This document shows, in pieces, positions 1 to 64,000 of a stretch of 64,000 bases of DNA. Both the position numbers and the translations under genes were made by a program. Numbering within the stretch: the first letter of the stretch is position 1; every line of letters starts with the position of its first letter. The stretch spans positions 62,001 to 126,000 of the forward strand of contig JANRJM010000009.1 in assembly GCA_033763975.1 (NCBI GenBank), in the 5' to 3' direction. The stretch is from Planctomycetota bacterium. Lineage in GTDB: Bacteria > Planctomycetota > Phycisphaerae > Phycisphaerales > UBA1924. Below the pieces are notes generated by a model that saw nothing but the letters and a program-made list of their open reading frames with translations, was not told the origin of the DNA and ran no database searches.

Positions 1-33
1 GATCGGAGCTTCGGTGGTTCCGCGGGATTCATC

Positions 34-62
34 TTGACAGCATGTATCCTCCCATGTCAAAT
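34..62 (+). promoter_or_regulatory. Probable sigma-70 type promoter
   Basis: A perfect TTGACA box lies at 34-39. After a 17-base spacer comes TCAAAT at 57-62, which matches the -10 consensus at four of six positions. An unusually strong ribosome binding site (AAGGAGG, 71-77) follows, with an ATG at 86. The arrangement fits transcription of the first gene of the window, and the operon 42-2518 may start here. Called by consensus only. Confidence 0.5.
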
Positions 63-578
63 GACGCGATAAGGAGGTTTCGGCGATGCGCACTCCCCCC
101 CCCCCCGCGGTTGCTGATGATCCAAGTCCCCCAACGCTGTGCCGTGACGAGCTCGACACGATGCACACGACGTCGCATTCAGAATCATGTCGGCCGTACG
201 ACGGTGGCGGCCTTTGCGGCGTGCATGACGCAGGCCGCCTCAAGCCAGCCCTCCGCTGAGTGGTGCAACAACAATGTGATCGCCGGAGTTGGGGAGGAAT
301 GGCAGTTGCACGCATCGTGCGGCCCGGACGACACGCCGTGCTCGCTCGCGATGAAGTGTCCAAGAGACGACACCTGTCAGACTGTTGGTGCGGGCCAGGG
401 AACGTGGGACAACTGCGGAACACCAACGCTCGTGTCGATGGAATGTGATTGGTACGGCGCGGGCAAGTGCGTCGCCGGCCGATGTGTCTCCGGCGCCGAA
501 GAGCCGACGGACGTCGAGCCCCCGTTGGTCAAGTGGGTCACTCGCTACAACGCTCCCATCTCGTGCGAACCGGCGTAA
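42..578 (+). CDS. Cys-rich exported protein, start unclear (possible frameshift)
   Basis: I do not recognise this family. The open frame encodes up to 178 residues. The part after about residue 60 is convincing: a short Ala-rich stretch (TTVAAFAACMTQAASS) resembling a weak signal peptide, then a domain with eight cysteines in the last 115 residues (such as CGPDDTPC and CDWYGAGKC), suggesting a small disulfide-rich exported protein. The N-terminal 50 residues are Arg-rich and look untranslated or out of frame. The only start with a good ribosome binding site (AAGGAGG at 71-77) is the ATG at 86, one base out of frame across a 12-C run. The ATG codons at 42 and 54 have no visible ribosome binding site and lie inside the promoter. 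The gene probably heads an operon with the next two genes. Confidence 0.5.
   Translation: MYPPMSNDAIRRFRRCALPPPPRLLMIQVPQRCAVTSSTRCTRRRIQNHVGRTTVAAFAACMTQAASSQPSAEWCNNNVIAGVGEEWQLHASCGPDDTPCSLAMKCPRDDTCQTVGAGQGTWDNCGTPTLVSMECDWYGAGKCVAGRCVSGAEEPTDVEPPLVKWVTRYNAPISCEPA
95..106 (+). repeat. 12-C homopolymer near a start codon
   Basis: Twelve consecutive C bases begin nine bases after the ATG at 86, which has a strong ribosome binding site. In the frame of that ATG, translation stops at 257-259. With 11 or 14 C bases the same ATG would run into the frame that stays open to 578. The tract is therefore either a slippage (phase-variable) switch or an assembly or sequencing length error. Confidence 0.8.
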
Positions 579-632
579 GCTGTCCGATGCCCGATCCGAA
601 CTCAGGCAGTTGACTCTCGGAAGGTTGCAGCG

Positions 633-1742
633 ATGCGAGTGCACCCGGTCCTCTGTATGATAACGATCGTCCTCGGGGCGGTATCCGGGCATGCGGCGGG
701 ACAGCCGGGGTGGATCGATCCGCGGCTTGCCGCGTTTGCGCGCGTCTGGAGCGACGTCCCCGCGGTGCGCACGACATGGGGATGGCAGTTTGAACGCCCG
801 AGCGCGGCGGATCCGCAGGAGCGGTATCGATGCTCGCTGATCGACACGACGCTCGGCAGGCCGTACGAACTTCTGAAGAGCGACCGCGTGTTTACACGCG
901 GCGAGCCCTTCCCTCCCGAGGACCTGCCGTGGGCGATCGAGAACTGGGTGCAGGCGAATCCGAAGGACGCGGTTCTCCGACACCCGACGTCGCTCTACCA
1001 ATCACCGGACGGGCTGCTGCTCGACGACGTGTTGACACGGGGCGTCGCGGGCGGGGACTTGCACCGTGTCGAGCCGAAGGATGATCGATTTCTAGGGGCT
1101 GTTCATGCGGGCCCACACGCCCTTGCGTGGTGGGTGCTGGAGCATCCCGCCGAGGCGGCCCGGGCGAAGATCGAGGATCTGCCCGGGGGCGCCCTTCGCG
1201 TCACCCCGCGTGCGACGGACCGCGTGTTCGTGCTCGCGCCGCTGGAGGACGCCTTCGTGCTCGTGCGCGCTGAGCATGCGCCAGCGATGCCCGACATGGA
1301 CGGCGCGGTGTTCGTCGAACGCTTCGAGGACTACGCGGAGCTGCCCGGCCTGCCGCCGTTTCCTCGGAGACGGATGAGCGATGCGCCGAACCTGCGTCAG
1401 ATGCCCGACGGGCGGCTCGTGTACGAGCACGACAATCGGAACATCTCGATCAAGGGGCTCATTCGGGCGGAGCGGCTGGACCGGTTCCCGCCCGAGATTC
1501 CGGAAAAGGTCCGAGCCCGCGCCGCATCCCAGGGTGTTGCCCGTGGGGTGTCGATGGCACACCGCGACGACTCGCGCGTGTCGCGGTTTGAGAACGGGCG
1601 GCTTGTTCACCCGCCGCCCCTTGGCGCGGAGCCGGCGCCCGCGCCGTTGTCGGGCATCACGATGGGGTTGCGTTGGGCCGGAGTGGCAATGCTCGCGCTG
1701 GGCATGGGCTGGGTCGTGTGGCGCTGGAAGGCGGGGCGATGA
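633..1742 (+). CDS. Exported protein with C-terminal membrane anchor
   Basis: This is a 369-residue protein of unknown function. Residues 1-23 form a signal peptide (hydrophobic run MITIVLGAVSG, then AAGQP). A long soluble part without recognisable motifs follows, then a Pro/Ala linker. One transmembrane helix near residues 343-363 (AGVAMLALGMGWVVWRW) ends in the basic tail KAGR. The layout of signal peptide, periplasmic body, single C-terminal helix and a few basic residues is that of tail-anchored or sortase/exosortase-processed proteins, but no PEP-type motif precedes the helix. Its stop codon overlaps the start of the pseudopilin gene (ATGA at 1739-1742), so the two are probably translationally coupled. 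It may be a membrane partner of the secretion apparatus; this is inferred only from context. Confidence 0.75.
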   Translation: MRVHPVLCMITIVLGAVSGHAAGQPGWIDPRLAAFARVWSDVPAVRTTWGWQFERPSAADPQERYRCSLIDTTLGRPYELLKSDRVFTRGEPFPPEDLPWAIENWVQANPKDAVLRHPTSLYQSPDGLLLDDVLTRGVAGGDLHRVEPKDDRFLGAVHAGPHALAWWVLEHPAEAARAKIEDLPGGALRVTPRATDRVFVLAPLEDAFVLVRAEHAPAMPDMDGAVFVERFEDYAELPGLPPFPRRRMSDAPNLRQMPDGRLVYEHDNRNISIKGLIRAERLDRFPPEIPEKVRARAASQGVARGVSMAHRDDSRVSRFENGRLVHPPPLGAEPAPAPLSGITMGLRWAGVAMLALGMGWVVWRWKAGR

Positions 1743-2518
1743 ACAACTCGGGCGTGCGTCAGTCTCGTTCGCGCGATGGTTCGCGCCGGCGCGGCTTCTC
1801 GCTCCCGGAGTTGATTGTCAGCATCGGGATCGTCGCGGTGCTGTTCTCGCTGCTGACACCGGCGCTGGGGCGCGCGAAGCGAGATGCGGTGGAGTTGCGA
1901 TGCGTCACCCGGGCCGGGGAACTCGCACGCCTCGTGCATGCGTACGCCGTCGACCATCGCGGCATGCCCCCGATGATCTACAGCGACGATCCGATGCAGC
2001 TGCGCACACTTCGCCAGCAGATTCGGTACATGAATCAGTCCATTTCGGCCTTGCGCGGCGAGATGTGGCGTGCGTGGTCGGGGGCGGATGAGACGCTGTA
2101 CCGCTGCGGCGCGCACTACTCCGGACGCGAGAACTACCCGCGTCCGGTGGACTTCCGGATCGCGCGGTGCGTGTTCGCGCGCCCCGAGGTGTTCGCGCGC
2201 GACGTGCCGAACGGCTCGTTCCCGTCCGACTTTGGCGCCCGGGGGCAGCGCGTTGATGCGGTCATCTTCCCCGATGCGAAGGCGGTTCTGTTCGAGTCCA
2301 AGGTGTGGCACGGGTTCCCAGGCGATGGCACGCCGGGAACAGATGTTGGAACGCTGGAGTATTCGAACTCACCACGTCCGAGCGCCGTGGCGTTCTTTGA
2401 TGGGCACGCCTCGCTCCGCTGGCCGCGCGACGCGAGGGCCCCTGTCTACGCCGGCTGGATCTGGTCGGTCGGCCCGTACGCGACAACGCGGGACGGCGTA
2501 CGTGGGCGCGACTTCTGA
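1739..2518 (+). CDS. Type II secretion pseudopilin-like protein (H-X9-DG family)
   Basis: A 259-residue protein with a classic prepilin leader. After about 22 basic and polar residues comes RRRGFSLPELIVSIGIV, in which GFSLPE is the prepilin peptidase cleavage and N-methylation site with Glu at +5, followed by a hydrophobic helix to about residue 42. The C-terminal region contains VAFFDGHASLRW, the DGH signature of the planctomycete H-X9-DG pseudopilin group. Start chosen at ATG 1739 because it overlaps the upstream stop (ATGA) and gives a normal leader; an upstream ATG at 1673 would add a non-leader extension. Such proteins are processed by a prepilin peptidase and depend on the type II machinery; gspD and gspE lie at 34.7-39 kb of this window. 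Confidence 0.88.
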   Translation: MNNSGVRQSRSRDGSRRRGFSLPELIVSIGIVAVLFSLLTPALGRAKRDAVELRCVTRAGELARLVHAYAVDHRGMPPMIYSDDPMQLRTLRQQIRYMNQSISALRGEMWRAWSGADETLYRCGAHYSGRENYPRPVDFRIARCVFARPEVFARDVPNGSFPSDFGARGQRVDAVIFPDAKAVLFESKVWHGFPGDGTPGTDVGTLEYSNSPRPSAVAFFDGHASLRWPRDARAPVYAGWIWSVGPYATTRDGVRGRDF

Positions 2519-2533
2519 CAGCGGGGGTTGCGG

Positions 2534-2564
2534 ACAAATAAAAGCGGGCCGCGAGGGCGGCCCG
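2534..2564 (-). terminator. Rho-independent terminator for the minus-strand gene
   Basis: The stem CGGGCCGC (2545-2552) pairs with GCGGCCCG (2557-2564) around a 4-base loop. Read on the minus strand, the hairpin is followed by a T-rich tract (CTTTTATTTG, 2544 down to 2535). It lies about 45 bases downstream of the stop of the gene at 2609-3451 and between two convergent genes, so the stem may also slow plus-strand transcription. Confidence 0.8.
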
Positions 2565-2608
2565 GATCGTGACAGAGTGAACAGCGAGTCGACCGACGAC
2601 CGCGAGGC

Positions 2609-3451
2609 CTACTTGGGGGCCGGCGCGGGCGCGGGGGCCATGCCGGGCGCGGGCTCCGGGGCCGGTTCGGGCGCCGGCTCGGGGGTGGGCTCGGGCTTCA
2701 TGTCCTTGGCCTGGTTGGTCTTGGCGAGGACTTCGGCGGCGGGGAGGATCATCTTGCCGTTGGTGACGCCCTTGAGGGCTTCCTGCATGCCGCCGGGCCC
2801 GGAGGCTTCATCGTCTTCGGGCAGGATGACGGTGATGACACCGATGATCTTGCCGTCCTCGGTGAACACGGGGCTGCCGAACTCGGTGCTGCCGGTGGTG
2901 GAGCCGGGGATGTAGAGCTTGCGGGGCTTGGCAGTGACGGCGGTGATGTCGCACTCGATGGCCTGGAGCGCGCGGTCGAAGAACTTGCCCATGCGGCTCA
3001 GCGCGAAGACGTCGTCGCCGGGGGCGGCGGTGGCGCTGGCGGCGAGGTCGACGGCCTTGTAGGTGCCCTTGGGCTCCTTGATGCGGACCCAGGCGAGCCC
3101 GAGCTCGCCGTCACGCGTGATGAGGCTGGCGTCGACGCCCTCGGTGTCGTCGCCGATGAGCACCTTGAAGCGCTCGGCGGCGACGTTGGCGCCCTGGAAG
3201 CGCTGTGCGAGCCCGCCGAGGGCGACGTTGCTCATGAGGAGCAGGCCGGAGGGATCGACCATGACGCCGATGGCCTCGGTCTCGACCTCGCCGTCGGGCC
3301 CTTTGAGGGCGAACTTGACGGCGACGACGGTGTCGGCGTTCGCCTGGATGACATTGGCGACGTCGCGGTGGAGAGGAGCGGAGCCCGACACGGGGCCCGC
3401 CAGCCCGAGGGAAAGAACGCCGCACGCCAGCACGCCGAGAGACCGGTTCAT
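2609..3451 (-). CDS. Exported trypsin-fold pseudo-protease with Pro/Ala tail
   Basis: A 280-residue protein starting at ATG 3451 with a clear signal peptide (VLACGVLSLGLAGPVSGSA). The fold markers of HtrA-like trypsin peptidases can be followed: GVMVDPSGLLLMSNV corresponds to the histidine loop, GELGLAWVRI to the aspartate strand, and GSTEFGSPVFTEDGKIIGV to the serine loop. In each the catalytic residue seems replaced: no His in LMSNV, Glu for Asp, and no GNSGG. It is therefore likely a non-catalytic binding protein of the trypsin fold. There is no PDZ domain. The last 30 residues are a PEPAPEPAP repeat tail, typical of wall-spanning linkers. It is a single gene, divergent from the glycosyltransferase and followed by its own terminator. 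Confidence 0.75.
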   Translation of the reverse strand: MNRSLGVLACGVLSLGLAGPVSGSAPLHRDVANVIQANADTVVAVKFALKGPDGEVETEAIGVMVDPSGLLLMSNVALGGLAQRFQGANVAAERFKVLIGDDTEGVDASLITRDGELGLAWVRIKEPKGTYKAVDLAASATAAPGDDVFALSRMGKFFDRALQAIECDITAVTAKPRKLYIPGSTTGSTEFGSPVFTEDGKIIGVITVILPEDDEASGPGGMQEALKGVTNGKMILPAAEVLAKTNQAKDMKPEPTPEPAPEPAPEPAPGMAPAPAPAPK

Positions 3452-3716
3452 GAACGCCGCTCCTGCATGGTCGCCCGCGAACGAAGGCACGGCGTATCGA
3501 GCGGCGACCCCGCCGACAGCGCGCACACCCCGCCGAACACTTCGAGCGGGAGGGCGAGTTTAGGTCGCGACTTCGCCCGGTCGCGGGGTCTCCGACGAGA
3601 ACGACCGGCGGGCTCGCGCATAGGAAAACGCGGGATCGCGACGCCGGTGGTTCCGGAAGTCACTGCGCCGGCGGCACGTATAGTTGATGCGGCCTGTCGG
3701 GGCGCGGAGCGCGTGC

Positions 3717-5900
3717 ATGCGGATCTGTTTGGTGGCGAGGGAGAGCGTTCCCGGCGCGGGCGGGGGCATCGGCACGGGCGTGCGCGAGATGTCGCGCGTG
3801 CTGGCCCGGGCCGGGCACGACGTGACGCTCCTGACCCAGGGCCCGGCGCAGGCCTCGCCCGAGGGCGAAGTGACGGACGGCGTGCGCGTGCAGCACGTGG
3901 ACGTGCATCGCGGGCGGGCGGCGATCAACGCGTACGGGTCGTTCAATGCGCGCTGGTCGATGGCGGTGCTCGAGCACCTGCTGGCGCAGCCGGCGTTCGA
4001 CGTGGTGGAGTTCCCCGATTACCAGGGGCAGGGGTACTTCTCGCTGCGCGCCAAGCGCACAGGACGGGCGTTCGAGCGGACGCTGCTCGCGGTGCGGCTG
4101 CACGCGTCGGCGGCGCTGTGCCGCGTGCACGACGAGACCGATCTGCTGGACCTGGACCTCGTGCACACCGAGCACATGGAACTGGCGTCGGTGAACGAGG
4201 CGGACCTGCTGCTGCACGCGAGCGAGGCGGCGCTCACAATGACCCGCGACCTGGCGCGAGCCCGGGGGCTATGGCAGGAAGACACGGCGTGGGGGCGGCG
4301 GACGGCGCTCCTGGCGTTCCCCGTCACCCTGCCCGGCGCGCCCGCGACGGGCGGCGAAGATGACGCTGGTTGGCGGACCGTGCTGTACTTCGGGCGGCTG
4401 CAAAGGCTGAAGGGCGTGGACACGCTTGTGCGGGCCGCACGACGCGTGCTGGACGAGCTCGGCCCCGCCGCGCGGGTCCGGTTCGTGCTGTTGGGGGGCG
4501 ACACGCCCCACACCGGGCGGGGCGGGGGCGACATGAGCGCCGAGCTGCGCGCGCTGATCGGCCCGGAGCGCGAGCGCATCGTGCTGCGCGACGGCGTGGC
4601 GCGAGAGTCGCTCGTCCGCGCGATCGACGCGGCGGAGGTGGTGTGCCTGCCGTCGCGCCTCGAGACGTTCTCGTGCGCGGCGGTGGAGGCCATGGCGCGC
4701 GGGAAGGCGCTGATCGTGACGGCCGGCGGCTCGCTGCCCGAGGTGGTCGAGCACGGCGTCAGCGGGCTGGTGACGGCGGTGGACGACGACGCCGCCCTGG
4801 CGCGCGAGATTCTCCGGCTGCTGGGCGATGCATCCCTGCGCGCGATGCTGGGTGAGCGTGCGGCGGCACGGGCGGCGCACTACGCCGACGCGGAGACCTT
4901 CGTGCGCGGGTTCGAGCGGGCAACGGCGCCGAGCGAGAAGGCGCCCGCGCCGGCGCGGGCCGCGGCGGGGGCGAAGCCCCGCGTGTGCGTGATGATCCCG
5001 TTCTACAACCTCGAGGCCTACCTGCCCGAGACGCTCGCGTCGATCGCCGCCCAGCGCGAGCGCGACTTCGAGGTGGTGATCGTGGACGACGGCTCGACCA
5101 GCCCCGGCGCGCGGACGCTGCTGGAGCAGGTCGAGCGCGACCCGGCGGCCTTCGTCGGCCCGTGCGCGGGGCTGCGCATCGTCCGCAAAGAGAACGGCGG
5201 GCTCGCGTCGGCGCGGAACGCGGGCTTCGGCGCATCCCGGGCCCCGTGGGTGCTCATGCTCGACGCGGACGACCTCATCGCGCCCGAGTATCTGGAGCGC
5301 GCGCTGCGCGTGACGGAGCTCGACGATGGGCTGGCGTACGTCTCGACGTTCGCGCGGTTCTTCTACACGCGAGAGGGCGATCACAACTGGGGCTGGACGC
5401 CCCTGGGCATCGATCCGGACATGCAGCCGGCGCTGAACCTCGCGGGGTGCTCGTGCTCGCTGGTGCGGGTGGAGGCGTGGAAGCAGGCCGGCGGGTTCGA
5501 CGAGTGGATGACGACGTTCGAAGACTGGGAGTTCTGGTGTCGCATCGCCGCGGCGGGGCTGCGGGGGTCGATCATCCCCGAGTTCCTGTTCCTCTACCGC
5601 ACGCGCGAGGCGAGCATGTACCGGGCGGCGAGCGAGCAGTCGCGCCTGGCGAACCGCGCGAGGATCCTCGCGCGCCACCTCCCACGCACGCGCGATCCCT
5701 CGCGCGGGGCACGGTTCCTCGACTGGAAGGCGCTCACGGGAGACGAGGTCGGCGCGGGGCACCCGGTGCTGGAGCGGCGGGTGCGGTCGGTGATCGAGGA
5801 GAACATCCGGTACCGGGCCGCGGACCGCGTGAACGGGCTGCTGGGTTCGCTGGGCGTGCGGCGTGCGATGAAGCGCGTGCTGCGGGCCGTGCGGGGGTAG
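3717..5900 (+). CDS. Bifunctional glycosyltransferase (GT4 + GT2 fusion)
   Basis: A 727-residue protein joining two glycosyltransferases. Residues 1 to about 400 are a GT-B fold family 4 enzyme: GGIGTGVREMSRVLARAGHDV at the N-terminus, RLQRLKGVDTLV, and the donor-site segment SRLETFSCAAVEAMARGK followed by GGSLPEVVEHGVSGL. From about residue 421 a GT-A fold family 2 enzyme begins: VMIPFYNLEAYLPETLASI, VVIVDDGSTS, ENGGLASARNAG and the DxD-like MLDADD. Start chosen at ATG 3717, because an ATG at 3684 adds residues before the first beta strand. Such fusions usually add two successive sugars to a surface polysaccharide or glycoprotein, acting in the cytoplasm. No other polysaccharide gene is adjacent; the polysaccharide locus lies 42 kb away. 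Confidence 0.9.
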   Translation: MRICLVARESVPGAGGGIGTGVREMSRVLARAGHDVTLLTQGPAQASPEGEVTDGVRVQHVDVHRGRAAINAYGSFNARWSMAVLEHLLAQPAFDVVEFPDYQGQGYFSLRAKRTGRAFERTLLAVRLHASAALCRVHDETDLLDLDLVHTEHMELASVNEADLLLHASEAALTMTRDLARARGLWQEDTAWGRRTALLAFPVTLPGAPATGGEDDAGWRTVLYFGRLQRLKGVDTLVRAARRVLDELGPAARVRFVLLGGDTPHTGRGGGDMSAELRALIGPERERIVLRDGVARESLVRAIDAAEVVCLPSRLETFSCAAVEAMARGKALIVTAGGSLPEVVEHGVSGLVTAVDDDAALAREILRLLGDASLRAMLGERAAARAAHYADAETFVRGFERATAPSEKAPAPARAAAGAKPRVCVMIPFYNLEAYLPETLASIAAQRERDFEVVIVDDGSTSPGARTLLEQVERDPAAFVGPCAGLRIVRKENGGLASARNAGFGASRAPWVLMLDADDLIAPEYLERALRVTELDDGLAYVSTFARFFYTREGDHNWGWTPLGIDPDMQPALNLAGCSCSLVRVEAWKQAGGFDEWMTTFEDWEFWCRIAAAGLRGSIIPEFLFLYRTREASMYRAASEQSRLANRARILARHLPRTRDPSRGARFLDWKALTGDEVGAGHPVLERRVRSVIEENIRYRAADRVNGLLGSLGVRRAMKRVLRAVRG

Positions 5901-6037
5901 GCCGGGCGCGGCAAGGGCGGGCGCGGGAAACCAAGCCGGGAGCGCCGGGTGCAACGCGTTCGTCAGTCATCGCGAGGACCCATGTATCTTCCGCGTCACC
6001 GTGCGGCGGCGGGCGCTCCGGCGGCTGATACTCCTCC

Positions 6038-6583
6038 ATGATCCGCGCCCTCGCCATGTGGTCCTGCGTCACGCTGGGCGTGCTGGGCCTGGTCATGTGG
6101 ATTGCGAGCCTGAGCATCGTGAGTTATCGGCGGATGAGCCCGGGCCGCGGCGATCTCACGGTCGCGCTGCAGCGCGGCGAGTTGTGGGTCACCACCGGCG
6201 GCACGTACTTCGGCCCGGGGTTCGACACGCTGCACGCCTACCCGCGCCTGCACGACCTCGGACGCCTGCACTGGTGGCCGAACCACGGCTGGTACAGCGA
6301 CTTTCGGACGGCCGACAACCGCGTTCGCTGGTGGTCGGTGCGCGGCCCGATCTGGATCATCGTCGCGGGCGGGCTTCTTCCCGCCGGCGCGATGTTCCCG
6401 TTCTGGCGGCGGGCGAGGCGACGTCGGCGATTCGGGCTCTGCCCCGCCTGCGGCTATGACCTCGCCGGCGTCCGCGACGCACGCTGCCCGGAGTGCGGGC
6501 GGGCTGGCGGGGCCCACGTGCGCTCGAACGTGCCGGCGCAGGAGCAGACGTCCGGCGGGAGGCACCCGACAATCTCCGGGTAG
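6038..6583 (+). CDS. Membrane protein with C-terminal zinc ribbon
   Basis: An unrecognised 181-residue protein. A transmembrane helix lies at residues 8-28 and a second at about 106-125 (IWIIVAGGLLPAGAMFPFW). Between them is an extracytoplasmic domain of about 75 residues rich in Trp and Gly. After the second helix and an Arg-rich stretch comes a four-cysteine zinc ribbon, CPACGYDLAGVRDARCPECG. This ribbon at the cytoplasmic face is a recurrent module in Phycisphaerales; two more genes in this window (24044 and 30857) carry it. Function unknown. Confidence 0.75.
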   Translation: MIRALAMWSCVTLGVLGLVMWIASLSIVSYRRMSPGRGDLTVALQRGELWVTTGGTYFGPGFDTLHAYPRLHDLGRLHWWPNHGWYSDFRTADNRVRWWSVRGPIWIIVAGGLLPAGAMFPFWRRARRRRRFGLCPACGYDLAGVRDARCPECGRAGGAHVRSNVPAQEQTSGGRHPTISG

Positions 6584-6712
6584 TTGTTGCGTGCGGACGC
6601 CCGGGCGAAGTCACAATCGGCGTTGCGCACCCTGAGTTCACGCGGTGCGGGAAGGCGCGTCTGGTGGGTCCGCGGGTCTTGCGGGCTCGCGGGTCACTTG
6701 TACACTGCTCGG

Positions 6713-9352
6713 ATGCGAACCCCGAGCATCCGGAGCATGTGCGTGTATTGGGTCGGCGTGGCGGCTCTGCTCGGCGTGCTGTGCGCGCCCGCGCGCGGGC
6801 AGTGCACGACCGAGTGGCTCGACGGCTGGGCGACCCCCGCGCTGACGAACGGCGGCTCGTTCAACGGGGTCGTGCGCGCGATGCACGTGTACGACCCGGA
6901 CGGGTCTGGCCCGCTGGGCGAGCGGCTGCTCGTCGCCGGGCAGTTCGACAACATCGAAGGCACCATCGCGCGTGGCATCGCCGAGTGGGACGGTGCGCGC
7001 TGGACCACCCTCGTCCAGAACGTAGCGGTGCTCAACCTGGACAGCGTGTGCGTCTTCAACGGCGAGATCGTGGTGGGCGGGCAGTTCAGCCTGGGTACCG
7101 GGGTGCTCAACGTCGCGAGGTGGAGCGGCACGGCGTGGCAGCCCTTCGCGAGCGGACTGCCGGGGCGCGTCCGGGCGCTGGCCGTATGGAACGGGCAGCT
7201 CTTCGCCGCGGGCGATTTCTTCAACGCCGGGGGCGATCCATCGGGCGACGGCATCGCGCGATGGGACGGCACGCAGTGGCGTGCCCTGGGGACGGGGCTG
7301 GTCGGACCGGGCGGCGCGCAGCTCACGGTGCGCGCCCTTCTGGTCACGCCGGCCGCGCTCGTGGTGGGCGGCGACTTTGCCACCGCGGGTGGGCTCGACT
7401 CGCCGGATGTCGCGTCTTGGGACGGCGCGGCGTGGCACGCGATGCCCGGCCTGGCCTCGGCCGGCGGACGCGTGAACGCCCTCGCGAATCACTCGGGTTC
7501 CGTGTACGCGGGGGGCATCCTGCCGAACGGGTCGGCGGTCGCCTCGTGGGACGGTGACGCCGGGTCGTGGACGATTCTGCCCAGCCAGGCGAGCGGCGAG
7601 CTCTTCACGCTCGCGTCGCTGGGGGGCGTGCTGTACGCGGGCGGGAACCTGACGGCTGTCAATGGCGTGCCGTTGCCCACGCGTCTGGCGAAGTGGGACG
7701 CCAACGCGTTCACGCACGCCGCCGATACGGGCCCGCTGCTCGTGTTCCCGTTGCAGCAGCCGCTCGCGCTCGCACCATACGCGGGGCGGCTGGTGGTGGG
7801 CGGGCTCAACGTGGGCTATCGAGCGACGGGCGGCACGGAACTGCAGCTGCGCAGCTGCCTGCTGGAGTACGACGGGGCGGAGTGGCTGACGTTCGCCAAG
7901 GGGCTCGACGGCGCGGCGCTGGATTTCGAGCAGTGGGGCGAGGACCTCGTGCTGGCCGGACCGTTCCGCATGGCGGGCGGGCGAAGGGTGAACGGGGTGA
8001 CGCGGTGGGACGGCGCGACGTTCCGCGGCATGGGGCAGGGGTTGTTCAGCAACACGACGTCGGCGACCGGGGAGATCGTGTCGGACCTGCATGCGGGGCC
8101 CGACGGACGCCTGTACGCCGCGGGACAGTTCGCCGCGACCGACGGGGGCTCGTTCCTGGGCGGGGTGGCGGTGTGGGATGGCACGGCGTGGCGGCGGACG
8201 GTTCAATCGCCCAGCGGCAACCCGTCCGGCCAGATGTACGACTTTGCAACATTTGAGGGCGCGCTGTTCGTGACCGGCAACGGCGCGGTGAGCGGGAGCG
8301 TCCGGGGCATCCTGCGGTACACCGGTCTGGCTTGGGAGTCCACGGGATGGGTCTTGAGCACGGGCCCCCGGTGCATCGAGCCGGTCGACGGGGTGCTGCT
8401 CGCGGGCTCGTATCAGTGGTCGGGCAGCGCGTGGCCGTTCGTGCCTGGGTCGCCCCAGAACATCGTCCAACTCCGGCGGGTGAACGGGTCCGACTACGCG
8501 CTGTGCGAAGGCGGGTTTCCCGCGTCCTCGTCGTGTGTGGCGGAGCGACGCGACGGGGCTTGGGTCCCGCTGGGCTCAGGGTTCACTACGACGCTGACCA
8601 ACTCGCTGTCGGGATCGCTAGACACGTACCGTGGCGATCTGCTCGCGGCGCGGGCGTTCAACGTCGCTGGTATGCCCACGGCTCGCGTGGCACGGTACGA
8701 CGGGGTGGGCTGGCGGGCCCTGCCGGGCGATCCGAGTGCGCAGCCGCCCGGCGACCTCTCGCAGACGCCCAGAGCTTCGTCGACGTTCGTCGACGCCGAT
8801 GGCGTGCTCTGGGTAAGCGGCGTCTTCCGCGACGCCGGGGGGCGGCCTTCGCCGTATCTCGCGCGGTACCGCGCGTCGCCCGCGCCGGTGTTCGTCGATC
8901 AACCGGCGGACGCGGGCGGGTGCGCGGGCGACACTGCGATGTTCACAGCGTCCGCCAGCGACGGGGCGGCGCTCCGCTGGCGACGCAACGGCGTGGCGTT
9001 GAGCGAGGGGCAGATCCTCCCGGGCGGCGGCGTCGCGACGGGCGTTTCGACCGCCACGCTCACCATCACCGCCCCGGGCCCTGCCGACTCGGGCACCATC
9101 GATTGCGTTGCGACGACCGATTGCGGGAGCGCGCGCAGCGTCGCGGCGATGCTCGCGGTGACCGACTGCTGCGACCCGGACTTCAACCAGGACGGCAGCG
9201 TCGACCAGTTCGACGTGCTGTGCCTGGTGCTGTTGGTGGGGGGCGACACCACGTGCAGCCCGCGCGACGCGGACTACAACCGCGACGGGAACGTGGATCA
9301 GTCGGACATCGCCACACTCGTTCAGGTGGTGGCCGGCGGCCCCTGCCCGTGA
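6713..9352 (+). CDS. Secreted beta-propeller protein with Ig-like and dockerin-type ends
   Basis: An 879-residue secreted protein starting at ATG 6713. The signal peptide is YWVGVAALLGVLCAPARGQC. About 700 residues consist of irregular repeats of the type LLVAGQF...VARWDGTxW, each with a GG[QD]F strand and a WDG..W strand; this predicts one or two large Kelch-like beta propellers. An Ig-like domain follows (VFVDQPADAGGCAGDTAMF ... RWRRNGVAL). The C-terminus holds two Ca-binding dockerin-type loops, DPDFNQDGSVDQFDV and DADYNRDGNVDQSDI, each followed by a hydrophobic helix, and ends GGPCP. This Cys-flanked dockerin arrangement recurs on exported proteins of Phycisphaerales. It is probably cell-surface or extracellular; the ligand is unknown. 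Confidence 0.88.
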   Translation: MRTPSIRSMCVYWVGVAALLGVLCAPARGQCTTEWLDGWATPALTNGGSFNGVVRAMHVYDPDGSGPLGERLLVAGQFDNIEGTIARGIAEWDGARWTTLVQNVAVLNLDSVCVFNGEIVVGGQFSLGTGVLNVARWSGTAWQPFASGLPGRVRALAVWNGQLFAAGDFFNAGGDPSGDGIARWDGTQWRALGTGLVGPGGAQLTVRALLVTPAALVVGGDFATAGGLDSPDVASWDGAAWHAMPGLASAGGRVNALANHSGSVYAGGILPNGSAVASWDGDAGSWTILPSQASGELFTLASLGGVLYAGGNLTAVNGVPLPTRLAKWDANAFTHAADTGPLLVFPLQQPLALAPYAGRLVVGGLNVGYRATGGTELQLRSCLLEYDGAEWLTFAKGLDGAALDFEQWGEDLVLAGPFRMAGGRRVNGVTRWDGATFRGMGQGLFSNTTSATGEIVSDLHAGPDGRLYAAGQFAATDGGSFLGGVAVWDGTAWRRTVQSPSGNPSGQMYDFATFEGALFVTGNGAVSGSVRGILRYTGLAWESTGWVLSTGPRCIEPVDGVLLAGSYQWSGSAWPFVPGSPQNIVQLRRVNGSDYALCEGGFPASSSCVAERRDGAWVPLGSGFTTTLTNSLSGSLDTYRGDLLAARAFNVAGMPTARVARYDGVGWRALPGDPSAQPPGDLSQTPRASSTFVDADGVLWVSGVFRDAGGRPSPYLARYRASPAPVFVDQPADAGGCAGDTAMFTASASDGAALRWRRNGVALSEGQILPGGGVATGVSTATLTITAPGPADSGTIDCVATTDCGSARSVAAMLAVTDCCDPDFNQDGSVDQFDVLCLVLLVGGDTTCSPRDADYNRDGNVDQSDIATLVQVVAGGPCP

Positions 9353-9408
9353 GCCGGTGAAACGCGCAGGAACCTGCCGGCGAAAATGCCCCGTGCTACC
9401 GTGGGGGC

Positions 9409-9732
9409 GTGAACCCCGACGATGAAGTGTGTCTCTGCTTCCACGTGACGCTCCGCAAGATCCGCACGTACTTGAAGCGAGAGAACCCGACCGTGGCGTC
9501 GCTGATCAGCGAGTGCCTGGGCGCGGGCACGGCGTGCATGTGGTGTGTGCCGTTCCTGAAACACCTGCACGCCGAGCACGCAGCAGGGCGGCTGCCGGAC
9601 CTGCGGGTGAGCCCCGAGGAGTACGCGCGGACGCGGCTGGTGTTCCGCGCGACGCAGGCGCGCGACCCGGACCTCGATCAGCGCGCGATGGGCGAAGACG
9701 CTCCCGGGGCGGCGCCGCCGGACGCGGGGTGA
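9409..9732 (+). CDS. BFD-like [2Fe-2S] binding protein
   Basis: A 107-residue cytoplasmic protein starting at GTG 9409. The first 60 residues match the bacterioferritin-associated-ferredoxin-like fold: Cys8-X-Cys10 (VCLCFHVT) and Cys43-X2-Cys46 (GTACMWCVPF) are the four ligands of a [2Fe-2S] cluster. Between them is the helix region RKIRTYLKRENPTVASLISECLGAG. Residues 60-107 are a charged tail without motifs. In other bacteria the domain is found alone (Bfd, iron release from bacterioferritin) or as a module of nitrite and amine reductases. No bacterioferritin lies nearby, so the partner is unknown. Confidence 0.82.
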   Translation: MNPDDEVCLCFHVTLRKIRTYLKRENPTVASLISECLGAGTACMWCVPFLKHLHAEHAAGRLPDLRVSPEEYARTRLVFRATQARDPDLDQRAMGEDAPGAAPPDAG

Positions 9733-9753
9733 TGGGGACTCAGGGCCGCGCGG

Positions 9754-10692
9754 TCACGAGTCGAGCTTGCGGAGCGACAGGCCGTGCTCGGCGAGGCGCT
9801 CGCGGACTTCCTTCAGCGAGGTGGCGCCGAAGTTCTTGATGCCCATGAGCTCGGCCTCGGTGTGGCTGGCGAGGTCGCCGAGGGTCTGGATGCTCAGGAG
9901 CTGCAGGGCCTTGCGGGCGCGGACGGAGAGTTGCAGTTCGGCGACCGGCTTGGCCAGCACGGTCTCCTTGCCGGTGCCCTTGTACTGCTCGATCAGCGCG
10001 CGTCGGGCGGCGCGGTGGGCGTCTTCCAGCCCCTGACCCAGGCGCAGGCCCTTCGCGTTCAGCATCTTGCGGATTTCCTGCAGGCTGCTGTCACCGAAGT
10101 TCTTGTACGCGAGCAGTTCGGCCTCGGTGATGCGCAGGAGGTCGCCGAGCGTGCGGATGTTCATCTTCTTCAGGCACGTGCGGGCGCGAACGGAGAGCTC
10201 AAAGTCCGTCACCGGCGTGTCGAGCAGCGCCTTGCGCTTGAAGATGTCGCGGTCCTGCTCCTCGACGACGACCATCTCGCGGCTCGCGAGAACGTCCTTC
10301 ATGTAGAGCTGGGCGCGGGCGTGGTTCGGGCGGGTGTCGAGCACCTGGCGCAGGCAGCGCTCGGCCGCGGCGTAGTCGCCCCGGTCCTCGTACATGACGG
10401 CGAGGTTCACCAGCGCGTTCACCATCGGGGGCTGCTGGTCGCAGCAGCGCTCGTAGAGCGCGAGCGACTCTTCTTCCTCGCCGCAGAGGTCAAGCTGGAA
10501 GGCCAGGTGGAAGAGGGCCTCGGGGTTGTCGGGGTCGGCGTTGACGGCACGCCGCAGTTCGTGGAGCGACTGCTCGCGCTCGCCGGAGGCGAGGGCCGCG
10601 CGGGCGGCGGTGAGCGCCTTCGCCGCGGCGGCGGCGTCCTTCTTGGTGGTGTCCGAGAATCCGATGACCGTGTCGAGGGGGTCGTGGGCCAT
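9754..10692 (-). CDS. TPR protein with two RNA polymerase alpha-CTD-like domains
   Basis: A 312-residue protein starting at ATG 10692. Residues 25-150 form TPR helices (for example LFHLAFQLDLCGEEEESLALYERCC and AAERCLRQVLDTRPNHARAQLY). Two copies of the helix-hairpin-helix domain of the alpha C-terminal domain follow: LSVRARTCLKKMNIRTLGDLLRI...NFGDSSLQEIR and LSVRARKALQLLSIQTLGDLASH...NFGATSLKEVR. In RNA polymerase this domain binds UP-element DNA and activators. The rest of RpoA (dimerisation domain) is absent and no ribosomal operon surrounds the gene, so it is not the polymerase subunit itself. It could tether DNA or transcription complexes to TPR partners. Convergent with the ferredoxin-like gene. 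Confidence 0.85.
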   Translation of the reverse strand: MAHDPLDTVIGFSDTTKKDAAAAAKALTAARAALASGEREQSLHELRRAVNADPDNPEALFHLAFQLDLCGEEEESLALYERCCDQQPPMVNALVNLAVMYEDRGDYAAAERCLRQVLDTRPNHARAQLYMKDVLASREMVVVEEQDRDIFKRKALLDTPVTDFELSVRARTCLKKMNIRTLGDLLRITEAELLAYKNFGDSSLQEIRKMLNAKGLRLGQGLEDAHRAARRALIEQYKGTGKETVLAKPVAELQLSVRARKALQLLSIQTLGDLASHTEAELMGIKNFGATSLKEVRERLAEHGLSLRKLDS

Positions 10693-10772
10693 GGGCGCCA
10701 AGTCTCCTGCGGGCGGGCGAGAAATCAGGAGGGAAGGATAGGAGGGCACCGGCGGGCCGGGCGGACGGCGTG

Positions 10773-12263
10773 TTACACGATTCCGTCGGTCGTGGCGCCC
10801 GCGGCGGCGGCGGGTTCGGGGGTCGGCGTGCGGTCGGCAGCCCCCGGCCCGCTCGGGGTGTCGTGGACAACCTTGATCGACTTCCACCGCCCGCTCAAGA
10901 ACCGCGCGAGCAGCGCGATGCACAGCACGGTGATGTACCCCGCCGCGGCGATCCAGGGCCCCAGCGAGCCCAGCGACGGCGCGAACTCCACGAACGCGAA
11001 CCCGCCGCCCACGATGAGCACCCACGACGCGATGACGGTGAACACCCCGGGAAAGACGGTGTCACCCGCGCCGCGGAGCGCGCCCGAGATGATCATGGCC
11101 CCGGCGTCGAACAACTGGAACGCCGCGGTCGCCATGAGGAACCCCGAGCCGATCTCCACGAGGCGTTCGACGGCCTCGGGGTCGGTGGTGCCGGGGACGA
11201 AGAACCGGATGAGCTCCTCGCGGAAGACGAGGAACAGCACGCCGCAGATCCCCATGTAGATGACCGACGCCCGCAGGCACAGGAACGCCCGATGCTGCGC
11301 CAGGTCGCTGCGGCCCATGCCCTGGTACTTGCCGACGAGCGCGGTGCACGCGACGGAAAGCCCCACGGCCGGCATGAACGAGAGCGACATGTACTGGTGC
11401 GCGATCCACCCCGCCGTGGCGTGCTCGCGCCCGAAATGGCTCACGAGGTACACCATGAAGATCGACCAGCAGGCCATCTCGTTGCCGAACATGATCCCGC
11501 CGGGCCAGCCGAGGCGCACGATGTCGCGCACCACGGGCAGCGACGGGCGCCACGCGGCACGCGTCCGGTACTTCGTGTTCATCGCGCGCCCGAGGAAAAC
11601 GCCCATCGGGATGGCGGCCTCGACGAGCGTTGCGATGACCGTGCCGATGGCCGAGCCGGCGACGCCGAGCTTGGGCAGCCCGAAGAGCCCGAAGGTGAGC
11701 ACGTAGCTGATGCCGAGGTTGAAGATGTTGGCCGCGACCCCGGCGACCATGACGACCTTCGCCTTGTGCATGCCGTAGAAAAACTGCGACATGGAGCGCG
11801 TCACCATCGTGATGAACGAGCCCCAGAGCAGGATCTGGCCGTACTGCGTCGCGAGGCGCGCCTGCGCGGGGTCCATCTTCGCGGCGTCGAAGATGGCCGG
11901 GAGCGTGAAGGAAAAGGGGAAGAGGAAGACTGCCCAGAAGAGCAGCCCCAGCCACAGCCCGTTCCACGCGTACGCCGGCCCGCGCTCCGGACGCCCCGCG
12001 CCCATGTTCTGCGAGACGAACGTGTTGATGATCGTGAGCGTGCCGTGCAGGATCGACATGGGCACCCAGGCCGCCAGCCCGCCGTTGCCCTGCGCGCCGA
12101 CGTAGATCGGCTCGGGGCCGATCATCGAGACCAGCCACTTATCGGTGAACGTCATCAGCGTGTACGACGTCATCGTCGCGACCGTGGGGCCCGCGATCGC
12201 GAGCGTCTCACGCCACGGGCTGGCGGCGGGGCGCGTGTGGGCGGAATCGAGTGCGGTCGACAT
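10773..12263 (-). CDS. MATE family multidrug/cation antiporter
   Basis: A 496-residue inner-membrane protein with about twelve transmembrane helices. Two MatE halves are visible: the first begins ETLAIAGPTVATMTSYTLMTFTDKWLVSMIG, the second near GWPGGIMFGNEMACWSIFMVYLVSHFG. Family features include the N-terminal DKW segment and AFVSQNMGAG-like INTFVSQNMGAGRPE at the end of helix 2. MATE transporters export drugs or organic cations in exchange for Na+ or H+. Start chosen at ATG 12263 (MSTALDSAH); an upstream GTG would add nine residues. It stands alone, with the alpha-CTD protein 80 bases downstream on the same strand and a long non-coding region upstream. Confidence 0.88.
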   Translation of the reverse strand: MSTALDSAHTRPAASPWRETLAIAGPTVATMTSYTLMTFTDKWLVSMIGPEPIYVGAQGNGGLAAWVPMSILHGTLTIINTFVSQNMGAGRPERGPAYAWNGLWLGLLFWAVFLFPFSFTLPAIFDAAKMDPAQARLATQYGQILLWGSFITMVTRSMSQFFYGMHKAKVVMVAGVAANIFNLGISYVLTFGLFGLPKLGVAGSAIGTVIATLVEAAIPMGVFLGRAMNTKYRTRAAWRPSLPVVRDIVRLGWPGGIMFGNEMACWSIFMVYLVSHFGREHATAGWIAHQYMSLSFMPAVGLSVACTALVGKYQGMGRSDLAQHRAFLCLRASVIYMGICGVLFLVFREELIRFFVPGTTDPEAVERLVEIGSGFLMATAAFQLFDAGAMIISGALRGAGDTVFPGVFTVIASWVLIVGGGFAFVEFAPSLGSLGPWIAAAGYITVLCIALLARFLSGRWKSIKVVHDTPSGPGAADRTPTPEPAAAAGATTDGIV

Positions 12264-12584
12264 GGCGGAAACCTTGAGACGCGGGCACACGCACGGCGCG
12301 GCACGCGGAGGGTGAGCGACTGTCTGGGGTCAGGACGCGAGCGATGGGTGAGATGCGCGAAAAACGCGTCGGGGTGGACACGCCGCGGAAACACGCGGGC
12401 CGCGGCACGGGCGTCCGGCCCGGCCGCGCGGGGTCGCCGCGGCGTCGTCTACGGTCGGGCAATGTGCCGTCGCTGGTCCATGGTCGCAGAGGATAGGCGG
12501 GGGCGAGAAGGGTGGGCCAGGTGATCACGCGGCGAGGGAGGCGGCGAGGCGGTCGATCCTCGCCCCGCAGGGGCGCCGGGCTCT

Positions 12585-12638
12585 AGCCACGGGTGAAGCG
12601 AAGCCCGCGTCTTCGCGGGCGGAGCGCAACCCGTGGAA
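12585..12638. repeat. REP-like palindromic repeat
   Basis: An imperfect palindrome. Outer arms CCACGGGT (12587-12594) and ACCCGTGG (12629-12636) pair perfectly, and an inner stem GCCCGCG (12603-12609) pairs with CGCGGGC (12614-12620) around a TCTT loop, with GAAGCGA/GGAGCGC between. The form TAGCCACGGGTGAAGCGAAG is typical of repeats that accompany IS200-type (RAYT-like) transposases, and a remnant of such a gene starts 60 bases away. A related sequence (AGCCGTGGCTACAAGCC) lies on the other side at about 12890. Confidence 0.7.
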
Positions 12639-12698
12639 GAGGACACGCACTCTCGGTTCTGCCTCGAAGGGGCAGAGGAATCGCCTGATCGCACGTAC

Positions 12699-12896
12699 TC
12701 AATCAAACACGAACTCCTCGTCGAACTCCACGCCATGAGCGCGGAGGATCTGTAACAACTCCGACTTGAAGTCCTCCTTCTCGTGATGTTCGTCCTGCCC
12801 GGCGATGTACTTCTTCGCCGCCTTTTCCTGCGACTTACTGACGGTGAAGATGCTGCATCCCTCCTGCCACGTGAAGTTACGCAGGGCCCAGCCGTG
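12699..12896 (-). pseudogene. C-terminal remnant of IS200/RAYT-type transposase
   Basis: The reading frame ends GCSIFTVSKSQEKAAKKYI, then HHEKEDFKSELLQILRAHGV and ends EFVFD. This is the C-terminal end of Y1 (HUH) transposases of the IS200/REP-associated group: a GYGAFTVS-like strand, the helix YI..Q..HH, and FKSELL. About 60 residues are left. The catalytic part with the HUH motif and the tyrosine is missing; upstream the frame runs into hairpin repeat sequence rather than transposase. It is therefore a decayed copy, bordered on both sides by palindromic repeats. Confidence 0.8.
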
Positions 12897-12905
12897 GCTA
12901 CAAGC

Positions 12906-12927
12906 CGCGGCCCCTGTCGGGGCCGCG
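12906..12927. repeat. GC hairpin flanking the transposase remnant
   Basis: CGCGGCCCC (12906-12914) pairs perfectly with GGGGCCGCG (12919-12927) around a TGTC loop. It lies next to AGCCGTGGCTACAAG, which resembles the start of the palindrome at 12585. It probably marks the other border of the eroded element. Confidence 0.6.
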
Positions 12928-12928
12928 A

Positions 12929-13028
12929 ATGGATGAGCGGGCGTGACTGAACGCGAGCGGGAGTGACCGGGCGCAATCGCATTCAAGCGGGTGCGATCGG
13001 AGAGGATGGGGCGCGATCGGAAGCGATC
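12929..13028. repeat. Five degenerate 20-base phased repeats
   Basis: Units start at 12929, 12949, 12969, 12989 and 13009, exactly 20 bases apart. The last three begin GGGCGCAATCGC, GGGTGCGATCGG and GGGCGCGATCGG; the first two share GAGCGGG.GTGAC. The last unit runs into the hairpin behind pdxA. A second cluster with the same spacing occurs at 30778-30828. Confidence 0.55.
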
Positions 13029-13035
13029 GCGCCCC
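13008..13035 (-). terminator. Perfect 12-bp hairpin downstream of pdxA
   Basis: GGGGCGCGATCG (13008-13019) and CGATCGCGCCCC (13024-13035) pair perfectly around a GAAG loop, 24 bases beyond the pdxA stop. There is no T-run on the minus strand after the stem, so intrinsic termination is uncertain; it could protect the 3' end of the mRNA instead. Confidence 0.45.
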
Positions 13036-13058
13036 GTTCAGGCGGTGGGCTCGCGCCC

Positions 13059-14132
13059 CTACACCCCCGCGAGCCGCAGCGCGAGGTCGATGGCGGCGGC
13101 GGTGCTGCCGGGGTGGGCGGCGTGGGTGCCGGCGATGTCGAACGCGGTGCCGTGGTCGGGGCTGGTGCGGACGATGGGCAGGCCGACGGTGAAGTTGACG
13201 GCCCGGTCGCGCGCGAGGGTCTTGAGGGGGATGAGTCCCTGGTCGTGGTACATCGCGACCGCGAGGTCGAAGCGCGCGGGGGCGAGGCCCGGGAAGGCGA
13301 GCGCGCCGGCGAACATGGTGTCGGCCGGGTGGGGGCCGGAGGCGTCGATGCCCGCCGCGCGCGCGAGCGTGACGGCGGGGGCGATGATGTCGCGATCTTC
13401 GGAGCCGAGGAGGCCCTCTTCGCCGGCGTGGGGGTTGAGGCCGCAGACGCCCACGCGGGGGCGATCGACGCCGAGCCGGCGCATGGTGTCGTGCCCGAGG
13501 CGGATGATCTGCACGAGTCGCGGCGTGGTCAGGAGCGCGGGGACGTCGCGCAGGGGGCGATGCACGGTGGCGAGGATGACGTTGAGGCCCGCGGGGAGCG
13601 CGGGCGGCGTGCCGGGCGCCGGTGTAGGCGACGGCGCGGGCGGCGCGTGGAACATCATCGCGGCGTGGGGCGCGTTGCAGCGGGCGGCGAGGAGTTCGGT
13701 GTGCCCCGGAAACTCCGCGTGCCCCGCGAGCGCCCACGCGCGCTTCGAGATCGGCCCGGTCACGATCGCGTGCGCGTGTGATGGATGGTCGCGGGGCAGG
13801 AGGGCGGCGTCGATGGCGCGCTGCACGCACCAGAACGAGATCTCGCCCGAGCGCCTGTCGTCGTGCGCGGGGAACGGGTCGCGCGGGCGCGGGTCGGGGG
13901 GTTCGACGAGCGTGATCGCGCCCGGCGCGGGGTCGAGCGTGAAGGACGGGAAGGCGGGCAGGATGCAGACGTCGCTGTGGCGGGCGGCGCAGGCCTCGAA
14001 GAAGGCGCGGGCCGGGCAGAAGACGAGCCACCGTGCGCGGGCGCGGCGCGCGGGATCGGCGAGGGCGGCGGCGACAACCTCGGGCCCGATGCCGCCCGGG
14101 TCGCCTGCGGAGATCGCGACGAGCGGCGTCAC
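13059..14132 (-). CDS. pdxA: 4-hydroxythreonine-4-phosphate dehydrogenase
   Basis: PdxA oxidises 4-phospho-hydroxy-L-threonine with NAD; the product condenses with deoxyxylulose phosphate (PdxJ) to form pyridoxine 5'-phosphate. The 357-residue protein starts at GTG 14132 and opens with the family signature VAISAGDPGGIGPEV. Metal- and substrate-binding segments follow: TGPISKRAWALAGHAEFPGHTEL, GLNPHAGEEGLLGSED and MYHDQGLIPLKTL. Length is slightly above the usual 330 because of a Pro-rich loop (PPAPSPTPAPGTPP) in the middle. The enzyme is a cytoplasmic dimer. It is divergent from the FKBP gene, with 75 bases between the two starts. No other vitamin B6 gene is adjacent. Confidence 0.92.
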   Translation of the reverse strand: MTPLVAISAGDPGGIGPEVVAAALADPARRARARWLVFCPARAFFEACAARHSDVCILPAFPSFTLDPAPGAITLVEPPDPRPRDPFPAHDDRRSGEISFWCVQRAIDAALLPRDHPSHAHAIVTGPISKRAWALAGHAEFPGHTELLAARCNAPHAAMMFHAPPAPSPTPAPGTPPALPAGLNVILATVHRPLRDVPALLTTPRLVQIIRLGHDTMRRLGVDRPRVGVCGLNPHAGEEGLLGSEDRDIIAPAVTLARAAGIDASGPHPADTMFAGALAFPGLAPARFDLAVAMYHDQGLIPLKTLARDRAVNFTVGLPIVRTSPDHGTAFDIAGTHAAHPGSTAAAIDLALRLAGV

Positions 14133-14207
14133 GGGCGGATCGTATCGCGTGGCGGCGGCGGGGCGTTTCGGGGCGGGGCTAGAGTGGGGGAAGACAGGAG
14201 TCTTCGC

Positions 14208-14759
14208 ATGCAGGTGACCGCCGCTGCCGTACTGCTCTCGCTCGCCGCCGGCCTTGGCCTGATGGCCACCCAGCCGGAGAAGACAGGCGGGCAACCGACC
14301 ACGCAACCCGGCGCCGCTGCGCCGGGGAAGGACACGTCGATGACGAACACCGAGTCGGGCGGAGCGCAGCCCGGAAAGGCCGAGGCGCCGGACGGGACGA
14401 TGCTGGACATTGTGCAGACCTCGTCCATCTGTCTGCTCATGGAGGATCTGAAGGTCGGGACCGGCCCGGAGGCCAAGCCGAGCTCGACGATCAAGATCAA
14501 CTACCACGGCACGCTCAAGAACGGCAAAGTCTTCGACTCGACGCGCGGCAAGGCGCCCATCGAGTTCCCGCTCTCGAACCTCATCAAGGGCTGGCAGATG
14601 GGCATCCCCGGCATGAAGGTCGGGGGCGTGCGGCGCCTCACCATCCCGTGGCAGTTGGCGTACGGCGAGCAGGAGATCCCGGATCGTCAGAACGGCGGGG
14701 TGCTCATCCCCGCGCGGAGCGACCTGGTGTTCTCGATCGAACTCCTCGGCGTGAAGTAA
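14208..14759 (+). CDS. Exported FKBP-type peptidyl-prolyl isomerase
   Basis: A 183-residue protein starting at ATG 14208. A short signal peptide (VTAAAVLLSLAAGLGLMA) is followed by a Thr/Gly/Pro-rich linker to about residue 60. The C-terminal 100 residues are an FKBP domain: KVGTGPEAKPSSTIKINYHG, GTLKNGKVFDSTRGK, FPLSNLIKGWQMGIPGMKVG, RRLTIPWQLAYGEQ and the final strand LVFSIELLGVK. The active-site residues Tyr, Phe-Asp, Ile/Trp and Tyr are present at their usual places. It should catalyse prolyl isomerisation of exported proteins in the periplasm. Convergent with the ABC permease gene (13 bases between stops). Confidence 0.92.
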   Translation: MQVTAAAVLLSLAAGLGLMATQPEKTGGQPTTQPGAAAPGKDTSMTNTESGGAQPGKAEAPDGTMLDIVQTSSICLLMEDLKVGTGPEAKPSSTIKINYHGTLKNGKVFDSTRGKAPIEFPLSNLIKGWQMGIPGMKVGGVRRLTIPWQLAYGEQEIPDRQNGGVLIPARSDLVFSIELLGVK

Positions 14760-14772
14760 TCGCCCTCGCCCG

Positions 14773-16509
14773 TCAGGCCCGGAAGATCGAGCCGAGCTTC
14801 TTCCCCAGCAGCAGGCTCGCGGCGAAGATCGTCGTCGTGAGCAGCGCCATGCCCCACACGCCCATCGCGCTGGCGATGTACGGCCCGTCGCCCAGCCGGT
14901 CCATGAACGCCAGGATCGCCTTGGTGATCGGGTAGTCGGCCGTCTGCTGCGCCAGGATCAGCGAGTCACTCACCTCGAGCATCGAGAAGCTGAAGACCAG
15001 CAGCCCGCCCGCGATCAGGTTCGCCATGATGAGCGGCACGATCACGCGACGAACCGCGGTGAACCGCGACGCGCCCAGGTTCATCGCCGCCTCTTCCAGG
15101 TCGCCGCTGGTCTGCTCGAGCCCCGCGACCGTCGACCGCACGACGTACGGCAGGCGCCGCACGGCGTACGCGACGATCAGGAACGGCACGGGGCTGGGGT
15201 CGGTCGCGAGGATGCTCGCGAACCCGCTGAGCGGGCCGTCCTTGCCGAAGGGCCAGCGCAGGCTCATCGCGACGAAGCCGAACGCCAGCACGAGCCCGGG
15301 CACGGCGAGGGGAAGCATGCACAGGGCGTCGAGCAGCCAGCGCCCGCGGAGGGTGGTGCGGACGATGAGGTAGGCGATGAGCAGCCCGATGCCGATGTCG
15401 ACGATCATCGCGAGCGCCGAGAGCTGGAGGCTGTTGGAGATGGCGCCGAACGCGTCCGCGCTGGTGAGCGCCTGCTCGTAGTGCGAGGCGGTGAAGGCGG
15501 TCGGGAGCACCGTGGCGTACCACGCCCCGGGGCGCGTCACGCTCGTCAGCACCACGCCCAGGTGCGGGAGCAGCGCGAGGAACGCGACCAGGGCGAACGC
15601 GCCGGTGGCGGCCAGCCCCGCGAACCCCGTGAGCGGGGCCGCGGCCCCGGCACGCGAGGCGCGCGTCTGCATCGCGTAGCCCTGGCGACCGAACGCGAAC
15701 TTGCCGATCGCGTACGACAGGATCGCGATGGCGAGCACGACCACGGTGAGGGCGTAGGGGCGGGCCGAGTTCTCCACTTCCTTCAGCCCGTTGAAGATCT
15801 GCACCGACGCGACCTCGTAGTAGTCGAACATCAGGGGCGTGCCGAGCTCGGTGAAACTCCAGATGAAGACGATGGTCGCCCCCGCGAAGAGGCCCGGGCG
15901 AACGAGCGGGAGCGTGATGCGTCCGAACCGCCGGGCGAAGGAGGCGCCCAGGCTGCGCCCGGCCTCGTCGAGCGCGGGGTCGAGGTTCGCGAGCGACGCC
16001 GTCGCGTTCAGATAGATGATGGGGTACAGGCCCAGGGCCTGCACGACGACGACGCCGGCCATGGCGGCGTTGCCGAGGATGTCGATGTCGGTGCCGAGCA
16101 ACGCGTTCAGCGCCCCCTCACGCCCCAGGATCGCACGCATGCCCAACGCCCCGACGAACGGGGGCAAGATCAGCGGGACGAGCACCGCCGCGTTGAAGAA
16201 ACGCTTGCCGGGGAAGTCGAACTGCGCCGACAGCACCGCGAGCGGCAGCGCGATGAGCACCGACAGCACGGTGGTCAGCGTCGCGATGGTGAGCGAGTTC
16301 GCGAGGGCACGCACCAGCCGGGGGTCTTCAAAGACCAGGCGCAGGTGGGAGAGCGTGAAGCCGGTGCGGGCGGCCGGATCCTCGTAGAACCCGCCCCGCA
16401 CGGTGAGGATGATGGGGTAGACCAGGAACGCGCCGAGCGCGCAGAGGCACGCCCCCAGCAGCAGGTACTGCCATGCACGTCGCGCGTACCGGGCCGGGGA
16501 TCGGGGCAC
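14773..16509 (-). CDS. Two-domain ABC transporter permease (iron type)
   Basis: A 578-residue inner-membrane protein with about twelve helices in two homologous BPD_transp_1 halves, the arrangement of FbpB-like ferric iron permeases. Each half has an EAA loop for the ATPase: EAGRSLGASFARRFGRITLPLVRPGLFAG in the first and EAAMNLGASRFTAVRRVIVPLIMANLIAG in the second. Start set at GTG 16509 (VPRSPARYARRAWQYLL), just before the first helix and after the upstream gene; the frame stays open further upstream only by chance. No ATPase or periplasmic binding protein is adjacent, so these subunits must be encoded outside the window. The substrate could also be thiamine or a phosphonate; iron is the best guess from architecture. 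Confidence 0.88.
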   Translation of the reverse strand: MPRSPARYARRAWQYLLLGACLCALGAFLVYPIILTVRGGFYEDPAARTGFTLSHLRLVFEDPRLVRALANSLTIATLTTVLSVLIALPLAVLSAQFDFPGKRFFNAAVLVPLILPPFVGALGMRAILGREGALNALLGTDIDILGNAAMAGVVVVQALGLYPIIYLNATASLANLDPALDEAGRSLGASFARRFGRITLPLVRPGLFAGATIVFIWSFTELGTPLMFDYYEVASVQIFNGLKEVENSARPYALTVVVLAIAILSYAIGKFAFGRQGYAMQTRASRAGAAAPLTGFAGLAATGAFALVAFLALLPHLGVVLTSVTRPGAWYATVLPTAFTASHYEQALTSADAFGAISNSLQLSALAMIVDIGIGLLIAYLIVRTTLRGRWLLDALCMLPLAVPGLVLAFGFVAMSLRWPFGKDGPLSGFASILATDPSPVPFLIVAYAVRRLPYVVRSTVAGLEQTSGDLEEAAMNLGASRFTAVRRVIVPLIMANLIAGGLLVFSFSMLEVSDSLILAQQTADYPITKAILAFMDRLGDGPYIASAMGVWGMALLTTTIFAASLLLGKKLGSIFRA

Positions 16510-16550
16510 GGGGCGGAGTGTAGCGACCGGTGCCCGCCGGGTGGCGAGGC

Positions 16551-17792
16551 CTAGACGGGCGCGACGAGGGCGCGCGGGCCCAGCGTCAGGATGGTGCGAC
16601 GCCCCGGGTCGCGCCGGGCCAGGTAGTCGTTGAGGCGGTCGAGCGTGACGGCGTCGATCGCGTCCGCAAGTTCGTCGAGCGCACGCGGCCGTCCGATGCG
16701 GCGCATGTCCGAGGCCAGCGCGGCGGCGCGGGCGGCGGTGGATTCCCCGCTGAAGACCAGCGCGGACTTCATGCCGATGCGGGCGCGGTCGAACTCGTCC
16801 TGCGTGACGCGGCCCGCGGGCGTGCCCGGACGATCCAGCTCCGCGAGGAGCACGTCGAGCGACTGCTGGGCGCGCTCCGGGGTGGTGCCGACGTACGCCG
16901 AGAAGAGCCCGAAGGCCCGATCGCCCTGATAGGACGCGCTGACGCTGTAGCACAGACCACGCTTCTCGCGAACCTCGGTGAACAGGCGGCCCGACATGCC
17001 GCCGGAAAGGACGGCGGCGCGGAGCTTCTCGAGGATGGAGTCGGGATGATGTTCGGGTGGCGCGTCCGAGACGACGAGGATCTGGACCTGGCTGGTGTCG
17101 TCCTGCTCGTGCGAGTAGCCCCGAACGGGGGCGGCTCCGGGCGCGGGCTCGGGGTTGGAGCCGGTCCAGTCGGTGATAAGGGGCTCGAGCGAGGCGAGGA
17201 CGCTCTCGCGCGAGACATCTCCGGCGACGGCGACGACGGAGCCGCGCGGGCGAGCGCATCGGGCCCAGCCGTCGAGGAGATCGTCGCGCGAGATGGCGCG
17301 GAGGCCGGGCTCATCGCCCAGGCCCGAGCGATTGAGGGGATCGGGGAGGTGCCGCTCGCGCGCGAGCAGGACCGCGCGTTCGTGCGGATCGTCGTGGAGC
17401 GAGGCGAGCGCCTGGAGGGCGAGGTCGCGCGCGGGATCGATGGCGTCGGGGCTCATGCGCGGGCGGCGGACCATGTCGAGGAGCAGCGGGAGCGCGATGG
17501 GGAGGCTGCGCCCGACGAAGACGCCGGCGATGCGGAAGGTGATCGGGCCGCACGACGCGGTGCGCGAGACGCCCGCGCGATCGAAGGCGTCGGCCTGCTG
17601 TCGCGAGGAGAGGTCGCCCGCGCCGCGCATGACGAGTTCGCTCCACATGGCGGCGCGTCCGAGGCGATCGGCGGGATCGAAGGCGCCGCCGGCGGGGAGC
17701 AGGATGGAGATGGCGGCGCTCTTGACGCCCGGCATGCGCTCGACGGCGAGCGCGAGGCCGTTGGGCAGCGTGATGGTGGTGATGTCGTTCAT
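16551..17792 (-). CDS. M16 peptidase-like protein lacking zinc ligands
   Basis: A 413-residue protein with the two-lobe layout of M16B peptidases. The N-terminal lobe starts ITLPNGLALAVERMPGVKSAAISILLPAG. At the place of the inverted zinc motif HxxEH it has GRAAMWSELVMRGAG, without histidines. The C-terminal lobe keeps the family hallmark GGMSGRLFTEVREKRGLCYSVSASY, with the Arg and Tyr that position substrate. It therefore resembles the non-catalytic partner of bacterial M16B heterodimers (alpha-MPP type). An active M16 subunit is normally next door; none is seen here, the neighbour being an ABC permease 41 bases downstream. It may act alone as a scaffold or pair with a distant subunit. Confidence 0.82.
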   Translation of the reverse strand: MNDITTITLPNGLALAVERMPGVKSAAISILLPAGGAFDPADRLGRAAMWSELVMRGAGDLSSRQQADAFDRAGVSRTASCGPITFRIAGVFVGRSLPIALPLLLDMVRRPRMSPDAIDPARDLALQALASLHDDPHERAVLLARERHLPDPLNRSGLGDEPGLRAISRDDLLDGWARCARPRGSVVAVAGDVSRESVLASLEPLITDWTGSNPEPAPGAAPVRGYSHEQDDTSQVQILVVSDAPPEHHPDSILEKLRAAVLSGGMSGRLFTEVREKRGLCYSVSASYQGDRAFGLFSAYVGTTPERAQQSLDVLLAELDRPGTPAGRVTQDEFDRARIGMKSALVFSGESTAARAAALASDMRRIGRPRALDELADAIDAVTLDRLNDYLARRDPGRRTILTLGPRALVAPV

Positions 17793-17986
17793 GCGGGGTC
17801 GATCTCGCGACGATGAGGAGAGTCTACGGAGAGGCGCGCGAGCGACGGTTGATCGTCGTCTGCAATTTTTCGTGTGAACTCAAGCGGCGCGCGAGCGACT
17901 TCCGATAATCTGCCAGCATGAGCGGCGGGGTATGCGGGGCATGGTGCGCCGCGCCGCCGACAGGAACGCACGACGGAGAACGCGTC

Positions 17987-18037
17987 ATGGCGAAGAAGAA
18001 GGCCAAGAAGAAGGCCAAGAAGAAAGCCTCGAAGTAA
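17987..18037 (+). CDS. 16-residue lysine-rich peptide, copy 1
   Basis: ATG 17987 is preceded by GGAG (17975-17978) at normal spacing. The peptide is MAKKKAKKKAKKKASK: three AKKK repeats, 10 Lys in 16 residues. Such KKAKK tracts resemble the tails of bacterial histone H1-like DNA-binding proteins, but no globular domain is attached. A longer form from ATG 17918 (39 residues) is possible but lacks a ribosome binding site. A near-identical peptide follows 53 bases downstream with its own ribosome binding site, which supports expression of both. Confidence 0.5.
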   Translation: MAKKKAKKKAKKKASK

Positions 18038-18090
18038 GCGGGCGGCCGATGCCGCCCCGATCGGTGATCCACTCTCAAGGAGTCCATTTC

Positions 18091-18144
18091 ATGGCGAAGA
18101 AGAAGGCCAAGAAGAAGGCCAAGAAGAAGGCGAAGAAGAAGTAG
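18091..18144 (+). CDS. 17-residue lysine-rich peptide, copy 2
   Basis: ATG 18091 is preceded by AAGGAG (18077-18082). The peptide is MAKKKAKKKAKKKAKKK, a pure repeat with 12 Lys in 17 residues. At DNA level it is almost identical to the start of copy 1 (17987), with a different upstream sequence, so it is a coding duplication and not a copy of the whole region. An upstream in-frame ATG at 17932 would run through copy 1 in another frame and lacks a ribosome binding site. It may bind nucleic acid, or be a degradation-resistant polyamine-like peptide; no function is known to me. Confidence 0.55.
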   Translation: MAKKKAKKKAKKKAKKK

Positions 18145-18491
18145 CGCCTCGCCGCGGCGGGCGGGGCGCGGCGTCCCATCCGGGCGCCCTCGCGAGCACA
18201 CGCTCGCGCCTCGCACTCAAGCCCGCGCGGCCCTGCCAACCGGCGACGCACGCCACCTGCGTGCCCTCCGCGAGATTCTGACGCGGAGCCGCTCGCCGAC
18301 AATCAGACGAACTCGACGGGGCGGGGCCGCGAACAGCGGTCCCGCTTCCGTTTTGCACGTCCTCCCGCCCCCCGTGAACCCCCGCCCGCGACGCCGTGAG
18401 TCGCGCGTGAACCGACGGTGAGCGCCGATCCACCTCAATTCGCCCGCCGCGACCCCTTGCCACAGCGTCTCGCCCAACCCACAATGCTGGC
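18145..18491. other. Non-coding stretch
   Basis: These 347 bases follow the second lysine-rich peptide and precede the DUF2470-like gene. They are GC-rich, contain inverted-repeat-like GC runs directly after 18144 but no T-run, and show no ribosome binding site with a plausible gene. No RNA gene was recognised. Confidence 0.6.
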
Positions 18492-19103
18492 GTGAGCGAT
18501 CGCGACCCGATGGCTGCGCTTCGCCGCCTCCTCTGGGCGGGCACCGGCGGCATGCTGCTCGCCGACGAGCACGCGGTCGAGGTGAAGTTCGTGGTCGATC
18601 CCGCGTCCGGGCGGCCCGTCTTCAACTCTCCCATCCCGCTCGACGACGCCGAGTCCGCCACGCTCTGCACCCCCGACGAGGGCGCCGACGCGCTGCAACT
18701 GCTGGGCGTGCCCACACCTGTACCCCGGGGGCATGCGCTCACCGCGCGCTGGGAGGCCAGCTTCGGCCGCCCCGAGCATGCACCGTGGTACCGATTGGAG
18801 ATCGAGGCGGTGCGCCGAGCGGACGTCATCGCGTCCGGCCCGGAGGTCATCCGCGCCAGCCCCATCGGCGCGATAGAACGAGACCTCTGCCGCGTGATGA
18901 ACGAGGACGCGGCCCGTCTGGCGGACGTGTGCCTGGCGCGCGCCGGCGTTCGCCCGGCGGCGCCGGTCGCGCTGGGCGTCGACCCGTGGGGCGTGCAGGT
19001 TCGGGGCAGGTTCGGGCTGGTGCGTCTGGAGTTCGACGATGAAGCCTCCAGTGCAGAGGATGCGCGCCGCGCCGTCGAACGCCTCATGGGGGCGCGGGCA
19101 TGA
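18492..19103 (+). CDS. DUF2470/HugZ-like protein (tentative)
   Basis: A 203-residue cytoplasmic protein starting at GTG 18492. The layout resembles heme-utilisation (HugZ/CREG-like) proteins: an N-terminal part like a pyridoxamine-phosphate-oxidase split barrel (RRLLWAGTGGMLLADEH ... ASGRPVFNSPIPLDD ... ARWEASFG), a helical linker (ERDLCRVMNEDAARLADVCLA), and a C-terminal segment VALGVDPWGVQVRGRFGLVRLEF similar to the DUF2470 strand pair in which a protein-specific VDxxG motif is conserved. Similarity is judged by eye and the N-terminal part is divergent. The stop overlaps the next start (ATGA at 19100-19103), so it is coupled to the amidohydrolase. A heme oxygenase is present elsewhere (34008). 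Confidence 0.55.
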   Translation: MSDRDPMAALRRLLWAGTGGMLLADEHAVEVKFVVDPASGRPVFNSPIPLDDAESATLCTPDEGADALQLLGVPTPVPRGHALTARWEASFGRPEHAPWYRLEIEAVRRADVIASGPEVIRASPIGAIERDLCRVMNEDAARLADVCLARAGVRPAAPVALGVDPWGVQVRGRFGLVRLEFDDEASSAEDARRAVERLMGARA

Positions 19104-20401
19104 ACGCGATGGGGCTCCGCGAGGCGCACGCGCATATCCCGATGCTCGGTCTCGCCTTGCGCACGCTCGACCTCTCGGACTGCGTCTCGCGCGAGGAATG
19201 CCTGGAACGCCTGCGCGAGCGTGCGGATGCGCTGTCGGCCGACGACCCCGCCGGGAAGCGCTGGCTGGCGGCCCGGGGTGCGCGGGTCAGCGCCTGGCGC
19301 GACGCTCGTTGGCCCACGCGTGATGAAATCGACGCGATCGCGAGCGGCCGACCGGCGTACGTGATGTCGTTCGATCACCACGCGCTCGTCGCGGGGAGCG
19401 CCGCGTTCCGAGCCGCGGGCATCGCCGACGCCGACCCAGACCCGCCCGGCGGGGTGGTCGAGCGGGCGCGCGACGGCACGCCGACGGGCCTGCTGCTGGA
19501 GAGCGCGGCGTGGAAGGTGCGGGTCGCCGAGCCCGAGCCGCAGGGCGAGGAACGCGCGCGCGTCGTGCTCGACGCGCTCGCCCACCTGCGGGCGCTGGGG
19601 TTCTCGGAGGTGCACGACCTGCTGAGCCCGGCGTGGCTGGGCCCGGAGTTGTCGCGCATGGCGTCGGCGGGAGAACTGCCGGTGCTCGTCAAGCTCTACC
19701 CGGCGCTGGAAGTGTTCGACGAGGTGCTGGCGGGCGCAGGGGCGTGGCAGCGCGACGACGTCGTGCTGGCGGGCGCCAAGGTGTTCGTGGACGGCACGCT
19801 CAACGCCCGCACCGCGTGGATGCTGGAGCCCTACGCCGACCCGATGCCCGAGCGCCCGACGGGCATGGCGCTGCTGACCCCCGCGCAGTTGGACGGGGCG
19901 ATCGCCCGGACGCGGGCGGCCCGGCTCGGCCTGGCGGCGCACGCGATCGGCGACGGCGCGGTGCGGGCCGTGCTCGACGCATGGGAGCGCGCCGGCCCCG
20001 GCAAGCACGTGTGGATCCGCCCGGGGACCCCCGCGCTGCGCATCGAGCACGCGGAACTGGTGCACCCGGCGGACGTCGGGCGGTTCGCGGGGCTGGGAGT
20101 GGTGTGCAGCGTGCAGCCGTGCCACCTGCTGACGGACATCGAGGTGCTGGAGCGGCAGTTGGCCGACCGGCTCGAGCGCGTGCTGCCGCTGCGCGATCTC
20201 ATGGCGAGCGGATGCCGCCCGGGAGAGCTGCTGTGGTTCGGCAGCGACGTGCCGATCGTGCGGGCGAACCCGGAGGATTCGGTGCGGGCGGCGGTGGATC
20301 GCGGACGCGCGGGGATGGCGCGGGAACGGCGGATCGCGCCGAGGCAGGCCATCAGCGAGGCCGACGCGTGGCGGTGTTTCGAGCGCACCCCGCCCACATA
20401 G
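19100..20401 (+). CDS. Amidohydrolase family 3 (YtcJ-like) metal-dependent hydrolase
   Basis: A 433-residue cytoplasmic hydrolase of the amidohydrolase superfamily. Residues that usually bind metal are seen in order: His-X-His in REAHAHIPMLG near the N-terminus, the conserved segment AGAKVFVDGTLNARTAWM with its Lys, His in GLAAHAIGDGA, His in LRIEHAEL, and the final Asp in LWFGSDVPI. The sequence FDHHALVAGSAA matches the DxHH..WvNs segment of the YtcJ group. It starts a few residues before the first metal motif, so the usual N-terminal beta sandwich is truncated. Substrate unknown; relatives cleave amides, carbamates or cyclic ureides. Translation is coupled with the preceding gene. Confidence 0.82.
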   Translation: MNAMGLREAHAHIPMLGLALRTLDLSDCVSREECLERLRERADALSADDPAGKRWLAARGARVSAWRDARWPTRDEIDAIASGRPAYVMSFDHHALVAGSAAFRAAGIADADPDPPGGVVERARDGTPTGLLLESAAWKVRVAEPEPQGEERARVVLDALAHLRALGFSEVHDLLSPAWLGPELSRMASAGELPVLVKLYPALEVFDEVLAGAGAWQRDDVVLAGAKVFVDGTLNARTAWMLEPYADPMPERPTGMALLTPAQLDGAIARTRAARLGLAAHAIGDGAVRAVLDAWERAGPGKHVWIRPGTPALRIEHAELVHPADVGRFAGLGVVCSVQPCHLLTDIEVLERQLADRLERVLPLRDLMASGCRPGELLWFGSDVPIVRANPEDSVRAAVDRGRAGMARERRIAPRQAISEADAWRCFERTPPT

Positions 20402-20458
20402 AATGGATGGCCGCGCGCCGGGCGATTGGTCCCGCGCGGGCGGCGGGAGGTGCGCGAC

Positions 20459-21433
20459 ATGCGCCAGGACATCCGGTACAACAACGTGATCGCGGGCGAC
20501 GAGGCGCGGATCGCGCAGGCGGCGGCGGACGCGGCGCCTGGGCAGAGCGCGTCGGAGATCGACGCCGACAAGTTCTACATCACGCAGCGCTACGAGCTGT
20601 ACACGCGGGCCGATCACGACGTGTGGCGGGACCTCTTCGACCGGCGGTGGACGGTGCTCGAGCAGCAGGTGTCGCGCCAGTTCATCGAGGGGATGCGGAT
20701 TCTCCGCCTCACGCGCGACCGCCTCCCGCTGCTCGACGACCTGGTGCTGGCGCAGGACATCGAGATCGCTGGCGGCGTGAAGGTGGCGGGCGGCACGCGC
20801 CTCGACGGGATCAACAAGTTCCTGCAGGCGCAGAGCGAGTGGGCGAGCTACGGCGTGCCGGGCTACCTGCCGGCCAAGGCGTTCTTCGCGTGCCTCGCGC
20901 AGCGCGAGTTCCCCACGACGGTGCTCATCCGCCCGCGCGAGGTCATGGACTACCTGCCCGAGCCGGACATCTTCCACGACGTCTTCGGGCACGTCCCGCT
21001 GCACACGCTCAAGGTGTTCGCCGACTTCCTGCAGACCTACGGGAAGGCGGCCCTCCTCTGCGACGATCCGACGCACGTGACGCACCTGGCGCGCCTGTTC
21101 TGGTTCACCGTCGAGTTCGGCCTCATCCGCGAGGACGGGCAGGTAAAGGTGTACGGCAGCGGGCTGGTGAGCAGCCACGCGGAGAGCGAGTACGCCCTCA
21201 AGGGCCAGTGGGAGCGCGCGGGCGGGGCGGGCACGCCCGACTGCACGCCCCGCGAGGTGCCGGAGTGGCGCCCGTTCGACCTCCGCCGCATCTGCGAGAC
21301 CGACTTCGAAATCGACCACTTCCAGCCGATCTACTACGTCCTCGACAGCTTCGAACAGCTGCGCGACGCGATGAACGACTACGCCGAGGAAGTGATCGGC
21401 GAGGCGGGGCTGGCGGCGGCCGGGCGACGGTAA
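20459..21433 (+). CDS. Aromatic amino acid hydroxylase (phenylalanine 4-monooxygenase type)
   Basis: A 324-residue enzyme of the biopterin-dependent aromatic amino acid hydroxylases, which use O2, tetrahydrobiopterin and Fe(II) to hydroxylate Phe, Tyr or Trp. The Fe ligands are visible: His173 and His178 in PDIFHDVFGHVPL, and Glu219 in FWFTVEFGLI. Further signatures are GVPGYLPAKAFFACLAQREFP, RPREVMDYLPEPD and the C-terminal FQPIYYVLDSFEQL. There is no regulatory ACT domain, as usual for bacterial PhhA. Start chosen at ATG 20459 (MRQDIRYNNVI). PhhA converts Phe to Tyr; the exact substrate cannot be settled from sequence alone. No pterin carbinolamine dehydratase gene is adjacent. Confidence 0.92.
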   Translation: MRQDIRYNNVIAGDEARIAQAAADAAPGQSASEIDADKFYITQRYELYTRADHDVWRDLFDRRWTVLEQQVSRQFIEGMRILRLTRDRLPLLDDLVLAQDIEIAGGVKVAGGTRLDGINKFLQAQSEWASYGVPGYLPAKAFFACLAQREFPTTVLIRPREVMDYLPEPDIFHDVFGHVPLHTLKVFADFLQTYGKAALLCDDPTHVTHLARLFWFTVEFGLIREDGQVKVYGSGLVSSHAESEYALKGQWERAGGAGTPDCTPREVPEWRPFDLRRICETDFEIDHFQPIYYVLDSFEQLRDAMNDYAEEVIGEAGLAAAGRR

Positions 21434-21503
21434 CAGGCGACGCCCTCCCGCGTATGCGCGCCGAATCGTGGTAGCATCGCTCATCCATGCGGAGGAAGTC
21501 GCC

Positions 21504-24047
21504 ATGTGTGCACAGATTCGATCGTGGGCGGCGCCCGGCGGCGGGCGCGTCCGGGGCGTCGTGCGTGCGGGCCTGCTCGGCGCCATCGGGTGCCTGGCGC
21601 TGTGGAGCCCGGGCGTGAGCGCGGCCCAGCCCGCGGGGCGCGGCGGATACCGCGAGCCCCCCGAGGCCATCCGGGCGGTGCTCGATACCCCGCCCACGCC
21701 GGGCGTGTCGATCAGCCCGGACGGATCGCGCATGCTGCTGCTGCACTATCGCGGGCTGCCCCCAGTGTCCGATCTGTCGGCGCCGATGCTGCGTCTGGGC
21801 GGGTCGCGGCTGAACCCGCTGACGAGCGGGCCGCACGGGCCCAGGCGCATCAGCGGGTTCACGCTGCGCGACGTCGCCGGCAAGGCGGCGCCGATGCCGG
21901 TCGACCTGGGGGGCGAGGCGAACCTGTCGGGCCCGTCGTGGTCGGTGGATGGGCGCTTCGCGATGTTCACGAACACGCTGGATCAGGGCGTGGAGTTGTG
22001 GGTGCTCGACGTCGCGAGCGGGAAGGCCAAGCGCCTGACCGACGCGACGGTGCACGGTGCGTCGGGCGCCACGGCCCGCTGGATGCCCGATCAGAAGCAC
22101 CTGCTGGTCAAGTTCGTGCCGCAGGGGCGCGGGGCGATGCCCGAACGCCCGCGCCGCCCGGACGGCCCGGTGGTGCAGGACGCGACGGGCGAGACCGCCC
22201 CGGTGCGGACGTACCAGGACCTGCTTTCCGACACGTACGACGAGGCGCTGTTCGACTGGATCATGCCCTCGCAGTTGGCGGTGGTGAATGTCGAGACGGG
22301 CGCGCGGCGGAACATCGGCACGCCGGGGATCTACGCGGAGGCGTCGGCGAGCCCGTCGGGCGAGTACCTGCTGGTGGGGCGGGTGGAACGCCCGTACTCG
22401 TTCCTGGTGCCGTGGAGCCTGTTCCCGCAGGTCTGGGAGGTCTGGAGCGCGTCGGACGGGCGGGTGGTAAAGGAAGTCGCGCGGATGCCGCTGCGCGACA
22501 CGATCCCGACGCAGGGCGTGCAGACCGGGCCGCGCGGGCTGGAATGGGTGGAGGTTCGTCCGGCGACGCTGCTCTGGGCCGAGGCGCTGGACGGCGGCGA
22601 CCCACGGAAGAAGGTAGAGCACCGCGATCGGGTGATGACGTGGGCGGCGCCCTTCGCGGGCGAGCCGTCGGAGTTCCTGCGCGTGCAGCACCGGTTCAGC
22701 GGCGTCACGTGGATGGAAGAGGCGCCCGGCGCCCCGACGTCGCGCGCAATGCTGAGCGAGTACGAGCGTGAGCGGCGCTGGACGCGGACGTACCTGATCG
22801 AGGCCGACCGGGCGATGTCGCGCACCGGCGAGACGCGGGTGGTGTTCGACCGGTCGATCAACGACCGGTACAACGACCCGGGCTCGCCGATCACCGATCG
22901 CACGGCGCAGGGCTTCACGGTGATCAAGGTGCACGACGACGGGGTGTTCCTGGCCGGGGCCGGGGCGACGCCCGAGGGCGAGCGTCCGTTCCTGGATCGC
23001 CTGTCGCTGGCGGATCTGTCGACGACGCGCCTGTGGCGCTGCGAGGGCGAGCAGTACGAGAGCGTGATCGACGTGGTGGAGGGCCGGGCCGAGCCCGGGC
23101 TGCTGGTGCTGACGTCGCACGAGACGAAGACGAGCCCGCCGAACGTGCGGGTGCGCACGCTGTCCGGGGGCGGGCTGAGCGAGGCGCGGGCGGTGACCGA
23201 CTTTAAGGACCCCACGCCCCAGATCCGCTCGATCAAGAAGGAGATCGTGACGTACGCGCGGGCGGACGGCGTGCCGCTGTCGGCGACGGTGTTCACCCCG
23301 CCCGGGTACACGGGGGGCGAGCGCCTGCCGCTGATCATCTGGGCGTACCCGAACGAAGTGTCCGACGCGTCGACCGCCGGGCAGGTCGAAGGGTCGGAGC
23401 ACCGGTTCACGCGGATCGCGGGGAGCAGCCACCTGTTCCTGCTGCTCGCGGGCTACGCGGTGATGGACGACGCGTCGATGCCGGTGGTGGGAGACCCCGA
23501 GACGGTGAACAACACGTTCGTGACGCAGATCGTCGCGAACGCGCAGGCGGCGATCGACAAGGCGGCGGCGATGGGCGTGGCCGATCCGCGCCGCGTGGGC
23601 GTCGCGGGGCACAGCTACGGCGCGTTCATGACCGCCAACCTGCTGGCGCACGCGCCGGCGGGGATGTTCCGCGCCGGGGTCGCGCGCAGCGGGGCGTACA
23701 ACCGCACGCTCACGCCCTTCGGGTTCCAGAGCGAACGCCGCAGCTTCTGGGAAGCCCGCGACGTCTACGTGAACATGTCGCCCTTCACGTTCGCGGACAA
23801 GATCAAGACGCCGGTGCTGCTCATCCACGGGCAGATCGACAACAACTCCGGCACCTTCCCCATCCAGTCCGAACGCCTGTTCCAGGCCATCAAGGGCCAG
23901 GGCGGGACGGCGCGACTGGTCGTGCTGCCCTACGAGAGCCACGGGTACGCGGCCCGGGAGAGCGTCGGGCACGTGCTCGCCGAGATGGTCGAGTGGTTCG
24001 ACCGGTACGTCAAGCCCATCGGGGCACCGGAGGCCGGAGCGCCGTGA
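21504..24047 (+). CDS. S9 family peptidase, glutamyl endopeptidase-like (S9D)
   Basis: An 847-residue exported serine peptidase. ATG 21504 has a ribosome binding site (GGAGGA) and a signal peptide (GLLGAIGCLALWSPGVSAAQ). About 560 residues form a beta propeller (PGVSISPDGSRMLLLHYRG, GPSWSVDGRFAMFT and similar blades). The alpha/beta hydrolase domain carries Ser704 in GHSYGAFMTANLLAHAP, Asp779 in IHGQIDNNSG and His813 in LPYESHGYAARES. The segments ARSGAYNRTLTPFGFQSE and VYVNMSPF match, from memory, plant chloroplast glutamyl endopeptidase more closely than acylaminoacyl peptidases, hence the S9D call. It should cleave peptides after Glu in the periplasm. The next gene overlaps its stop (GTGA). 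Confidence 0.9.
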   Translation: MCAQIRSWAAPGGGRVRGVVRAGLLGAIGCLALWSPGVSAAQPAGRGGYREPPEAIRAVLDTPPTPGVSISPDGSRMLLLHYRGLPPVSDLSAPMLRLGGSRLNPLTSGPHGPRRISGFTLRDVAGKAAPMPVDLGGEANLSGPSWSVDGRFAMFTNTLDQGVELWVLDVASGKAKRLTDATVHGASGATARWMPDQKHLLVKFVPQGRGAMPERPRRPDGPVVQDATGETAPVRTYQDLLSDTYDEALFDWIMPSQLAVVNVETGARRNIGTPGIYAEASASPSGEYLLVGRVERPYSFLVPWSLFPQVWEVWSASDGRVVKEVARMPLRDTIPTQGVQTGPRGLEWVEVRPATLLWAEALDGGDPRKKVEHRDRVMTWAAPFAGEPSEFLRVQHRFSGVTWMEEAPGAPTSRAMLSEYERERRWTRTYLIEADRAMSRTGETRVVFDRSINDRYNDPGSPITDRTAQGFTVIKVHDDGVFLAGAGATPEGERPFLDRLSLADLSTTRLWRCEGEQYESVIDVVEGRAEPGLLVLTSHETKTSPPNVRVRTLSGGGLSEARAVTDFKDPTPQIRSIKKEIVTYARADGVPLSATVFTPPGYTGGERLPLIIWAYPNEVSDASTAGQVEGSEHRFTRIAGSSHLFLLLAGYAVMDDASMPVVGDPETVNNTFVTQIVANAQAAIDKAAAMGVADPRRVGVAGHSYGAFMTANLLAHAPAGMFRAGVARSGAYNRTLTPFGFQSERRSFWEARDVYVNMSPFTFADKIKTPVLLIHGQIDNNSGTFPIQSERLFQAIKGQGGTARLVVLPYESHGYAARESVGHVLAEMVEWFDRYVKPIGAPEAGAP

Positions 24048-25042
24048 GCGACGCGCCGTCGACGGGCGTGCCCGTTCGCACCGACGCGCACGAGCCCGCG
24101 CCGCCGGAAGCCGCGCCGCCCGAAGGCGCGCCGCCGGTACGAGCGCCGTTCCCGCCCCGGTTGCCCCCGCCCCTCCCCGACCGCGTGACGGTGCTGCCGC
24201 CGACGGCCTCCGTGCCGTGCGTCGGGTGCGGGTACGAACTGCGGGGCCTGCCCGGCGACGCGGTATGCCCGGAGTGTGCGCGTCCGGTGAGCGAATCGCG
24301 GGCGCTGGTGGCGGGGGAGTTGCCCGCCGGGCGCGTCATCGAACTGGCGGCGCTTCTGAGGCGGATGCACACGATCGGCTGGTGGTCGATCTCGCTGGCC
24401 TGGGGAGCCTTCGCGGTGGCGTTTGTCGTCGCGGCGCTCATGGCCGGGGGACGGGAAGTCGTCCTGTTCGCCGTGATGACGGTGTCGGCCGCCCTGGCGT
24501 GGTGGTTCGTGCGCACGCTCCGGGACGTGCGTCCCGCGCTCTCGGACATCGCGGAGCGGCATCACCTCGAGGTGCGGCTGCGACGCACCGAGATTTCGGC
24601 CGGCGCGGTCGCCGCCATCGCGACTGTCACGGCCATCATCGCGGGCCTGCGCATCGTGCCATCGCCCTTGGTGGGCAATGTGCTGCCGGTGATCGAGCCC
24701 TGGGTCGAGCAGGTGCGCTCGCTGGGATTCCTCGTGCTGCTGTGGGTGCACGTCGCGGCGATGGCGCCGGTGCTGTCGTTCCTCATGCGCCAGACCGAGA
24801 ATCGCGCCGCCGTCGAGTCGTTGCAGCGGCTCATGCGGGCCGTGCCCTGGATCATCGGCCTTGTGGCGGCGAACTGGGTCGTCCGCGTGACGAAGCTGAA
24901 CGAGGTGCATGGGCTTCAAGTCCTCGGGCTGCTGGGCCTGGCCTTCTGGGGCGTGGTCTTCATCGTCTACCGCTACCTGGGGCTGCTGCAGCGCAGTGCC
25001 AAGGACCTGCGCTCACGCCTCAGCCCCGCGGCAGGTGCGTGA
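24044..25042 (+). CDS. Zinc-ribbon membrane protein
   Basis: A 332-residue protein starting at GTG 24044, overlapping the stop of the peptidase gene. Residues 1-55 are Pro/Ala-rich and probably disordered. Then comes a four-cysteine zinc ribbon, PCVGCGYELRGLPGDAVCPECA, followed by about six transmembrane helices in three pairs (for example WWSISLAWGAFAVAFVVAALM, AVAAIATVTAIIAGL, FLVLLWVHVAAMAPVLSFL and VLGLLGLAFWGVVFIVYRYL). The ribbon is of the same type as in the genes at 6038 and 30857. Function unknown. Its 3' end overlaps the convergent HAD gene by 23 bases. Confidence 0.75.
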   Translation: MSDAPSTGVPVRTDAHEPAPPEAAPPEGAPPVRAPFPPRLPPPLPDRVTVLPPTASVPCVGCGYELRGLPGDAVCPECARPVSESRALVAGELPAGRVIELAALLRRMHTIGWWSISLAWGAFAVAFVVAALMAGGREVVLFAVMTVSAALAWWFVRTLRDVRPALSDIAERHHLEVRLRRTEISAGAVAAIATVTAIIAGLRIVPSPLVGNVLPVIEPWVEQVRSLGFLVLLWVHVAAMAPVLSFLMRQTENRAAVESLQRLMRAVPWIIGLVAANWVVRVTKLNEVHGLQVLGLLGLAFWGVVFIVYRYLGLLQRSAKDLRSRLSPAAGA

Positions 25043-25796
25043 GTATGTCGAGTACGCCCTCGATCTCCGCGTGCGGCGAGACGTAATCGGCCCGGGCCTT
25101 CAGTTCCGGGGCCGCGTTCGCCGGGCACGCGAACCACCCGACGCTCTCGCGGATCGCCAGGTCGCCCAGCGTGTCGCCGATCCCCGCCAGGCGCGCCTTC
25201 GTAAGGCCCGCGCCCGCCACCGCCCGCGCGATCCCCGTGTCCTTGTTCACGTGCGCCAGGTCGCAGTTGACCCACGCGACCGTGCTCGAGACCCGCAGGG
25301 GCCACCCCTCGCGCGCAAAGACCTCGGCGAGGCGGGCCTTCTGCGCGAACAGCCACTCCCGATCGGCGTGCCACAGCGAGAGCGACGCGCTCTTGCCCGG
25401 CTGGATCATCACGCCGCGGGGCACCAGTTCGCGCTCGACCCAGGCCGTGGCCTCGCGGACGGCGCCCACGTGCGCGGGCGTGATGCCCGGGTCCATCTCG
25501 AAGCGCCCAACCCGCGGGTCGAACAGCCAGACGCCCATCTCGGCCACGCACGGCACGCTCGTGTTGCTCAGCAGGCGGCACAGGCACTCGACAAACGCCC
25601 CGGGGCGCCCGGAGCAGAGCGACAGCACCGGGCGGTCGGCCTCGCGCTGGGCCCGGACGTTGTGCTCCGCGAGGCGCGCCAGCGCGGGCGCATCGAGCGG
25701 AGCGCTGCTCTCGGGCGCCAGGCAGCCGTCGATGTCGCAGACGATGGCGTCGAAGGCGCGGGGTGCGGCGCGGGGTGTGGCGGGGTCGGGTGGCAC
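25020..25796 (-). CDS. HAD superfamily phosphatase
   Basis: A 258-residue cytoplasmic hydrolase starting at GTG 25796. Motif I is VCDIDGCLAP with the nucleophile Asp and acid/base Asp. Motif II is the Ser in LSLCSGRPGAFVE. Motif III is the Lys in VNKDTGIARAV, and motif IV is GIGDTLGDLAI. Spacing and the C2-type cap between motifs II and III place it in the Cof/sucrose-phosphatase-like branch (HAD-IIB), which includes mannosyl-3-phosphoglycerate and trehalose phosphatases. The sequence does not settle the substrate. The gene precedes nothing on its strand; the FtsX-type permease ends 9 bases upstream of it. Confidence 0.82.
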   Translation of the reverse strand: MPPDPATPRAAPRAFDAIVCDIDGCLAPESSAPLDAPALARLAEHNVRAQREADRPVLSLCSGRPGAFVECLCRLLSNTSVPCVAEMGVWLFDPRVGRFEMDPGITPAHVGAVREATAWVERELVPRGVMIQPGKSASLSLWHADREWLFAQKARLAEVFAREGWPLRVSSTVAWVNCDLAHVNKDTGIARAVAGAGLTKARLAGIGDTLGDLAIRESVGWFACPANAAPELKARADYVSPHAEIEGVLDILTHLPRG

Positions 25797-25805
25797 GGGC
25801 GGAGG

Positions 25806-26999
25806 TTAGGACTTGAACACGGTGCCGATGTCCAACTGCAGCACCTTCATGGCGCTGAGCAACGCCGACACGACGCAGACGAGCAGGACGATGCTCCCGG
25901 CGAAGAGCATGGTGAAGTGGGTGAGCGCGTAGGGCATCGCCTCGACCGAGACGGACGACCCCAGCAGCGACGAGGCGCCCACGCCCAGCCCGAAGCCGAT
26001 GAACCCCGAGACGAGCGCCTGCGCCGCGACCATCCGCAGGATCGTCGCGGTGCCCGCGCCCAGCGCCTTGAACGTCACGTAGTACCGGGCGTTGTCGACG
26101 GTGAAGAGGTAGAGCAGGAGCGAACTCACCGAGATGCCCACGACAACGGCGATGCCGATCATGAGCGCGATGCGCGCCACGACCCCCGTCGTGCGGACGT
26201 AGTACCAGTAGGTGTCGTCGGCGAACTGTGCCGAGGTACGGGCGCGCAGGCCGGTCGTGCGCTGGATGCGGTCCGCGACCTGCGCGGGCGTGCTGCCCGG
26301 GGCGGCACGCACCAGCACGAACGAGAGCAGGTTGCGCTGGCGCGGGGTGACGAACTCGGCGCGGCTGTAGGTGGTGTACATCACCGGCTTGGCGAGGAAC
26401 CGCGGCGTCAGCTCGGCGATCCCCGCCACCACCAGGCGATGGTCGTTCACCACCATCTCGTCGCCCACGCGCAGCGGACGCGTGGGGAGCGAGAGGTCCG
26501 GCATGTTCCAGCCGACCGCGCGGGCGGGGGCCTCCACCGGCATCCGCATCAGCCCCTGCGCCGAGGACGAGTCCATGATCACGCTGTCCGTGGCGCGCAG
26601 CGCGTCGAGGCTCCCCGCCACCAGGTTCCTCGGCGCACCGATCAGCGTCGCGTCGTCCACGCCGATCAGCAGCACCGGGCGCAGCGCCCCGCTGGGAAGA
26701 CGCACGCGCAGGCTCCCCGTGTAGAGCGGGACGGCCCACGCGACCCCCTGCACCCCGCGCACGCGCGACAGCGCGGTCGAGGGCATGCCCGCGGGCTCGT
26801 CCACGTACTCCACCGCCGGATCCATCACCCAGACCTCGGCCTCGGGAATGTCGCTCACCAGCGCGTAGCTGCGACGCATCATCCCCGAGAACATCGAGAG
26901 CATGTGCGTGATGAGGAACGTGCAGAGCAGGATCCCGAGCACCACGCCCAGCCACCGCGCCGTCTGGCCCAGCAGCATCCGGATGGCGATGCGGATCAT
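25806..26999 (-). CDS. FtsX/MacB-type ABC transporter permease
   Basis: A 397-residue inner-membrane protein with the FtsX/MacB layout. The first helix is near residues 15-36 (WLGVVLGILLCTFLITHML), then comes a periplasmic MacB-type domain of about 230 residues (EAEVWVMDPAVEYVDEPAG ... VQGVAWAVPLYTGSLRV), then three helices in the last 140 residues (IALMIGIAVVVGISVSSLLLYLF, and so on). This resembles the DevC branch, which works with a DevA-type ATPase and a DevB-type fusion protein; neither is adjacent. Start set at ATG 26999; the open frame extends far upstream only because high GC removes stops. It is likely co-transcribed with the HAD gene 9 bases downstream. Confidence 0.83.
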   Translation of the reverse strand: MIRIAIRMLLGQTARWLGVVLGILLCTFLITHMLSMFSGMMRRSYALVSDIPEAEVWVMDPAVEYVDEPAGMPSTALSRVRGVQGVAWAVPLYTGSLRVRLPSGALRPVLLIGVDDATLIGAPRNLVAGSLDALRATDSVIMDSSSAQGLMRMPVEAPARAVGWNMPDLSLPTRPLRVGDEMVVNDHRLVVAGIAELTPRFLAKPVMYTTYSRAEFVTPRQRNLLSFVLVRAAPGSTPAQVADRIQRTTGLRARTSAQFADDTYWYYVRTTGVVARIALMIGIAVVVGISVSSLLLYLFTVDNARYYVTFKALGAGTATILRMVAAQALVSGFIGFGLGVGASSLLGSSVSVEAMPYALTHFTMLFAGSIVLLVCVVSALLSAMKVLQLDIGTVFKS

Positions 27000-27098
27000 C
27001 GCGAAACTGTATTGAGCCCGACGCCCGCCACGCCGGCGACCTTCCGCGGGGGCCGAGAACCACGGCGCACACGCCCGCGGACCCGGTACCCTGTGCCC

Positions 27099-29525
27099 GT
27101 GCTCCGGCTGTTCGCCCTCGCCATCTTCCTCTCCGCCGCGCTGCTCTTCCTCGTCCAGCCCATGACGGGCAAGGTGCTGCTGCCGATGCTCGGCGGGAGC
27201 CCGGCGGTGTGGAGCACGTGCATGGTGTTCTTCCAGGCGGTCCTGCTCGCGGGATACCTCTACGCGCACGCGCTCACCAGCCGCGCCACGGAGAAGACGC
27301 AGCGGATCGTCCACGTCGGCGTGCTGCTGGCCGCCGGCGCCCACGTCGCGTACGCGGCTCTCTCGGAGAACGGGCCCGTCGCGCGCCTCACGGCGGGCGT
27401 GCCCGTGGCCGACGCCGCGTCGCCCACGCTGTCGCTCGTGCTGACGCTCGCGCTGCTGGTGGGTCCGGGGTTCTTCGCGGTCTCGACGTCGGGCCCGCTG
27501 CTGCAGCGGTGGTTCTCGCGCACCGACCACCGGGCGGCGAAGGACCCGTACTTTCTGTACGCCGCGAGCAACGCGGGCAGTTTCGTCGGCCTGCTGGCAT
27601 ACCCGCTGCTGGTCGAGCCGCTGCTCTCGCGCGCGACGCAGTTCATGGCGTGGGGCGCCGCGTTCGTGGCCCTGGTCGCGCTGGTGGCGTGGGGCGCGGT
27701 GCGCGCCAGGCCCCGGCCCGAACCCGCGGCACGCGCCGAGGTTCCGGCCTCGTCGTCCGGCGGGCCGCCCGCCCTCGCAGCGAGCCCGCCCTCGAACGCC
27801 GATCGCCTGCGCTGGATCGTGCTGAGCCTCGTCCCCTCCAGCCTCATGCTCGGCGTAACGCAGCACATCTCGACCGATGTCGCGGCGATCCCGCTGCTGT
27901 GGGTCTTGCCCCTGTCGCTCTACCTGCTCTCCTTCGTGTGGGCGTTCTCGCCCCGGGTGGCGCCGTCCGCGCGGTGGTGGGGGCGGGTGGCGCCGTTCGC
28001 ACTGCTGGGGATCGTGATCCCGACGCTCGCCGGCGCGACGTACCCGATCCTGGTCATCGCGGGGCTCCACGTCGGGGGCTTCCTCGTGCTGGCGATGCTG
28101 TGCCACACGCGCCTCGCGGAATCGCGCCCGCCGGCCGCGCACCTCACCGAGTTCTACCTGTGCCTGTCGCTCGGGGGCGTCCTGGGGGGCGTGCTCAACG
28201 CGCTCGTGGCGCCGGTGGTGTTCGAGCAGGTGCTGGAGTACCCGCTGGTGCTGGGCCTGGCGCTCCTCCTGCGCCCGCAGACCGACGACGTGCTGCGCGC
28301 CATGTCGCCCCGCCGCCGCCTGCTCGAATGGGGCGTCGCCGGCGTCGCGATGCTCGTCTTGCTCGTGGGCGTCCTGAACCTGATCACCGCCTCGCAGACC
28401 GGGGTCATCCTCGCGCCGTCCACCGACGGCGCCGGCAGTTCGTCGTACACGGCGCTGCTCGTGCTGGTGGGCATCCCCACGTTCATCGTGGCGCTGACAC
28501 TGGTCCGGCGCGGGTCGGTGCGGTTCGCCGGCGCCGTGCTGGGCGTCATGCTCGGCGCGACGCTCGCCTCGGTGGGCGCCTACACCCTCGACATCCGGCG
28601 CACGTTCTTCGGCGTGCACGCCGTCGCCAGCGACCAGGCCAACACCCGGCGCGAACTGCGTCACGGCACAACCTTGCACGGCATCCAGCTCCGGACCGAC
28701 TTCGTGCTGGGCGACCTGACGCCCTACCCCGACGCCGAGTTCCGCCGACGCCTGCTCTTTGCACGGGGCAACGCCGGCATCCCGCGCGAGGAACGCATCA
28801 AGTTCCTCCATCTCATCCCCACGACCTACTACCACCCGACGGGCCCCATCGGCGACGTCATGCGCGAACTCACCGACTCGGGGCGCCTCGATCGCGTCGC
28901 GCTCATCGGGCTCGGCACCGGCAGCCTGCTGGCGTACGCCCGCCCCAACTCGTCGTGGGACATCTACGAGATCGATCCGGCCGTGCTCGAGTTCGCGCGC
29001 ACGCCCGCCTACTTCTCGTACATCACCGACGCGATGCGCGACCCCACGGTGCGCGTCGCCTCGCCCGCGCGCCCGGGAGATGGACGCGTCGACATCGCGA
29101 GCGCCCCCGCGGGCACGTACCGCCTCATCGTGATCGACGCGTTCTCGTCCGACGCCATCCCCGTGCACCTCATCACGCTCGAGGCGGTGCGGACGTACCT
29201 GCGCGTCCTGGCCGACGACGGCATCCTCGCGTTCCATGTCTCGAGCCGCTACTTCGAACTCGCGCCCGTGCTGGCGCGCATCGGCGAAGAAGAGAACCTG
29301 ACCGTCCGCATGCGCCTCGACCCGCTCGTCCTCTCCGACGAAGCGAAGGAGGCCAAACGCCAGTCCGACTGGGTCGTGCTCGCGCGCTCCCCCGCGGCCC
29401 TCGGCTCGCTCGCGCTCCCCGGCGCCTGGCAAGCCCCGCCGCCCTCGACCGGCACCTCGCTCTGGACCGACGACTACTCGGACCTGCTGGGCTCGTTTCA
29501 GGGCTGGTGGCTGCCCGAAGAGTGA
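27099..29525 (+). CDS. Spermidine synthase-like membrane protein
   Basis: An 808-residue protein starting at GTG 27099. The first 560 residues hold about twelve transmembrane helices, beginning with the typical segment LVQPMTGKVLLPMLGGSPAVWSTCMVFFQ of fused transporter/spermidine synthase proteins. The C-terminal 240 residues are a Rossmann methyltransferase-like domain: VALIGLGTGSLLAYA (motif I), DIYEIDPAVLEFA, and YRLIVIDAFSSDAIPVHL. The last two Asp positions match aminopropyltransferases, but the family is large and the reaction of membrane forms is not known. It may make polyamine-like products at the membrane. The gene lies 100 bases from a divergent permease and 47 bases upstream of aroC. 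Confidence 0.85.
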   Translation: MLRLFALAIFLSAALLFLVQPMTGKVLLPMLGGSPAVWSTCMVFFQAVLLAGYLYAHALTSRATEKTQRIVHVGVLLAAGAHVAYAALSENGPVARLTAGVPVADAASPTLSLVLTLALLVGPGFFAVSTSGPLLQRWFSRTDHRAAKDPYFLYAASNAGSFVGLLAYPLLVEPLLSRATQFMAWGAAFVALVALVAWGAVRARPRPEPAARAEVPASSSGGPPALAASPPSNADRLRWIVLSLVPSSLMLGVTQHISTDVAAIPLLWVLPLSLYLLSFVWAFSPRVAPSARWWGRVAPFALLGIVIPTLAGATYPILVIAGLHVGGFLVLAMLCHTRLAESRPPAAHLTEFYLCLSLGGVLGGVLNALVAPVVFEQVLEYPLVLGLALLLRPQTDDVLRAMSPRRRLLEWGVAGVAMLVLLVGVLNLITASQTGVILAPSTDGAGSSSYTALLVLVGIPTFIVALTLVRRGSVRFAGAVLGVMLGATLASVGAYTLDIRRTFFGVHAVASDQANTRRELRHGTTLHGIQLRTDFVLGDLTPYPDAEFRRRLLFARGNAGIPREERIKFLHLIPTTYYHPTGPIGDVMRELTDSGRLDRVALIGLGTGSLLAYARPNSSWDIYEIDPAVLEFARTPAYFSYITDAMRDPTVRVASPARPGDGRVDIASAPAGTYRLIVIDAFSSDAIPVHLITLEAVRTYLRVLADDGILAFHVSSRYFELAPVLARIGEEENLTVRMRLDPLVLSDEAKEAKRQSDWVVLARSPAALGSLALPGAWQAPPPSTGTSLWTDDYSDLLGSFQGWWLPEE

Positions 29526-29572
29526 CGCCCCCTGCCGGGCGTGCGGCCCGCGCCCGCCGCTACCCTGCGCCC

Positions 29573-30763
29573 ATGCTCGACTACCAGACCGCCGGCGAGT
29601 CTCACGGCCCCGGGCTCGTCGTCATCGTCTCGGGCCTGCCCGCCGGGCTGAGCGTGGACCTCGAGTTCATCAACGCCGAACTCCAGCGCCGCCAGGGCGG
29701 GTACGGGCGCGGCGGGCGCCAGGGCCTCGAAGACGACCACGTCCAGGTGCTCTCGGGCGTGCGCCAGGGCGCCGCCATCGGCTCGCCCGTCGCGTTCCTG
29801 ATCCCCAACAAGGACTCGCGCCTCGACGACGCGAAGAAGACCCCGCCCGTGCATCGCCCGCGCCCCGGGCACGCCGACCTCGCGGGCAGCATCAAGTGGC
29901 TCACCACCGACTGCCGCGACACGCTCGAGCGCGCCAGCGCCCGCGAGACCGCGGCCCGCGTCGCGGCCGGAGCGCTCGCCCGCTGCCTGCTCCGCGAGTT
30001 CGCCATCGAGACCTTCGGCTTCGTGCGGTCGATCCGCGACGCCGCGACGGACGTCGGCGTCACCGAGCACACGTGGCGAGGCCTGGTCGGCCCGCGCGAC
30101 GCGAGCGAGACCTACTGCCCCGACCAGGGCGTGACCGCGCGCCACAAGGAGATCATCCGGGCGGCGAAGCTCGACAAGGACACCGTCGGCGGGCAGGTCG
30201 AGGCGCACGTCTTCGGCTGCCCGCCCGGGCTGGGCAGTTGCATGGACTGGCGCGACAAGCTCGACGCGCGCCTGGCCTACGCCGTCATGGGCGTGCAAGC
30301 GATCAAGGCCGTCGAGATCGGCCTGGGCACGCGCGCGGGAGCAGTCCCCGGCAGCGCGGTGCACGACCCCATCCGCTTCGACCCCGCCATCCGCGATACG
30401 CACCCGTCCCTGGGCTTCACGCGCGACACCAACAACGCCGGCGGCACCGAAGGAGGCATGACCAACGGCCAGCCCGTGGTCGTCCGCGCCACCATGAAGC
30501 CGATCTCGACGCTGCTGCGCGGGCTGCCGAGCGTGGACCTCAACACGAAGGAGGCGCAGGCGAGCCAGTACGAGCGGAGCGACATCTGCGCCGTGTCGGC
30601 CGCGAGCGTCGTCGTCGAAAACGTCGTCGCGTTCGAGATCGCCCGCGCGTTCCGCGCCAAGTTCGCCGGCGACTCGATGGTGGAGGTGCGGGCCCAGGTC
30701 GCGGCGTTCCTCAAGCACGCGCGCAACCTGCCCCTCGACCCGCCGATGATGACCATCGCGTAG
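29573..30763 (+). CDS. aroC: Chorismate synthase
   Basis: A 396-residue cytoplasmic enzyme that converts 5-enolpyruvylshikimate-3-phosphate to chorismate, the last common step of aromatic synthesis, using reduced FMN without net redox change. Signatures are the N-terminal YQTAGESHGPGLVVIVSGLPAG, the segment HRPRPGHADLAGSIKW, DTLERASARETAARVAAGA, and the FMN/phosphate loop DTNNAGGTEGGMTNGQPV. ATG 29573 gives the family's usual N-terminus. Length is normal. No other shikimate gene is adjacent. The 93 bases downstream contain three 20-base phased repeats. Confidence 0.96.
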   Translation: MLDYQTAGESHGPGLVVIVSGLPAGLSVDLEFINAELQRRQGGYGRGGRQGLEDDHVQVLSGVRQGAAIGSPVAFLIPNKDSRLDDAKKTPPVHRPRPGHADLAGSIKWLTTDCRDTLERASARETAARVAAGALARCLLREFAIETFGFVRSIRDAATDVGVTEHTWRGLVGPRDASETYCPDQGVTARHKEIIRAAKLDKDTVGGQVEAHVFGCPPGLGSCMDWRDKLDARLAYAVMGVQAIKAVEIGLGTRAGAVPGSAVHDPIRFDPAIRDTHPSLGFTRDTNNAGGTEGGMTNGQPVVVRATMKPISTLLRGLPSVDLNTKEAQASQYERSDICAVSAASVVVENVVAFEIARAFRAKFAGDSMVEVRAQVAAFLKHARNLPLDPPMMTIA

Positions 30764-30777
30764 CCACCGGGATCAGC

Positions 30778-30828
30778 GCGTCGCAACCGCGATCGTCGCG
30801 TCGCAACCAACACCCGCGCGCCGCAACC
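30778..30828. repeat. Three 20-base phased direct repeats downstream of aroC
   Basis: GCGTCGCAACC occurs at 30778-30788 and 30798-30808, and GCGCCGCAACC at 30818-30828. The spacing is exactly 20 bases, about two helix turns, so all copies face the same side of the DNA. The intervening 9 bases differ. A second 20-base phased cluster is at 12929-13028. Confidence 0.65.
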
Positions 30829-30856
30829 GTGGCGCGCCCGCGCCGGTAGACCCGGC

Positions 30857-31345
30857 GTGCGTGCATCCCGGGCAAGAGCGGCGTGGATCCTGGCGGTGCC
30901 GATGCTCGTATCGCCCGCCGGGGCGAACAGCGACCACGGCGCGCGAACATCCGCCGCGGCCTATTCGACCCTGACGCTGCCGGCGGCGTACGACGGCTGC
31001 CTGTGCGAGGACTGCGTGCTGCAGTACGGCGTCTGGGCCCCGCCGCCGCGCCCGTTCCGATGTGGAACATGCCGAGTGTCGGTGCACGCGGTCGACTACA
31101 GAGCGCTCGCGGTGTGGGGCGTCTGCATCCTCGGCGGGTGGTTGCTATACATCGCGGCAGGGCGATACAACACCGAGCCGCAAGGGCCCGACGAGGCCCA
31201 AGGGCCCGGCCGCCCGAGCGAGCCCGTGGAGCCCGTCGGGCCCATCTGCATCCACTGCGGGTACGACCTCACCGGCCTGCGGGCCGCCCGGTGCCCGGAG
31301 TGCGGCGAGACGGTGCCGCCCGGCGCAGGCCGCCCACCGCCATAA
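30857..31345 (+). CDS. Exported/membrane protein with two zinc-binding Cys clusters
   Basis: A 162-residue protein starting at GTG 30857. A signal peptide (AAWILAVPMLVSPAGA) is followed by a cysteine cluster CLCEDCVLQ...FRCGTC, then one transmembrane helix (LAVWGVCILGGWLLYIAAG, about residues 77-95), a Pro/Gly linker and a C-terminal zinc ribbon CIHCGYDLTGLRAARCPECG. The ribbon is of the same type as in the genes at 6038 and 24044. The stop TAA (31343-31345) is part of the promoter/operator of the following toxin-antitoxin genes. Function unknown. Confidence 0.65.
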   Translation: MRASRARAAWILAVPMLVSPAGANSDHGARTSAAAYSTLTLPAAYDGCLCEDCVLQYGVWAPPPRPFRCGTCRVSVHAVDYRALAVWGVCILGGWLLYIAAGRYNTEPQGPDEAQGPGRPSEPVEPVGPICIHCGYDLTGLRAARCPECGETVPPGAGRPPP

Positions 31346-31358
31346 AGTGCTATACTTT
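31344..31358 (+). promoter_or_regulatory. Promoter/operator of parDE
   Basis: AAAGT (31344-31348) and ACTTT (31354-31358) form an inverted repeat around GCTAT. The -10 like TATACT (31351-31356) lies within it, 7 bases before the antitoxin ATG at 31364, so transcription would begin at or next to the ATG, giving a leaderless mRNA. No clear -35 box is seen. An AT-rich palindrome over the -10 is what an autoregulating ParD-type repressor would bind. Confidence 0.55.
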
Positions 31359-31363
31359 GCCAT

Positions 31364-31645
31364 ATGGCCAAGCAGCACACGCTCAACGTGTCCCTCACGC
31401 CCCAACTGGCGAGAAAGGTCGCCGCCCGCGTGAAGGGGGGGGCGTACGCGTCCGCGAGCGAGGTCGTGCGCGAGGCGCTCCGGGCGCTCGATGAGCGAGA
31501 GGCGATCCGCAGGGCGGAACTGCGACGCCTGCGGTCGCTGCTCGACCAGGGCGAGGCTTCTGCCACACGCGACGGCTGGCTCGGGCTCGACGAGGTGAGG
31601 CGGCGCGTGTCCCGGCGGGGGCGCACGGGCCGAAGCGCCGCGTGA
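31364..31645 (+). CDS. parD: ParD-like antitoxin
   Basis: A 93-residue protein with an N-terminal ribbon-helix-helix fold: beta strand HTLNVSLTPQLARKVAARV, then GGAYASASEVVREALRALDERE, the classic ParD/CopG signature. The second half is a charged toxin-binding region (RRAELRRLRSLLDQGEASAT). It should repress its own operon and neutralise the ParE toxin encoded next, whose GTG start overlaps its stop (GTGA at 31642-31645). No ribosome binding site precedes the ATG; the promoter position suggests a leaderless transcript. Confidence 0.9.
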   Translation: MAKQHTLNVSLTPQLARKVAARVKGGAYASASEVVREALRALDEREAIRRAELRRLRSLLDQGEASATRDGWLGLDEVRRRVSRRGRTGRSAA

Positions 31646-31938
31646 CCGGCGTCACCGTCTCGCCCGAGGCGGCGCGCGACATCGAGGCCATCGTTGCGAC
31701 CGTAACCGAAGAAAGCGGGCCGCGCCGCGCGGACCTGCTGGCCGAACGTCTGATCCGCGCCATCGCCCGGCTCGCCGACGCGCCAAAGTCCGGACGTCAG
31801 CGCGACGATATCCGGCGCGGCCTGCGATGCATCGTGATTCGTCCGTACGTCGTGCTCTACCGGATCGACGCCCGGTGCGTGCGGATCATCCGCGTCGTCC
31901 ACGGCGCTCGCGACTTCCGCACGCTCTTCGGCGAGTAA
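31642..31938 (+). CDS. parE: ParE-like toxin
   Basis: A 98-residue protein of the RelE/ParE superfamily, starting at GTG 31642. Characteristic elements are VSPEAARDIEAIVATVTEESG, RLIRAIARLADAPKSGRQRDDIRRGLRCI, and the last strands YVVLYRIDARCVRIIRVVHGARDF. ParE toxins inhibit DNA gyrase; RelE relatives cleave mRNA on the ribosome, and the absence of obvious RelE catalytic residues and the ParD partner favour ParE. Translationally coupled to the antitoxin. Both genes look intact. Confidence 0.9.
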   Translation: MTGVTVSPEAARDIEAIVATVTEESGPRRADLLAERLIRAIARLADAPKSGRQRDDIRRGLRCIVIRPYVVLYRIDARCVRIIRVVHGARDFRTLFGE

Positions 31939-31977
31939 GCGCACGCCTCGCATCGGAGGAGTGTCGGGCCCCAGCGA

Positions 31978-33363
31978 TCACCCGTTCGAGCGCTTCGCCA
32001 CCCGCCGCCACAACGCGTACGCCGGGAACCCCGCCACCAGCACGCCGATCCACACCCCCGTGGTGAGCGGGTCGTCGATCACGGCCATCACGGTCATCGC
32101 CCCCGCCGCCAGCACGAACAGCGCCGGCACGACCGGGTACCCCGGGCAGCGAAACGGCCTGGCCTCATCCGGGCGGCGCACGCGGAGGATGAACAGCGCC
32201 CCGCCCGCAAGGCCGTAGAAGATCCAGATCGTGAACACGAACCCGCCCGCGAGCTTCTCGAACGTGCCCACCAGCAGCACCGCGGCGATCGAGAGCGCGA
32301 GCTGCACCCACAGCGAGACCGCGGGCGTCTGGAAGCGCGGGTGCACCCGCGCCAGCGGCGAGAAGAGCAGCCCGTCGCGCGCCTGCGCGAACGACACCCG
32401 CCCCCCGGTCATCACCGACCCGTGCGACGAGCCCAGCGTCGAGATCACGATGAGCCCCGTCACGAGCGTCGCGCCCACCGGGCCCACCAGCGCCTGCATC
32501 ACCGCCGGCGCGACGGTCGCCATCCCCCGCATCTCGCCCAGCGGGATCAGCCAGATATACACCGCGTTCACCACGACGTACAGCACCGTCACGGCCGCGG
32601 TCCCCAGGATGTACGCGCGCGGCAGGTTCCGCTGCGGGTGCTTCACCTCGCCCGCGATCGCCCCGATGTCGCTCCAGCCGTCGTACGTCCACATGATCGC
32701 CGCGAGCACGGGCGCCAGGGCCGCGAAGATCGACACGGAGGACGGCGTGGTTTCGAAGTTCGCGCCGTCGCCCTTGCGCAGGGCGAGCGCCAGCAGCACG
32801 ATGAGCGCGAGCGCCCCGAACTTCACGCCCGTCAGCACCTTCGCGACGCCCGCCGAGAGCGAGACGCCCCGCACGTTGATCCACGTCAGCATCGCCAGCA
32901 CGCCGATGACGAGCGCCTTGCCCCGCCAGTCGGGCCCGGCCGCCGTGTCGTACTCGATGCCCGCGAGCGTGAACACGTGCTCGGCGAAGACCACGACGAT
33001 GCCCGCCGCCGCCAGGGGCTTGCTCACCAGCATGTACGTCCAGCCGAACACGAACGCCGCCGCACGCCCGTAGCCCTCGCGCAGAAAGACGTACACCCCG
33101 CCCGACTGCGGGTACATGCACGCGAGCTCCGAGAACGTGAGCGCCCCGAGCAGCGACAGCACGCCCCCCGCGCCCCAGAGCGCGAGGATGAGCCACGGCT
33201 GGCCCAGTTCGTTCGCGATCGCCGTGGGCGTGCGGAAGATCCCGCTGCCGATCATGATCCCGACCATGACCGCGGCCGCGCCCCACACGCCCACAAGGCG
33301 CGGAAGATCGCGCGGCGCGCCGGCGGGCGTGGCGGGGGACGGGTCGGTCCGCTCGGGGGGCAT
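31978..33363 (-). CDS. APC family amino acid permease
   Basis: A 461-residue inner-membrane protein with about twelve helices. The first helix has the APC substrate motif GIMIGSGIFRTPTAIA. Others are GALTFSELACMYPQSGGVYVFLREGYG and the sequence WTYDGWSDIGAIAGEVKHPQRNLPRA, typical of LAT/YfnA-like amino acid transporters. It should carry amino acids, probably as exchanger or H+ symporter. ATG 33363 is preferred; a GTG at 33369 would add two residues and overlap the upstream stop. It follows the acetyltransferase by 2 bases and is likely co-transcribed with it. Confidence 0.9.
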   Translation of the reverse strand: MPPERTDPSPATPAGAPRDLPRLVGVWGAAAVMVGIMIGSGIFRTPTAIANELGQPWLILALWGAGGVLSLLGALTFSELACMYPQSGGVYVFLREGYGRAAAFVFGWTYMLVSKPLAAAGIVVVFAEHVFTLAGIEYDTAAGPDWRGKALVIGVLAMLTWINVRGVSLSAGVAKVLTGVKFGALALIVLLALALRKGDGANFETTPSSVSIFAALAPVLAAIMWTYDGWSDIGAIAGEVKHPQRNLPRAYILGTAAVTVLYVVVNAVYIWLIPLGEMRGMATVAPAVMQALVGPVGATLVTGLIVISTLGSSHGSVMTGGRVSFAQARDGLLFSPLARVHPRFQTPAVSLWVQLALSIAAVLLVGTFEKLAGGFVFTIWIFYGLAGGALFILRVRRPDEARPFRCPGYPVVPALFVLAAGAMTVMAVIDDPLTTGVWIGVLVAGFPAYALWRRVAKRSNG

Positions 33364-33365
33364 GC

Positions 33366-33974
33366 TCACGGGGCGTCAGGATACCCCAGGCGGGCCAGCA
33401 GGCGTTGGCGCACGCCCGGCCACTCCGCGTCGGTGATGCTGAACATCACCGTGTCGCGCATGAACCCGTCGTGCATCACCATGTGGCGGCGGAGCACGCC
33501 CTCGCGCACGGCCCCGAGCTTCGCGATCGCCGCGGCGCTCGCGAGGTTCCGCGCGTCGCACTTCAGTTGCACGCGCACGCAGCCCAGGGTGTCGAACGCG
33601 TGCCCGAGCATGAGGAGTTTCGCCTCGGGGTTCACGCGCGTGCCCCGCTGATCCCGGGCGATGAAGGTGGCGCCGATCTCCAGCCCCCGGTGCTGGGGAC
33701 GCACGTCGAGATAGCACGAGGCGCCGACGACGCGCCCGCCGGAACTGCCGTCCGTCCCGCCTTGCAGCACCATGGCGAACGCGAGGCCCTCGGCCGCGCG
33801 GGCGCGGATGTACATCTCGGCCGCGTGAAGCGCATCGCCCTCCGGCCGAAAAGGCGGCGGGAAGTGCGCGAACGTGTCGGCGTCGATGATCGCCGCGAGC
33901 CCGGGGGCGTGCAGCATCGACAGCGGCTCGAGGCGCAGCGTCCGACCATTGAGCACTGTGGGACGCACGTCCAT
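33366..33974 (-). CDS. GNAT family N-acetyltransferase (RimJ/RimL-like)
   Basis: A 202-residue cytoplasmic acetyltransferase. It opens LNGRTLRLEPLSMLHAPGLA, as in the RimJ/RimL group. The acetyl-CoA site is recognised from LEIGATFIARDQRGTRVNPEAKLLMLGHAFDTLG, and the final beta strands from VQLKCDARNLASAAAIAKLGAVREGVLRRH. Possible substrates are ribosomal protein N-termini or small amines. It sits between heme oxygenase (33 bases upstream) and the amino acid permease, all on the minus strand. Confidence 0.88.
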   Translation of the reverse strand: MDVRPTVLNGRTLRLEPLSMLHAPGLAAIIDADTFAHFPPPFRPEGDALHAAEMYIRARAAEGLAFAMVLQGGTDGSSGGRVVGASCYLDVRPQHRGLEIGATFIARDQRGTRVNPEAKLLMLGHAFDTLGCVRVQLKCDARNLASAAAIAKLGAVREGVLRRHMVMHDGFMRDTVMFSITDAEWPGVRQRLLARLGYPDAP

Positions 33975-34007
33975 GATCGTCGGTTCGGCAGGCGGGCGAA
34001 GCGGGCC

Positions 34008-34616
34008 TCAGGCCGACGCCGCGGGCGCGCCGGCGAGTTCGTCCATGAGCTCGACCATGTGCCGGAACATGCGGGCCGCGCCCGCGACGACGGCGTCCTG
34101 CTGCGGCGCCGTCAGCGCCAGCGACTCGAGCCCCGCGCGGAACGCGCCCCACCGCTCGCCCTGCTGCTCGCCGTGCGGGTGCAGCGAGGGCATCGTAAAC
34201 GCGCCGTGCGCCCGCGTCAGCGCGACGGCGATGAACCGCCCGCCGTTGGTCGCGCCCTCCAGCACGTACCACAGCCCCAGCAGCGTCGCCTCGTCCGCGC
34301 GGTCGATCTCGTCGATCATGCGCCGCGTGGCGTCGGCAGGGTGTGGCCCAACGCCGAACGCCGCGGCGTCGCGCAGCATCGCCTCGGCCCGCGTGTGGTA
34401 GTCGCGCCGCATCGGGCGCAGCAGGGGCGATGAGCCCACGCGCGCCTCCACGGCGCGCTGCACCAGCGCCGTCTGCGCGTGCAGCCGCGCGAACTCCGCC
34501 AGCGGTCGCTCGCCCTTGAAGAGGGCCGCGTGCAGCGGGTGGCGCTCCGCGGCGGTGTGCATCTCGCGCGTCTCGAGCTTCAGGCGGTCGGCGAGGCCGG
34601 CGCTGGTGGTGGTCAT
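34008..34616 (-). CDS. Biliverdin-producing heme oxygenase
   Basis: A 202-residue protein starting at ATG 34616. The proximal heme ligand is probably His20 in the segment LKLETREMHTAAERHPLH, and the distal helix with the flexible Gly pair is seen in YVLEGATNGGRFIA. Heme oxygenases open heme with O2 and electrons to give biliverdin, CO and Fe2+. Here the role could be iron recovery or supply of bilin for a phytochrome; no phytochrome is adjacent. It may be linked functionally to the DUF2470-like gene at 18492, which belongs to heme-related proteins. Confidence 0.87.
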   Translation of the reverse strand: MTTTSAGLADRLKLETREMHTAAERHPLHAALFKGERPLAEFARLHAQTALVQRAVEARVGSSPLLRPMRRDYHTRAEAMLRDAAAFGVGPHPADATRRMIDEIDRADEATLLGLWYVLEGATNGGRFIAVALTRAHGAFTMPSLHPHGEQQGERWGAFRAGLESLALTAPQQDAVVAGAARMFRHMVELMDELAGAPAASA

Positions 34617-34696
34617 CGCGTGCTCCTGGTGGCGGCGCGGGGGTCGCGCGTCGGGCGATGCGGGATGATAGTGGGGGCGCGCCCGCGGCCGGGTGC

Positions 34697-36433
34697 CTAG
34701 TGCAGCACGCGGTAGACCTCGGCCTCGTCGGTGAACCCCAGGCGCACCTTCGCCAGCGCGTCCTCGCGCATCGGGCGGAAGCCCGAGCGCAGCGCCGTGT
34801 CGTACAGCGTCACCGCGTCCGCGCGCGTCGCCGTCAATCGGCGCAGTTCGTCGGTCATCGCCATGATCTCGTACACGGCCAGGCGCCCCTTGTACCCCGT
34901 GCCGTAGCACGCCTCGCAGCGCCCGGTGGGCCGCCCGAGGTCGTCGGCGACCTGCCCCGCCCCGCCGCAGGCGCGGCACGAGCGCCGCAGCAGGCGCTGC
35001 GCCAGCGTCGCGAGCAGCGAACTGGTGATGAGGTACGGCTCGATGCCGATGTCGACCAGGCGCGGGATGGCGCTGGGCGCGTCGTTCGTGTGCAGCGTCG
35101 CGAGCACCAGGTGCCCCGTGAGCGACGCCTGGATCGCGAGCTGCGCCGTCTCCGCATCGCGGATCTCGCCCACCAGGATCACGTCCGGGTCCTGGCGCAG
35201 CAGGCTCCGCAGCCCCACCGCGAACGTCACCCCGCGCTTCACGTTCACCTGCATCTGGCTGATGCCCTCGAGGTGGTACTCCACCGGGTCCTCGATGGTC
35301 ATCACGTTGCGGCTCGCGCGGTCGATGCGCGACAACGCCGCGTACAGCGTCGTCGTCTTGCCGCTGCCCGTCGGCCCCGTCACCAGGATGATCCCGTTCG
35401 GGCGCTCGATCAGGTCAAGCAGCTGCGTCTGCATGTCGCGCGTCATGCCGATCTCGTCCAGCGACAACTGCGTCGCCGTCTGATCCAGCAGGCGCAGCAC
35501 CAGCCGCTCGCCGTACACCGTGGGGATCGCCGAGAACCGGATGTCGACCTTGCGGCTTCCCACGCGCACGCTCGTGTGCCCGTCCTGCGGGCTGTGCCGG
35601 TTCGCGATGTCCAGCTCCGTCATCACCTTCAGGCGCGAGCTGATCGCCGGCGCCAGGCTCAGGGGCGGGCTGAACGCGTCCACCAGCATTCCATCAATGC
35701 GGAAGCGGATGACGAGCCTCGTCTCCTGCGGGTGCACGTGCACGTCGCTCGCCCGCCGGCGCAGCGCCTCGAACAGGATCATGTTCACCAGCCGGATCAC
35801 CGGCGTCTGCTTCGCCAGCTGCAGCAGGTCGGTCGATTGCCCCGCGTTCGCCGCCGCCGCCGCGATCGCCCGCTCGTCGAGCGGCATCTCCTCGATGATC
35901 TCGGTCACCAGGTCCTGGCGCTGCTCGTACCCGCGGTTGATCAGGTTCGCCACACCCGCCCGGGGCGAGAGCACGAAGCGCACCGGCATGCCGAGCATGT
36001 CCTCGAGCATCGCGAACGCCGCCGGCTGCATCGGCTGCGCGGTCGCCACCGTCATCACCTGCCCGTCGCTCTCCAGCCCCGCGCACAGACGCGCCCGCGC
36101 CACGTCCACCGGCACCGTCTCGTAGAACCGCGACGCCGACTCGCCCAACCGCGGCTCGGCGACAAACCGCATCCCCGTCCGCTTCGACAGCAGTTCCAGC
36201 CCCTGGTGCTCGTCGAGCGCCAGCACCTGCAGCAGCACGTCCCACGGCTCCTCGTCCGACCCGTCCACCGCCGCGAACCGACGCACCTGCTCCGCCGTCA
36301 GCGGCATCGGCGCGAACAACTCCGCCAGTCGCGAGAGCTCGCCCGCCGTCGGCCCAGGCGACGATGCGCGCGTCACGCCCGGGCGACGCAGCGCCAGCAA
36401 CCCGCCCTTCTTCCCGTTCTCCGCCGTCGACAC
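34697..36433 (-). CDS. gspE: Type II secretion ATPase GspE/PilB family
   Basis: A 578-residue cytoplasmic hexameric ATPase starting at GTG 36433. The N-terminal half holds the GspE-N (MshEN-like) region. The catalytic half has the Walker A GPTGSGKTTTLY (about residue 345), the Asp box LLRQDPDVILVGEIRDAETA and the His box GHLVLATLHTNDA. A tetracysteine zinc finger typical of GspE is near residues 485-510 (CRACGG and CEACYGTGYKGR). It powers pseudopilus assembly. The gene lies 13 bases downstream of gspD on the same strand. GspF, GspG and prepilin peptidase genes are not in the window. Confidence 0.93.
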   Translation of the reverse strand: MSTAENGKKGGLLALRRPGVTRASSPGPTAGELSRLAELFAPMPLTAEQVRRFAAVDGSDEEPWDVLLQVLALDEHQGLELLSKRTGMRFVAEPRLGESASRFYETVPVDVARARLCAGLESDGQVMTVATAQPMQPAAFAMLEDMLGMPVRFVLSPRAGVANLINRGYEQRQDLVTEIIEEMPLDERAIAAAAANAGQSTDLLQLAKQTPVIRLVNMILFEALRRRASDVHVHPQETRLVIRFRIDGMLVDAFSPPLSLAPAISSRLKVMTELDIANRHSPQDGHTSVRVGSRKVDIRFSAIPTVYGERLVLRLLDQTATQLSLDEIGMTRDMQTQLLDLIERPNGIILVTGPTGSGKTTTLYAALSRIDRASRNVMTIEDPVEYHLEGISQMQVNVKRGVTFAVGLRSLLRQDPDVILVGEIRDAETAQLAIQASLTGHLVLATLHTNDAPSAIPRLVDIGIEPYLITSSLLATLAQRLLRRSCRACGGAGQVADDLGRPTGRCEACYGTGYKGRLAVYEIMAMTDELRRLTATRADAVTLYDTALRSGFRPMREDALAKVRLGFTDEAEVYRVLH

Positions 36434-36446
36434 GTGTCCTCCGGAT

Positions 36447-39062
36447 TCAGTCCGGGTTCGGCTCGTCCACGCCGTGCTCGTCTGTCACTCGCCCCGGCGC
36501 GGCCTGTGCCGCCCCCGGCAACGCCGGCGCTTCCGGTTCTTCCGGCCCACGCGGCGCAGGCTGCGACGGCGCCGGCTCCGGCACCGCGCCCCACCCGCCC
36601 CGCGGCATCACGATCTCCATCTTCGAAGGCCGCAGCTTCGGCGTCTCGTCCGCCAGGTTCACCGCCCCGCGCGGGCCCTTCGTCAGCAGTTTCAGGTCCT
36701 GGAACGTCGGGTCGCGCAGCACCCGCGGCGTCAGGAACACGTACAGCACCGTCTTGCGGTCGCCCGTGCTCCGATCCTGGAACAGCAGCCCCAGCAGCGG
36801 AATGTCTCCCAGCAGCGGGATCTTCGCCACCGACTTGGTCTTGCTCTCCACCACCAGCCCGCCCACCACCACCGTCGAGTCCGACGGCACGGTGATGCTC
36901 TCGCTGCTCAGCGTGTTCTCCTGGCGCGGCGGGGGCAGCGTCGTCCCGCCCACCACCGAGCCCTCGCCCGTGAAGCTCGACAACTGGATGTTGTACTTCA
37001 GCCGCATGTACCCGCCGTCGCTGATCTGGGGCGTCACCGTCAGCGTCGTGCCCGCCTCGGCGTAGTCGCCCGCCGTCACCACGTCCGTCTGCCCCGTCGA
37101 CCCGCGGCTCAGCGTGCTCGTCGGCTGCTGGTCCAGGCTCACCACCGTCGCTTCCTCGTTGTCGTCGACCAGCAACTGCGGGTTCGAGATGATGCGCGAG
37201 TCCGTCTCGTTCGCGAGCGCCGTCATCACGATCGGCACCATGTCGTTGCGGATGATCGCCGCCGTAAACCCCGTGAGCGCGTTCACCGTCGGGGGCGTGG
37301 TGATCGTGCTCCCCGAGCCGTAGTTCGCCAGCCCGAAGCTCTGCGTGAACACCCCGCCGGTGGCGTTGGCGTTGATGAGCTGGGTCTCGAACGCCGTCCG
37401 CAGGCGGTCGTCGGCGTTCACCGCGATGATCTTCGCCTCGACGAACACCTGCGGGCGGCGCAGGTCGAGCTTCTCGATCAGTTTCGCGAACTCCGACTGC
37501 TGGCCGGCCTGCGCCTTCACCAGCAACTGGTTGTTCTTGATGTCGGGATACACGAACGCGTTCGTCGCGTCGAGCGCGATCCCGTCCTCGCCGCCCCCGC
37601 CCGCGGGCTGGGGCGTCTGCGCCTGGCGCGAGGGCGTCGGGCGGGGCGCGCGGAACCCCGGCCTCGAACCGCTGTCGCCCGGCAGCAGCGAGCTCTCGCC
37701 CACGGGCGTCGTGTTCGAGATGATCCCGTTGATGATCTCCGCGACTTCCTCCGCGTCCGCGTTGCGCAGCTTGTACACCCGCGTCACCACCGACTCGGCC
37801 TGCGTGTCGAGCTGCTCCAGCAGCGCCGCCAGTTGCACCTGCTGCGACTCGGTCCCGTAGTACACGATCTGCCCGCGCTGCTCGTCCACCACCATCAGCG
37901 GGCCGCCCACGCTCGGGGTGTTCTGCCCCTGCCGGTTCAGGCCCAGTTGCTGCTGCTGGCGCCCGATGTCCAGCCCGTTGAACCCGTCCCGGTTCGTCGG
38001 CGTGATCGTGATCACCTCGCCCAGCCCGCGGCCCCGCGCGATGTCCGCCACCTGCGCCGCCGAGCGACCCGCCTCGTACGCCCGCGGCACAAGCTCATTC
38101 GGCACGTCGATCACCGCGATCACCTGGCGCACCTGCGCCACCTCGTCCGGCGTCCCGCGGAAGATCAGCGCGTTCCCCTGCTGGTCCACCGTCAGCCGGT
38201 CCGCCAGGCTGTACAGCGTGCTCAGGTTCCGGGGCGTCGGTTGCCCCTGCCCGCCCTCGCCCCCCGGCACGCCCACCCGCGTCGACCCCGCCGCCTGCTG
38301 CGCCTGGCCGATCAACTGCAGCGATCGCTCCCGCGCCACCGACGCCGTGATGTGCTCCAGCGCCACGCGCGTGTACGCCATCCGCCGGTCCTCGGCCAGC
38401 ATCAGGTTCAGCACCTCGTTCAGCGATTCCAGCCGGCGGGGCGTGTCCGTCGCGACGATCACGCCCAGGTCATCCACGTACGCGTACTGCCGCTGGCCAC
38501 CCCCCTGCGAGTTCGGCATCGGGATCCCGATCAACCCCTCGATGTGCTGCTTGAGCGAGCTCGGGCGGATGTTCGGCGTGCGGAACACGCGCGTCGTCGG
38601 CAGGTCGCCCGTCGCGTTCGGAACCACCGCCGCGTTCGCGTGCACCGTGTACAGCCCGAACCGGTCCTTCGTGATCGCCCAGCCCTGCTGCTCCAGCAGC
38701 GTCGCCAGCAGGCCCAGCAGTTCGCTCTTCTTCACCGGCACCGGCGCGTTGAACCGCACCGTCCCGGGAACGTCGCCGATGACCGTCACGTTGATGTTCA
38801 GCGTGCTCGTCACCAGTTCGACCAGCGTGTTCATCGCCACCGGCTCGGCGAACGCCGACAGCGTCACCGCGTCGGGATCTTCCGAACGCATGTCGGGCGC
38901 CTTGGGCGCCGGCGCCTCGACCTCAGGTTCGGGAACGTCCGGCTGATCGCCCGGGACCGGCACCGCGCGCGGCAACGCGCCCGGCTGCCCCGACGCCGCC
39001 ATCCCGATGCCCAGCGCCGCGCCCACCACCGCCGCCAGCCGCCACGTTCGCGCCGTGTCCAC
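36447..39062 (-). CDS. gspD: Type II secretion outer-membrane secretin GspD
   Basis: An 871-residue exported protein starting at GTG 39062, which follows AGGGAGG; an ATG in another frame at this spot is not the start. The signal peptide is LAAVVGAALGIGMAASG. N-domains include the N0 part (VTLSAFAEPVAMNTLVELV) and N1-N3 repeats (GNALIFRGTPDEVAQVRQVIAVID, RVYKLRNADAEEVAEIINGI). The secretin domain runs from about residue 560 to 830, with VFVEAKIIAVNADD and the hallmark SKTKSVAKIPLLGDIPLLGLLF. The C-terminus is Pro-rich and ends PNPD. Insertions with Gly/Gln-rich loops enlarge it compared with the usual 650 residues. It forms the outer-membrane channel for folded proteins. Confidence 0.93.
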   Translation of the reverse strand: MDTARTWRLAAVVGAALGIGMAASGQPGALPRAVPVPGDQPDVPEPEVEAPAPKAPDMRSEDPDAVTLSAFAEPVAMNTLVELVTSTLNINVTVIGDVPGTVRFNAPVPVKKSELLGLLATLLEQQGWAITKDRFGLYTVHANAAVVPNATGDLPTTRVFRTPNIRPSSLKQHIEGLIGIPMPNSQGGGQRQYAYVDDLGVIVATDTPRRLESLNEVLNLMLAEDRRMAYTRVALEHITASVARERSLQLIGQAQQAAGSTRVGVPGGEGGQGQPTPRNLSTLYSLADRLTVDQQGNALIFRGTPDEVAQVRQVIAVIDVPNELVPRAYEAGRSAAQVADIARGRGLGEVITITPTNRDGFNGLDIGRQQQQLGLNRQGQNTPSVGGPLMVVDEQRGQIVYYGTESQQVQLAALLEQLDTQAESVVTRVYKLRNADAEEVAEIINGIISNTTPVGESSLLPGDSGSRPGFRAPRPTPSRQAQTPQPAGGGGEDGIALDATNAFVYPDIKNNQLLVKAQAGQQSEFAKLIEKLDLRRPQVFVEAKIIAVNADDRLRTAFETQLINANATGGVFTQSFGLANYGSGSTITTPPTVNALTGFTAAIIRNDMVPIVMTALANETDSRIISNPQLLVDDNEEATVVSLDQQPTSTLSRGSTGQTDVVTAGDYAEAGTTLTVTPQISDGGYMRLKYNIQLSSFTGEGSVVGGTTLPPPRQENTLSSESITVPSDSTVVVGGLVVESKTKSVAKIPLLGDIPLLGLLFQDRSTGDRKTVLYVFLTPRVLRDPTFQDLKLLTKGPRGAVNLADETPKLRPSKMEIVMPRGGWGAVPEPAPSQPAPRGPEEPEAPALPGAAQAAPGRVTDEHGVDEPNPD

Positions 39063-39165
39063 TCGTACATCCTCCCTGAAACGCCCGCGGCCTGCGCGCC
39101 CGGGGCGCCGGGGCCGCCGGGTTGGGGCGGCCGGCACACCCCGCACGCAGGGTCAAAGATAGGCC

Positions 39166-40143
39166 GTGGCATCCCCGCCCCAACGCATCGTCAGCCTGCT
39201 CCCCTCCGCGACAGAGATCGTCGGCCTCTTGGGTGTTTCGCACCGGCTGGTCGGGCGCTCGCATGAATGCGACTTCCCGCCCGGGTTGGACCACCTCCCG
39301 GTGCTCACCGCCCCCCGCGTACACGGGACCGACCCGGGCGAGATCGACGCGCAGGTGCGCGACGCGCTCGCCCAGGGCCGTTCGCTGTACGAACTCGACG
39401 AACCCGCCCTGCGCGCCCTCCGCCCCGACCTGATCCTGACGCAGGACCTGTGCGCCGTCTGCTCCATCGACCTCGCCGCGGTGCGACGGGCCGCCGCCAC
39501 CTTCGACCCCGCCCCGGCGATCCTCTCGCTCAACCCCACCACGCTCGACGGAGTGCTCGACGACGTCCTCAGCGTCGGTCGGGCCACGGGGACGCCCGAC
39601 GTCGCCCGGGACGCGGTCGTCCGCCTGCGCGAGCGGCTCGCCCGCGCGCAGGATCACGTCAACCCCTACGCCGAACCCGCCCCGGTCGGCTTCCTGGAAT
39701 GGACCGACCCGCCGTTCGTGGCCGGGCACTGGACGGTGCAGATCATCGAACGCGCCGGCGGCAGCCACCCCCTGAACCAGAGTATCCCCCAGCCAGGCGC
39801 AGGCGCCGCGGCCGGGCCGCAGGCCTCGCAGCGCACGGTGCCGGCGTCGCGACGGGTGGAATGGGACGAGTTCGTCGAGAGCCGGCCGGAATGGCTGGTC
39901 ATCTGTCCGTGCGGCTTGGACTTACGCGCGGCGTCGGCGAGCGCACGCGGGCTGACGAGCCGGCCCGGCTGGTCTGATATCCCGGCGGTGCGATCCGGCC
40001 GCGTGGCGGTGGTCGACGGCAACCAGATGTTCAACCGACCGGGGCCGCGGCTGGTGGATGCGTTTGAATGGATGGTTGGATGGATGACCGGGCAGCGCGG
40101 TCTGATCCCACCGTGGTTCCCCTGGTGCGAAGAACTCAAGTAG
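39166..40143 (+). CDS. Cobalamin-binding-type periplasmic binding protein, without signal peptide
   Basis: A 325-residue protein of the BtuF/FecB binding-protein family (Peripla_BP_2), starting at GTG 39166. It opens directly with RIVSLLPSATEIVGLLG, then LVGRSHECDFPPG, ALRPDLILTQDLCAVCSID, and the C-terminal half GFLEWTDPPFVAGHWTVQIIERAGG. A signal peptide is absent, as in the cytoplasmic BtuF-like group found in several phyla. This suggests a cytoplasmic sensor or chaperone for corrinoids rather than a transporter subunit. No corrinoid transporter or riboswitch is nearby. It is divergent from gspD, with 103 bases between the starts. Confidence 0.85.
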   Translation: MASPPQRIVSLLPSATEIVGLLGVSHRLVGRSHECDFPPGLDHLPVLTAPRVHGTDPGEIDAQVRDALAQGRSLYELDEPALRALRPDLILTQDLCAVCSIDLAAVRRAAATFDPAPAILSLNPTTLDGVLDDVLSVGRATGTPDVARDAVVRLRERLARAQDHVNPYAEPAPVGFLEWTDPPFVAGHWTVQIIERAGGSHPLNQSIPQPGAGAAAGPQASQRTVPASRRVEWDEFVESRPEWLVICPCGLDLRAASASARGLTSRPGWSDIPAVRSGRVAVVDGNQMFNRPGPRLVDAFEWMVGWMTGQRGLIPPWFPWCEELK

Positions 40144-40444
40144 TTCTCGGACTTTTATCAGGGGTTCATACGGGTTTCAGTCCGCGAACACGGTTTCGAG
40201 GTAGAAAACCGCAGCGCATGTGTTAAAGAAATGGCCTGTAGGGGTTGTCGCCGCCGCAACCTGAGGCATTTTTTACTCGCGGGCGGGGGGCAGAGACAGC
40301 GTCAGAGTTCCGGCCAGACGGGCGTGAGCAGCGCGTCGTTCGCGATGGTGCGTCCGGGCCGGGAGCAGTGTGGAGCGTTCGGGGACGGGTGTCCCCGGGC
40401 GCGGCGCCGGGGGTTCGTCCGCGGCGGGTGGGGCACGTTGTTCG
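40144..40444. other. Non-coding stretch upstream of an unknown gene
   Basis: These 301 bases are less GC-rich than the surroundings between about 40150 and 40275 (for example GTGTTAAAGAAATGG and CATTTTTTACTC), the sort of composition that holds promoters here. No -35/-10 pair of good quality and no RNA gene was identified. An open frame from 40231 in another frame overlaps the next gene and looks accidental. Confidence 0.5.
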
Positions 40445-41104
40445 ATGAGCGCTATTTCTCGCCAACCCGAAGTCCCGCTCCTCGTCGCCGACTGGCAGAG
40501 CGACGTGACGCAGATGCTGGACGAGAGCCACCTGGTGGCCTGGTCGGATGTGCAGGCCCGACGTACACAGTTCGCCGTCACGCTCGGACAGTTCCTCGGG
40601 CGACAGCGCGACACCGAGGTGTGCGTCTTCTACGGCAAGTTCATCACCGACCTCGACTCGTTCTGCTACCAGCTCGAGCGCGCGATCCCCGGTCCTTCGC
40701 TCGAACGCCGCGTGGACGGCCCGCGCGGCGCGGTCGCGCTGCTGCGGGCGCGGGCGTCGTTCCGCGGGCGCGCCGAGACCAAGTTCCGCTACTACATCTG
40801 GCACGACGCCGACGTGCTCCTGCGCCAGGACAACCGGCTGTTCGGGCAGATCGTCGACGCCATCGCGGGCGTCGCCGCGGAATCCGAGTACGTCTCCGAC
40901 GACCTGCTCCTGCTCCACCGGGCCATCTTCGTCGGCTCGTCGGTGCTCGACATCTACGCCGACGACCCGCGCGGGCAGTTCCGACGCTGGTACGCCGACG
41001 GGCACGGCGAGCCGTTCTGGCAGGTCGTGACCGGCCTGCGATCTCCGCCGGTCACGAAGTACTGCATCGACGTGCTGGGGGTTGATTCTCGCGGCGTGGC
41101 ATAA
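40445..41104 (+). CDS. Protein of unknown function
   Basis: A 219-residue cytoplasmic protein starting at ATG 40445; upstream codons in frame are Gly/Ser-rich and look untranslated. I do not recognise the family. It has mixed alpha/beta character, no signal peptide and no membrane segment. Conspicuous segments are EVCVFYGKFITDLDSFCYQLERAI, KFRYYIWHDADVLLRQD and DIYADDPRGQFRRWYADG. The aromatic/Asp-rich strands suggest a compact enzyme or binding domain. It is followed by a strong terminator, so it forms a single-gene unit. Confidence 0.75.
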   Translation: MSAISRQPEVPLLVADWQSDVTQMLDESHLVAWSDVQARRTQFAVTLGQFLGRQRDTEVCVFYGKFITDLDSFCYQLERAIPGPSLERRVDGPRGAVALLRARASFRGRAETKFRYYIWHDADVLLRQDNRLFGQIVDAIAGVAAESEYVSDDLLLLHRAIFVGSSVLDIYADDPRGQFRRWYADGHGEPFWQVVTGLRSPPVTKYCIDVLGVDSRGVA

Positions 41105-41126
41105 GGCCCCGCCTGTATGACCGAGA

Positions 41127-41180
41127 GAGACCGCCGCGAGTCGCCGAAAGGCGATCACCGTGGCGGTCTCGATCATTTTT
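41127..41180 (+). terminator. Rho-independent terminator with nested GAAA tetraloop hairpin
   Basis: GAGACCGCC (41127-41135) pairs perfectly with GGCGGTCTC (41162-41170). Inside lies a second stem, TCGCC (41141-41145) with GGCGA (41150-41154), closed by a GAAA tetraloop. GATCATTTTT follows (T-run 41176-41180). It ends the transcript of the gene at 40445-41104 and lies 56 bases before ispF. Confidence 0.85.
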
Positions 41181-41236
41181 GACGGCCTCCGGGGCGGCCG
41201 CGGCACCGCGGGGACGCCGGTTGCTAGAGTGCGCCG

Positions 41237-41761
41237 ATGCACGCGGACGACCTGCGGATCGGGCACGGCTGGGATCTGCATCGCCTGGAGGCCACGCCGC
41301 CGGCGGGCGCCGGGAGGCCGCTCGTCGTGGGGGGCGTGCGCCTGGAGCATGACCGCGGGGTGGCGGCGCACTCGGACGGGGACGTGCTGCTGCACGCCGT
41401 CACCGACGCGCTGCTCGGGGCGATCGGCGAGGGGGACATCGGGCAGTTGTTCCCGGACACGGACCCGCGCCACGAGGGGCGGGACTCGGCCGAGTTCGTG
41501 CGCGAGGCCGCCGCCCGCGTGGCGCGCGCGGGCTGGCGCGTCGCGAGCCTCGACACGACCGTGATCCTGGAGCGGCCGAAGATCGGGGCGCACAAGGACG
41601 CGATGCGCCGGACGCTCGCGGGGCTGGTGGGCGCCGATGTGTCGCGCGTGAACGTGAAGGGCAAGACGCACGAGCGCGTGGACGCGGTGGGCGAGGGGCG
41701 CGCGGTCGAGGCGCACGCGGTGGTGCTCCTGGTGCGGGCGGAACGCCCCCGCGTTGACTAA
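41237..41761 (+). CDS. ispF: 2-C-methyl-D-erythritol 2,4-cyclodiphosphate synthase
   Basis: A 174-residue trimeric cytoplasmic enzyme of the MEP isoprenoid pathway, which cyclises CDP-methylerythritol 2-phosphate with release of CMP. Metal ligands and signatures are seen in RIGHGWDLHRL (Asp-X-His), AAHSDGDVLLHAVTDALLGAIGEGDIGQLFPDTD (His and the active-site loop), and near the end VNVKGKTHERVDAVGEGRAVEAHAV. Length is normal. It stands alone; ispD is not adjacent. Between it and the convergent SDR gene lies the perfect palindrome GCGCGATCGCGC (41766-41777). Confidence 0.95.
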   Translation: MHADDLRIGHGWDLHRLEATPPAGAGRPLVVGGVRLEHDRGVAAHSDGDVLLHAVTDALLGAIGEGDIGQLFPDTDPRHEGRDSAEFVREAAARVARAGWRVASLDTTVILERPKIGAHKDAMRRTLAGLVGADVSRVNVKGKTHERVDAVGEGRAVEAHAVVLLVRAERPRVD

Positions 41762-41777
41762 GCGGGCGCGATCGCGC

Positions 41778-42590
41778 TCACTGCCCGGACGCCTTGGACG
41801 CGAAGTACCGGCGCAGGCCCCAGTCCGCGAGTTCGGGCGCGAGCGTGGCGAGGGCGGCGATCGCTCGCCCGCGGAAACTGGTCCACACCTCGCCCCGCGG
41901 GCGACGCAGGCAGCGCACGATCGCGTTCGCGACGGCCTCCGGCGGCTGGCGGAACCCCTCGGGCGCGCGCGCGGTGCGGGCGCGGTTGCCCGAGCGGGCG
42001 GTCACGACCTGCGAGAACTCGGTGTTGGTGCCGATGGGGTGCACCGTCGAGACGTGGATGGTCGGGTGCAGCTCGATGCGCATGGCGCGCCCGATGTGGT
42101 CCTGGGCCGCCTTGGTGGCGGAATAGGCCCCGAGGGTCGGGATGCCCATCTTGCTGACGACGCTGGAGCAGATGAGAATGTGCCCGGCGCCGGCGCGGCG
42201 CATGTGCGGGATCGCGGGGCGGATGGTGTTGAGGGTGCCCCAGAAGTTGACCTCGAAGATGTCGCGGAGCGCGTCATCGGCGGTGCGCTCGATCTCGCCC
42301 TCGATGCCGTAGCCCGCGTTCGCGAAGATCGCGTAGATCGAGCCGAACTCGGCGACGGTGCGCTCGACGAGCGCGGCGCAGTCGTCGGGCTTCACGACGT
42401 CGCACGGGACGGCGATGGCGCGTCCGCCGCCCTTGCGGATGGTCTCGGCGACCTCGTGGAGGCGGTCGATGCGTCGTGCGGCGAGCGCGACCGGCATGCC
42501 GGCGCGGGCGCACGCGAGTGCGGTCACCATGCCGATGCCGCTGCTGGCGCCGGTGATGGCGATGGGACGCCCGGCGAGGTCGGCCGGCAC
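41778..42590 (-). CDS. Short-chain dehydrogenase/reductase
   Basis: A 270-residue SDR enzyme starting at GTG 42590. The NAD(P) site is ITGASSGIGMVTALACARAG; an Arg pair after the second strand (AARRIDRL) favours NADPH. Other motifs are CDVVKPDD, NAGYG (structural NNAG-type), the catalytic Ser in ILICSSVVSKMG and YSATK (Tyr-X3-Lys), and PIGTNTEF after the active site. Substrate unknown. Its start directly follows the stop of the entericidin-like gene, so the two are one transcription unit, at the end of the minus-strand run from 60 kb. Confidence 0.9.
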   Translation of the reverse strand: MPADLAGRPIAITGASSGIGMVTALACARAGMPVALAARRIDRLHEVAETIRKGGGRAIAVPCDVVKPDDCAALVERTVAEFGSIYAIFANAGYGIEGEIERTADDALRDIFEVNFWGTLNTIRPAIPHMRRAGAGHILICSSVVSKMGIPTLGAYSATKAAQDHIGRAMRIELHPTIHVSTVHPIGTNTEFSQVVTARSGNRARTARAPEGFRQPPEAVANAIVRCLRRPRGEVWTSFRGRAIAALATLAPELADWGLRRYFASKASGQ

Positions 42591-42776
42591 TCAGCGCTTG
42601 TCCGGGTTCGTGCCGTCCTTCTCGCCGGTGATGACCTCTTCGGTCTTCTCGCCGGCGTACTGGAGGTCCTTGCCGGCACCCTTCACCGTGTTGCACGCGG
42701 CGAGGAGGACGGGCAGCGCGAGCGTGCCCAGGAGCAGCGAGGTGCGGGCGAGCGAGAGCGAGCGAACGCGGTTCAT
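42591..42776 (-). CDS. Entericidin-like small lipoprotein
   Basis: A 61-residue lipoprotein. A signal peptide (SLLLGTLALPVLLAAC) ends in the lipobox LAAC with Cys28 as lipidation site. The mature part NTVKGAGKDLQYAGEKTEE matches the entericidin A/B family. In enterobacteria, entericidins are tiny envelope lipoproteins involved in stress or programmed lysis; in this phylum the role is unknown. Located 28 bases downstream of murJ on the same strand. Confidence 0.88.
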   Translation of the reverse strand: MNRVRSLSLARTSLLLGTLALPVLLAACNTVKGAGKDLQYAGEKTEEVITGEKDGTNPDKR

Positions 42777-42804
42777 GCTGGTTCTCCGAAAAGAGGCCGA
42801 AATG

Positions 42805-44490
42805 CTAGTCGAATGAGACCGGCCCGGCGGGCCCGGCGCGCGGGCGGCGCAGGAGCATCCCGAGTTCCGGCAGGCGTGCCAGGCGGGCGGCGCCGGCGTA
42901 CACGCCGATGCCGGCGACGAGGCAGGCGGTGAGCCGGAGCGCGTGCCCCGCCCAGGTATCCGCGGGGGGCAGCAGCCAGAGGACGAGGGCGACCCCGCCG
43001 GTCATCGCGGCGGTGGCGCCGGCGATGCGGGCGAACGCGGCGCGGGTGGGCGCATCGAGGGGTCGAAGGCCCAGGCGGGTGTGTGCGAGGCGCCACAGGG
43101 CGAGGCATTGCACGCTGGCCGCGATGGCGGTGGACCACGCGAGCCCGGCCTCTCCGAGGAACCAGATCAGCGTCAGGTTGAGCGTGACGTTGAGCGCGAC
43201 CATGCGGACGGCCAGGCGCATCGGCGTGGTGGTGTCGCGCTGGGCATAGAAGGCGCGGGTCAGGACGTGGTTGAGCGAGTAGGCCCAGATGGCGGGCGCG
43301 AAGCCCAGAAGCACGTCGCCCGCGCGGGCGAGGCCCTCGGGCGAGAACGCGGCGTGGCGCCCGCCCCCGAAGATGACCGCGAGCAGGTCGTGGCGCACGA
43401 GCACGAGCCCGACGCTCGCGGGCAGGCCGATGAACAGCGAGAGACGCAGGCCCTGGCGCAGGTGGGCGAGGAAGTCGGCCGGGCGGTCGGCGGTGCGGCT
43501 GAGGAGCGGGAACACGGCGGTGGCGACGGCGATGCCGAAGACGCCCAGCGGGAACTGGTAGAGCGTCTGGGCGTAGCTGAGGATCGCGTTGGAGGTGTCG
43601 TCGAGGGGGACGCGGAACCCGAGCACGGTGGGCCCGACCCAGACGGGCCACATGGCGATGACGACGTCGAGCATGGTGTTGAGTTGGAGCGTGCCCAGGC
43701 CGAGCAGCGCGGGGACGAAGCGGCGCATCACGTCGCGGGCGTGGGCGCGGGCGCCGGCGGTCAGGCGCGTCCAGCGGACCTTGCCGCGCAGGGCGGCGAG
43801 GCTCCAGGCGATCTGCACGACGCTGGCGGCCAGCGCCGCGGCGCCGACGACGTACGCGCCGGTGACGGGGTCCTTCACGACGCCCAGCAGGCAGAGCGCC
43901 CCCGCGACGATCTGGAAGAGGTTCAGCAGCACGGGCGCGGCGGCGGTGGGGGCGAATCGCCCGTGCGATTGCAGCATGCCCCCGAGCACCGCCGTGATGC
44001 ACACGCAGGGCATCATGGGGAGCATGAGGATCATGAGGCGGAAGCTGAGCGAGCGTTCGGCGTCGTGCGGCGCGAGCGCGAGCACCAGCGCCAGGACGCC
44101 CACGAGGACCACGGTGAGCGACGCGGTGACGAGCGTGAGCAGGCGGACCACGAGCGAGGCGAGCTGGTCGGCCTTCGCGGGGTCGTCGCGCGCCAGGAGC
44201 GAGTATTCCGGGAGGAACGCCGCGGAAAGCGCGCCCTCGCCGAAGAGCCGGCGGAAGAGATTCGGCACGGCGTAGGCGGCGCGGAACGACGACCCCAGCA
44301 GCGTGTCGCCGAAGAGGCGCGCGGTCAGGACGTCGCGGGCCAGCCCCGCGACGCGCGACAGCAGCGTGAGCGATGACACCACGCGGACCGCGCCGGCGAG
44401 CGGGGCGTGCGGCGCCGGGGCGTGCGGCGCCGGCTGGGGCGACGGTGGCGTGGGCAGCTTGTCGGGGGGCGGGTGCCCGGCGGGCGGCAT
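42805..44490 (-). CDS. murJ: Lipid II flippase MurJ
   Basis: A 561-residue inner-membrane protein with about fourteen helices. After a 30-residue Pro-rich N-terminus come the family signatures LTLLSRVAGLARDVLTARLFG, SSFRAAYAVPNLFRRLFGEGALSAAFLPEYS and AQTLYQFPLGVFGIAVATAVFPLLS. MurJ moves lipid-linked peptidoglycan precursor across the membrane; relatives (Wzx) flip other lipid-linked oligosaccharides. The high match to MurJ and presence of the LFGEG motif support murJ, but in this neighbourhood a role in flipping the product of the WecA-type enzyme (47324) is an alternative. 10 bases downstream of the antiporter gene. Confidence 0.9.
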   Translation of the reverse strand: MPPAGHPPPDKLPTPPSPQPAPHAPAPHAPLAGAVRVVSSLTLLSRVAGLARDVLTARLFGDTLLGSSFRAAYAVPNLFRRLFGEGALSAAFLPEYSLLARDDPAKADQLASLVVRLLTLVTASLTVVLVGVLALVLALAPHDAERSLSFRLMILMLPMMPCVCITAVLGGMLQSHGRFAPTAAAPVLLNLFQIVAGALCLLGVVKDPVTGAYVVGAAALAASVVQIAWSLAALRGKVRWTRLTAGARAHARDVMRRFVPALLGLGTLQLNTMLDVVIAMWPVWVGPTVLGFRVPLDDTSNAILSYAQTLYQFPLGVFGIAVATAVFPLLSRTADRPADFLAHLRQGLRLSLFIGLPASVGLVLVRHDLLAVIFGGGRHAAFSPEGLARAGDVLLGFAPAIWAYSLNHVLTRAFYAQRDTTTPMRLAVRMVALNVTLNLTLIWFLGEAGLAWSTAIAASVQCLALWRLAHTRLGLRPLDAPTRAAFARIAGATAAMTGGVALVLWLLPPADTWAGHALRLTACLVAGIGVYAGAARLARLPELGMLLRRPRAGPAGPVSFD

Positions 44491-44500
44491 GGCCCCCTTG

Positions 44501-45967
44501 CTATCGGATGAAGATCACCCAATGGACCACGAGCACGGGGAGCAGCAGCGCGATCGCCCGGAACAGGTAGCCGAAGAACGAGGGCATCTTGACCCCCGCG
44601 CTCTCGGCGATCGTGCGGACCATGAAGTTCGGCCCGTTTCCGATGTACGTCATCGCGCCGAAGAAGACGGCCCCGGTCGAGATCGCGATCACGTTCGCCC
44701 GCCCGCCGGGTGATTGCAGCAGGGTGCGCACGGCGTCAGGGGTGAGTTCGCCCGGCACGGCAACCTGCAGGAAGTTTAGGTACGTCGGGGCGTTGTCGAG
44801 CACCGCCGAGAGTGCGCCCGTGCCGAAGTAAAACGCGGTGGGCGAGTCGATCCCCAGGCTCGACCCGTTGGCGGCGAGGTACCCGAGCGCCGGGATCATG
44901 GTGAGGAAGATGCCCAGGAACAGAATGCCGACTTCCTTGACGGGGAAGAACGAGAACTCGTTGGCTTTGAGCGTCTCCTTCGGGGTAAGGACGTAGGCGG
45001 TGGCGGCGACGAGGATCTGGAACGTGGCCCCGAAGGGCAGCTGCGGGAGGTGCGGGGCGAAGGCGTGCAGCGCCGGGTCGATGAAGACGCCGGCGATCAT
45101 GAGGCCCAGGCAGATGAGGCCCGTGGTGCCCCGGATGCGCGGCTTGGGGAAGAACGCGGCGGGCTCGAGGGGCGCGAGGTGCGCCAGCGCCCGCGCGCGC
45201 TCGGTGGCGCGCTCGAGCGCGGTGTCGATGACGAAGAAGATCGTCAGCAGGGCGCCGACGGTGAAGGCCCAGTCGCCGATGAGGGCGGCGGTGGTCCAGA
45301 AGAAAGGGACGCCCTTGAGGTAGCCGAGGTACAGGGGCGGGTCGCCGATGGGGGTGAGTGATCCGCCGCAGTTGCTGACGATGAAGATGAACATGACGAT
45401 GTGCAGCGGAGTGAGGCGTCCGTGGTTGGCGCGCATGAAGGGGCGGATGAGGAGCATCGAGGCGCCGGTGGTGCCGATGGCGTTCGAGACGATCGCGCCG
45501 AAGGCGAGCAGGAAGACGTTGAACATGGGGCCCGCACGCCCGCGCAGGTCGATGAGGATGCCCCCGCTCACGACGTACAGCCCGCCGACGAGCGCGATGA
45601 ACGAGTAGTACTCCATGCCGGCGTGCAGGATCGCGTGCGAGCCGTATCCCGGCGCGCCGGGGGCGGCCGGTCGGAAGGCGATCAGGTAGTAGGTCGCGAT
45701 GAGCGCGCCCAGAAAGAACGCGACGTCGGGGAAGTGCTGGTGCCACCACCGCGCGTCGACGAGCGGCGCGACGGCGATCGTCAGGAGCAGCAGCGCGAAC
45801 GGCGCGACCAGCGCGAGCGGGATGATGGGGATCCCCGCGTCATCGAAGGTCGGGGGCAGGAGGCGGGTGGCGCCCCAGCCGGCGAGCACGCCCAGGAGCG
45901 CTGTGACAACCCACAGGCGCGGGCCGTACCACAGGAACTTGCCTTCAACGCGATCGTCGCCGTGCAT
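44501..45967 (-). CDS. Sodium/proton antiporter of the ion transporter superfamily
   Basis: A 488-residue inner-membrane protein with about thirteen helices, starting at ATG 45967. The segments NAIGTTGASMLLIRPFMRAN, IVSNCGGSLTPIGDPPLYLG and GALSAVLDNAPTYLNFL resemble NhaD/CitMHS-type transporters, in which the NCGG...GDPP and DNAPT hairpins form the ion site. Na+/H+ exchange is the likely activity; transport of a carboxylate cannot be excluded. It lies 11 bases downstream of the VanZ-like gene and 10 bases upstream of murJ, probably in one transcript. Confidence 0.85.
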   Translation of the reverse strand: MHGDDRVEGKFLWYGPRLWVVTALLGVLAGWGATRLLPPTFDDAGIPIIPLALVAPFALLLLTIAVAPLVDARWWHQHFPDVAFFLGALIATYYLIAFRPAAPGAPGYGSHAILHAGMEYYSFIALVGGLYVVSGGILIDLRGRAGPMFNVFLLAFGAIVSNAIGTTGASMLLIRPFMRANHGRLTPLHIVMFIFIVSNCGGSLTPIGDPPLYLGYLKGVPFFWTTAALIGDWAFTVGALLTIFFVIDTALERATERARALAHLAPLEPAAFFPKPRIRGTTGLICLGLMIAGVFIDPALHAFAPHLPQLPFGATFQILVAATAYVLTPKETLKANEFSFFPVKEVGILFLGIFLTMIPALGYLAANGSSLGIDSPTAFYFGTGALSAVLDNAPTYLNFLQVAVPGELTPDAVRTLLQSPGGRANVIAISTGAVFFGAMTYIGNGPNFMVRTIAESAGVKMPSFFGYLFRAIALLLPVLVVHWVIFIR

Positions 45968-45978
45968 GCGGGCAGAGT

Positions 45979-46380
45979 CTAGAGCGACCGCGCGCGCCGG
46001 GCGGCCCAGCGCCCGAGTAATCCCGCGGCGAGCAGTCCCAGCAGCACGCCCGCGACGTTCGCGAGCCAGTCGTCCCACGCGGCGACGCGGGCGAGCGCGG
46101 GGATGAGTTGCAGCGACTCATCGATCGCGGTGTAGACGCCACCCGCGAGCAGGGCGCGCAGAAACCCCCGGCGAGTCTCGGGCGGGCCGAGCCAGGCCGT
46201 GCATCCGAACAGAAACCCCCAGAGCCCGAACGCGCCCAGATGGGCCCAGAGGTCGGCGCGGGGCATGGGGCCCTCGACCTTGACGCCCGGCCAGTGGGTG
46301 AGCAGAAAGATGACGACGGCGTACAGCGGGAAGACGACGCGCGGGACGCGCCGGGCCCAGCCGGCGCCGGCCGAGATCAC
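45979..46380 (-). CDS. VanZ-like membrane protein
   Basis: A 133-residue protein with four transmembrane helices, starting at GTG 46380. The VanZ motifs are seen: LTHWPG at the end of helix 1, DLWAHLGAFGLWGFLF in helix 2, and AIDESLQLIPALARVAAWDDWLANVAGVLLG, with the conserved Asp-Glu, Gln, Arg, Asp and Asn. VanZ proteins give low-level teicoplanin resistance in enterococci. Single-domain forms are common in exopolysaccharide/exosortase loci, where they may handle undecaprenyl-linked carriers. Its start overlaps the stop of parA (GTGA at 46377-46380). Confidence 0.9.
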   Translation of the reverse strand: MISAGAGWARRVPRVVFPLYAVVIFLLTHWPGVKVEGPMPRADLWAHLGAFGLWGFLFGCTAWLGPPETRRGFLRALLAGGVYTAIDESLQLIPALARVAAWDDWLANVAGVLLGLLAAGLLGRWAARRARSL

Positions 46381-47276
46381 GCCCGCCCCTCGCGCACCGC
46401 CGCGGCCGCGGGGACCGACACCACCGGGGCCTCGTCGGGCGTGCGCCGGGCGAGCATGGCGTCCCACTCGCGCAGAAGGGCATCGCCGAGCGCGCCGTAG
46501 TCGGCGGCGCCGGGCGCGTCGGGGGCGTAGTCGAAGATCGTCTTGCCGAAGCTGGGGCACTCGGCAAGCTTGATGTTGCGGCGCACCGGCGGGCGGAGCA
46601 CGCGCGCGAATCGCCACGGCGACTCGGCGCCCCGGGCCTGCTCGAAGAAGCCCTCGAGATCGGCGACGACCTCGCGCGTGTGCGTGCTCGCGGGGTCGTG
46701 CATGCACAGCACGACCCCGGTGACGCGCAGACGCGGGTTCACGCCCCGCGAGACGATGGCGACGGTTTCGAGCAGCTTGCCCACGCCCTGGAGCGCCAGG
46801 AAGTGCGCCTGCATGGGGATGATGACCTCGCGGGCGGCGGCCAGCGCGTTGACCGTGAGCAGGCCCAGCGACGGCGGGCAGTCGATCAGCACGAACTCGT
46901 ACGCACGCCCCAGCGCGTCCAGCGCCCGCTCGAGCCGGCGCTGGCGGTCGGGCGCGCCGGCGAGTTCGGCCTCGACGCCCGCGAGGTTGGTCGTCGCGGG
47001 CAGGAGCGACAGATGGTCGCCCACGCGGCGCACGCAGTCCCGCGGGGCGACGTCCGACGCGCCGAACACGTCGTACGCGGAGTGCTCGAGCGCGTCGGGA
47101 TCGACGCCCACGTGCAGCGTGGCGTGCGCCTGCGGGTCCAGGTCGACCAGCAGCGTCTCGCGACCCCGGCGCGCGATCGCCGCAGCCAGGTTTACGGTCG
47201 TCGTGGTCTTGCCCACGCCGCCCTTCTGGTTCATGAGCGCGATGACGCGCACGGGTCTGCTGGCTCCGTCCGGCAT
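46377..47276 (-). CDS. ParA/Soj family ATPase
   Basis: A 299-residue ATPase starting at ATG 47276. It has the deviant Walker A NQKGGVGKTTTTVNLAAA (signature Lys and Lys23), Walker A' LLVDLDPQAHAT, and Walker B FVLIDCPPSLGLLTVNAL. This is the Soj/ParA type that moves chromosomes, plasmids or protein clusters. No ParB or parS site is adjacent. Its position inside a polysaccharide/exosortase operon and coupling to VanZ suggest it positions the export machinery in the cell rather than DNA. The C-terminal tail is Ala/Val-rich. Confidence 0.88.
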   Translation of the reverse strand: MPDGASRPVRVIALMNQKGGVGKTTTTVNLAAAIARRGRETLLVDLDPQAHATLHVGVDPDALEHSAYDVFGASDVAPRDCVRRVGDHLSLLPATTNLAGVEAELAGAPDRQRRLERALDALGRAYEFVLIDCPPSLGLLTVNALAAAREVIIPMQAHFLALQGVGKLLETVAIVSRGVNPRLRVTGVVLCMHDPASTHTREVVADLEGFFEQARGAESPWRFARVLRPPVRRNIKLAECPSFGKTIFDYAPDAPGAADYGALGDALLREWDAMLARRTPDEAPVVSVPAAAAVREGRA

Positions 47277-47323
47277 GGCGCGAGTATACGAGGGGGGGCG
47301 GGCGGCCTTGCGGGAAACGCCCG

Positions 47324-48754
47324 TCAGGGCGTGCGCGGGGCCACGCCCGCGCCGGGCGGGTGCGGCGCCGGCTGGGGCGCCGAGGTGCTCGCGAGCCCGG
47401 CCGCGACCCGCGTGTCGTGCCGGGCGGCCTCGGCTTCGACCGCGCGGCGGCGTGCGATCTTGATCGCCGTCACCCCGACGTACGCCCCCAGGATCAGCGC
47501 CAGGAGGAAGACGCTGCGGGCGCGGATGAGCGTGACGGCGGCCCCGATGGTCGCGAACGTCGCCGCGATCCCGTACAGCACCATCACCGCACCCTTCACG
47601 CCCAGGGCGCGCTTGAGCTGGTGGTGCAGGTGCTGGTCGTCCGCGGAGGAGATCGACCGCCCCTCCATCTTGCGCCGGACGATCGCGAGGGTGGTGTCGA
47701 TGATGGGGAGCGCGAAGATGATCACGCCCGCGGCGACCAGGCTGGTCTTGCCGGTGTCGCCCATCATCAGGATGATGACGCAGGTCGTGAAGCCCAGCAG
47801 GAGGCTCCCGGCGTCGCCCAGGAAGATCGTCGCCGGGTTGAAGTTGTGCGGGAGGAACCCCAGGCACGCCCCGAGCAGCGCCATGCAGAGGATGAGGCGT
47901 TCGCCGTCGCGCGGGCCGTCGTCGGCCAGGGCGAGCCCCAGCGCCACGACCAGGAGCCCGGCGGCGGAGATGGCGGTCGTTCCGCTCAGCAGCCCGTCGA
48001 GCCCGTCGATGAGGTTGGCCGCGTTGCAGAGCCCGATGACGGCGACCGCGATGATCCCGGTGCCGACCCAGTAGACGACATCGACGGGGATGTGCCCGCC
48101 CCCGAGCATGTCGAAGGGAAGGGGGACCTTCAGGAGCAGCGTCTCGATGCCCAGCGAGTTGGACTCGGTGGGGATGCCGAACGTGCGCGCCACGGGGAGC
48201 AGAATCCCCGCGGCGAGCTGGACGCCCACGCGGTCCATCGCCAGAGCGGCGGCGGCGAAGAGCTGCCCGCCGATCTTGACGCGCGGGGAGATGCCGGTGA
48301 CGTCGTCGATGACCCCGACGAGCAGGATCACGGTCATGCCCAGCATGATCGAGAAGGGCACGGGGAGGTTGAAGTCGACGTTCTTCTCGAACCGGGTCGG
48401 GTGCCACTGGATGAGGTCGGTGAACCGCGTCCCCAGGATGGCGAAGAAGATGCCGCCCATGATGCCGAGGTAGACGGCCACGCCCCCGAGGTACGCGATG
48501 GGCACCTTGTGCACCTTGCGCGCCTCGTTGGGGCGATCGATGATGCCCTGCGAGACGGCGAGGCGGCGCATGAGGGGCGTGGCGATGACGGCCACGAGGA
48601 ACGAGACGACGAGCACGCCGATGTAGCCCTCGAAGATCGCGAGGCGACCCGTGGGCTCGGCGGGCTCGCCGGCCGCGACGTCGGCGGGCAGGCCCGGGAG
48701 GACGTCGGGGAACGTCGGGCGGAGCGCGGCGATGCACGAGAATGGCGAGATCAC
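47324..48754 (-). CDS. WecA/TagO-type undecaprenyl-phosphate glycosyl-1-phosphate transferase
   Basis: A 476-residue inner-membrane enzyme with about eleven helices, starting at GTG 48754 and overlapping the epimerase stop (GTGA). Signatures are RPNEARKVHKVPIAYLGG, VGVIDDVTGISPRVK (catalytic Asp-Asp), NAANLIDGLDGL, and FLGDAGSLLLGF; the last His cluster is SADDQHLHHQL. It transfers a sugar-1-phosphate (GlcNAc in WecA/TagO) from UDP to undecaprenyl phosphate, starting lipid-linked glycan synthesis. MraY makes the corresponding step for peptidoglycan, but the HLHH motif marks the WecA branch. The C-terminal 50 residues are a Pro/Ala tail. Confidence 0.92.
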   Translation of the reverse strand: MISPFSCIAALRPTFPDVLPGLPADVAAGEPAEPTGRLAIFEGYIGVLVVSFLVAVIATPLMRRLAVSQGIIDRPNEARKVHKVPIAYLGGVAVYLGIMGGIFFAILGTRFTDLIQWHPTRFEKNVDFNLPVPFSIMLGMTVILLVGVIDDVTGISPRVKIGGQLFAAAALAMDRVGVQLAAGILLPVARTFGIPTESNSLGIETLLLKVPLPFDMLGGGHIPVDVVYWVGTGIIAVAVIGLCNAANLIDGLDGLLSGTTAISAAGLLVVALGLALADDGPRDGERLILCMALLGACLGFLPHNFNPATIFLGDAGSLLLGFTTCVIILMMGDTGKTSLVAAGVIIFALPIIDTTLAIVRRKMEGRSISSADDQHLHHQLKRALGVKGAVMVLYGIAATFATIGAAVTLIRARSVFLLALILGAYVGVTAIKIARRRAVEAEAARHDTRVAAGLASTSAPQPAPHPPGAGVAPRTP

Positions 48755-49806
48755 GCCGGACGCTCCGTGAGTTTCGCCCCCCCGCCCGACCCCGTTCCGA
48801 GCCACGCCGCCACATCGCGGATCGTGCGTTCGAGCGGGATCGACGGGGCAAAGCGTACGGCGTCGCGGATGCGCGAGAGGTCGGGGCGGCGTTGGCGGAG
48901 GTCCTCGAAGTTCCCCGGGTAGGCCTCGGCGTACGGGATGGTGCGGACGGCGGACGCCGCGCCCAGGGTGCGGACCACCAGGTCGGCCAGCTCGCGGATG
49001 GAAATGGAGCGATCGGACCCGACGTTGAAGACGCGTCCGTGGCAGGCGGGGGTCTCGAGGAGCGCGGGCAGGACGCCGACGACATCGCGGACGTCGCAGA
49101 AGCAGCGTGACTGCGTGCCGTCGCCGTAGACGTCGAGCGGGCGCCCGGCGAGGGCGCGCTCGACGAAGCGGGGCAGCACCATGCCGTAGGAGCCGACCTG
49201 GCGCGGGCCGACGGTGTTGAAGAAGCGCGCGACGACGACGGGCGCGTGGTGCGTGGCGTGGTAGGCGAGGGCGAGGTACTCGTCGATCGCCTTGCTGCAC
49301 GCGTACGACCAGCGGGGCACGGTGGTGGGCCCGTAGACGACGTCGTCCTCCTCGTGGAAGGGGGACTTGGCGGCCTTGCCGTAGACCTCCGACGAGGACG
49401 CGACGAGCGTGGGCACGGGCGCACCCCCCTCGGCGCGCGAGACGGCGAAGCGGAGGAGGGCGGCGGTCTGCTCGACGTTGGTCTCGATCGAGCGGATGGG
49501 ATCGGCGATGACGAGGGAGACGCCCACCGCCGCGGCGAGGTGGTAGATCTGCTCGAAGCGCTCGCCCTTGCCGAAGGCGTTGAGGGCGTCCTTGAGGTCG
49601 GCCTCGACGAAGCGGAGGCGCTCGTGGGCGCCCGGGAGGTTGTCGCGTCGTCCGGTGGAGAGGTTGTCGACGACGGTGACGGTGTCGCCGCGGGCGAGGA
49701 GTCGATCGACGAGGTGCGAGCCGATGAAGCCGGCCCCGCCGCTGACGAGCACGCGCCGGGGCGTGGGGGGAAGGTTCGCCGGGAGGTGGGGCGAGGACGA
49801 AGTCAC
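48751..49806 (-). CDS. NAD-dependent nucleotide-sugar epimerase/dehydratase
   Basis: A 351-residue extended SDR enzyme starting at GTG 49806. The NAD site is VLVSGGAGFIGSHLVDRLLARGD, and the catalytic Tyr-X3-Lys is in WSYACSKAIDEYLA, with Ser in VASSSEVYGKA. The region RFFNTVGPRQVGSYGMVLPRFV, and DVYGDGTQSRCFCDVRDVV match UDP-glucose 4-epimerase/UDP-glucuronate decarboxylase relatives. It should make a UDP-sugar for the polysaccharide. Both ends overlap neighbours by four bases, so it is coupled to the Wzc-like and WecA-like genes. Confidence 0.9.
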   Translation of the reverse strand: MTSSSPHLPANLPPTPRRVLVSGGAGFIGSHLVDRLLARGDTVTVVDNLSTGRRDNLPGAHERLRFVEADLKDALNAFGKGERFEQIYHLAAAVGVSLVIADPIRSIETNVEQTAALLRFAVSRAEGGAPVPTLVASSSEVYGKAAKSPFHEEDDVVYGPTTVPRWSYACSKAIDEYLALAYHATHHAPVVVARFFNTVGPRQVGSYGMVLPRFVERALAGRPLDVYGDGTQSRCFCDVRDVVGVLPALLETPACHGRVFNVGSDRSISIRELADLVVRTLGAASAVRTIPYAEAYPGNFEDLRQRRPDLSRIRDAVRFAPSIPLERTIRDVAAWLGTGSGGGAKLTERPA

Positions 49807-52028
49807 GTGCTGGTGTTCTGGTATTCGTGGGCCGTCTTGATGTTGCGCTTCATGTACCCGCCGCTGGCGGATCGGACGGCGTTGACGAGGATGCCGAGGA
49901 ACTCCGAGCGGGATTCGGAGAGTTCGTTCTTGATGCGGGCGACCATGCCGCGCTTGTCGGCGCGGGCGCGGACGACGAGGATGGTGGCGTCGCAGCGCTG
50001 GGCGAGGGCCATGGCGTCGCCCCCGACGATCGCGGGGGCGACGTCGATGAGGACGAGGTCGTACATGGCGCGGACCTTGGCGAGGATCTCGCCCATGGCG
50101 GCGCTGGAGAGTCGCTCGTAGACGCGCTGGTCCTTGATCCCCGCGGTGAGGAGATCGAGGTTGGGGACGTTGGTGGCCTGGGCGCACTGCGCGAGGTCGC
50201 GCTGCCCGGCGAGGACGTCGGCCAGCCCGGGAGACTCGGGCACGGCGAAGACGCGGTGCAGCCCGGGCCGGCGGAAGTTCGCGTCGATGAGCAGGACCTT
50301 GCGGTCGGCCGCGGCGAAGGCGAGCGCCAGGTTCGCGGCGACGGTCGTCGCGCCCGAGGCGGGCATGCCCGAGAGCACGAGGATGGCGCGGTGGTCGCTG
50401 GCCTGCACGCGCTTCGTGACGCCCGCGCGGAGCTGGCGGAAGCTCTCGGCGACGATCCCGCGGGGTCGATCGCGGAAGGCCGTTTCGGCGGCGCCCTGCC
50501 CGGCGGGGTCTTCGGCCGCGTCGGGCACCCATCCGAGCAGGCGGGCGCGGGGGATGATCGCGATGTCGGAGGGGCTCTTCACGCGCTGGTCGACGATCTC
50601 CAGCAGCAGCACGACGCCGGCGGTGAGGAAGACGAAGAGCGCCACGCCCGCGGGCAGCAGCAGCTTGAGCTGCGGGAACGAGAGCTCCGTGGGCGGGCGC
50701 TCCTGCTCCTGCAGCAGCACGCGGTTGACCGAGAGGGTGCTGGCCTGGGCCTTGAGGGTCGAGAGTTCGTCGGCCTTGCGGGTGCGGTTCTCGGCGATGC
50801 CCCGGATGCGGTTGTCGAGGTCGTTGAGGCGCGACTGGATGCGGGTGAGGTCCTGCAGGCGCTTCTGGGCCGTGGCGCGCTTCTCGAGCAGCGTCTTCTC
50901 CTGGGCCTCGAACTGCGCCACGAGCTTGCGCGTGCGGTCGAGCTCGCCCGCGAACGCCTTGCGCAGCGCTTCGTCGCGCTTGATCTCCAGGCTCTGCTTG
51001 GTCGCGTCGAGCTGGCTCTGCAGAAAGACGTACTGGCGGTGGTCGCGCGAGTACCCCTGCTGCAGCATGCTCTGCTGCTCGGTCTCCAGGAGCTGGATGC
51101 GGCTGCGCAGCTCGTTGAGCTGGGGCTCGCGCTCCACCTCCTCGCGGAGGTCGGCGCCGTAGACGATCCCCCCCGGGTTGTTGATCTCCGCGTCCATCTG
51201 CGCCAGGCGCGTGCGCCCGCTGTCGAGCGTCCGCTGGACCTCGATGATGTCCCCGGTGAGGTCGTTGAGTTCCTGGCGGCTCGTCTCGACGCGGTTGTCG
51301 ATCGTGTCCACCTGGTTCTGCTGAATGAGGTTTTCCTTCTGGATGCTCAGGCCGCCGGCCTCGTCCTCGAGGCTCTTGATGGCGCCGTTCAGCGCGGCGA
51401 TCTTGTCGTCGAGCCCGGCGCGCCCCTGGTCGGCGAGCATCGCCATGTACTTCTGGCGGACCAGGCCGACGATCGCGGTCGCGTCGTGCTTGTTGCGCCA
51501 GCTCATCGAGACCTCGATGAGGTTCGTTCCCGGGATCACGCGCGCCTTGACGTCGTCCTTGAGCTTCTTCAGGGCCTCGGTCGAGTCAAAGGCCGGAGCG
51601 CCCGTGCTGGTGTCGACCTTCTCGAACCTGCTCGACCACTCCGGGGCGTTGGTGCGCAGGGCCGGGTCTTCCGACACGCGGTTGAGCACCTGCGTCGAGG
51701 TGAGCACGCGGACCTGCGTCTGCATGAAGCGGCTCATCTCCTCCTGGCTCTGGGCGCCCACCAGGTCGCTCACTTCCTTCGTGGGGGGCAGGCAGTTGAA
51801 GACGGCCGCGGGCGTCCACAGCGGGTAGACGCGGCGGAGCACCGCGTTCGCGACGTACCCGGTGACCGCACCGGCGATCGCCACGCCCAGCAGCAGGAAC
51901 TTGTACTTGTTCAGCAGACGCAGCGGATCGATCGACGAGCCCATCGCGGGCACGGGCGCTGCGGCGGGGGCGGTCGCGGGGCGAGAGGCGGGCGTCGCAC
52001 CGCCGGCGGACATCGGAACACTCGTCAT
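49803..52028 (-). CDS. Wzc-like polysaccharide co-polymerase/BY-kinase with altered Walker motifs
   Basis: A 741-residue inner-membrane protein. A Wzz domain has helix 1 near residues 43-62 (FLLLGVAIAGAVTGYVANAVL), a long periplasmic coiled coil (about residues 180-440), and helix 2 near residues 470-492. A cytoplasmic BY-kinase domain follows. Walker A reads GMPASGATT (residues 554-562): the invariant Lys of GKST is Ala. Walker A' is LLIDANFRRP, with Asn for the second Asp. Walker B (YDLVLIDVAPAI) is kept. The C-terminus has only two Tyr (GGYMKR, EYQNTST) instead of a Tyr cluster. It probably controls chain length and export with the Wza-like protein but may not phosphorylate. Overlaps the epimerase start. 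Confidence 0.9.
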   Translation of the reverse strand: MTSVPMSAGGATPASRPATAPAAAPVPAMGSSIDPLRLLNKYKFLLLGVAIAGAVTGYVANAVLRRVYPLWTPAAVFNCLPPTKEVSDLVGAQSQEEMSRFMQTQVRVLTSTQVLNRVSEDPALRTNAPEWSSRFEKVDTSTGAPAFDSTEALKKLKDDVKARVIPGTNLIEVSMSWRNKHDATAIVGLVRQKYMAMLADQGRAGLDDKIAALNGAIKSLEDEAGGLSIQKENLIQQNQVDTIDNRVETSRQELNDLTGDIIEVQRTLDSGRTRLAQMDAEINNPGGIVYGADLREEVEREPQLNELRSRIQLLETEQQSMLQQGYSRDHRQYVFLQSQLDATKQSLEIKRDEALRKAFAGELDRTRKLVAQFEAQEKTLLEKRATAQKRLQDLTRIQSRLNDLDNRIRGIAENRTRKADELSTLKAQASTLSVNRVLLQEQERPPTELSFPQLKLLLPAGVALFVFLTAGVVLLLEIVDQRVKSPSDIAIIPRARLLGWVPDAAEDPAGQGAAETAFRDRPRGIVAESFRQLRAGVTKRVQASDHRAILVLSGMPASGATTVAANLALAFAAADRKVLLIDANFRRPGLHRVFAVPESPGLADVLAGQRDLAQCAQATNVPNLDLLTAGIKDQRVYERLSSAAMGEILAKVRAMYDLVLIDVAPAIVGGDAMALAQRCDATILVVRARADKRGMVARIKNELSESRSEFLGILVNAVRSASGGYMKRNIKTAHEYQNTST

Positions 52029-52155
52029 GACGTGACCCTTCCTTCGACCTGCTCACATGGATCGGACGCTCGACACCGGTCGATCGCCGTCCCCCGCCGC
52101 TCGTCCTGCCGCCCCGCCCCGGGCCTCCCCGGCGCGAGATCTCTCTTTCCATTCG

Positions 52156-52197
52156 GTCCGATACCCCGGGGGGTTGAGATCCCTCGGGGCGTCCGAT
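52156..52197 (-). repeat. Hairpin with flanking 7-bp direct repeats in the wzc leader
   Basis: CCCCGGGGG (52164-52172) pairs with CCCTCGGGG (52181-52189), nine pairs with one G-U, around an 8-base loop. GTCCGAT is repeated directly on both sides (52156-52162 and 52191-52197). It lies in the 193-base gap between the TPR gene and the Wzc-like gene. It could be an RNA attenuation element or the footprint of a small insertion. Confidence 0.5.
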
Positions 52198-52221
52198 CAC
52201 CGCCCGTCGCGTTCGGTCGGT

Positions 52222-55200
52222 TTACGGGGTTTCCACCATCTTCTTCACGCGTTCGTACTCCGCGAGGGCATCCGGCTGGATGTTCGCCCGCTCGCTCGCG
52301 AGCACCGCATCGACCTCGGTCAGAATCTTGCGCGACTCGTCCGTCCGGCCCAGCAAGTGCAGACATTCGGCGAGGTGCGCCCCGACTTGAACGCCCTGCT
52401 GGGCCGTGCGGACGTACGAGAGCGCCGAGCGGAACGCCAGTTCGGCGTCCGTCAGTTTGTTCAGGCGCATCCGGATGTAGCCCAGCGTGTCGATGATGTC
52501 GGCGTTGTTGGGCAGGCCGCGCACGGCGGTCTCGGCCAAGGGGAGCGCCTCGGTGAACTTCTCCTCCTTCGCGAGCACGTAGGCCAGGTTGTTGTTCATC
52601 TCGGGGTCGGCGGGGAACTCGCGGAGCGCGATGACCCAGACGTCCTTGGCTTCCTGGACGCGCCCGGCCTGGAAGAGCAGCGAGCCGTTGAGGCGGAGCA
52701 CGTACGCGCGGAGCGCCTGGTTCTTCGAGTCGCGCAGGCGGGCGAGGTCCGCCAGGGCCGCCTCCTGCTGCCCGGGCTGGCGCGATTTCACCTCGCCGGC
52801 GAAGAACGCGAGCCACTCGTTGAGCTGGGGGACGACGCCGTTGCGGATGCTGGCCTCGAGGAACTCGGTGTAGCGCGTGGGGTTGGTGATGAGACGCTGC
52901 ATGTCCTCGTGCCAGACCATCATGATCTGGCCGTTCTCCGGGTTCAGCAGGCGGACGGCGTCGAGCGCGGCGCGCTGCGCCTCGGGCACGCGTCCCTGGG
53001 CGGCCCGGAGCTTGCCCAGGGCCATCATGAAGCCGGGGCTCTTGCCGATGCGCTCGCTGCCGATGCGCCGGAGCACGTCCTCGGCCTTCGCGAGGTTCGG
53101 CGTCGGGGTGTTGATCAGCGAGTCGAGCAGCTTCTGCGAGACCAGGTCGCTGGGGTCCAGGTCGAAGGCCTTCTCGTAGAACTTGGCGGCGATCGCCGGG
53201 CGGTCGGTCTGCGAGAACAGGCTCGCGACGCGCGAGAAGACCAGCGCCTCGCGCGGACGCCCGGCGATGGCGTCCTCCGCCGCCTGCTCGGCCTCCTGGT
53301 CACGCCCCAGGCGCAGCAGGTCGGTGACGAGCGAGACGAGCATCTCGTCGTCCGTCGGGTTGATGCGCATCGCCTCGCGCAGGTCGGCGAGGGCGGCGTC
53401 GGAGTTCTTCATGCGCCCGTGCAGGGCGGCCCGGAGGCGGAACGCCTGCCACATCTGCGGCTGGAGCTGGATCGCCTTGCCGAAGTCCGCCAGCGCGTCG
53501 CGGTGCGTCTCGGGCGTGCGCATGAGCAACTGCCCGCGCTTGACGAAGACCGAGGGCTCGGCCGGGAAGCGCGACACGATCCGGTCCAGCGCCAGGCGGG
53601 CCTCCGCGGGCTTCTCCTGCGCCAGGCGCAGGTCGGCCTCGAGCAGCTGGGCCACCAGGTCCGGGTCCTTGGCGAGCAGCGGGGCGAGCTCGGTCTCCGC
53701 CTCGTCCACGCGCTTCAGGCGGATGAGCGACTCGACCAGGCGCTTGCGGTACGACTGCTCGGGCGAGTCGGCCTTCGCCGCCAGGATGCGCCGCATGACC
53801 TCGACGCCCTGCTCGAGGGCGTTCTGCGCAAAGTACGCCTCGGCCATCGCCTTGTCGGCCTCGAGGGTCGCGGGGTCCTGCACCGCGCGGGCCTTCTCGA
53901 GCACGCCCAGCGCGTTGGGCACGTCCTGGCGGGCGTACAGGAACTGGGCGAAGTCGAGCAGCGCGCGCAGCTTGTCCGGGGCGGCGCTGCGGCTCTCGAC
54001 GTACGCGTCGAACACGCGGAACGTGCCTGCCCGGTCGTTGCGGGCCCAGTGCCACGACGCGTCGAGCGACGCCCCGTCGAGGTCGTCGCCCTGCGCCCGC
54101 ACCTGGTCGATCACGGTCCGGGCCTTTTCGAGTTCGCCCGTGCGGATCTGCAGGCGGGCGAGCTCGATGAGGTTCTCGCGGTCGCGCGGGTTGGCCGCCG
54201 CCAGGCGCTCACGACGCGTCAGCACCATCGGCAGGTTGCCGAACTCGGCCTCGATCCGCAGCCACAGGTCGAGGAACTCCGGGTCGTTCTCGGCGAACTT
54301 GGCCCCGTCGCGCGCGGCGACGAGCGCCTGGTCGCGCCGACCCTGCGTCACGAGCGACGCGACGACGTCGCGGATGGAGCCCGCGTCGTTGGGGCGCAGG
54401 CGCAGGGCGGCCTGATAGGACGCGAGCGCGTCGGCGTGGCGTCCGATGGCGCTCAGCAGCCGCCCGTGCAGGCGGAAGACCTCGGGAGAGGCCCCGCCGG
54501 CGTCGATGACCTGCTGCATGATGTCGGCCCCCGCGCGGGGGTCGCCCCGGGCCGCGAGCATCCGGGCCCGGAACGTGCGTCCCTCGGCGCGGTCGGTGTT
54601 GAGCTTCCCGGCCTTGTCGGCGAGGGCCGACGCCGCGTCCCAGTCCTGGCGCGCGAGCGCGTCGAGGAACTGCAGTTCGAGGACCTGCTCGCCGTCGGGG
54701 TCGAGCTTGACGAGCTCGGCGAGTTCGGCGCGGGCCTCGTCGGCGCGCCCGGCGCGGGTGAACACCGAGTGGCGGGCGAGGCGACGCTGCAGCTCGGGGA
54801 CGTCGGTGCGGCTGGCGATGATCGTGAGCTGCGCGTCGGTGGGGTCTTCGGACGTCAGCGTGGTCTGGATATCCTTGAGCAGCACGCTGTCGGGGTGCTT
54901 CTCCATCGCCGTGCGGACGACCTTCATCGCCCCCTCGCGATCGCCCAGGCCCAGTCGCGTGGTGACGAGCGCCCGCACCAGCAGCGGGTCGTGGTTGTTC
55001 TTCTCCACCTGCTCGGTCAGGAACAGGTTGACCTGCCCGTCGGTCTCGGGCTTGCCCACCCCCTCGCGCTGCATGCGCACGGCGGTCAGGATCGCGCGCT
55101 GCACCGGGCTGCCGGCGTCGTCGGCGCCGCGCCCGGCCCGCGCGAAGTTCAGCCCGTTCTGCGCCAGCTGGTTGTCGGGCTGCAGACGCAGGATGTTCGA

Positions 55201-56829
55201 GAAGGTCGTCTCGGCCTGCGCAAAGTCCTGGAGCTGCAGCGAGAGCTGCCCGTACACGATCCCCGCGCTGATGTTGTTCGGCTGGATGTCCAGCACGCGC
55301 AGCAGACGCTCGCGCGCGGCGCCGGGCTCGTTGGTCTGCAGGGCGGCCTGGGCCCACAGCACCAGCGTGTCCGGGTCGCTGATCGGCGTCTTCTTGTTCA
55401 CCCCCGTCAGCAGCCGGTTGGTGGTCTGCGGGTCGCGGTCCACGAAGGCGAGCCACGCGTCGACCATCATCCGGCGCACCGACTCGGGCGCCTCGCTCTT
55501 CGTGAAGACGTCGTGGAACGCGCGCGCCCGCTTCAGCGACGCCTCGCGCTGCGCCTCGGGGGTCTCCGCGTCCAGGGCCAGGTAGGCCCGCAGCGCCCAG
55601 AGCGCCTGGAGATAGCGGGCGCTGTCCCGGTACCCGAAGAGCGCGCCGCCCTCGGGGCTCACCGGGCGGTTGGGCTGGTCGATGATCTTCTGAAGATACT
55701 GGATCCCCGCGTCGTAGTCCCCGGTCTGGGCCGCCACTTCCGCCTGGCCCGAGAGCGCTTCCAGGTCGTCCGGGCGGGCCTCGAGCGCGCGGGTCAGCAG
55801 TTCCTTCGAGCGGGCGAAGCGGCCCGCGCCGTCCACCACCTGCTCGCTGGCGCGCATCAGGTTCATCAGCTCGGGCGTGAGGTCCTTGGCGTCCAGACGC
55901 CGGCACACCTCCATCGCGCGGTCAAGGCGCCCCCGGGCTTCGTTCGTGAACTGCTCCGCGGCGACGACCGGATCCGGGGGCGTCTGCCCCGCGTCCACCG
56001 CCTCGCGCGATCGGCGCTGGAACGCCCGAACCTCGTTCAGGAAGTCGCGGCGCAGCGTCGCGAGCTGCATGATGGGGTCGTCGGGGTTCGCCGCCTGATA
56101 CGCGGTCACCACGGCGTTGGCCGCCTGCTGCAGCGACGACGCCTCGTCCTCGCGTCCCGCCACGCGGGCCCGGTCGCTCAGTTCCAGCAGCGTCCCCTCG
56201 AGGTTTGAGACCGACTCGAAGTCCGAGGGGTCCACGCGGATGGCGGCCTCGAGGTCCTCTCGCACGCTCGCCCAATCCTCGGGCTTGGCGTCGGGAGACT
56301 GCGCGAGCAGGCGCGCGTTCGCGAGCCCGCGGTACCGCCGCAGCACCTCCCAGTCGCCGGCGGGCTTGCCGGCGTGGAAGGCGAGGAACACGCCCGCCTC
56401 GTCGCGCAGGTAGCTGACGGACTGGCGGTCGAAGGGACCCGCGAAGATGCCCTTCTTGAGCATCTCGAGGTACTCGCGCTGCGCCTCGACTGAGTCGCGC
56501 TGGATGACGGCGAGCTGGCGGGTGGCGCCGCGGTATCCCTGCAGGGCCTCCTGGTACTTCACGGGCGTGTCGGGCGTCTGGGCCGCGATGCTCGAGCGCC
56601 ACTTGCGGAAGTACTCCGCGTTGGTCTTCTCGCGGTCGCAGGCCTTGGAGTAGTACGTGGCGGCCTCGCGGTAGTCCTGCGAGGCCATCGCGCGGTCGCC
56701 CTTCTGCACCAGTTCGCCGGCGGTGTTGTAGAGCACGAGGTACGCCGCCCCGAGCAACCCGCCCAGCACGGCCACCAGCCCGGCGCCGAGAATGAAGACG
56801 AACTTCGTGTTGACCTTTGCTCCGGCCAT
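52222..56829 (-). CDS. Giant membrane-anchored TPR protein of the exosortase locus
   Basis: A 1535-residue protein. One transmembrane helix lies at residues 11-33 (FILGAGLVAVLGGLLGAAYLVLY), the rest is almost entirely TPR helices exposed on one side (probably periplasm): for example GDRAMASQDYREAATYYSKAC, WAQAALQTNEPGAARERLLRVLDIQPNN, and NNLAYVLAKEEKFTEALPLAETAVRGLPNNADIIDTLGYI. I count well over twenty repeat-like units. In exosortase loci a TPR protein (PrsT) is a standard component; this one is about 60% larger than the usual 900 residues. It may scaffold export or polymerisation complexes. Followed by the wzc-like gene after 193 bases and preceded by the EpsI-like gene after 27. Confidence 0.85.
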   Translation of the reverse strand: MAGAKVNTKFVFILGAGLVAVLGGLLGAAYLVLYNTAGELVQKGDRAMASQDYREAATYYSKACDREKTNAEYFRKWRSSIAAQTPDTPVKYQEALQGYRGATRQLAVIQRDSVEAQREYLEMLKKGIFAGPFDRQSVSYLRDEAGVFLAFHAGKPAGDWEVLRRYRGLANARLLAQSPDAKPEDWASVREDLEAAIRVDPSDFESVSNLEGTLLELSDRARVAGREDEASSLQQAANAVVTAYQAANPDDPIMQLATLRRDFLNEVRAFQRRSREAVDAGQTPPDPVVAAEQFTNEARGRLDRAMEVCRRLDAKDLTPELMNLMRASEQVVDGAGRFARSKELLTRALEARPDDLEALSGQAEVAAQTGDYDAGIQYLQKIIDQPNRPVSPEGGALFGYRDSARYLQALWALRAYLALDAETPEAQREASLKRARAFHDVFTKSEAPESVRRMMVDAWLAFVDRDPQTTNRLLTGVNKKTPISDPDTLVLWAQAALQTNEPGAARERLLRVLDIQPNNISAGIVYGQLSLQLQDFAQAETTFSNILRLQPDNQLAQNGLNFARAGRGADDAGSPVQRAILTAVRMQREGVGKPETDGQVNLFLTEQVEKNNHDPLLVRALVTTRLGLGDREGAMKVVRTAMEKHPDSVLLKDIQTTLTSEDPTDAQLTIIASRTDVPELQRRLARHSVFTRAGRADEARAELAELVKLDPDGEQVLELQFLDALARQDWDAASALADKAGKLNTDRAEGRTFRARMLAARGDPRAGADIMQQVIDAGGASPEVFRLHGRLLSAIGRHADALASYQAALRLRPNDAGSIRDVVASLVTQGRRDQALVAARDGAKFAENDPEFLDLWLRIEAEFGNLPMVLTRRERLAAANPRDRENLIELARLQIRTGELEKARTVIDQVRAQGDDLDGASLDASWHWARNDRAGTFRVFDAYVESRSAAPDKLRALLDFAQFLYARQDVPNALGVLEKARAVQDPATLEADKAMAEAYFAQNALEQGVEVMRRILAAKADSPEQSYRKRLVESLIRLKRVDEAETELAPLLAKDPDLVAQLLEADLRLAQEKPAEARLALDRIVSRFPAEPSVFVKRGQLLMRTPETHRDALADFGKAIQLQPQMWQAFRLRAALHGRMKNSDAALADLREAMRINPTDDEMLVSLVTDLLRLGRDQEAEQAAEDAIAGRPREALVFSRVASLFSQTDRPAIAAKFYEKAFDLDPSDLVSQKLLDSLINTPTPNLAKAEDVLRRIGSERIGKSPGFMMALGKLRAAQGRVPEAQRAALDAVRLLNPENGQIMMVWHEDMQRLITNPTRYTEFLEASIRNGVVPQLNEWLAFFAGEVKSRQPGQQEAALADLARLRDSKNQALRAYVLRLNGSLLFQAGRVQEAKDVWVIALREFPADPEMNNNLAYVLAKEEKFTEALPLAETAVRGLPNNADIIDTLGYIRMRLNKLTDAELAFRSALSYVRTAQQGVQVGAHLAECLHLLGRTDESRKILTEVDAVLASERANIQPDALAEYERVKKMVETP

Positions 56830-56856
56830 GAACTCACTCCCCGGCGCGAGCGCGCC

Positions 56857-57708
56857 TCACGATCCGCCCGCGACGCCGTCCGCACGGGGCGGGTAGCGTC
56901 CGGTCTCCACTTCGACCCAGTCGGGCGCGCACCGCGCGATATCCCCGAGCATCTCGCCGATCAGCACGCCCCCGGCCGCGGCCAGGTCTTCACCGCTCTC
57001 GACGTCCTGCGACGTCACCTGTACCTTGAGGTAGAACGCGTAGGTGCTGTTGAGGTCGAAGGCGAGCAGGCGCACTTCCTCGGCGCGGCTCACGGTCCCG
57101 CCGTTGGCGATGAAGAAGTACCCCGCGTAGAACGGGCGCTGCTGCGCGTCGAGGAACTGCATGGTGCGCAGGCGGATCGATCGCGGGTCGCGCGGCAGGC
57201 GCGGGTACTGCCCGTCGCTCGTGCGGACGCGGAAGATGCGCCCCTTCAGGTGCTCGGGCACGTCCGGGTCCTCGCGCCACCACTCCTCGCTGAAGTTCAG
57301 CGGCAGATCGCCCACGATCTCGCCGATCTGCATGCCCCCGCCCACGAAGCACCGGTCCGGCACGTGCGGGACGGTGTCGATCATGCCGGTGTAGTACGCG
57401 GCGTGGAAGGTCAGGCGGATCGGACGCGTCGGGTCCTTGGGCGCCTTCTCGATGTACGTGCGCGTCACGTAGTTGCGGGTGCCGAGCGTCTCGACGACCT
57501 CGGGGGGCTCCAGGTGGTCGCTGCCGATGCGCACCCACGAGGGCGTCTCGGTGGGGAGCGAGGCGAGCAGGCGTCCGCCCTCGGGATAGATGGCCTCTTT
57601 GCGCAGGACGATCTTGAAGTGGCGCTTGACCGAGCCCAGCCCGGCCGCGCCGGCGAGGAGGATCGCCGCCGCCGCCACCACCCCAGCGCTGATGCCCCAG
57701 GACTTCAT
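56857..57708 (-). CDS. Exosortase-associated EpsI-type protein
   Basis: A 283-residue protein with an N-terminal transmembrane helix (AGVVAAAAILLAGAAGLGSV) and a periplasmic EpsI/DUF3485 domain. The segment LTFHAAYYTGMIDTVPHVPDRCFVGGGM contains the family's H-x-P-x-x-C motif. In other exosortase systems this domain is a separate gene or the C-terminus of the exosortase. It is thought to assist sorting or polysaccharide export, though its reaction is not established. Its start overlaps the exosortase stop (ATGA-type overlap at 57705-57708), so the two are made together. Confidence 0.87.
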   Translation of the reverse strand: MKSWGISAGVVAAAAILLAGAAGLGSVKRHFKIVLRKEAIYPEGGRLLASLPTETPSWVRIGSDHLEPPEVVETLGTRNYVTRTYIEKAPKDPTRPIRLTFHAAYYTGMIDTVPHVPDRCFVGGGMQIGEIVGDLPLNFSEEWWREDPDVPEHLKGRIFRVRTSDGQYPRLPRDPRSIRLRTMQFLDAQQRPFYAGYFFIANGGTVSRAEEVRLLAFDLNSTYAFYLKVQVTSQDVESGEDLAAAGGVLIGEMLGDIARCAPDWVEVETGRYPPRADGVAGGS

Positions 57709-58646
57709 GCCCGGGCCTCGCCGTCGTCGGAGACGACCTTCTGCAGGGCCCAGACCACCGCGAGGAAGAGGAACATGCCGGGCACGAGCAGCAGCGTGCC
57801 GATGAGCATGTGGGCGTTGCCCGAGGCCAGGTTCATGTCCCACAGCGAGGCCAGCCCCAGCACCGCGACGCGCACGATGTTCATCAGCAGCGCGACGGGC
57901 ACGGCGAGCAGCAGCAGGGCGATGCGCTGCCACCAGTGGCGGCAGGCGAAGATCGCCACCGCCGCGGCGAGGGCGAGGAACGCGATCACCATCCGCATGC
58001 CCGAGCAGGCCTCGGCGACGTTCAGCGGGATCGTCCGCCCGGCGTACTCGATCTCGAGCACGTTGCCCCGCACGTCGGCGAAGAACCAGTCGCCCGGCGA
58101 CCCGATGAGACGGAGCAGCACGTACGCCCCGTCGGACGCGAGCAACTGCAGCGGGAACGTCACCTTGGTCATGATCTGGGGCGAGATCTTGACCGCGAAG
58201 ACCAGGAACGCGATGGGCAGGAACAGGTGGCGGAACATCGCGGGCCCGCCCGCCAGCAGCGCCACCCCCGCCACGGACAGGATCATCGCGAATCCCTGGA
58301 GCATGTGGTTGGAGATCCCCACGACGAAGAAGAAGTAGCACGCCACGCCCAGCACGAGGGGGAGCGCCCCGGGCCAGAACGTCCGGATCGGCGTCCGCGC
58401 GATCTCGGCCCGGCGCTGCCACAGCATCGCCCCGCTGATGATCGGCACGACGAACGCGTGTCCCCAGTCCTCGATCTCGAGCTTGCTGAACTGGATCTGC
58501 GTCCACAGCCAGTCATGAAAGAGCGCGACGAACGCGATCAGCAGGAGGCCCAGTTGGGTCCAGACACGCCATGGGAGGACCTGCCACGGAGATTGCCCCT
58601 CCGCGCCGACACCCACGACCCGTCCTGACGCGCTCGCACTCGACAC
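57705..58646 (-). CDS. Exosortase
   Basis: A 313-residue inner-membrane cysteine transpeptidase-like enzyme with about eight helices. The three invariant residues of exosortases are in place: Cys214 in NVAEACSGMRMV, Arg259 in MNIVRVAVLG and His279 in GNAHMLIG. Exosortases cut C-terminal sorting signals (PEP-CTERM type) and are believed to attach the protein to a surface glycan or lipid. GTG 58646 was chosen as start; GTG 58616 would also precede the first helix (about residue 30), so the N-terminus is uncertain. Sequence class within the exosortase family cannot be named from sight. The first gene of the locus, a Wza-like protein, ends 100 bases upstream. Confidence 0.9.
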   Translation of the reverse strand: MSSASASGRVVGVGAEGQSPWQVLPWRVWTQLGLLLIAFVALFHDWLWTQIQFSKLEIEDWGHAFVVPIISGAMLWQRRAEIARTPIRTFWPGALPLVLGVACYFFFVVGISNHMLQGFAMILSVAGVALLAGGPAMFRHLFLPIAFLVFAVKISPQIMTKVTFPLQLLASDGAYVLLRLIGSPGDWFFADVRGNVLEIEYAGRTIPLNVAEACSGMRMVIAFLALAAAVAIFACRHWWQRIALLLLAVPVALLMNIVRVAVLGLASLWDMNLASGNAHMLIGTLLLVPGMFLFLAVVWALQKVVSDDGEARA

Positions 58647-58746
58647 GGCACACCCCGTCCACCCACCCGATCCGTCGAAGAACCTCCCTACGACCGGGAT
58701 GCAGCCCGGTTCGCCGCCAACTTCACCGATTCCCGCCCGACCGTCG

Positions 58747-60279
58747 TTACTGCCCGAACTGATTGACGGGCGGCGGGCCCAGCAGGTCGTTGCTGATGTT
58801 GCGGTCCAGCACAAACCCGAACCCGTAGCTCATCCGCAGCCCGTTCCGGAAGATCGCCAGCGGGAGGGCCCAGAACGTCGTTCCCACAACCACGGAGTCG
58901 TTCGGCTTCAGATAGACGTCCGGCTGCGTCCGGTTCGCGATCGCCGCCCCGTCGAGCATGATCGTGGCTTCCCGGTCCTTGCCGACCACCCGCGTGAGAT
59001 CGATGCGCGAGGGGACGGCGATGCCCGCGTAGCCGCCCGCCGCGTGGACGAGGCGTTGCAGCGTCAGCCCGCCCGTGCTGGGCAGCGAGTACGTGCCCGG
59101 ACGCTGGATCTGCCCGCCGACGTAGATCGTGCCGAAAGGCGGGGTGGGCACGCGCACCACGTCGCCCGGGCGGATCACGATGTTCACCGACTGCTTGCCG
59201 GCCTCGAGGTCCTTGATGGGCACGCGGATCACGCGCTGCGTCACGAGGTCCTGCTCGGCCTCGGGCAGCGAATCGCCCGCCGCACCCTGCGGACGCTGGG
59301 TCGCCACCTGCGTCCACTTGCCGTTCAGGAACACCCAGCGGGTCGTGCCCGGGGTCGCATCGTTCTGGTCGGGCGCCGTCCTCGTACGCCCCTCTTCCGG
59401 AAGGTCCACGACGGGTGCGCGCCCGGTGTTCGAAGGCGTCCCGTCGGGCTGGGCGATGAACGCCGCCGGCTGCGCCGAGTGCGCGCCCGGGGAAGGGGGC
59501 GGCGTGGCGGGCGCCGGGGGCGCCAGGTCGTCGATCACCTTCAGCAGGTCTTCCGGTGCCGCACGCGGACGGTCGGGGGCATCGGGCGACGACGCGTCGC
59601 CCGCGCCCTGGGGCGTGAGGCTGACCTCGCGGATCACGTAGACGTAGTCGGCGGTGTTGTCGTACCGCCCGCCGGCGGAGATCGCCTCGAGCAGGCGGTA
59701 GTTGGCGCGGGGGACGAAGTACGGCCCGGGGCGATCCACCGCGCCGATGAGGTTGAACGTCTGCTGGCGCTGGGCGACGGCGACGACCGACGCGAGCGGG
59801 TTGGTCACGAAGCGCTTCATCGCCTCCTGCACCACGCCGACGGTCTCTTCGGTCGTCTTCCCGCCGACGGAGATGCGCCCGAGCTGGGGGAGTTCGATCA
59901 CGCCGCGCGCGTCGACCTCGACCTCGTACACCTCGGCGCGGTTGGCCTCGATCAGGTCGTACAGGGTGATGCGCAGCGCGTCGCCCTGCCCGAGGCGGTA
60001 CTGCGTCGGCAGCGGAACCAGGTCGCCCGGCTGCGGGTCGGAGAACTCGACGATGTCGCCGGCCTCCTCCTCGATCGCCGCGATCCGCGTGAGGATCGGC
60101 ATCGACACGGGCGTGCGTCCCCAGCGCCCGCTCCCGTCCACGCTGGGGTCGAGGAACGACTTTTTCGAACACCCGCCAGCGCCGCACGCGGCCCACACGC
60201 CGCCCGCGGCGAGCAGCATCGCGACCCCGGCCCGGCTCGTGGCCACGCCCCGTCCACGTTCGAATGCTCGATCCTGCAC
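58747..60279 (-). CDS. Polysaccharide export outer-membrane lipoprotein (Wza-like)
   Basis: A 510-residue protein starting at GTG 60279. The N-terminal signal ([19 protein letters not shown]) has candidate lipidation sites Cys32 and Cys37. The poly_export domain starts [49 protein letters not shown]. Two or three SLBB domains follow ([30 protein letters not shown] and [32 protein letters not shown]), separated by a Pro/Ala-rich insert of about 130 residues. Wza-type proteins form the outer-membrane channel and meet the Wzc periplasmic coil. The C-terminal segment [17 protein letters not shown] lacks a clear Wza helix. It is the first gene of the minus-strand run. Confidence 0.9.
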
Positions 60280-60488
60280 GTGCGCTCCTTTTCACCCCGT
60301 CCCCGACCCGGCTCGAACCCGAACGGGAAGTTCGTCCCAATAGTAGTTCCCGGACCGTACCGATCGACCGGGGAGCGGGCCCGCATTCAACGCGTTCGCG
60401 CTTTTTCCCTCGCGTGGCCTCCGCGCCGCTGGCGAGCCCTGCCTACGACGCCCCGCGAGACAAGGTTTGCGCGTTCCTAGACTCGCTC

Positions 60489-61691
60489 ATGTCCGGCATG
60501 CCCCCCGCCCCGACGCCCGGCGCCACCGCGCCGGCGCCCCGCCACCCGCGCCCGCTCGGGGGCGATCCGCTCAAGACGATCGATCCGCCGCGCCTGAGCC
60601 TCTCGGGGATGGTCCTGAATAACCGCGAGGGCCCGCAGACGCTCGCCGTCAAGCGCAAGCCCGACTGGCTGCGCGCCAAGGTTCCCGGCGGGCCCGGGTA
60701 CACGCGCCTCAAGTCCATCATGACCGAGCACCGCCTGCACACGGTGTGCGAAGAGGCCGGCTGCCCGAACATGGGCGAGTGCTGGGCGCGGGGCGTCGCG
60801 ACGATCATGATCCTGGGCGACACGTGCACGCGCGCGTGCGGGTTCTGCAACGTCAAGACGGGGCGCCCCGGCACCGTCGACAAGGACGAGCCCCGGCGCG
60901 TCGCCGAGTCGCTGCGCCTCATGGCGCTCAAGCACGTCGTCATCACCAGCGTGAACCGCGACGAACTCCCCGACGGCGGGGCGTCGATCTGGGCCGAGAC
61001 GATCCTGCGGACGCGCGAGGCCTGCCCGGACATGAGCATCGAGGTGCTGATCCCGGACTTCGAGGGCGACGCCGCGGCCCTCCAGATGGTCATCGACGCC
61101 CGCCCGCACATCATCAACCACAACCTCGAGACCGTGCGCCGGATGTACCCGGCGGTGCGCCCCAGCGCGAAGTTCGACCGCTCGCTCGAACTGCTGCGAC
61201 GCGTGAAGCAGGCCGGCATGGTCGCCAAGACCGGCATCATGGTCGGCATCGGCGAGCATGACGAGGAAGTCCTCGCGCTGATGGACGAGGTGCGCGAGGG
61301 CACGAGCGCGGCCAGAAGCGGCCAAGCGGAACGTGGTCAAGCGGGAAGTGGTCAAGCGGCGAAGTGGCAAAGTGTCAAAGCGAAGAGCGGCGATGAAACG
61401 CCTCACGCGGGCACTCCGCCGCTCAGCCACGCGGCCACGCCGGAACTTCGGAACTCCTGCGACATCCTCACCATCGGCCAGTACCTCCAGCCGACGCGCA
61501 ACCACCTGCCCATCGACCGCTGGGTGCACCCCGACGCGTTCGCGATGTTCAAGCGCGAAGGGCTCGCGCGGGGCTTCAAGGTCGTGGAGAGCGGCCCGCT
61601 CGTCCGCTCCAGTTATCACGCCGACCACCAGGCCGACGTGCTGACCGAGATCGGGGCGCGGCGAGCACCCACGGACGTGCCAGCGTCGTGA
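60489..61691 (+). CDS. lipA: Lipoyl synthase with in-frame repeat insertion
   Basis: A 400-residue radical SAM enzyme that inserts two sulfurs into the octanoyl group of carrier proteins. The auxiliary cluster ligands are Cys87, Cys92 and Cys98 ([12 protein letters not shown]). The radical SAM ligands are Cys113, Cys117 and Cys120 (CTRACGFC). [25 protein letters not shown] and the C-terminal RSSYHADHQ, whose Ser binds the auxiliary cluster, are present. Between [10 protein letters not shown] and [13 protein letters not shown], where the family has a loop of a few residues, about 52 extra residues occur (about 271-323), coded by repetitive DNA. All active-site parts are intact, so activity may persist. 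Start at ATG 60489; 4-base overlap with the next gene. Confidence 0.93.
61300..61457 (+). repeat. Repetitive insertion within lipA
   Basis: The left half contains GTGGTCAAGCGG twice with a 15-base period (61333-61344 and 61348-61359), followed by degenerate copies (AAGTGGCAAAGTGTCAAAGCG). The right half (CACTCCGCCGCTCAGCCACGCGGCCACG) resembles the reverse complement of the left. The segment therefore looks like an imperfect inverted-repeat element such as those found between genes, placed here in frame. Confidence 0.65.
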
Positions 61692-62362
61692 AACCCGCAC
61701 TCGTGAGCGAGATGGTGAGCGCGCTGGAGGCGAAGGACTTCTCCACCGCCGCGCACACGTGGCGCGTGGTGCTGTACACCCGTGCGCTGGCGGATGACGC
61801 GGGTCTGGACCACGACCAGGTGGACCGCCTGTCGTACGCCGCGGCGTTGCACGACATCGGCAAGATCGACATCCCCGACGAGATCCTCCGCAAGCCCGGC
61901 CCGCTGACGGGCGAGGAGTTCGCGCTCATGCGCACCCACGCCGCACGCGGGCACGAGCGGCTCGTGGCGATGGGCGAGACCGATCCGGTGCTGCTGCAAC
62001 TGGTCCGCCATCATCACGAGCGGATCGACGGGCGGGGGTATCCGGACGGGTTGTCGGGCGACGGGGTTCCGCTCGCAGCGGCGTTCTTCGCGGTGATCGA
62101 CTCGTTCGACGCGATGACGAGCGTGCGCCCGTACCGCTCGGCGGTTGGCCCGGAGGCCGCCCGCCTGGCGGTGCGCGAGCTGCACGAGCACGCCGGGTCG
62201 CGATACCTGGCAGAGGCGGTAAAGCGGTTCTCCCGCCTGCACGACGCCGGGCACCTGACGTGGATCATGGAATATTACAACGACACCTGCGCCGTGCCGG
62301 CGTACGACGACATCGCCCGCCTGCGGGAGATCACGCCCCTGGGGGGCGGGCGCCCGCGCTAG
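61688..62362 (+). CDS. HD-GYP domain phosphohydrolase
   Basis: A 224-residue protein consisting only of an HD-GYP domain, starting at GTG 61688, overlapping the lipA stop (GTGA). Metal-binding and signature residues: His in [12 protein letters not shown], His55-Asp56 in [16 protein letters not shown], His residues in [19 protein letters not shown] (the GYP motif near residue 118) and the following region [19 protein letters not shown] enzymes degrade cyclic di-GMP or related signals; with no receiver domain, input must come from another protein. It may control surface polysaccharide production encoded 1.4 kb away. The 3' end overlaps the convergent EVE gene by four bases. Confidence 0.9.
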
Positions 62363-62811
62363 TGGCGCGCTGCCCCGCGAGCGGCTTCCAGCCCCGCGAG
62401 CGAGCGAATCACCGCGTCGAGTTCCGGGGGCACGGGCATCGCGCTCAGACGCCCCTGGCGCACCAGCGCAAACGCCGCGAACCGCGGGTCGCCCTTCATC
62501 TGCGCGAGCGTGACGGGCGAAGCCGCCCGCCGGGCGGGGGCGAGGTCGACCACGGGCGCGGCGATCTCGCCCTTGCCGTTGAGGCCCGGCTCGTCCGGAT
62601 CTTCGTACGCCCCGCGCACGACGGTCGCGAGCCCGACGATCGCCTTCTCCTCCCCCGTGTGGTAGATGAACGCCTCGTCGCCCTTCTTCATGGCGCGCAG
62701 CGCGATGCGGGCCGCGGCGTTGGTAACGCCCGTCCACGCGCAGCGCTTCTCTCGCACGAGGTCGTCGTACGAATACTCGCCGGGCTCGGTCTTGAGCAGG
62801 AAGGTGGGCAC
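62359..62811 (-). CDS. EVE domain protein (thymocyte nuclear protein 1-like)
   Basis: A 150-residue protein starting at GTG 62811. The EVE fold signatures are FLLKTEPGEYSYDDLVREK, WTGVTNAAARIALRAMKKGDEAFIYHTGEEKAIVGLA, and the C-terminal AALVRQGRLSAMPVP-like segment. EVE domains bind modified bases or RNA in an aromatic cage (here Trp, Tyr and Phe residues are present). Role in bacteria is uncertain; some are tied to restriction or to tRNA modification. Separated by 52 bases from the epimerase gene on the same strand. Confidence 0.9.
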   Translation of the reverse strand: MPTFLLKTEPGEYSYDDLVREKRCAWTGVTNAAARIALRAMKKGDEAFIYHTGEEKAIVGLATVVRGAYEDPDEPGLNGKGEIAAPVVDLAPARRAASPVTLAQMKGDPRFAAFALVRQGRLSAMPVPPELDAVIRSLAGLEAARGAARH

Positions 62812-62863
62812 GCGGGTGATTGTTCGCGCGTCCCGCGCGCTGCGTGGTCGTGCCCGGGGCGTG

Positions 62864-63799
62864 CTAGACGCGGGCGATCGTCAGGCGCCATGTCGCGCGG
62901 AGGGCTTCGCCCGGCGCGAGGGTGCGCAGGCCGGTGCCCGGGACGCCTGCCGCTTCCAGAGCCGCCGCGTTGGTCGTGGTCGAAACCGGCTCCAGCGTGA
63001 AAAAGGTTGATGGGCCTGCGCTGTGGCGGGGCGCGTAGATCACCGCGTGCCCGAACGCGTCCGAGCAGGCGAACGACGCGCGCACGCCGCTCGCGGGCCA
63101 GAGGATCTCGGCCTTCCCGTCGAACCCGGCAAAGACGTCGTCGAGCCCGTCCGCACGCGCGACGAGGTCGTCGATCAGAGCCCCCGCGCGCAGGGCGCGG
63201 CAGAGTTCGTCGTCGCGTGCCGGGCCGGTGGGGATGCACGCCCGCAGCGGGTACCGCCCGGTGCACGCGAGCGTGACGCGGGGGCACTCGCTGGCGTGCC
63301 AGAGCGCACGCTGGAAGTACGGGTGAAAGCCCAGCCCCGCGGGCATCGGGCGCGTGTCGAGGTTGCGCACCTCGAGCGCGCATTCGAGGAAGTCGGGCCC
63401 GAGCTCGTAGCGCACGCGCGCCCCGTACGCCCAGGGCCAGTTGCGCGCGCTCGCGTCGCGGGCCTCGATCCCCAGGTGAGCCGACACGGGCGAGCGGTCG
63501 AGGATGCGCCAGGGGCGCGAGTGCACGTCGCCGTGGATCGCGCTGGGGTCGGGCCAGTTGGCGCGGAGCACGTGGCGTTCGCCCCGCCAGTCCAGCACGC
63601 CGCCGGGCAGACGGTTCACCCACGGGGCGAGCAGGTAGCAGGCGGTGTTGTCGAAGTGCGATGCGAAACCGGGGGTAGGGCGGAGCAGCGGCGTGGGGCG
63701 GGCGCCGTCGGGGCAGAGCCACAGTCCGGTGACGGCGCCGCCGAGCGCGGGGTCAACCTCGAGTCGGAGCGGATCGCAGCGGAGATCCAGGCGCGTCAT
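62864..63799 (-). CDS. Aldose 1-epimerase family protein
   Basis: A 311-residue galactose-mutarotase-like protein starting at ATG 63799 (MTRLDLRCD); an upstream GTG would add ten residues. The catalytic His are seen in PSAIHGDVHSRPW and GLGFHPYFQRA, and the acid/base Glu in FFTLEPVSTTTNA. It should interconvert the alpha and beta anomers of a hexose, in the cytoplasm. The SAIHGDVHS form fits YihR/YeaD-like relatives as well as GalM, so the sugar is open. No sugar-use genes surround it. Confidence 0.87.
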   Translation of the reverse strand: MTRLDLRCDPLRLEVDPALGGAVTGLWLCPDGARPTPLLRPTPGFASHFDNTACYLLAPWVNRLPGGVLDWRGERHVLRANWPDPSAIHGDVHSRPWRILDRSPVSAHLGIEARDASARNWPWAYGARVRYELGPDFLECALEVRNLDTRPMPAGLGFHPYFQRALWHASECPRVTLACTGRYPLRACIPTGPARDDELCRALRAGALIDDLVARADGLDDVFAGFDGKAEILWPASGVRASFACSDAFGHAVIYAPRHSAGPSTFFTLEPVSTTTNAAALEAAGVPGTGLRTLAPGEALRATWRLTIARV

Positions 63800-63869
63800 G
63801 CCCGAAGTGATAGCCCGCGCGCGGACCATGCGGCGAGGCGCGCGTCTGGTGTTGGTTGCGGGCGGCCGA

Positions 63870-64000
63870 TCAGGCGGGCTGCTTGGCCGGGGCCTCGGCG
63901 ACGGTGGCGTCGACGGTGTCCTGCATCTCGCCCTCGTGCGAGTCGCAGCCGGACTTCTCGCTATCGCAGCCGGCCTTCTCGTGGTCGCCGCAGGAGGCGG
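63870..64000 (-). CDS. Cys/His-rich protein, 3' end only
   Basis: The last 42 codons of a minus-strand gene whose start lies beyond the window. The visible end contains the repeat CGDHEKAGCDSEKSGCDSHE, with Cys spaced by seven residues and His/Asp/Glu between, then an Ala/Val tail ending AKQPA. The repeat suggests a soft-metal binding tail, perhaps of a chaperone or small metal-store protein. The family cannot be named from this fragment. Confidence 0.6.
   Translation of the reverse strand, partial: ASCGDHEKAGCDSEKSGCDSHEGEMQDTVDATVAEAPAKQPA

Follow-up and report, generated by a model that had tools for sequence, protein, structure and literature searches.

What unites a row of genes in which an exosortase and a giant tetratricopeptide repeat (TPR) protein lie between the components of a polysaccharide exporter, and which of these genes work together? 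The row occurs in a planctomycete of the order Phycisphaerales, in a window of 64,000 nucleotides (the whole stretch of DNA that was analysed), where nine minus-strand genes run from 60279 down to 45979. Coordinates and family matches bear out the genes, order, strand and span of the preliminary description:

58747..60279, minus strand: Wza-type outer-membrane polysaccharide export protein (OPX), 510 aa; Poly_export PF02563 55.2 bits, SLBB 45.3 bits.
57705..58646, minus strand: exosortase, 313 aa from the GTG at 58646; PF09721 156.6 bits.
56857..57708, minus strand: EpsI-like protein, 283 aa; DUF3485 25.8 bits against a cut-off of 26.1.
52222..56829, minus strand: giant TPR protein, 1535 aa; PrsT model TIGR02917 196.1 bits.
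49803..52028, minus strand: Wzc-like polysaccharide co-polymerase with a fused BY-kinase-like domain, 741 aa, a predicted pseudokinase; TIGR01007 132.2 bits, over the cut-off.
50346..50369, minus strand: degenerate Walker A loop of this Wzc, GMPASGAT, residues 554-561, by alignment to VpsO and CapA1/CapB1.
48751..49806, minus strand: NAD-dependent sugar epimerase/dehydratase, 351 aa; PF01370 171.5 bits.
47324..48754, minus strand: WecA/MraY-type polyprenyl-phosphate sugar-phosphate transferase, 476 aa; PF00953 110.5 bits.
47283..47288, minus strand: TATACT box 6 bases upstream of the ParA ATG; putative leaderless-type promoter.
46377..47276, minus strand: ParA ATPase (AAA_31), 299 aa; a neighbour judged outside the system, with its own -10-like box and with its best match in f2, f6 and f8 genomes away from the locus.
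45979..46380, minus strand: VanZ-like membrane protein, 133 aa, paired with ParA and judged outside the system; PF04892 32.8 bits.

The Wza gene, divergent from lipA, is the start of the locus and also the first gene of the row in relatives. Coordinates give four 4-base overlaps instead of the five initially counted, namely ATGA where the EpsI gene start overlaps the exosortase gene and GTGA at the Wzc/epimerase, epimerase/WecA and ParA/VanZ junctions. The remaining gaps, from the coordinates, are 100 bases (Wza-exosortase), 27 (EpsI-TPR), 193 (TPR-Wzc) and 47 (WecA-ParA). A promoter scan returned 0 sigma-70-type sites (0.4 in shuffles). Terminator-like sites numbered 10 against 4.1 expected and were not used for conclusions.

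Gene order was compared in regions chosen, for the first count, at one exosortase match per genome. L033 and L034, from the source genome itself, were dropped before counting, L034 being only scanned for tails; L211 and L212 were gene-called only. The order Wza, exosortase, EpsI, TPR protein of about 1500 aa and Wzc was kept in 35 of the 38 first-fetched regions of the same order, and the five-gene core was complete in 20 of the 25 regions taken from other orders of the Phycisphaerae, a class of aquatic bacteria. The three misses (L059, L067 and L068) hold another type of exosortase, and their genomes carry the core elsewhere (L073, L074 and L075, the last cut after the TPR gene). In a second set, from which a 100-base dummy region (L076) was dropped, ten complete cores were found among 19 informative regions, the rest comprising two cut by ends, six with the other exosortase type and one with neither. 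WecA is present in 35/35 loci, being one of the genes that define that set, but no WecA was found downstream of Wzc in f5 loci of the second set; the epimerase, present in 29/35, is not universal among relatives.

EpsI relatives were detected in 116 of 120 class genomes. One genome (G312) gave no match to exosortase, EpsI or tail, and another (G072) has two distant exosortases, neither with the core, and no tails. All 14 fetched single-exosortase genomes of family f1 hold their exosortase in the core block. In an exosortase tree, from which L202 was excluded for its length, families f1, f2, f4, f5 and f6 each formed one group, with seven changes, the least possible. Because the order recurs across the Phycisphaerales and its five-gene core throughout the class, the row cannot be put down to chance, and the locus is evidently old and vertically inherited.

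The exosortase exceeds the cut-off of the generic model TIGR02602 (114.8 against 105.55), while none of the named classes in NCBIfam came above its own, the best being XrtA (126.7/208), XrtD (143.8/400) and XrtW (133.8/425). C214, R259 and H279, which we take to be the catalytic residues, are invariant in 16/16 aligned sequences. The EpsI-like protein has one N-terminal membrane helix, an alpha/beta domain and the motif YYTGxIDxVPHxPxRC; it scored 0.3 below the Pfam cut-off, reached no NCBIfam EpsI model at E <= 0.01 and gave a weak match (E 0.0013) to the XrtD model, in its C-terminal portion. The two genes, adjacent in the window, are fused in 37 of 132 loci. Alignment A4 left out L141 and L157, whose EpsI is of unusual length, and L120. 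The AlphaFold model of EpsI (pLDDT 94.6) had no PDB match at E <= 0.001 by Foldseek. VIA-align gave a best Z of 5.7 (SciW) and Z values of 4-5 for chains of LpqN, MTC28, PsbP and Tsi3, all presumably Mog1/PsbP-like; since these values lie within the tool's stated noise, the fold was rejected as a clue to function and supports no functional claim here.

With our own profile, 42 sorting tails of the form VPAPG...RRRR were found in the source genome, and some in 99 of 101 genomes. A Pfam search of the source genome gave 6 tail matches over the cut-off and 35 at E <= 10, a level at which 13 of 14 controls also match, though none exceeds the cut-off. Of the 35 PF07589 matches the top 30 were checked, and all start 21-37 residues from the stop codon; 26 of these 30 proteins were positive by a crude signal-peptide rule applied without a control, and Pfam searches on 10 of them returned DUF4394, PEP-CTERM and a weak P-domain, in one protein each. 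Among f1 genomes at least 90% complete, the median is 41 tails with one exosortase (n=25) and 30.5 with two or more (n=22); as the single-exosortase genomes have at least as many tails, the other exosortase was rejected as the sole tail sortase in f1. In G087 (78% complete) only the other exosortase type was seen, yet 8 tails matched at E <= 0.05, so that this enzyme may also serve tails, or the core locus may lie in the missing part of the genome. Some genomes with the core locus are tail-poor (3 tails in G075). By gene content, the PEP-CTERM system is near-universal in the class sample and tied to a defined five-gene core. Both the comparison of gene order and the search for C-terminal sorting signals had been proposed as checks at the outset, and with order conserved and sorting tails present, neither of the conditions named there for refuting it holds, and the initial view of an exosortase-linked surface locus of unusual composition is supported. 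That first description did not include the degenerate kinase domain of Wzc, the additional exosortase locus on contig C17 or the EpsI-exosortase fusions of relatives.

The giant TPR protein occurs in 35/35 loci at 1488-1646 aa. Its score of 196.1 is below the PrsT cut-off of TIGR02917 (312.2), and by eye its N-terminus is a membrane-anchor-like helix with no lipobox Cys and no Cys in the first 60 residues, hence without a lipoprotein signal.

Wzc departs from its solved relatives at the nucleotide-binding loop. PDB Wzc structures match the window protein over residues 302-726, and Ala560 sits at the Lys position of solved BY-kinases. Of 48 order loci, 46 yielded a Wzc, as did all 22 other-order loci that were entered (25 had been fetched), 70 of the 80 named loci and 8 of the 10 type-2 loci (the second exosortase locus of a genome); the sets of 46 and 70 share genomes and were kept unmerged. 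The Walker A Lys is absent in 46/46 Phycisphaerales loci, and the Wzc of this order is therefore a predicted BY pseudokinase. The Lys or an Arg is found in 19 of 22 loci from other orders (Arg in five, neither in three), so the change is not confined to a single clade. GK is present in 4/4 loci from other classes and in 8/8 type-2 paralogues, which carry 0-1 Tyr in their last 40 residues (8/8) and so are not textbook kinases either. We infer that the Wzc kinase activity has been lost, and the missing residue suggests an export machine running without a kinase switch.

From these observations, we consider it probable that the locus is an ancestral PEP-CTERM protein-sorting and envelope-export module of the Phycisphaerae, with Wzc as a scaffold in the Phycisphaerales and ParA-VanZ as a neighbour. 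The best-surviving alternative, which we regard as rather unlikely, is an ordinary Wzx/Wzy-dependent exopolysaccharide locus with unlinked glycosyltransferases and polymerase, in which the exosortase rides along and Wzc sets chain length. Wza, Wzc, WecA and the sugar epimerase would be its familiar parts, and in 6/6 genomes searched the Wzy_C genes are either on a different contig or distant from the locus, the source genome having glycosyltransferases next to one of them on contig C13. As noted at the outset, no glycosyltransferase other than the WecA-type enzyme and no Wzy lies inside the window locus, which holds for the rows of relatives too, where the widest gap between core genes is 623 bases (35 loci). 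The only flippase-like gene nearby is a downstream MurJ. By its gene content the locus is not a complete Wzx/Wzy-dependent one, which would hold Wzy, Wzx and glycosyltransferases. Against this alternative, Wza and Wzc flank the exosortase and EpsI in 20/20 complete rows of other orders, the Wzc of all 46 order loci lacks its Lys, and the source genome carries, on contig C17, a further exosortase locus set apart from this one, with an EpsI-like protein, a Wzc-like protein, a long TPR protein, glycosyltransferases and a UDP-sugar dehydrogenase. The C17 locus shares an exosortase and EpsI-like, Wzc-like and long TPR proteins with the window locus but differs in gene order, in a GKT Walker A and in its in-locus glycosyltransferases and UDP-sugar dehydrogenase. 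The E. coli-type capsule exporter combines Wza and Wzc with a WecA-type starter; homologues of all three are common to both systems, whereas here the Wzc Walker A is broken and neither Wzy nor Wzb is in the locus.

It is improbable, in our estimate, that the Wzc of the order is still an active ATPase or kinase despite the missing Walker A Lys. Gly and Ser/Thr of the loop are kept in 46/46 loci, which would be compatible with residual nucleotide binding, the most frequent Walker B variants retain their Asp, and the Arg of five other-order loci points the same way. However, a range of small residues replaces the Lys (Ala, Ser, Thr, Val, Gly or Cys), and Walker A' is D-x-N (D-A-N in the window) instead of D-x-D, a form that is also the rule in other-order loci keeping the Lys. 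Tyr counts of the tail are mixed but often low: of the 46 order loci, 25 have two Tyr among the last 40 residues, 13 have 3-5 and eight have 0-1, against 3-5 in 17 of 22 loci from other orders.

The ParA ATPase, initially counted as part of the locus, is indeed present in the row; its membership in the system was rejected. That all nine genes form one system, ParA and VanZ for instance positioning the exporter in the cell, is very improbable: ParA comes after WecA in 13 of the 18 f1 loci within the set of 35, VanZ is present in 11 of the 18 and overlaps ParA by 4 bases in 9/11, but neither was seen in the row in the 17 loci of other families (one, L069, cut off at WecA), the best ParA match in genomes of f2, f6 and f8 (G061, G098 and G214; 50-54% identity) lies away from the locus, and ParA has a conserved -10-like box of its own, 5-7 bases before the ATG in 11/13 f1 loci and in the f2 locus L205. 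In L205, away from the core locus, a VanZ-like frame (E 3e-5) follows ParA; none was found after ParA in L206 and L207. The genome's one ParB_N match is unlinked, on contig C13, with no ParA within the 3.3-kb locus around it and no ParB beside the window ParA, so that ParA may simply be the partner of this protein. Given its own box and a likely orthologue elsewhere in other families, ParA, with VanZ, is probably outside the exosortase system.

The sorting and export module that we favour is built on parts, order, inheritance, tails and a missing Lys that are seen in the sequence itself, and it would work as follows. To the core of Wza, exosortase, EpsI, giant TPR protein and Wzc, WecA and usually the epimerase would have been added in most families of the order. 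Sec-exported proteins with tails made of VPAPG, a membrane helix and RRRR would be held in the inner membrane, where exosortase and EpsI, as a unit, would cut the tail at the P-x-P motif and transfer the protein; its acceptor would probably be a glycan, lipid-linked or at the surface, that WecA has primed. The membrane-anchored TPR protein may collect substrates and enzymes in the periplasm, the Wzc/Wza pair would offer the route across the envelope, with cargo passing through Wza, and unlinked loci would supply glycosyltransferases and Wzy. In the Phycisphaerales, Wzc as a BY pseudokinase would form an oligomer that serves as a scaffold, without cycling through Tyr phosphorylation. ParA-VanZ would remain a neighbour with its own promoter.

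PEP-CTERM/exosortase (EpsH) systems have been described as sporadically distributed companions of EPS loci (Haft et al. 2006, PMC1569441). Compared with the system in the excerpted text of that paper, the present one shares the exosortase, an adjacent or fused EpsI, many C-terminal tails, a TPR protein and nearby EPS genes. It differs from that excerpted account in lacking PrsK/PrsR in the locus, in a membrane-anchored TPR protein of about 1500 aa where PrsT has a lipoprotein signal, in a WecA-type enzyme as the only glycosyltransferase inside, and in near-universal instead of sporadic distribution. BY pseudokinase PCP-2 proteins are likewise known, as excerpts of PMC12004946 describe (EcpK/EpsV and HfsB/HfsA; fused variants cited from Cuthbertson et al.). 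Like our Wzc, these have a BY-kinase-like domain that lacks catalytic residues and is either linked to a PCP or operates together with one. Going by the same excerpts, EcpK is without all Walker motifs, whereas here the loop Gly and Ser/Thr remain, and the domain, fused and part of an exosortase locus, occurs in all the order loci that were examined. What is new is the loss of the Walker A Lys in the Wzc of the order's exosortase locus, BY pseudokinases as such being already known. We found no description of this locus in Phycisphaerae in the open-access PMC literature, where Phycisphaer* and PEP-CTERM occurred together only in PMC12078418, in the parts of which PEP-CTERM appears only in the references.

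A bolder proposal, which we put forward tentatively and consider doubtful, is that in this class Wza/Wzc may no longer be a polysaccharide exporter paced by phosphorylation. The pair would instead have become a trans-envelope route, independent of phosphorylation, for surface proteins or protein-glycan conjugates processed by the exosortase, and exosortase-EpsI and the giant TPR scaffold would serve as its loading dock. If true, it would explain the exit of PEP-CTERM proteins from the cell. The core Wzc of the Phycisphaerales is a natural catalytic-loop variant kept over deep time, and its Wzc-like paralogue of the C17 locus in the same genome retains the Lys. A near-universal core and a Lys-less Wzc with a Lys-keeping paralogue thus make it possible to test two questions: by what route sorted proteins get across the outer membrane, and whether kinase activity is dispensable for a fused Wzc-type co-polymerase.

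The minus strand of the window carries an exosortase locus that is real and ancient, and that belongs to a known kind while being unusual in its make-up. The nine genes that the preliminary description had placed in a row on one strand are all present in the order proposed:

60279 to 45979, minus strand: Wza, exosortase, EpsI, TPR protein (1535 aa), Wzc, epimerase, WecA-type transferase, ParA, VanZ

The 4-base overlaps also exist, at four junctions rather than the five previously counted. The TPR and Wzc genes are separated by 193 bases (52029-52221); in relatives, this gap spans 14-302 bases in 33 of 35 loci, and the genes overlap by 4 and 50 bases in the other two. A citrate-transporter-like gene and MurJ follow the row at its 3' end, and lipA is the upstream neighbor on the opposite strand. 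The source genome (G000; 3.27 Mb, 19 contigs), in which the window occupies C9:62001-126000, encodes two exosortases.

An exosortase match was obtained in all 101 genomes sampled around the window (its own included), above the cut-off in 100. Comparison of gene order in relatives, suggested earlier as a check, revealed Wza, exosortase, EpsI, TPR, Wzc and WecA in the same order and orientation in 35 of the first 38 regions compared from the order Phycisphaerales, with the epimerase in the row in 29 of these 35 loci. Loci entered this set through their hits to Wza, exosortase, EpsI, Wzc and WecA, the free observations thus being gene order and the TPR gene, which was found in 35/35. In family f5, the detected row stops at Wzc. 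The complete five-gene row, from Wza to Wzc, was recovered in 20 of 25 regions of the same class (Phycisphaerae) from outside the order. Among these outside regions, L188 displays only a fused exosortase-EpsI, no exosortase was detected in L190 and L193 (the latter sitting at a contig start), the row of L191 is truncated before Wza by a contig start, and Wza was not found in L202. Two class genomes with undetectable EpsI (G300 and G311) still harbor Wza-exosortase-TPR-Wzc. Four regions taken from the phylum's other classes (L178-L181) show a different gene order, and EpsI relatives occur in 116 of 120 class genomes versus 19 of 197 genomes drawn phylum-wide. In an exosortase tree of the quick kind, which carries a long-branch warning, families f1, f2, f4, f5 and f6 form one group each (support 99, 100, 96, 63 and 92, respectively), the family labels need 7 changes, which is the minimum, and the second exosortase type forms a separate group with full support. 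Taken together, the spread of gene order, the EpsI distribution and this tree point to an ancestral locus passed on by vertical inheritance. It is also carried by two records (L096 and L163) titled Leptolyngbya sp. PLA1 and Cyanobacteria bacterium CYA, which are probably mislabelled MAGs (f1 genomes G002 and G038).

Residues C214, R259 and H279 of the exosortase are kept in 16/16 sequences, and neither exosortase of the source genome passes the named Xrt class cut-offs. EpsI proteins share the motif YYTGxIDxVPHxPxRC, and 37 of 132 loci encode EpsI as a fusion with the exosortase. The EpsI structure, predicted with high confidence, features one membrane-type helix and a compact domain, and gave no clear match against the PDB.

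The search for C-terminal sorting signals, also proposed beforehand, returned 35 PF07589 matches at E ≤ 10 in the source genome, six of them above the cut-off; 13 of 14 control genomes also match at E ≤ 10, none above the cut-off. The best 30 of the 35 were inspected and all begin 21-37 residues before the stop, with the tail consensus VPAPGAxALLGLGGLxAARRRR (23 aligned). A profile built from these tails identified 42 in the source genome and at least one in 99/101 genomes, the end position of matches in this latter count not having been checked one by one. In f1 genomes at least 90% complete, the median is 41 tails with one exosortase match (n = 25, range 19-62) and 30.5 with more than one (n = 22, range 14-50); in single-exosortase f1 genomes with a fetched region, the exosortase lies within this locus in 14/14. 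The core row was not seen in two genomes: G312 lacks exosortase, EpsI and tail matches altogether, and G072 has two distant exosortases, with the core at neither, and neither EpsI of this type nor tails. Against a dependence of tails on the core locus, G087 (78% complete) displays only the other exosortase type, yet has 8 tail matches.

Family f1 is the only one in which ParA and VanZ were seen after WecA. The best ParA match lies away from the locus in G061, G098 and G214, and is followed by a VanZ-like frame in G061 and by none in G098 and G214. A TATACT-like box precedes the ParA ATG by 5-7 bases in 11 of 13 f1 loci, as well as in L205; in the remaining two, the script did not pick the true start codon. 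More generally, TANNNT ends 5-9 bases 5' of the start codon in 9 of 44 called window genes (for instance 45967, 25796 and 16509 on the minus strand; 29573 and 60489 on the plus strand) versus 14 of the 1305 ATG triplets counted over the two strands, as in leaderless-type promoters; the ParA start (47276), outside these 44 genes, is also so preceded. The only ParB_N match of the source genome (C13:407349-407639) is on another contig, with no adjoining ParA; its distant partner may be the window ParA (46377-47276) or a second, 45% identical ParA at C4:48798.

Wzy_C genes lie away from the locus in 6/6 genomes. Two neighborhoods were scanned on contig C13, one of which contains glycosyltransferases. 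A hyaluronidase-family match (PF01630, GH56; 81.7 bits; L210:10874-12781, on C13) sits among glycosyltransferases near a Wzy_C gene. The second exosortase locus (L033, C17:270501-290500) encodes glycosyltransferases, a UDP-sugar dehydrogenase and an FrhB-like protein, in addition to EpsI-, Wzc- and TPR-like genes of its own; its last genes are similarly arranged in other families of the order.

The BY-kinase-like domain of the window Wzc matches solved kinases (VpsO, 4e-26; full-length Wzc, 8e-22) and displays GAT at the position of their GK[ST]. The Walker A lysine is missing in 46/46 order loci with Wzc. Its place is taken by Ala, Ser, Thr, Val, Gly or Cys, but the Gly before it and the Ser/Thr after it are retained in all 46. 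Among 70 named loci, counted separately, 69 are without this lysine and one is gapped at the position. For the 22 loci from the class's other orders, the position is occupied by Lys in 14, by Arg in 5 and by neither in 3. Losses outside the order are found in L174, L184 and L191 (families f7 and f82). The lysine is present in 8/8 Wzc-like paralogues of the second exosortase type and 4/4 sequences from other classes, and the Lys/Arg state needs 3 changes on the exosortase tree. The Walker A' motif is D-x-N in loci of this type within the order and, as a rule, outside it; the paralogues have D-x-D. The last 40 residues contain 2 Tyr in 25 of 46 order loci, 3-5 in 17 of 22 other-order loci and 0-1 in 8/8 paralogues, which are thus not textbook kinases either. 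BY pseudokinases with a presumed scaffold role have already been described (EcpK, HfsB and fused variants; PMC12004946), so the kind to which the window Wzc would belong is known; the novelty lies in its occurrence throughout an order and within an exosortase locus. The boldest reading, in which sorted proteins leave by an export route that needs no phosphorylation, is rather unlikely but testable.
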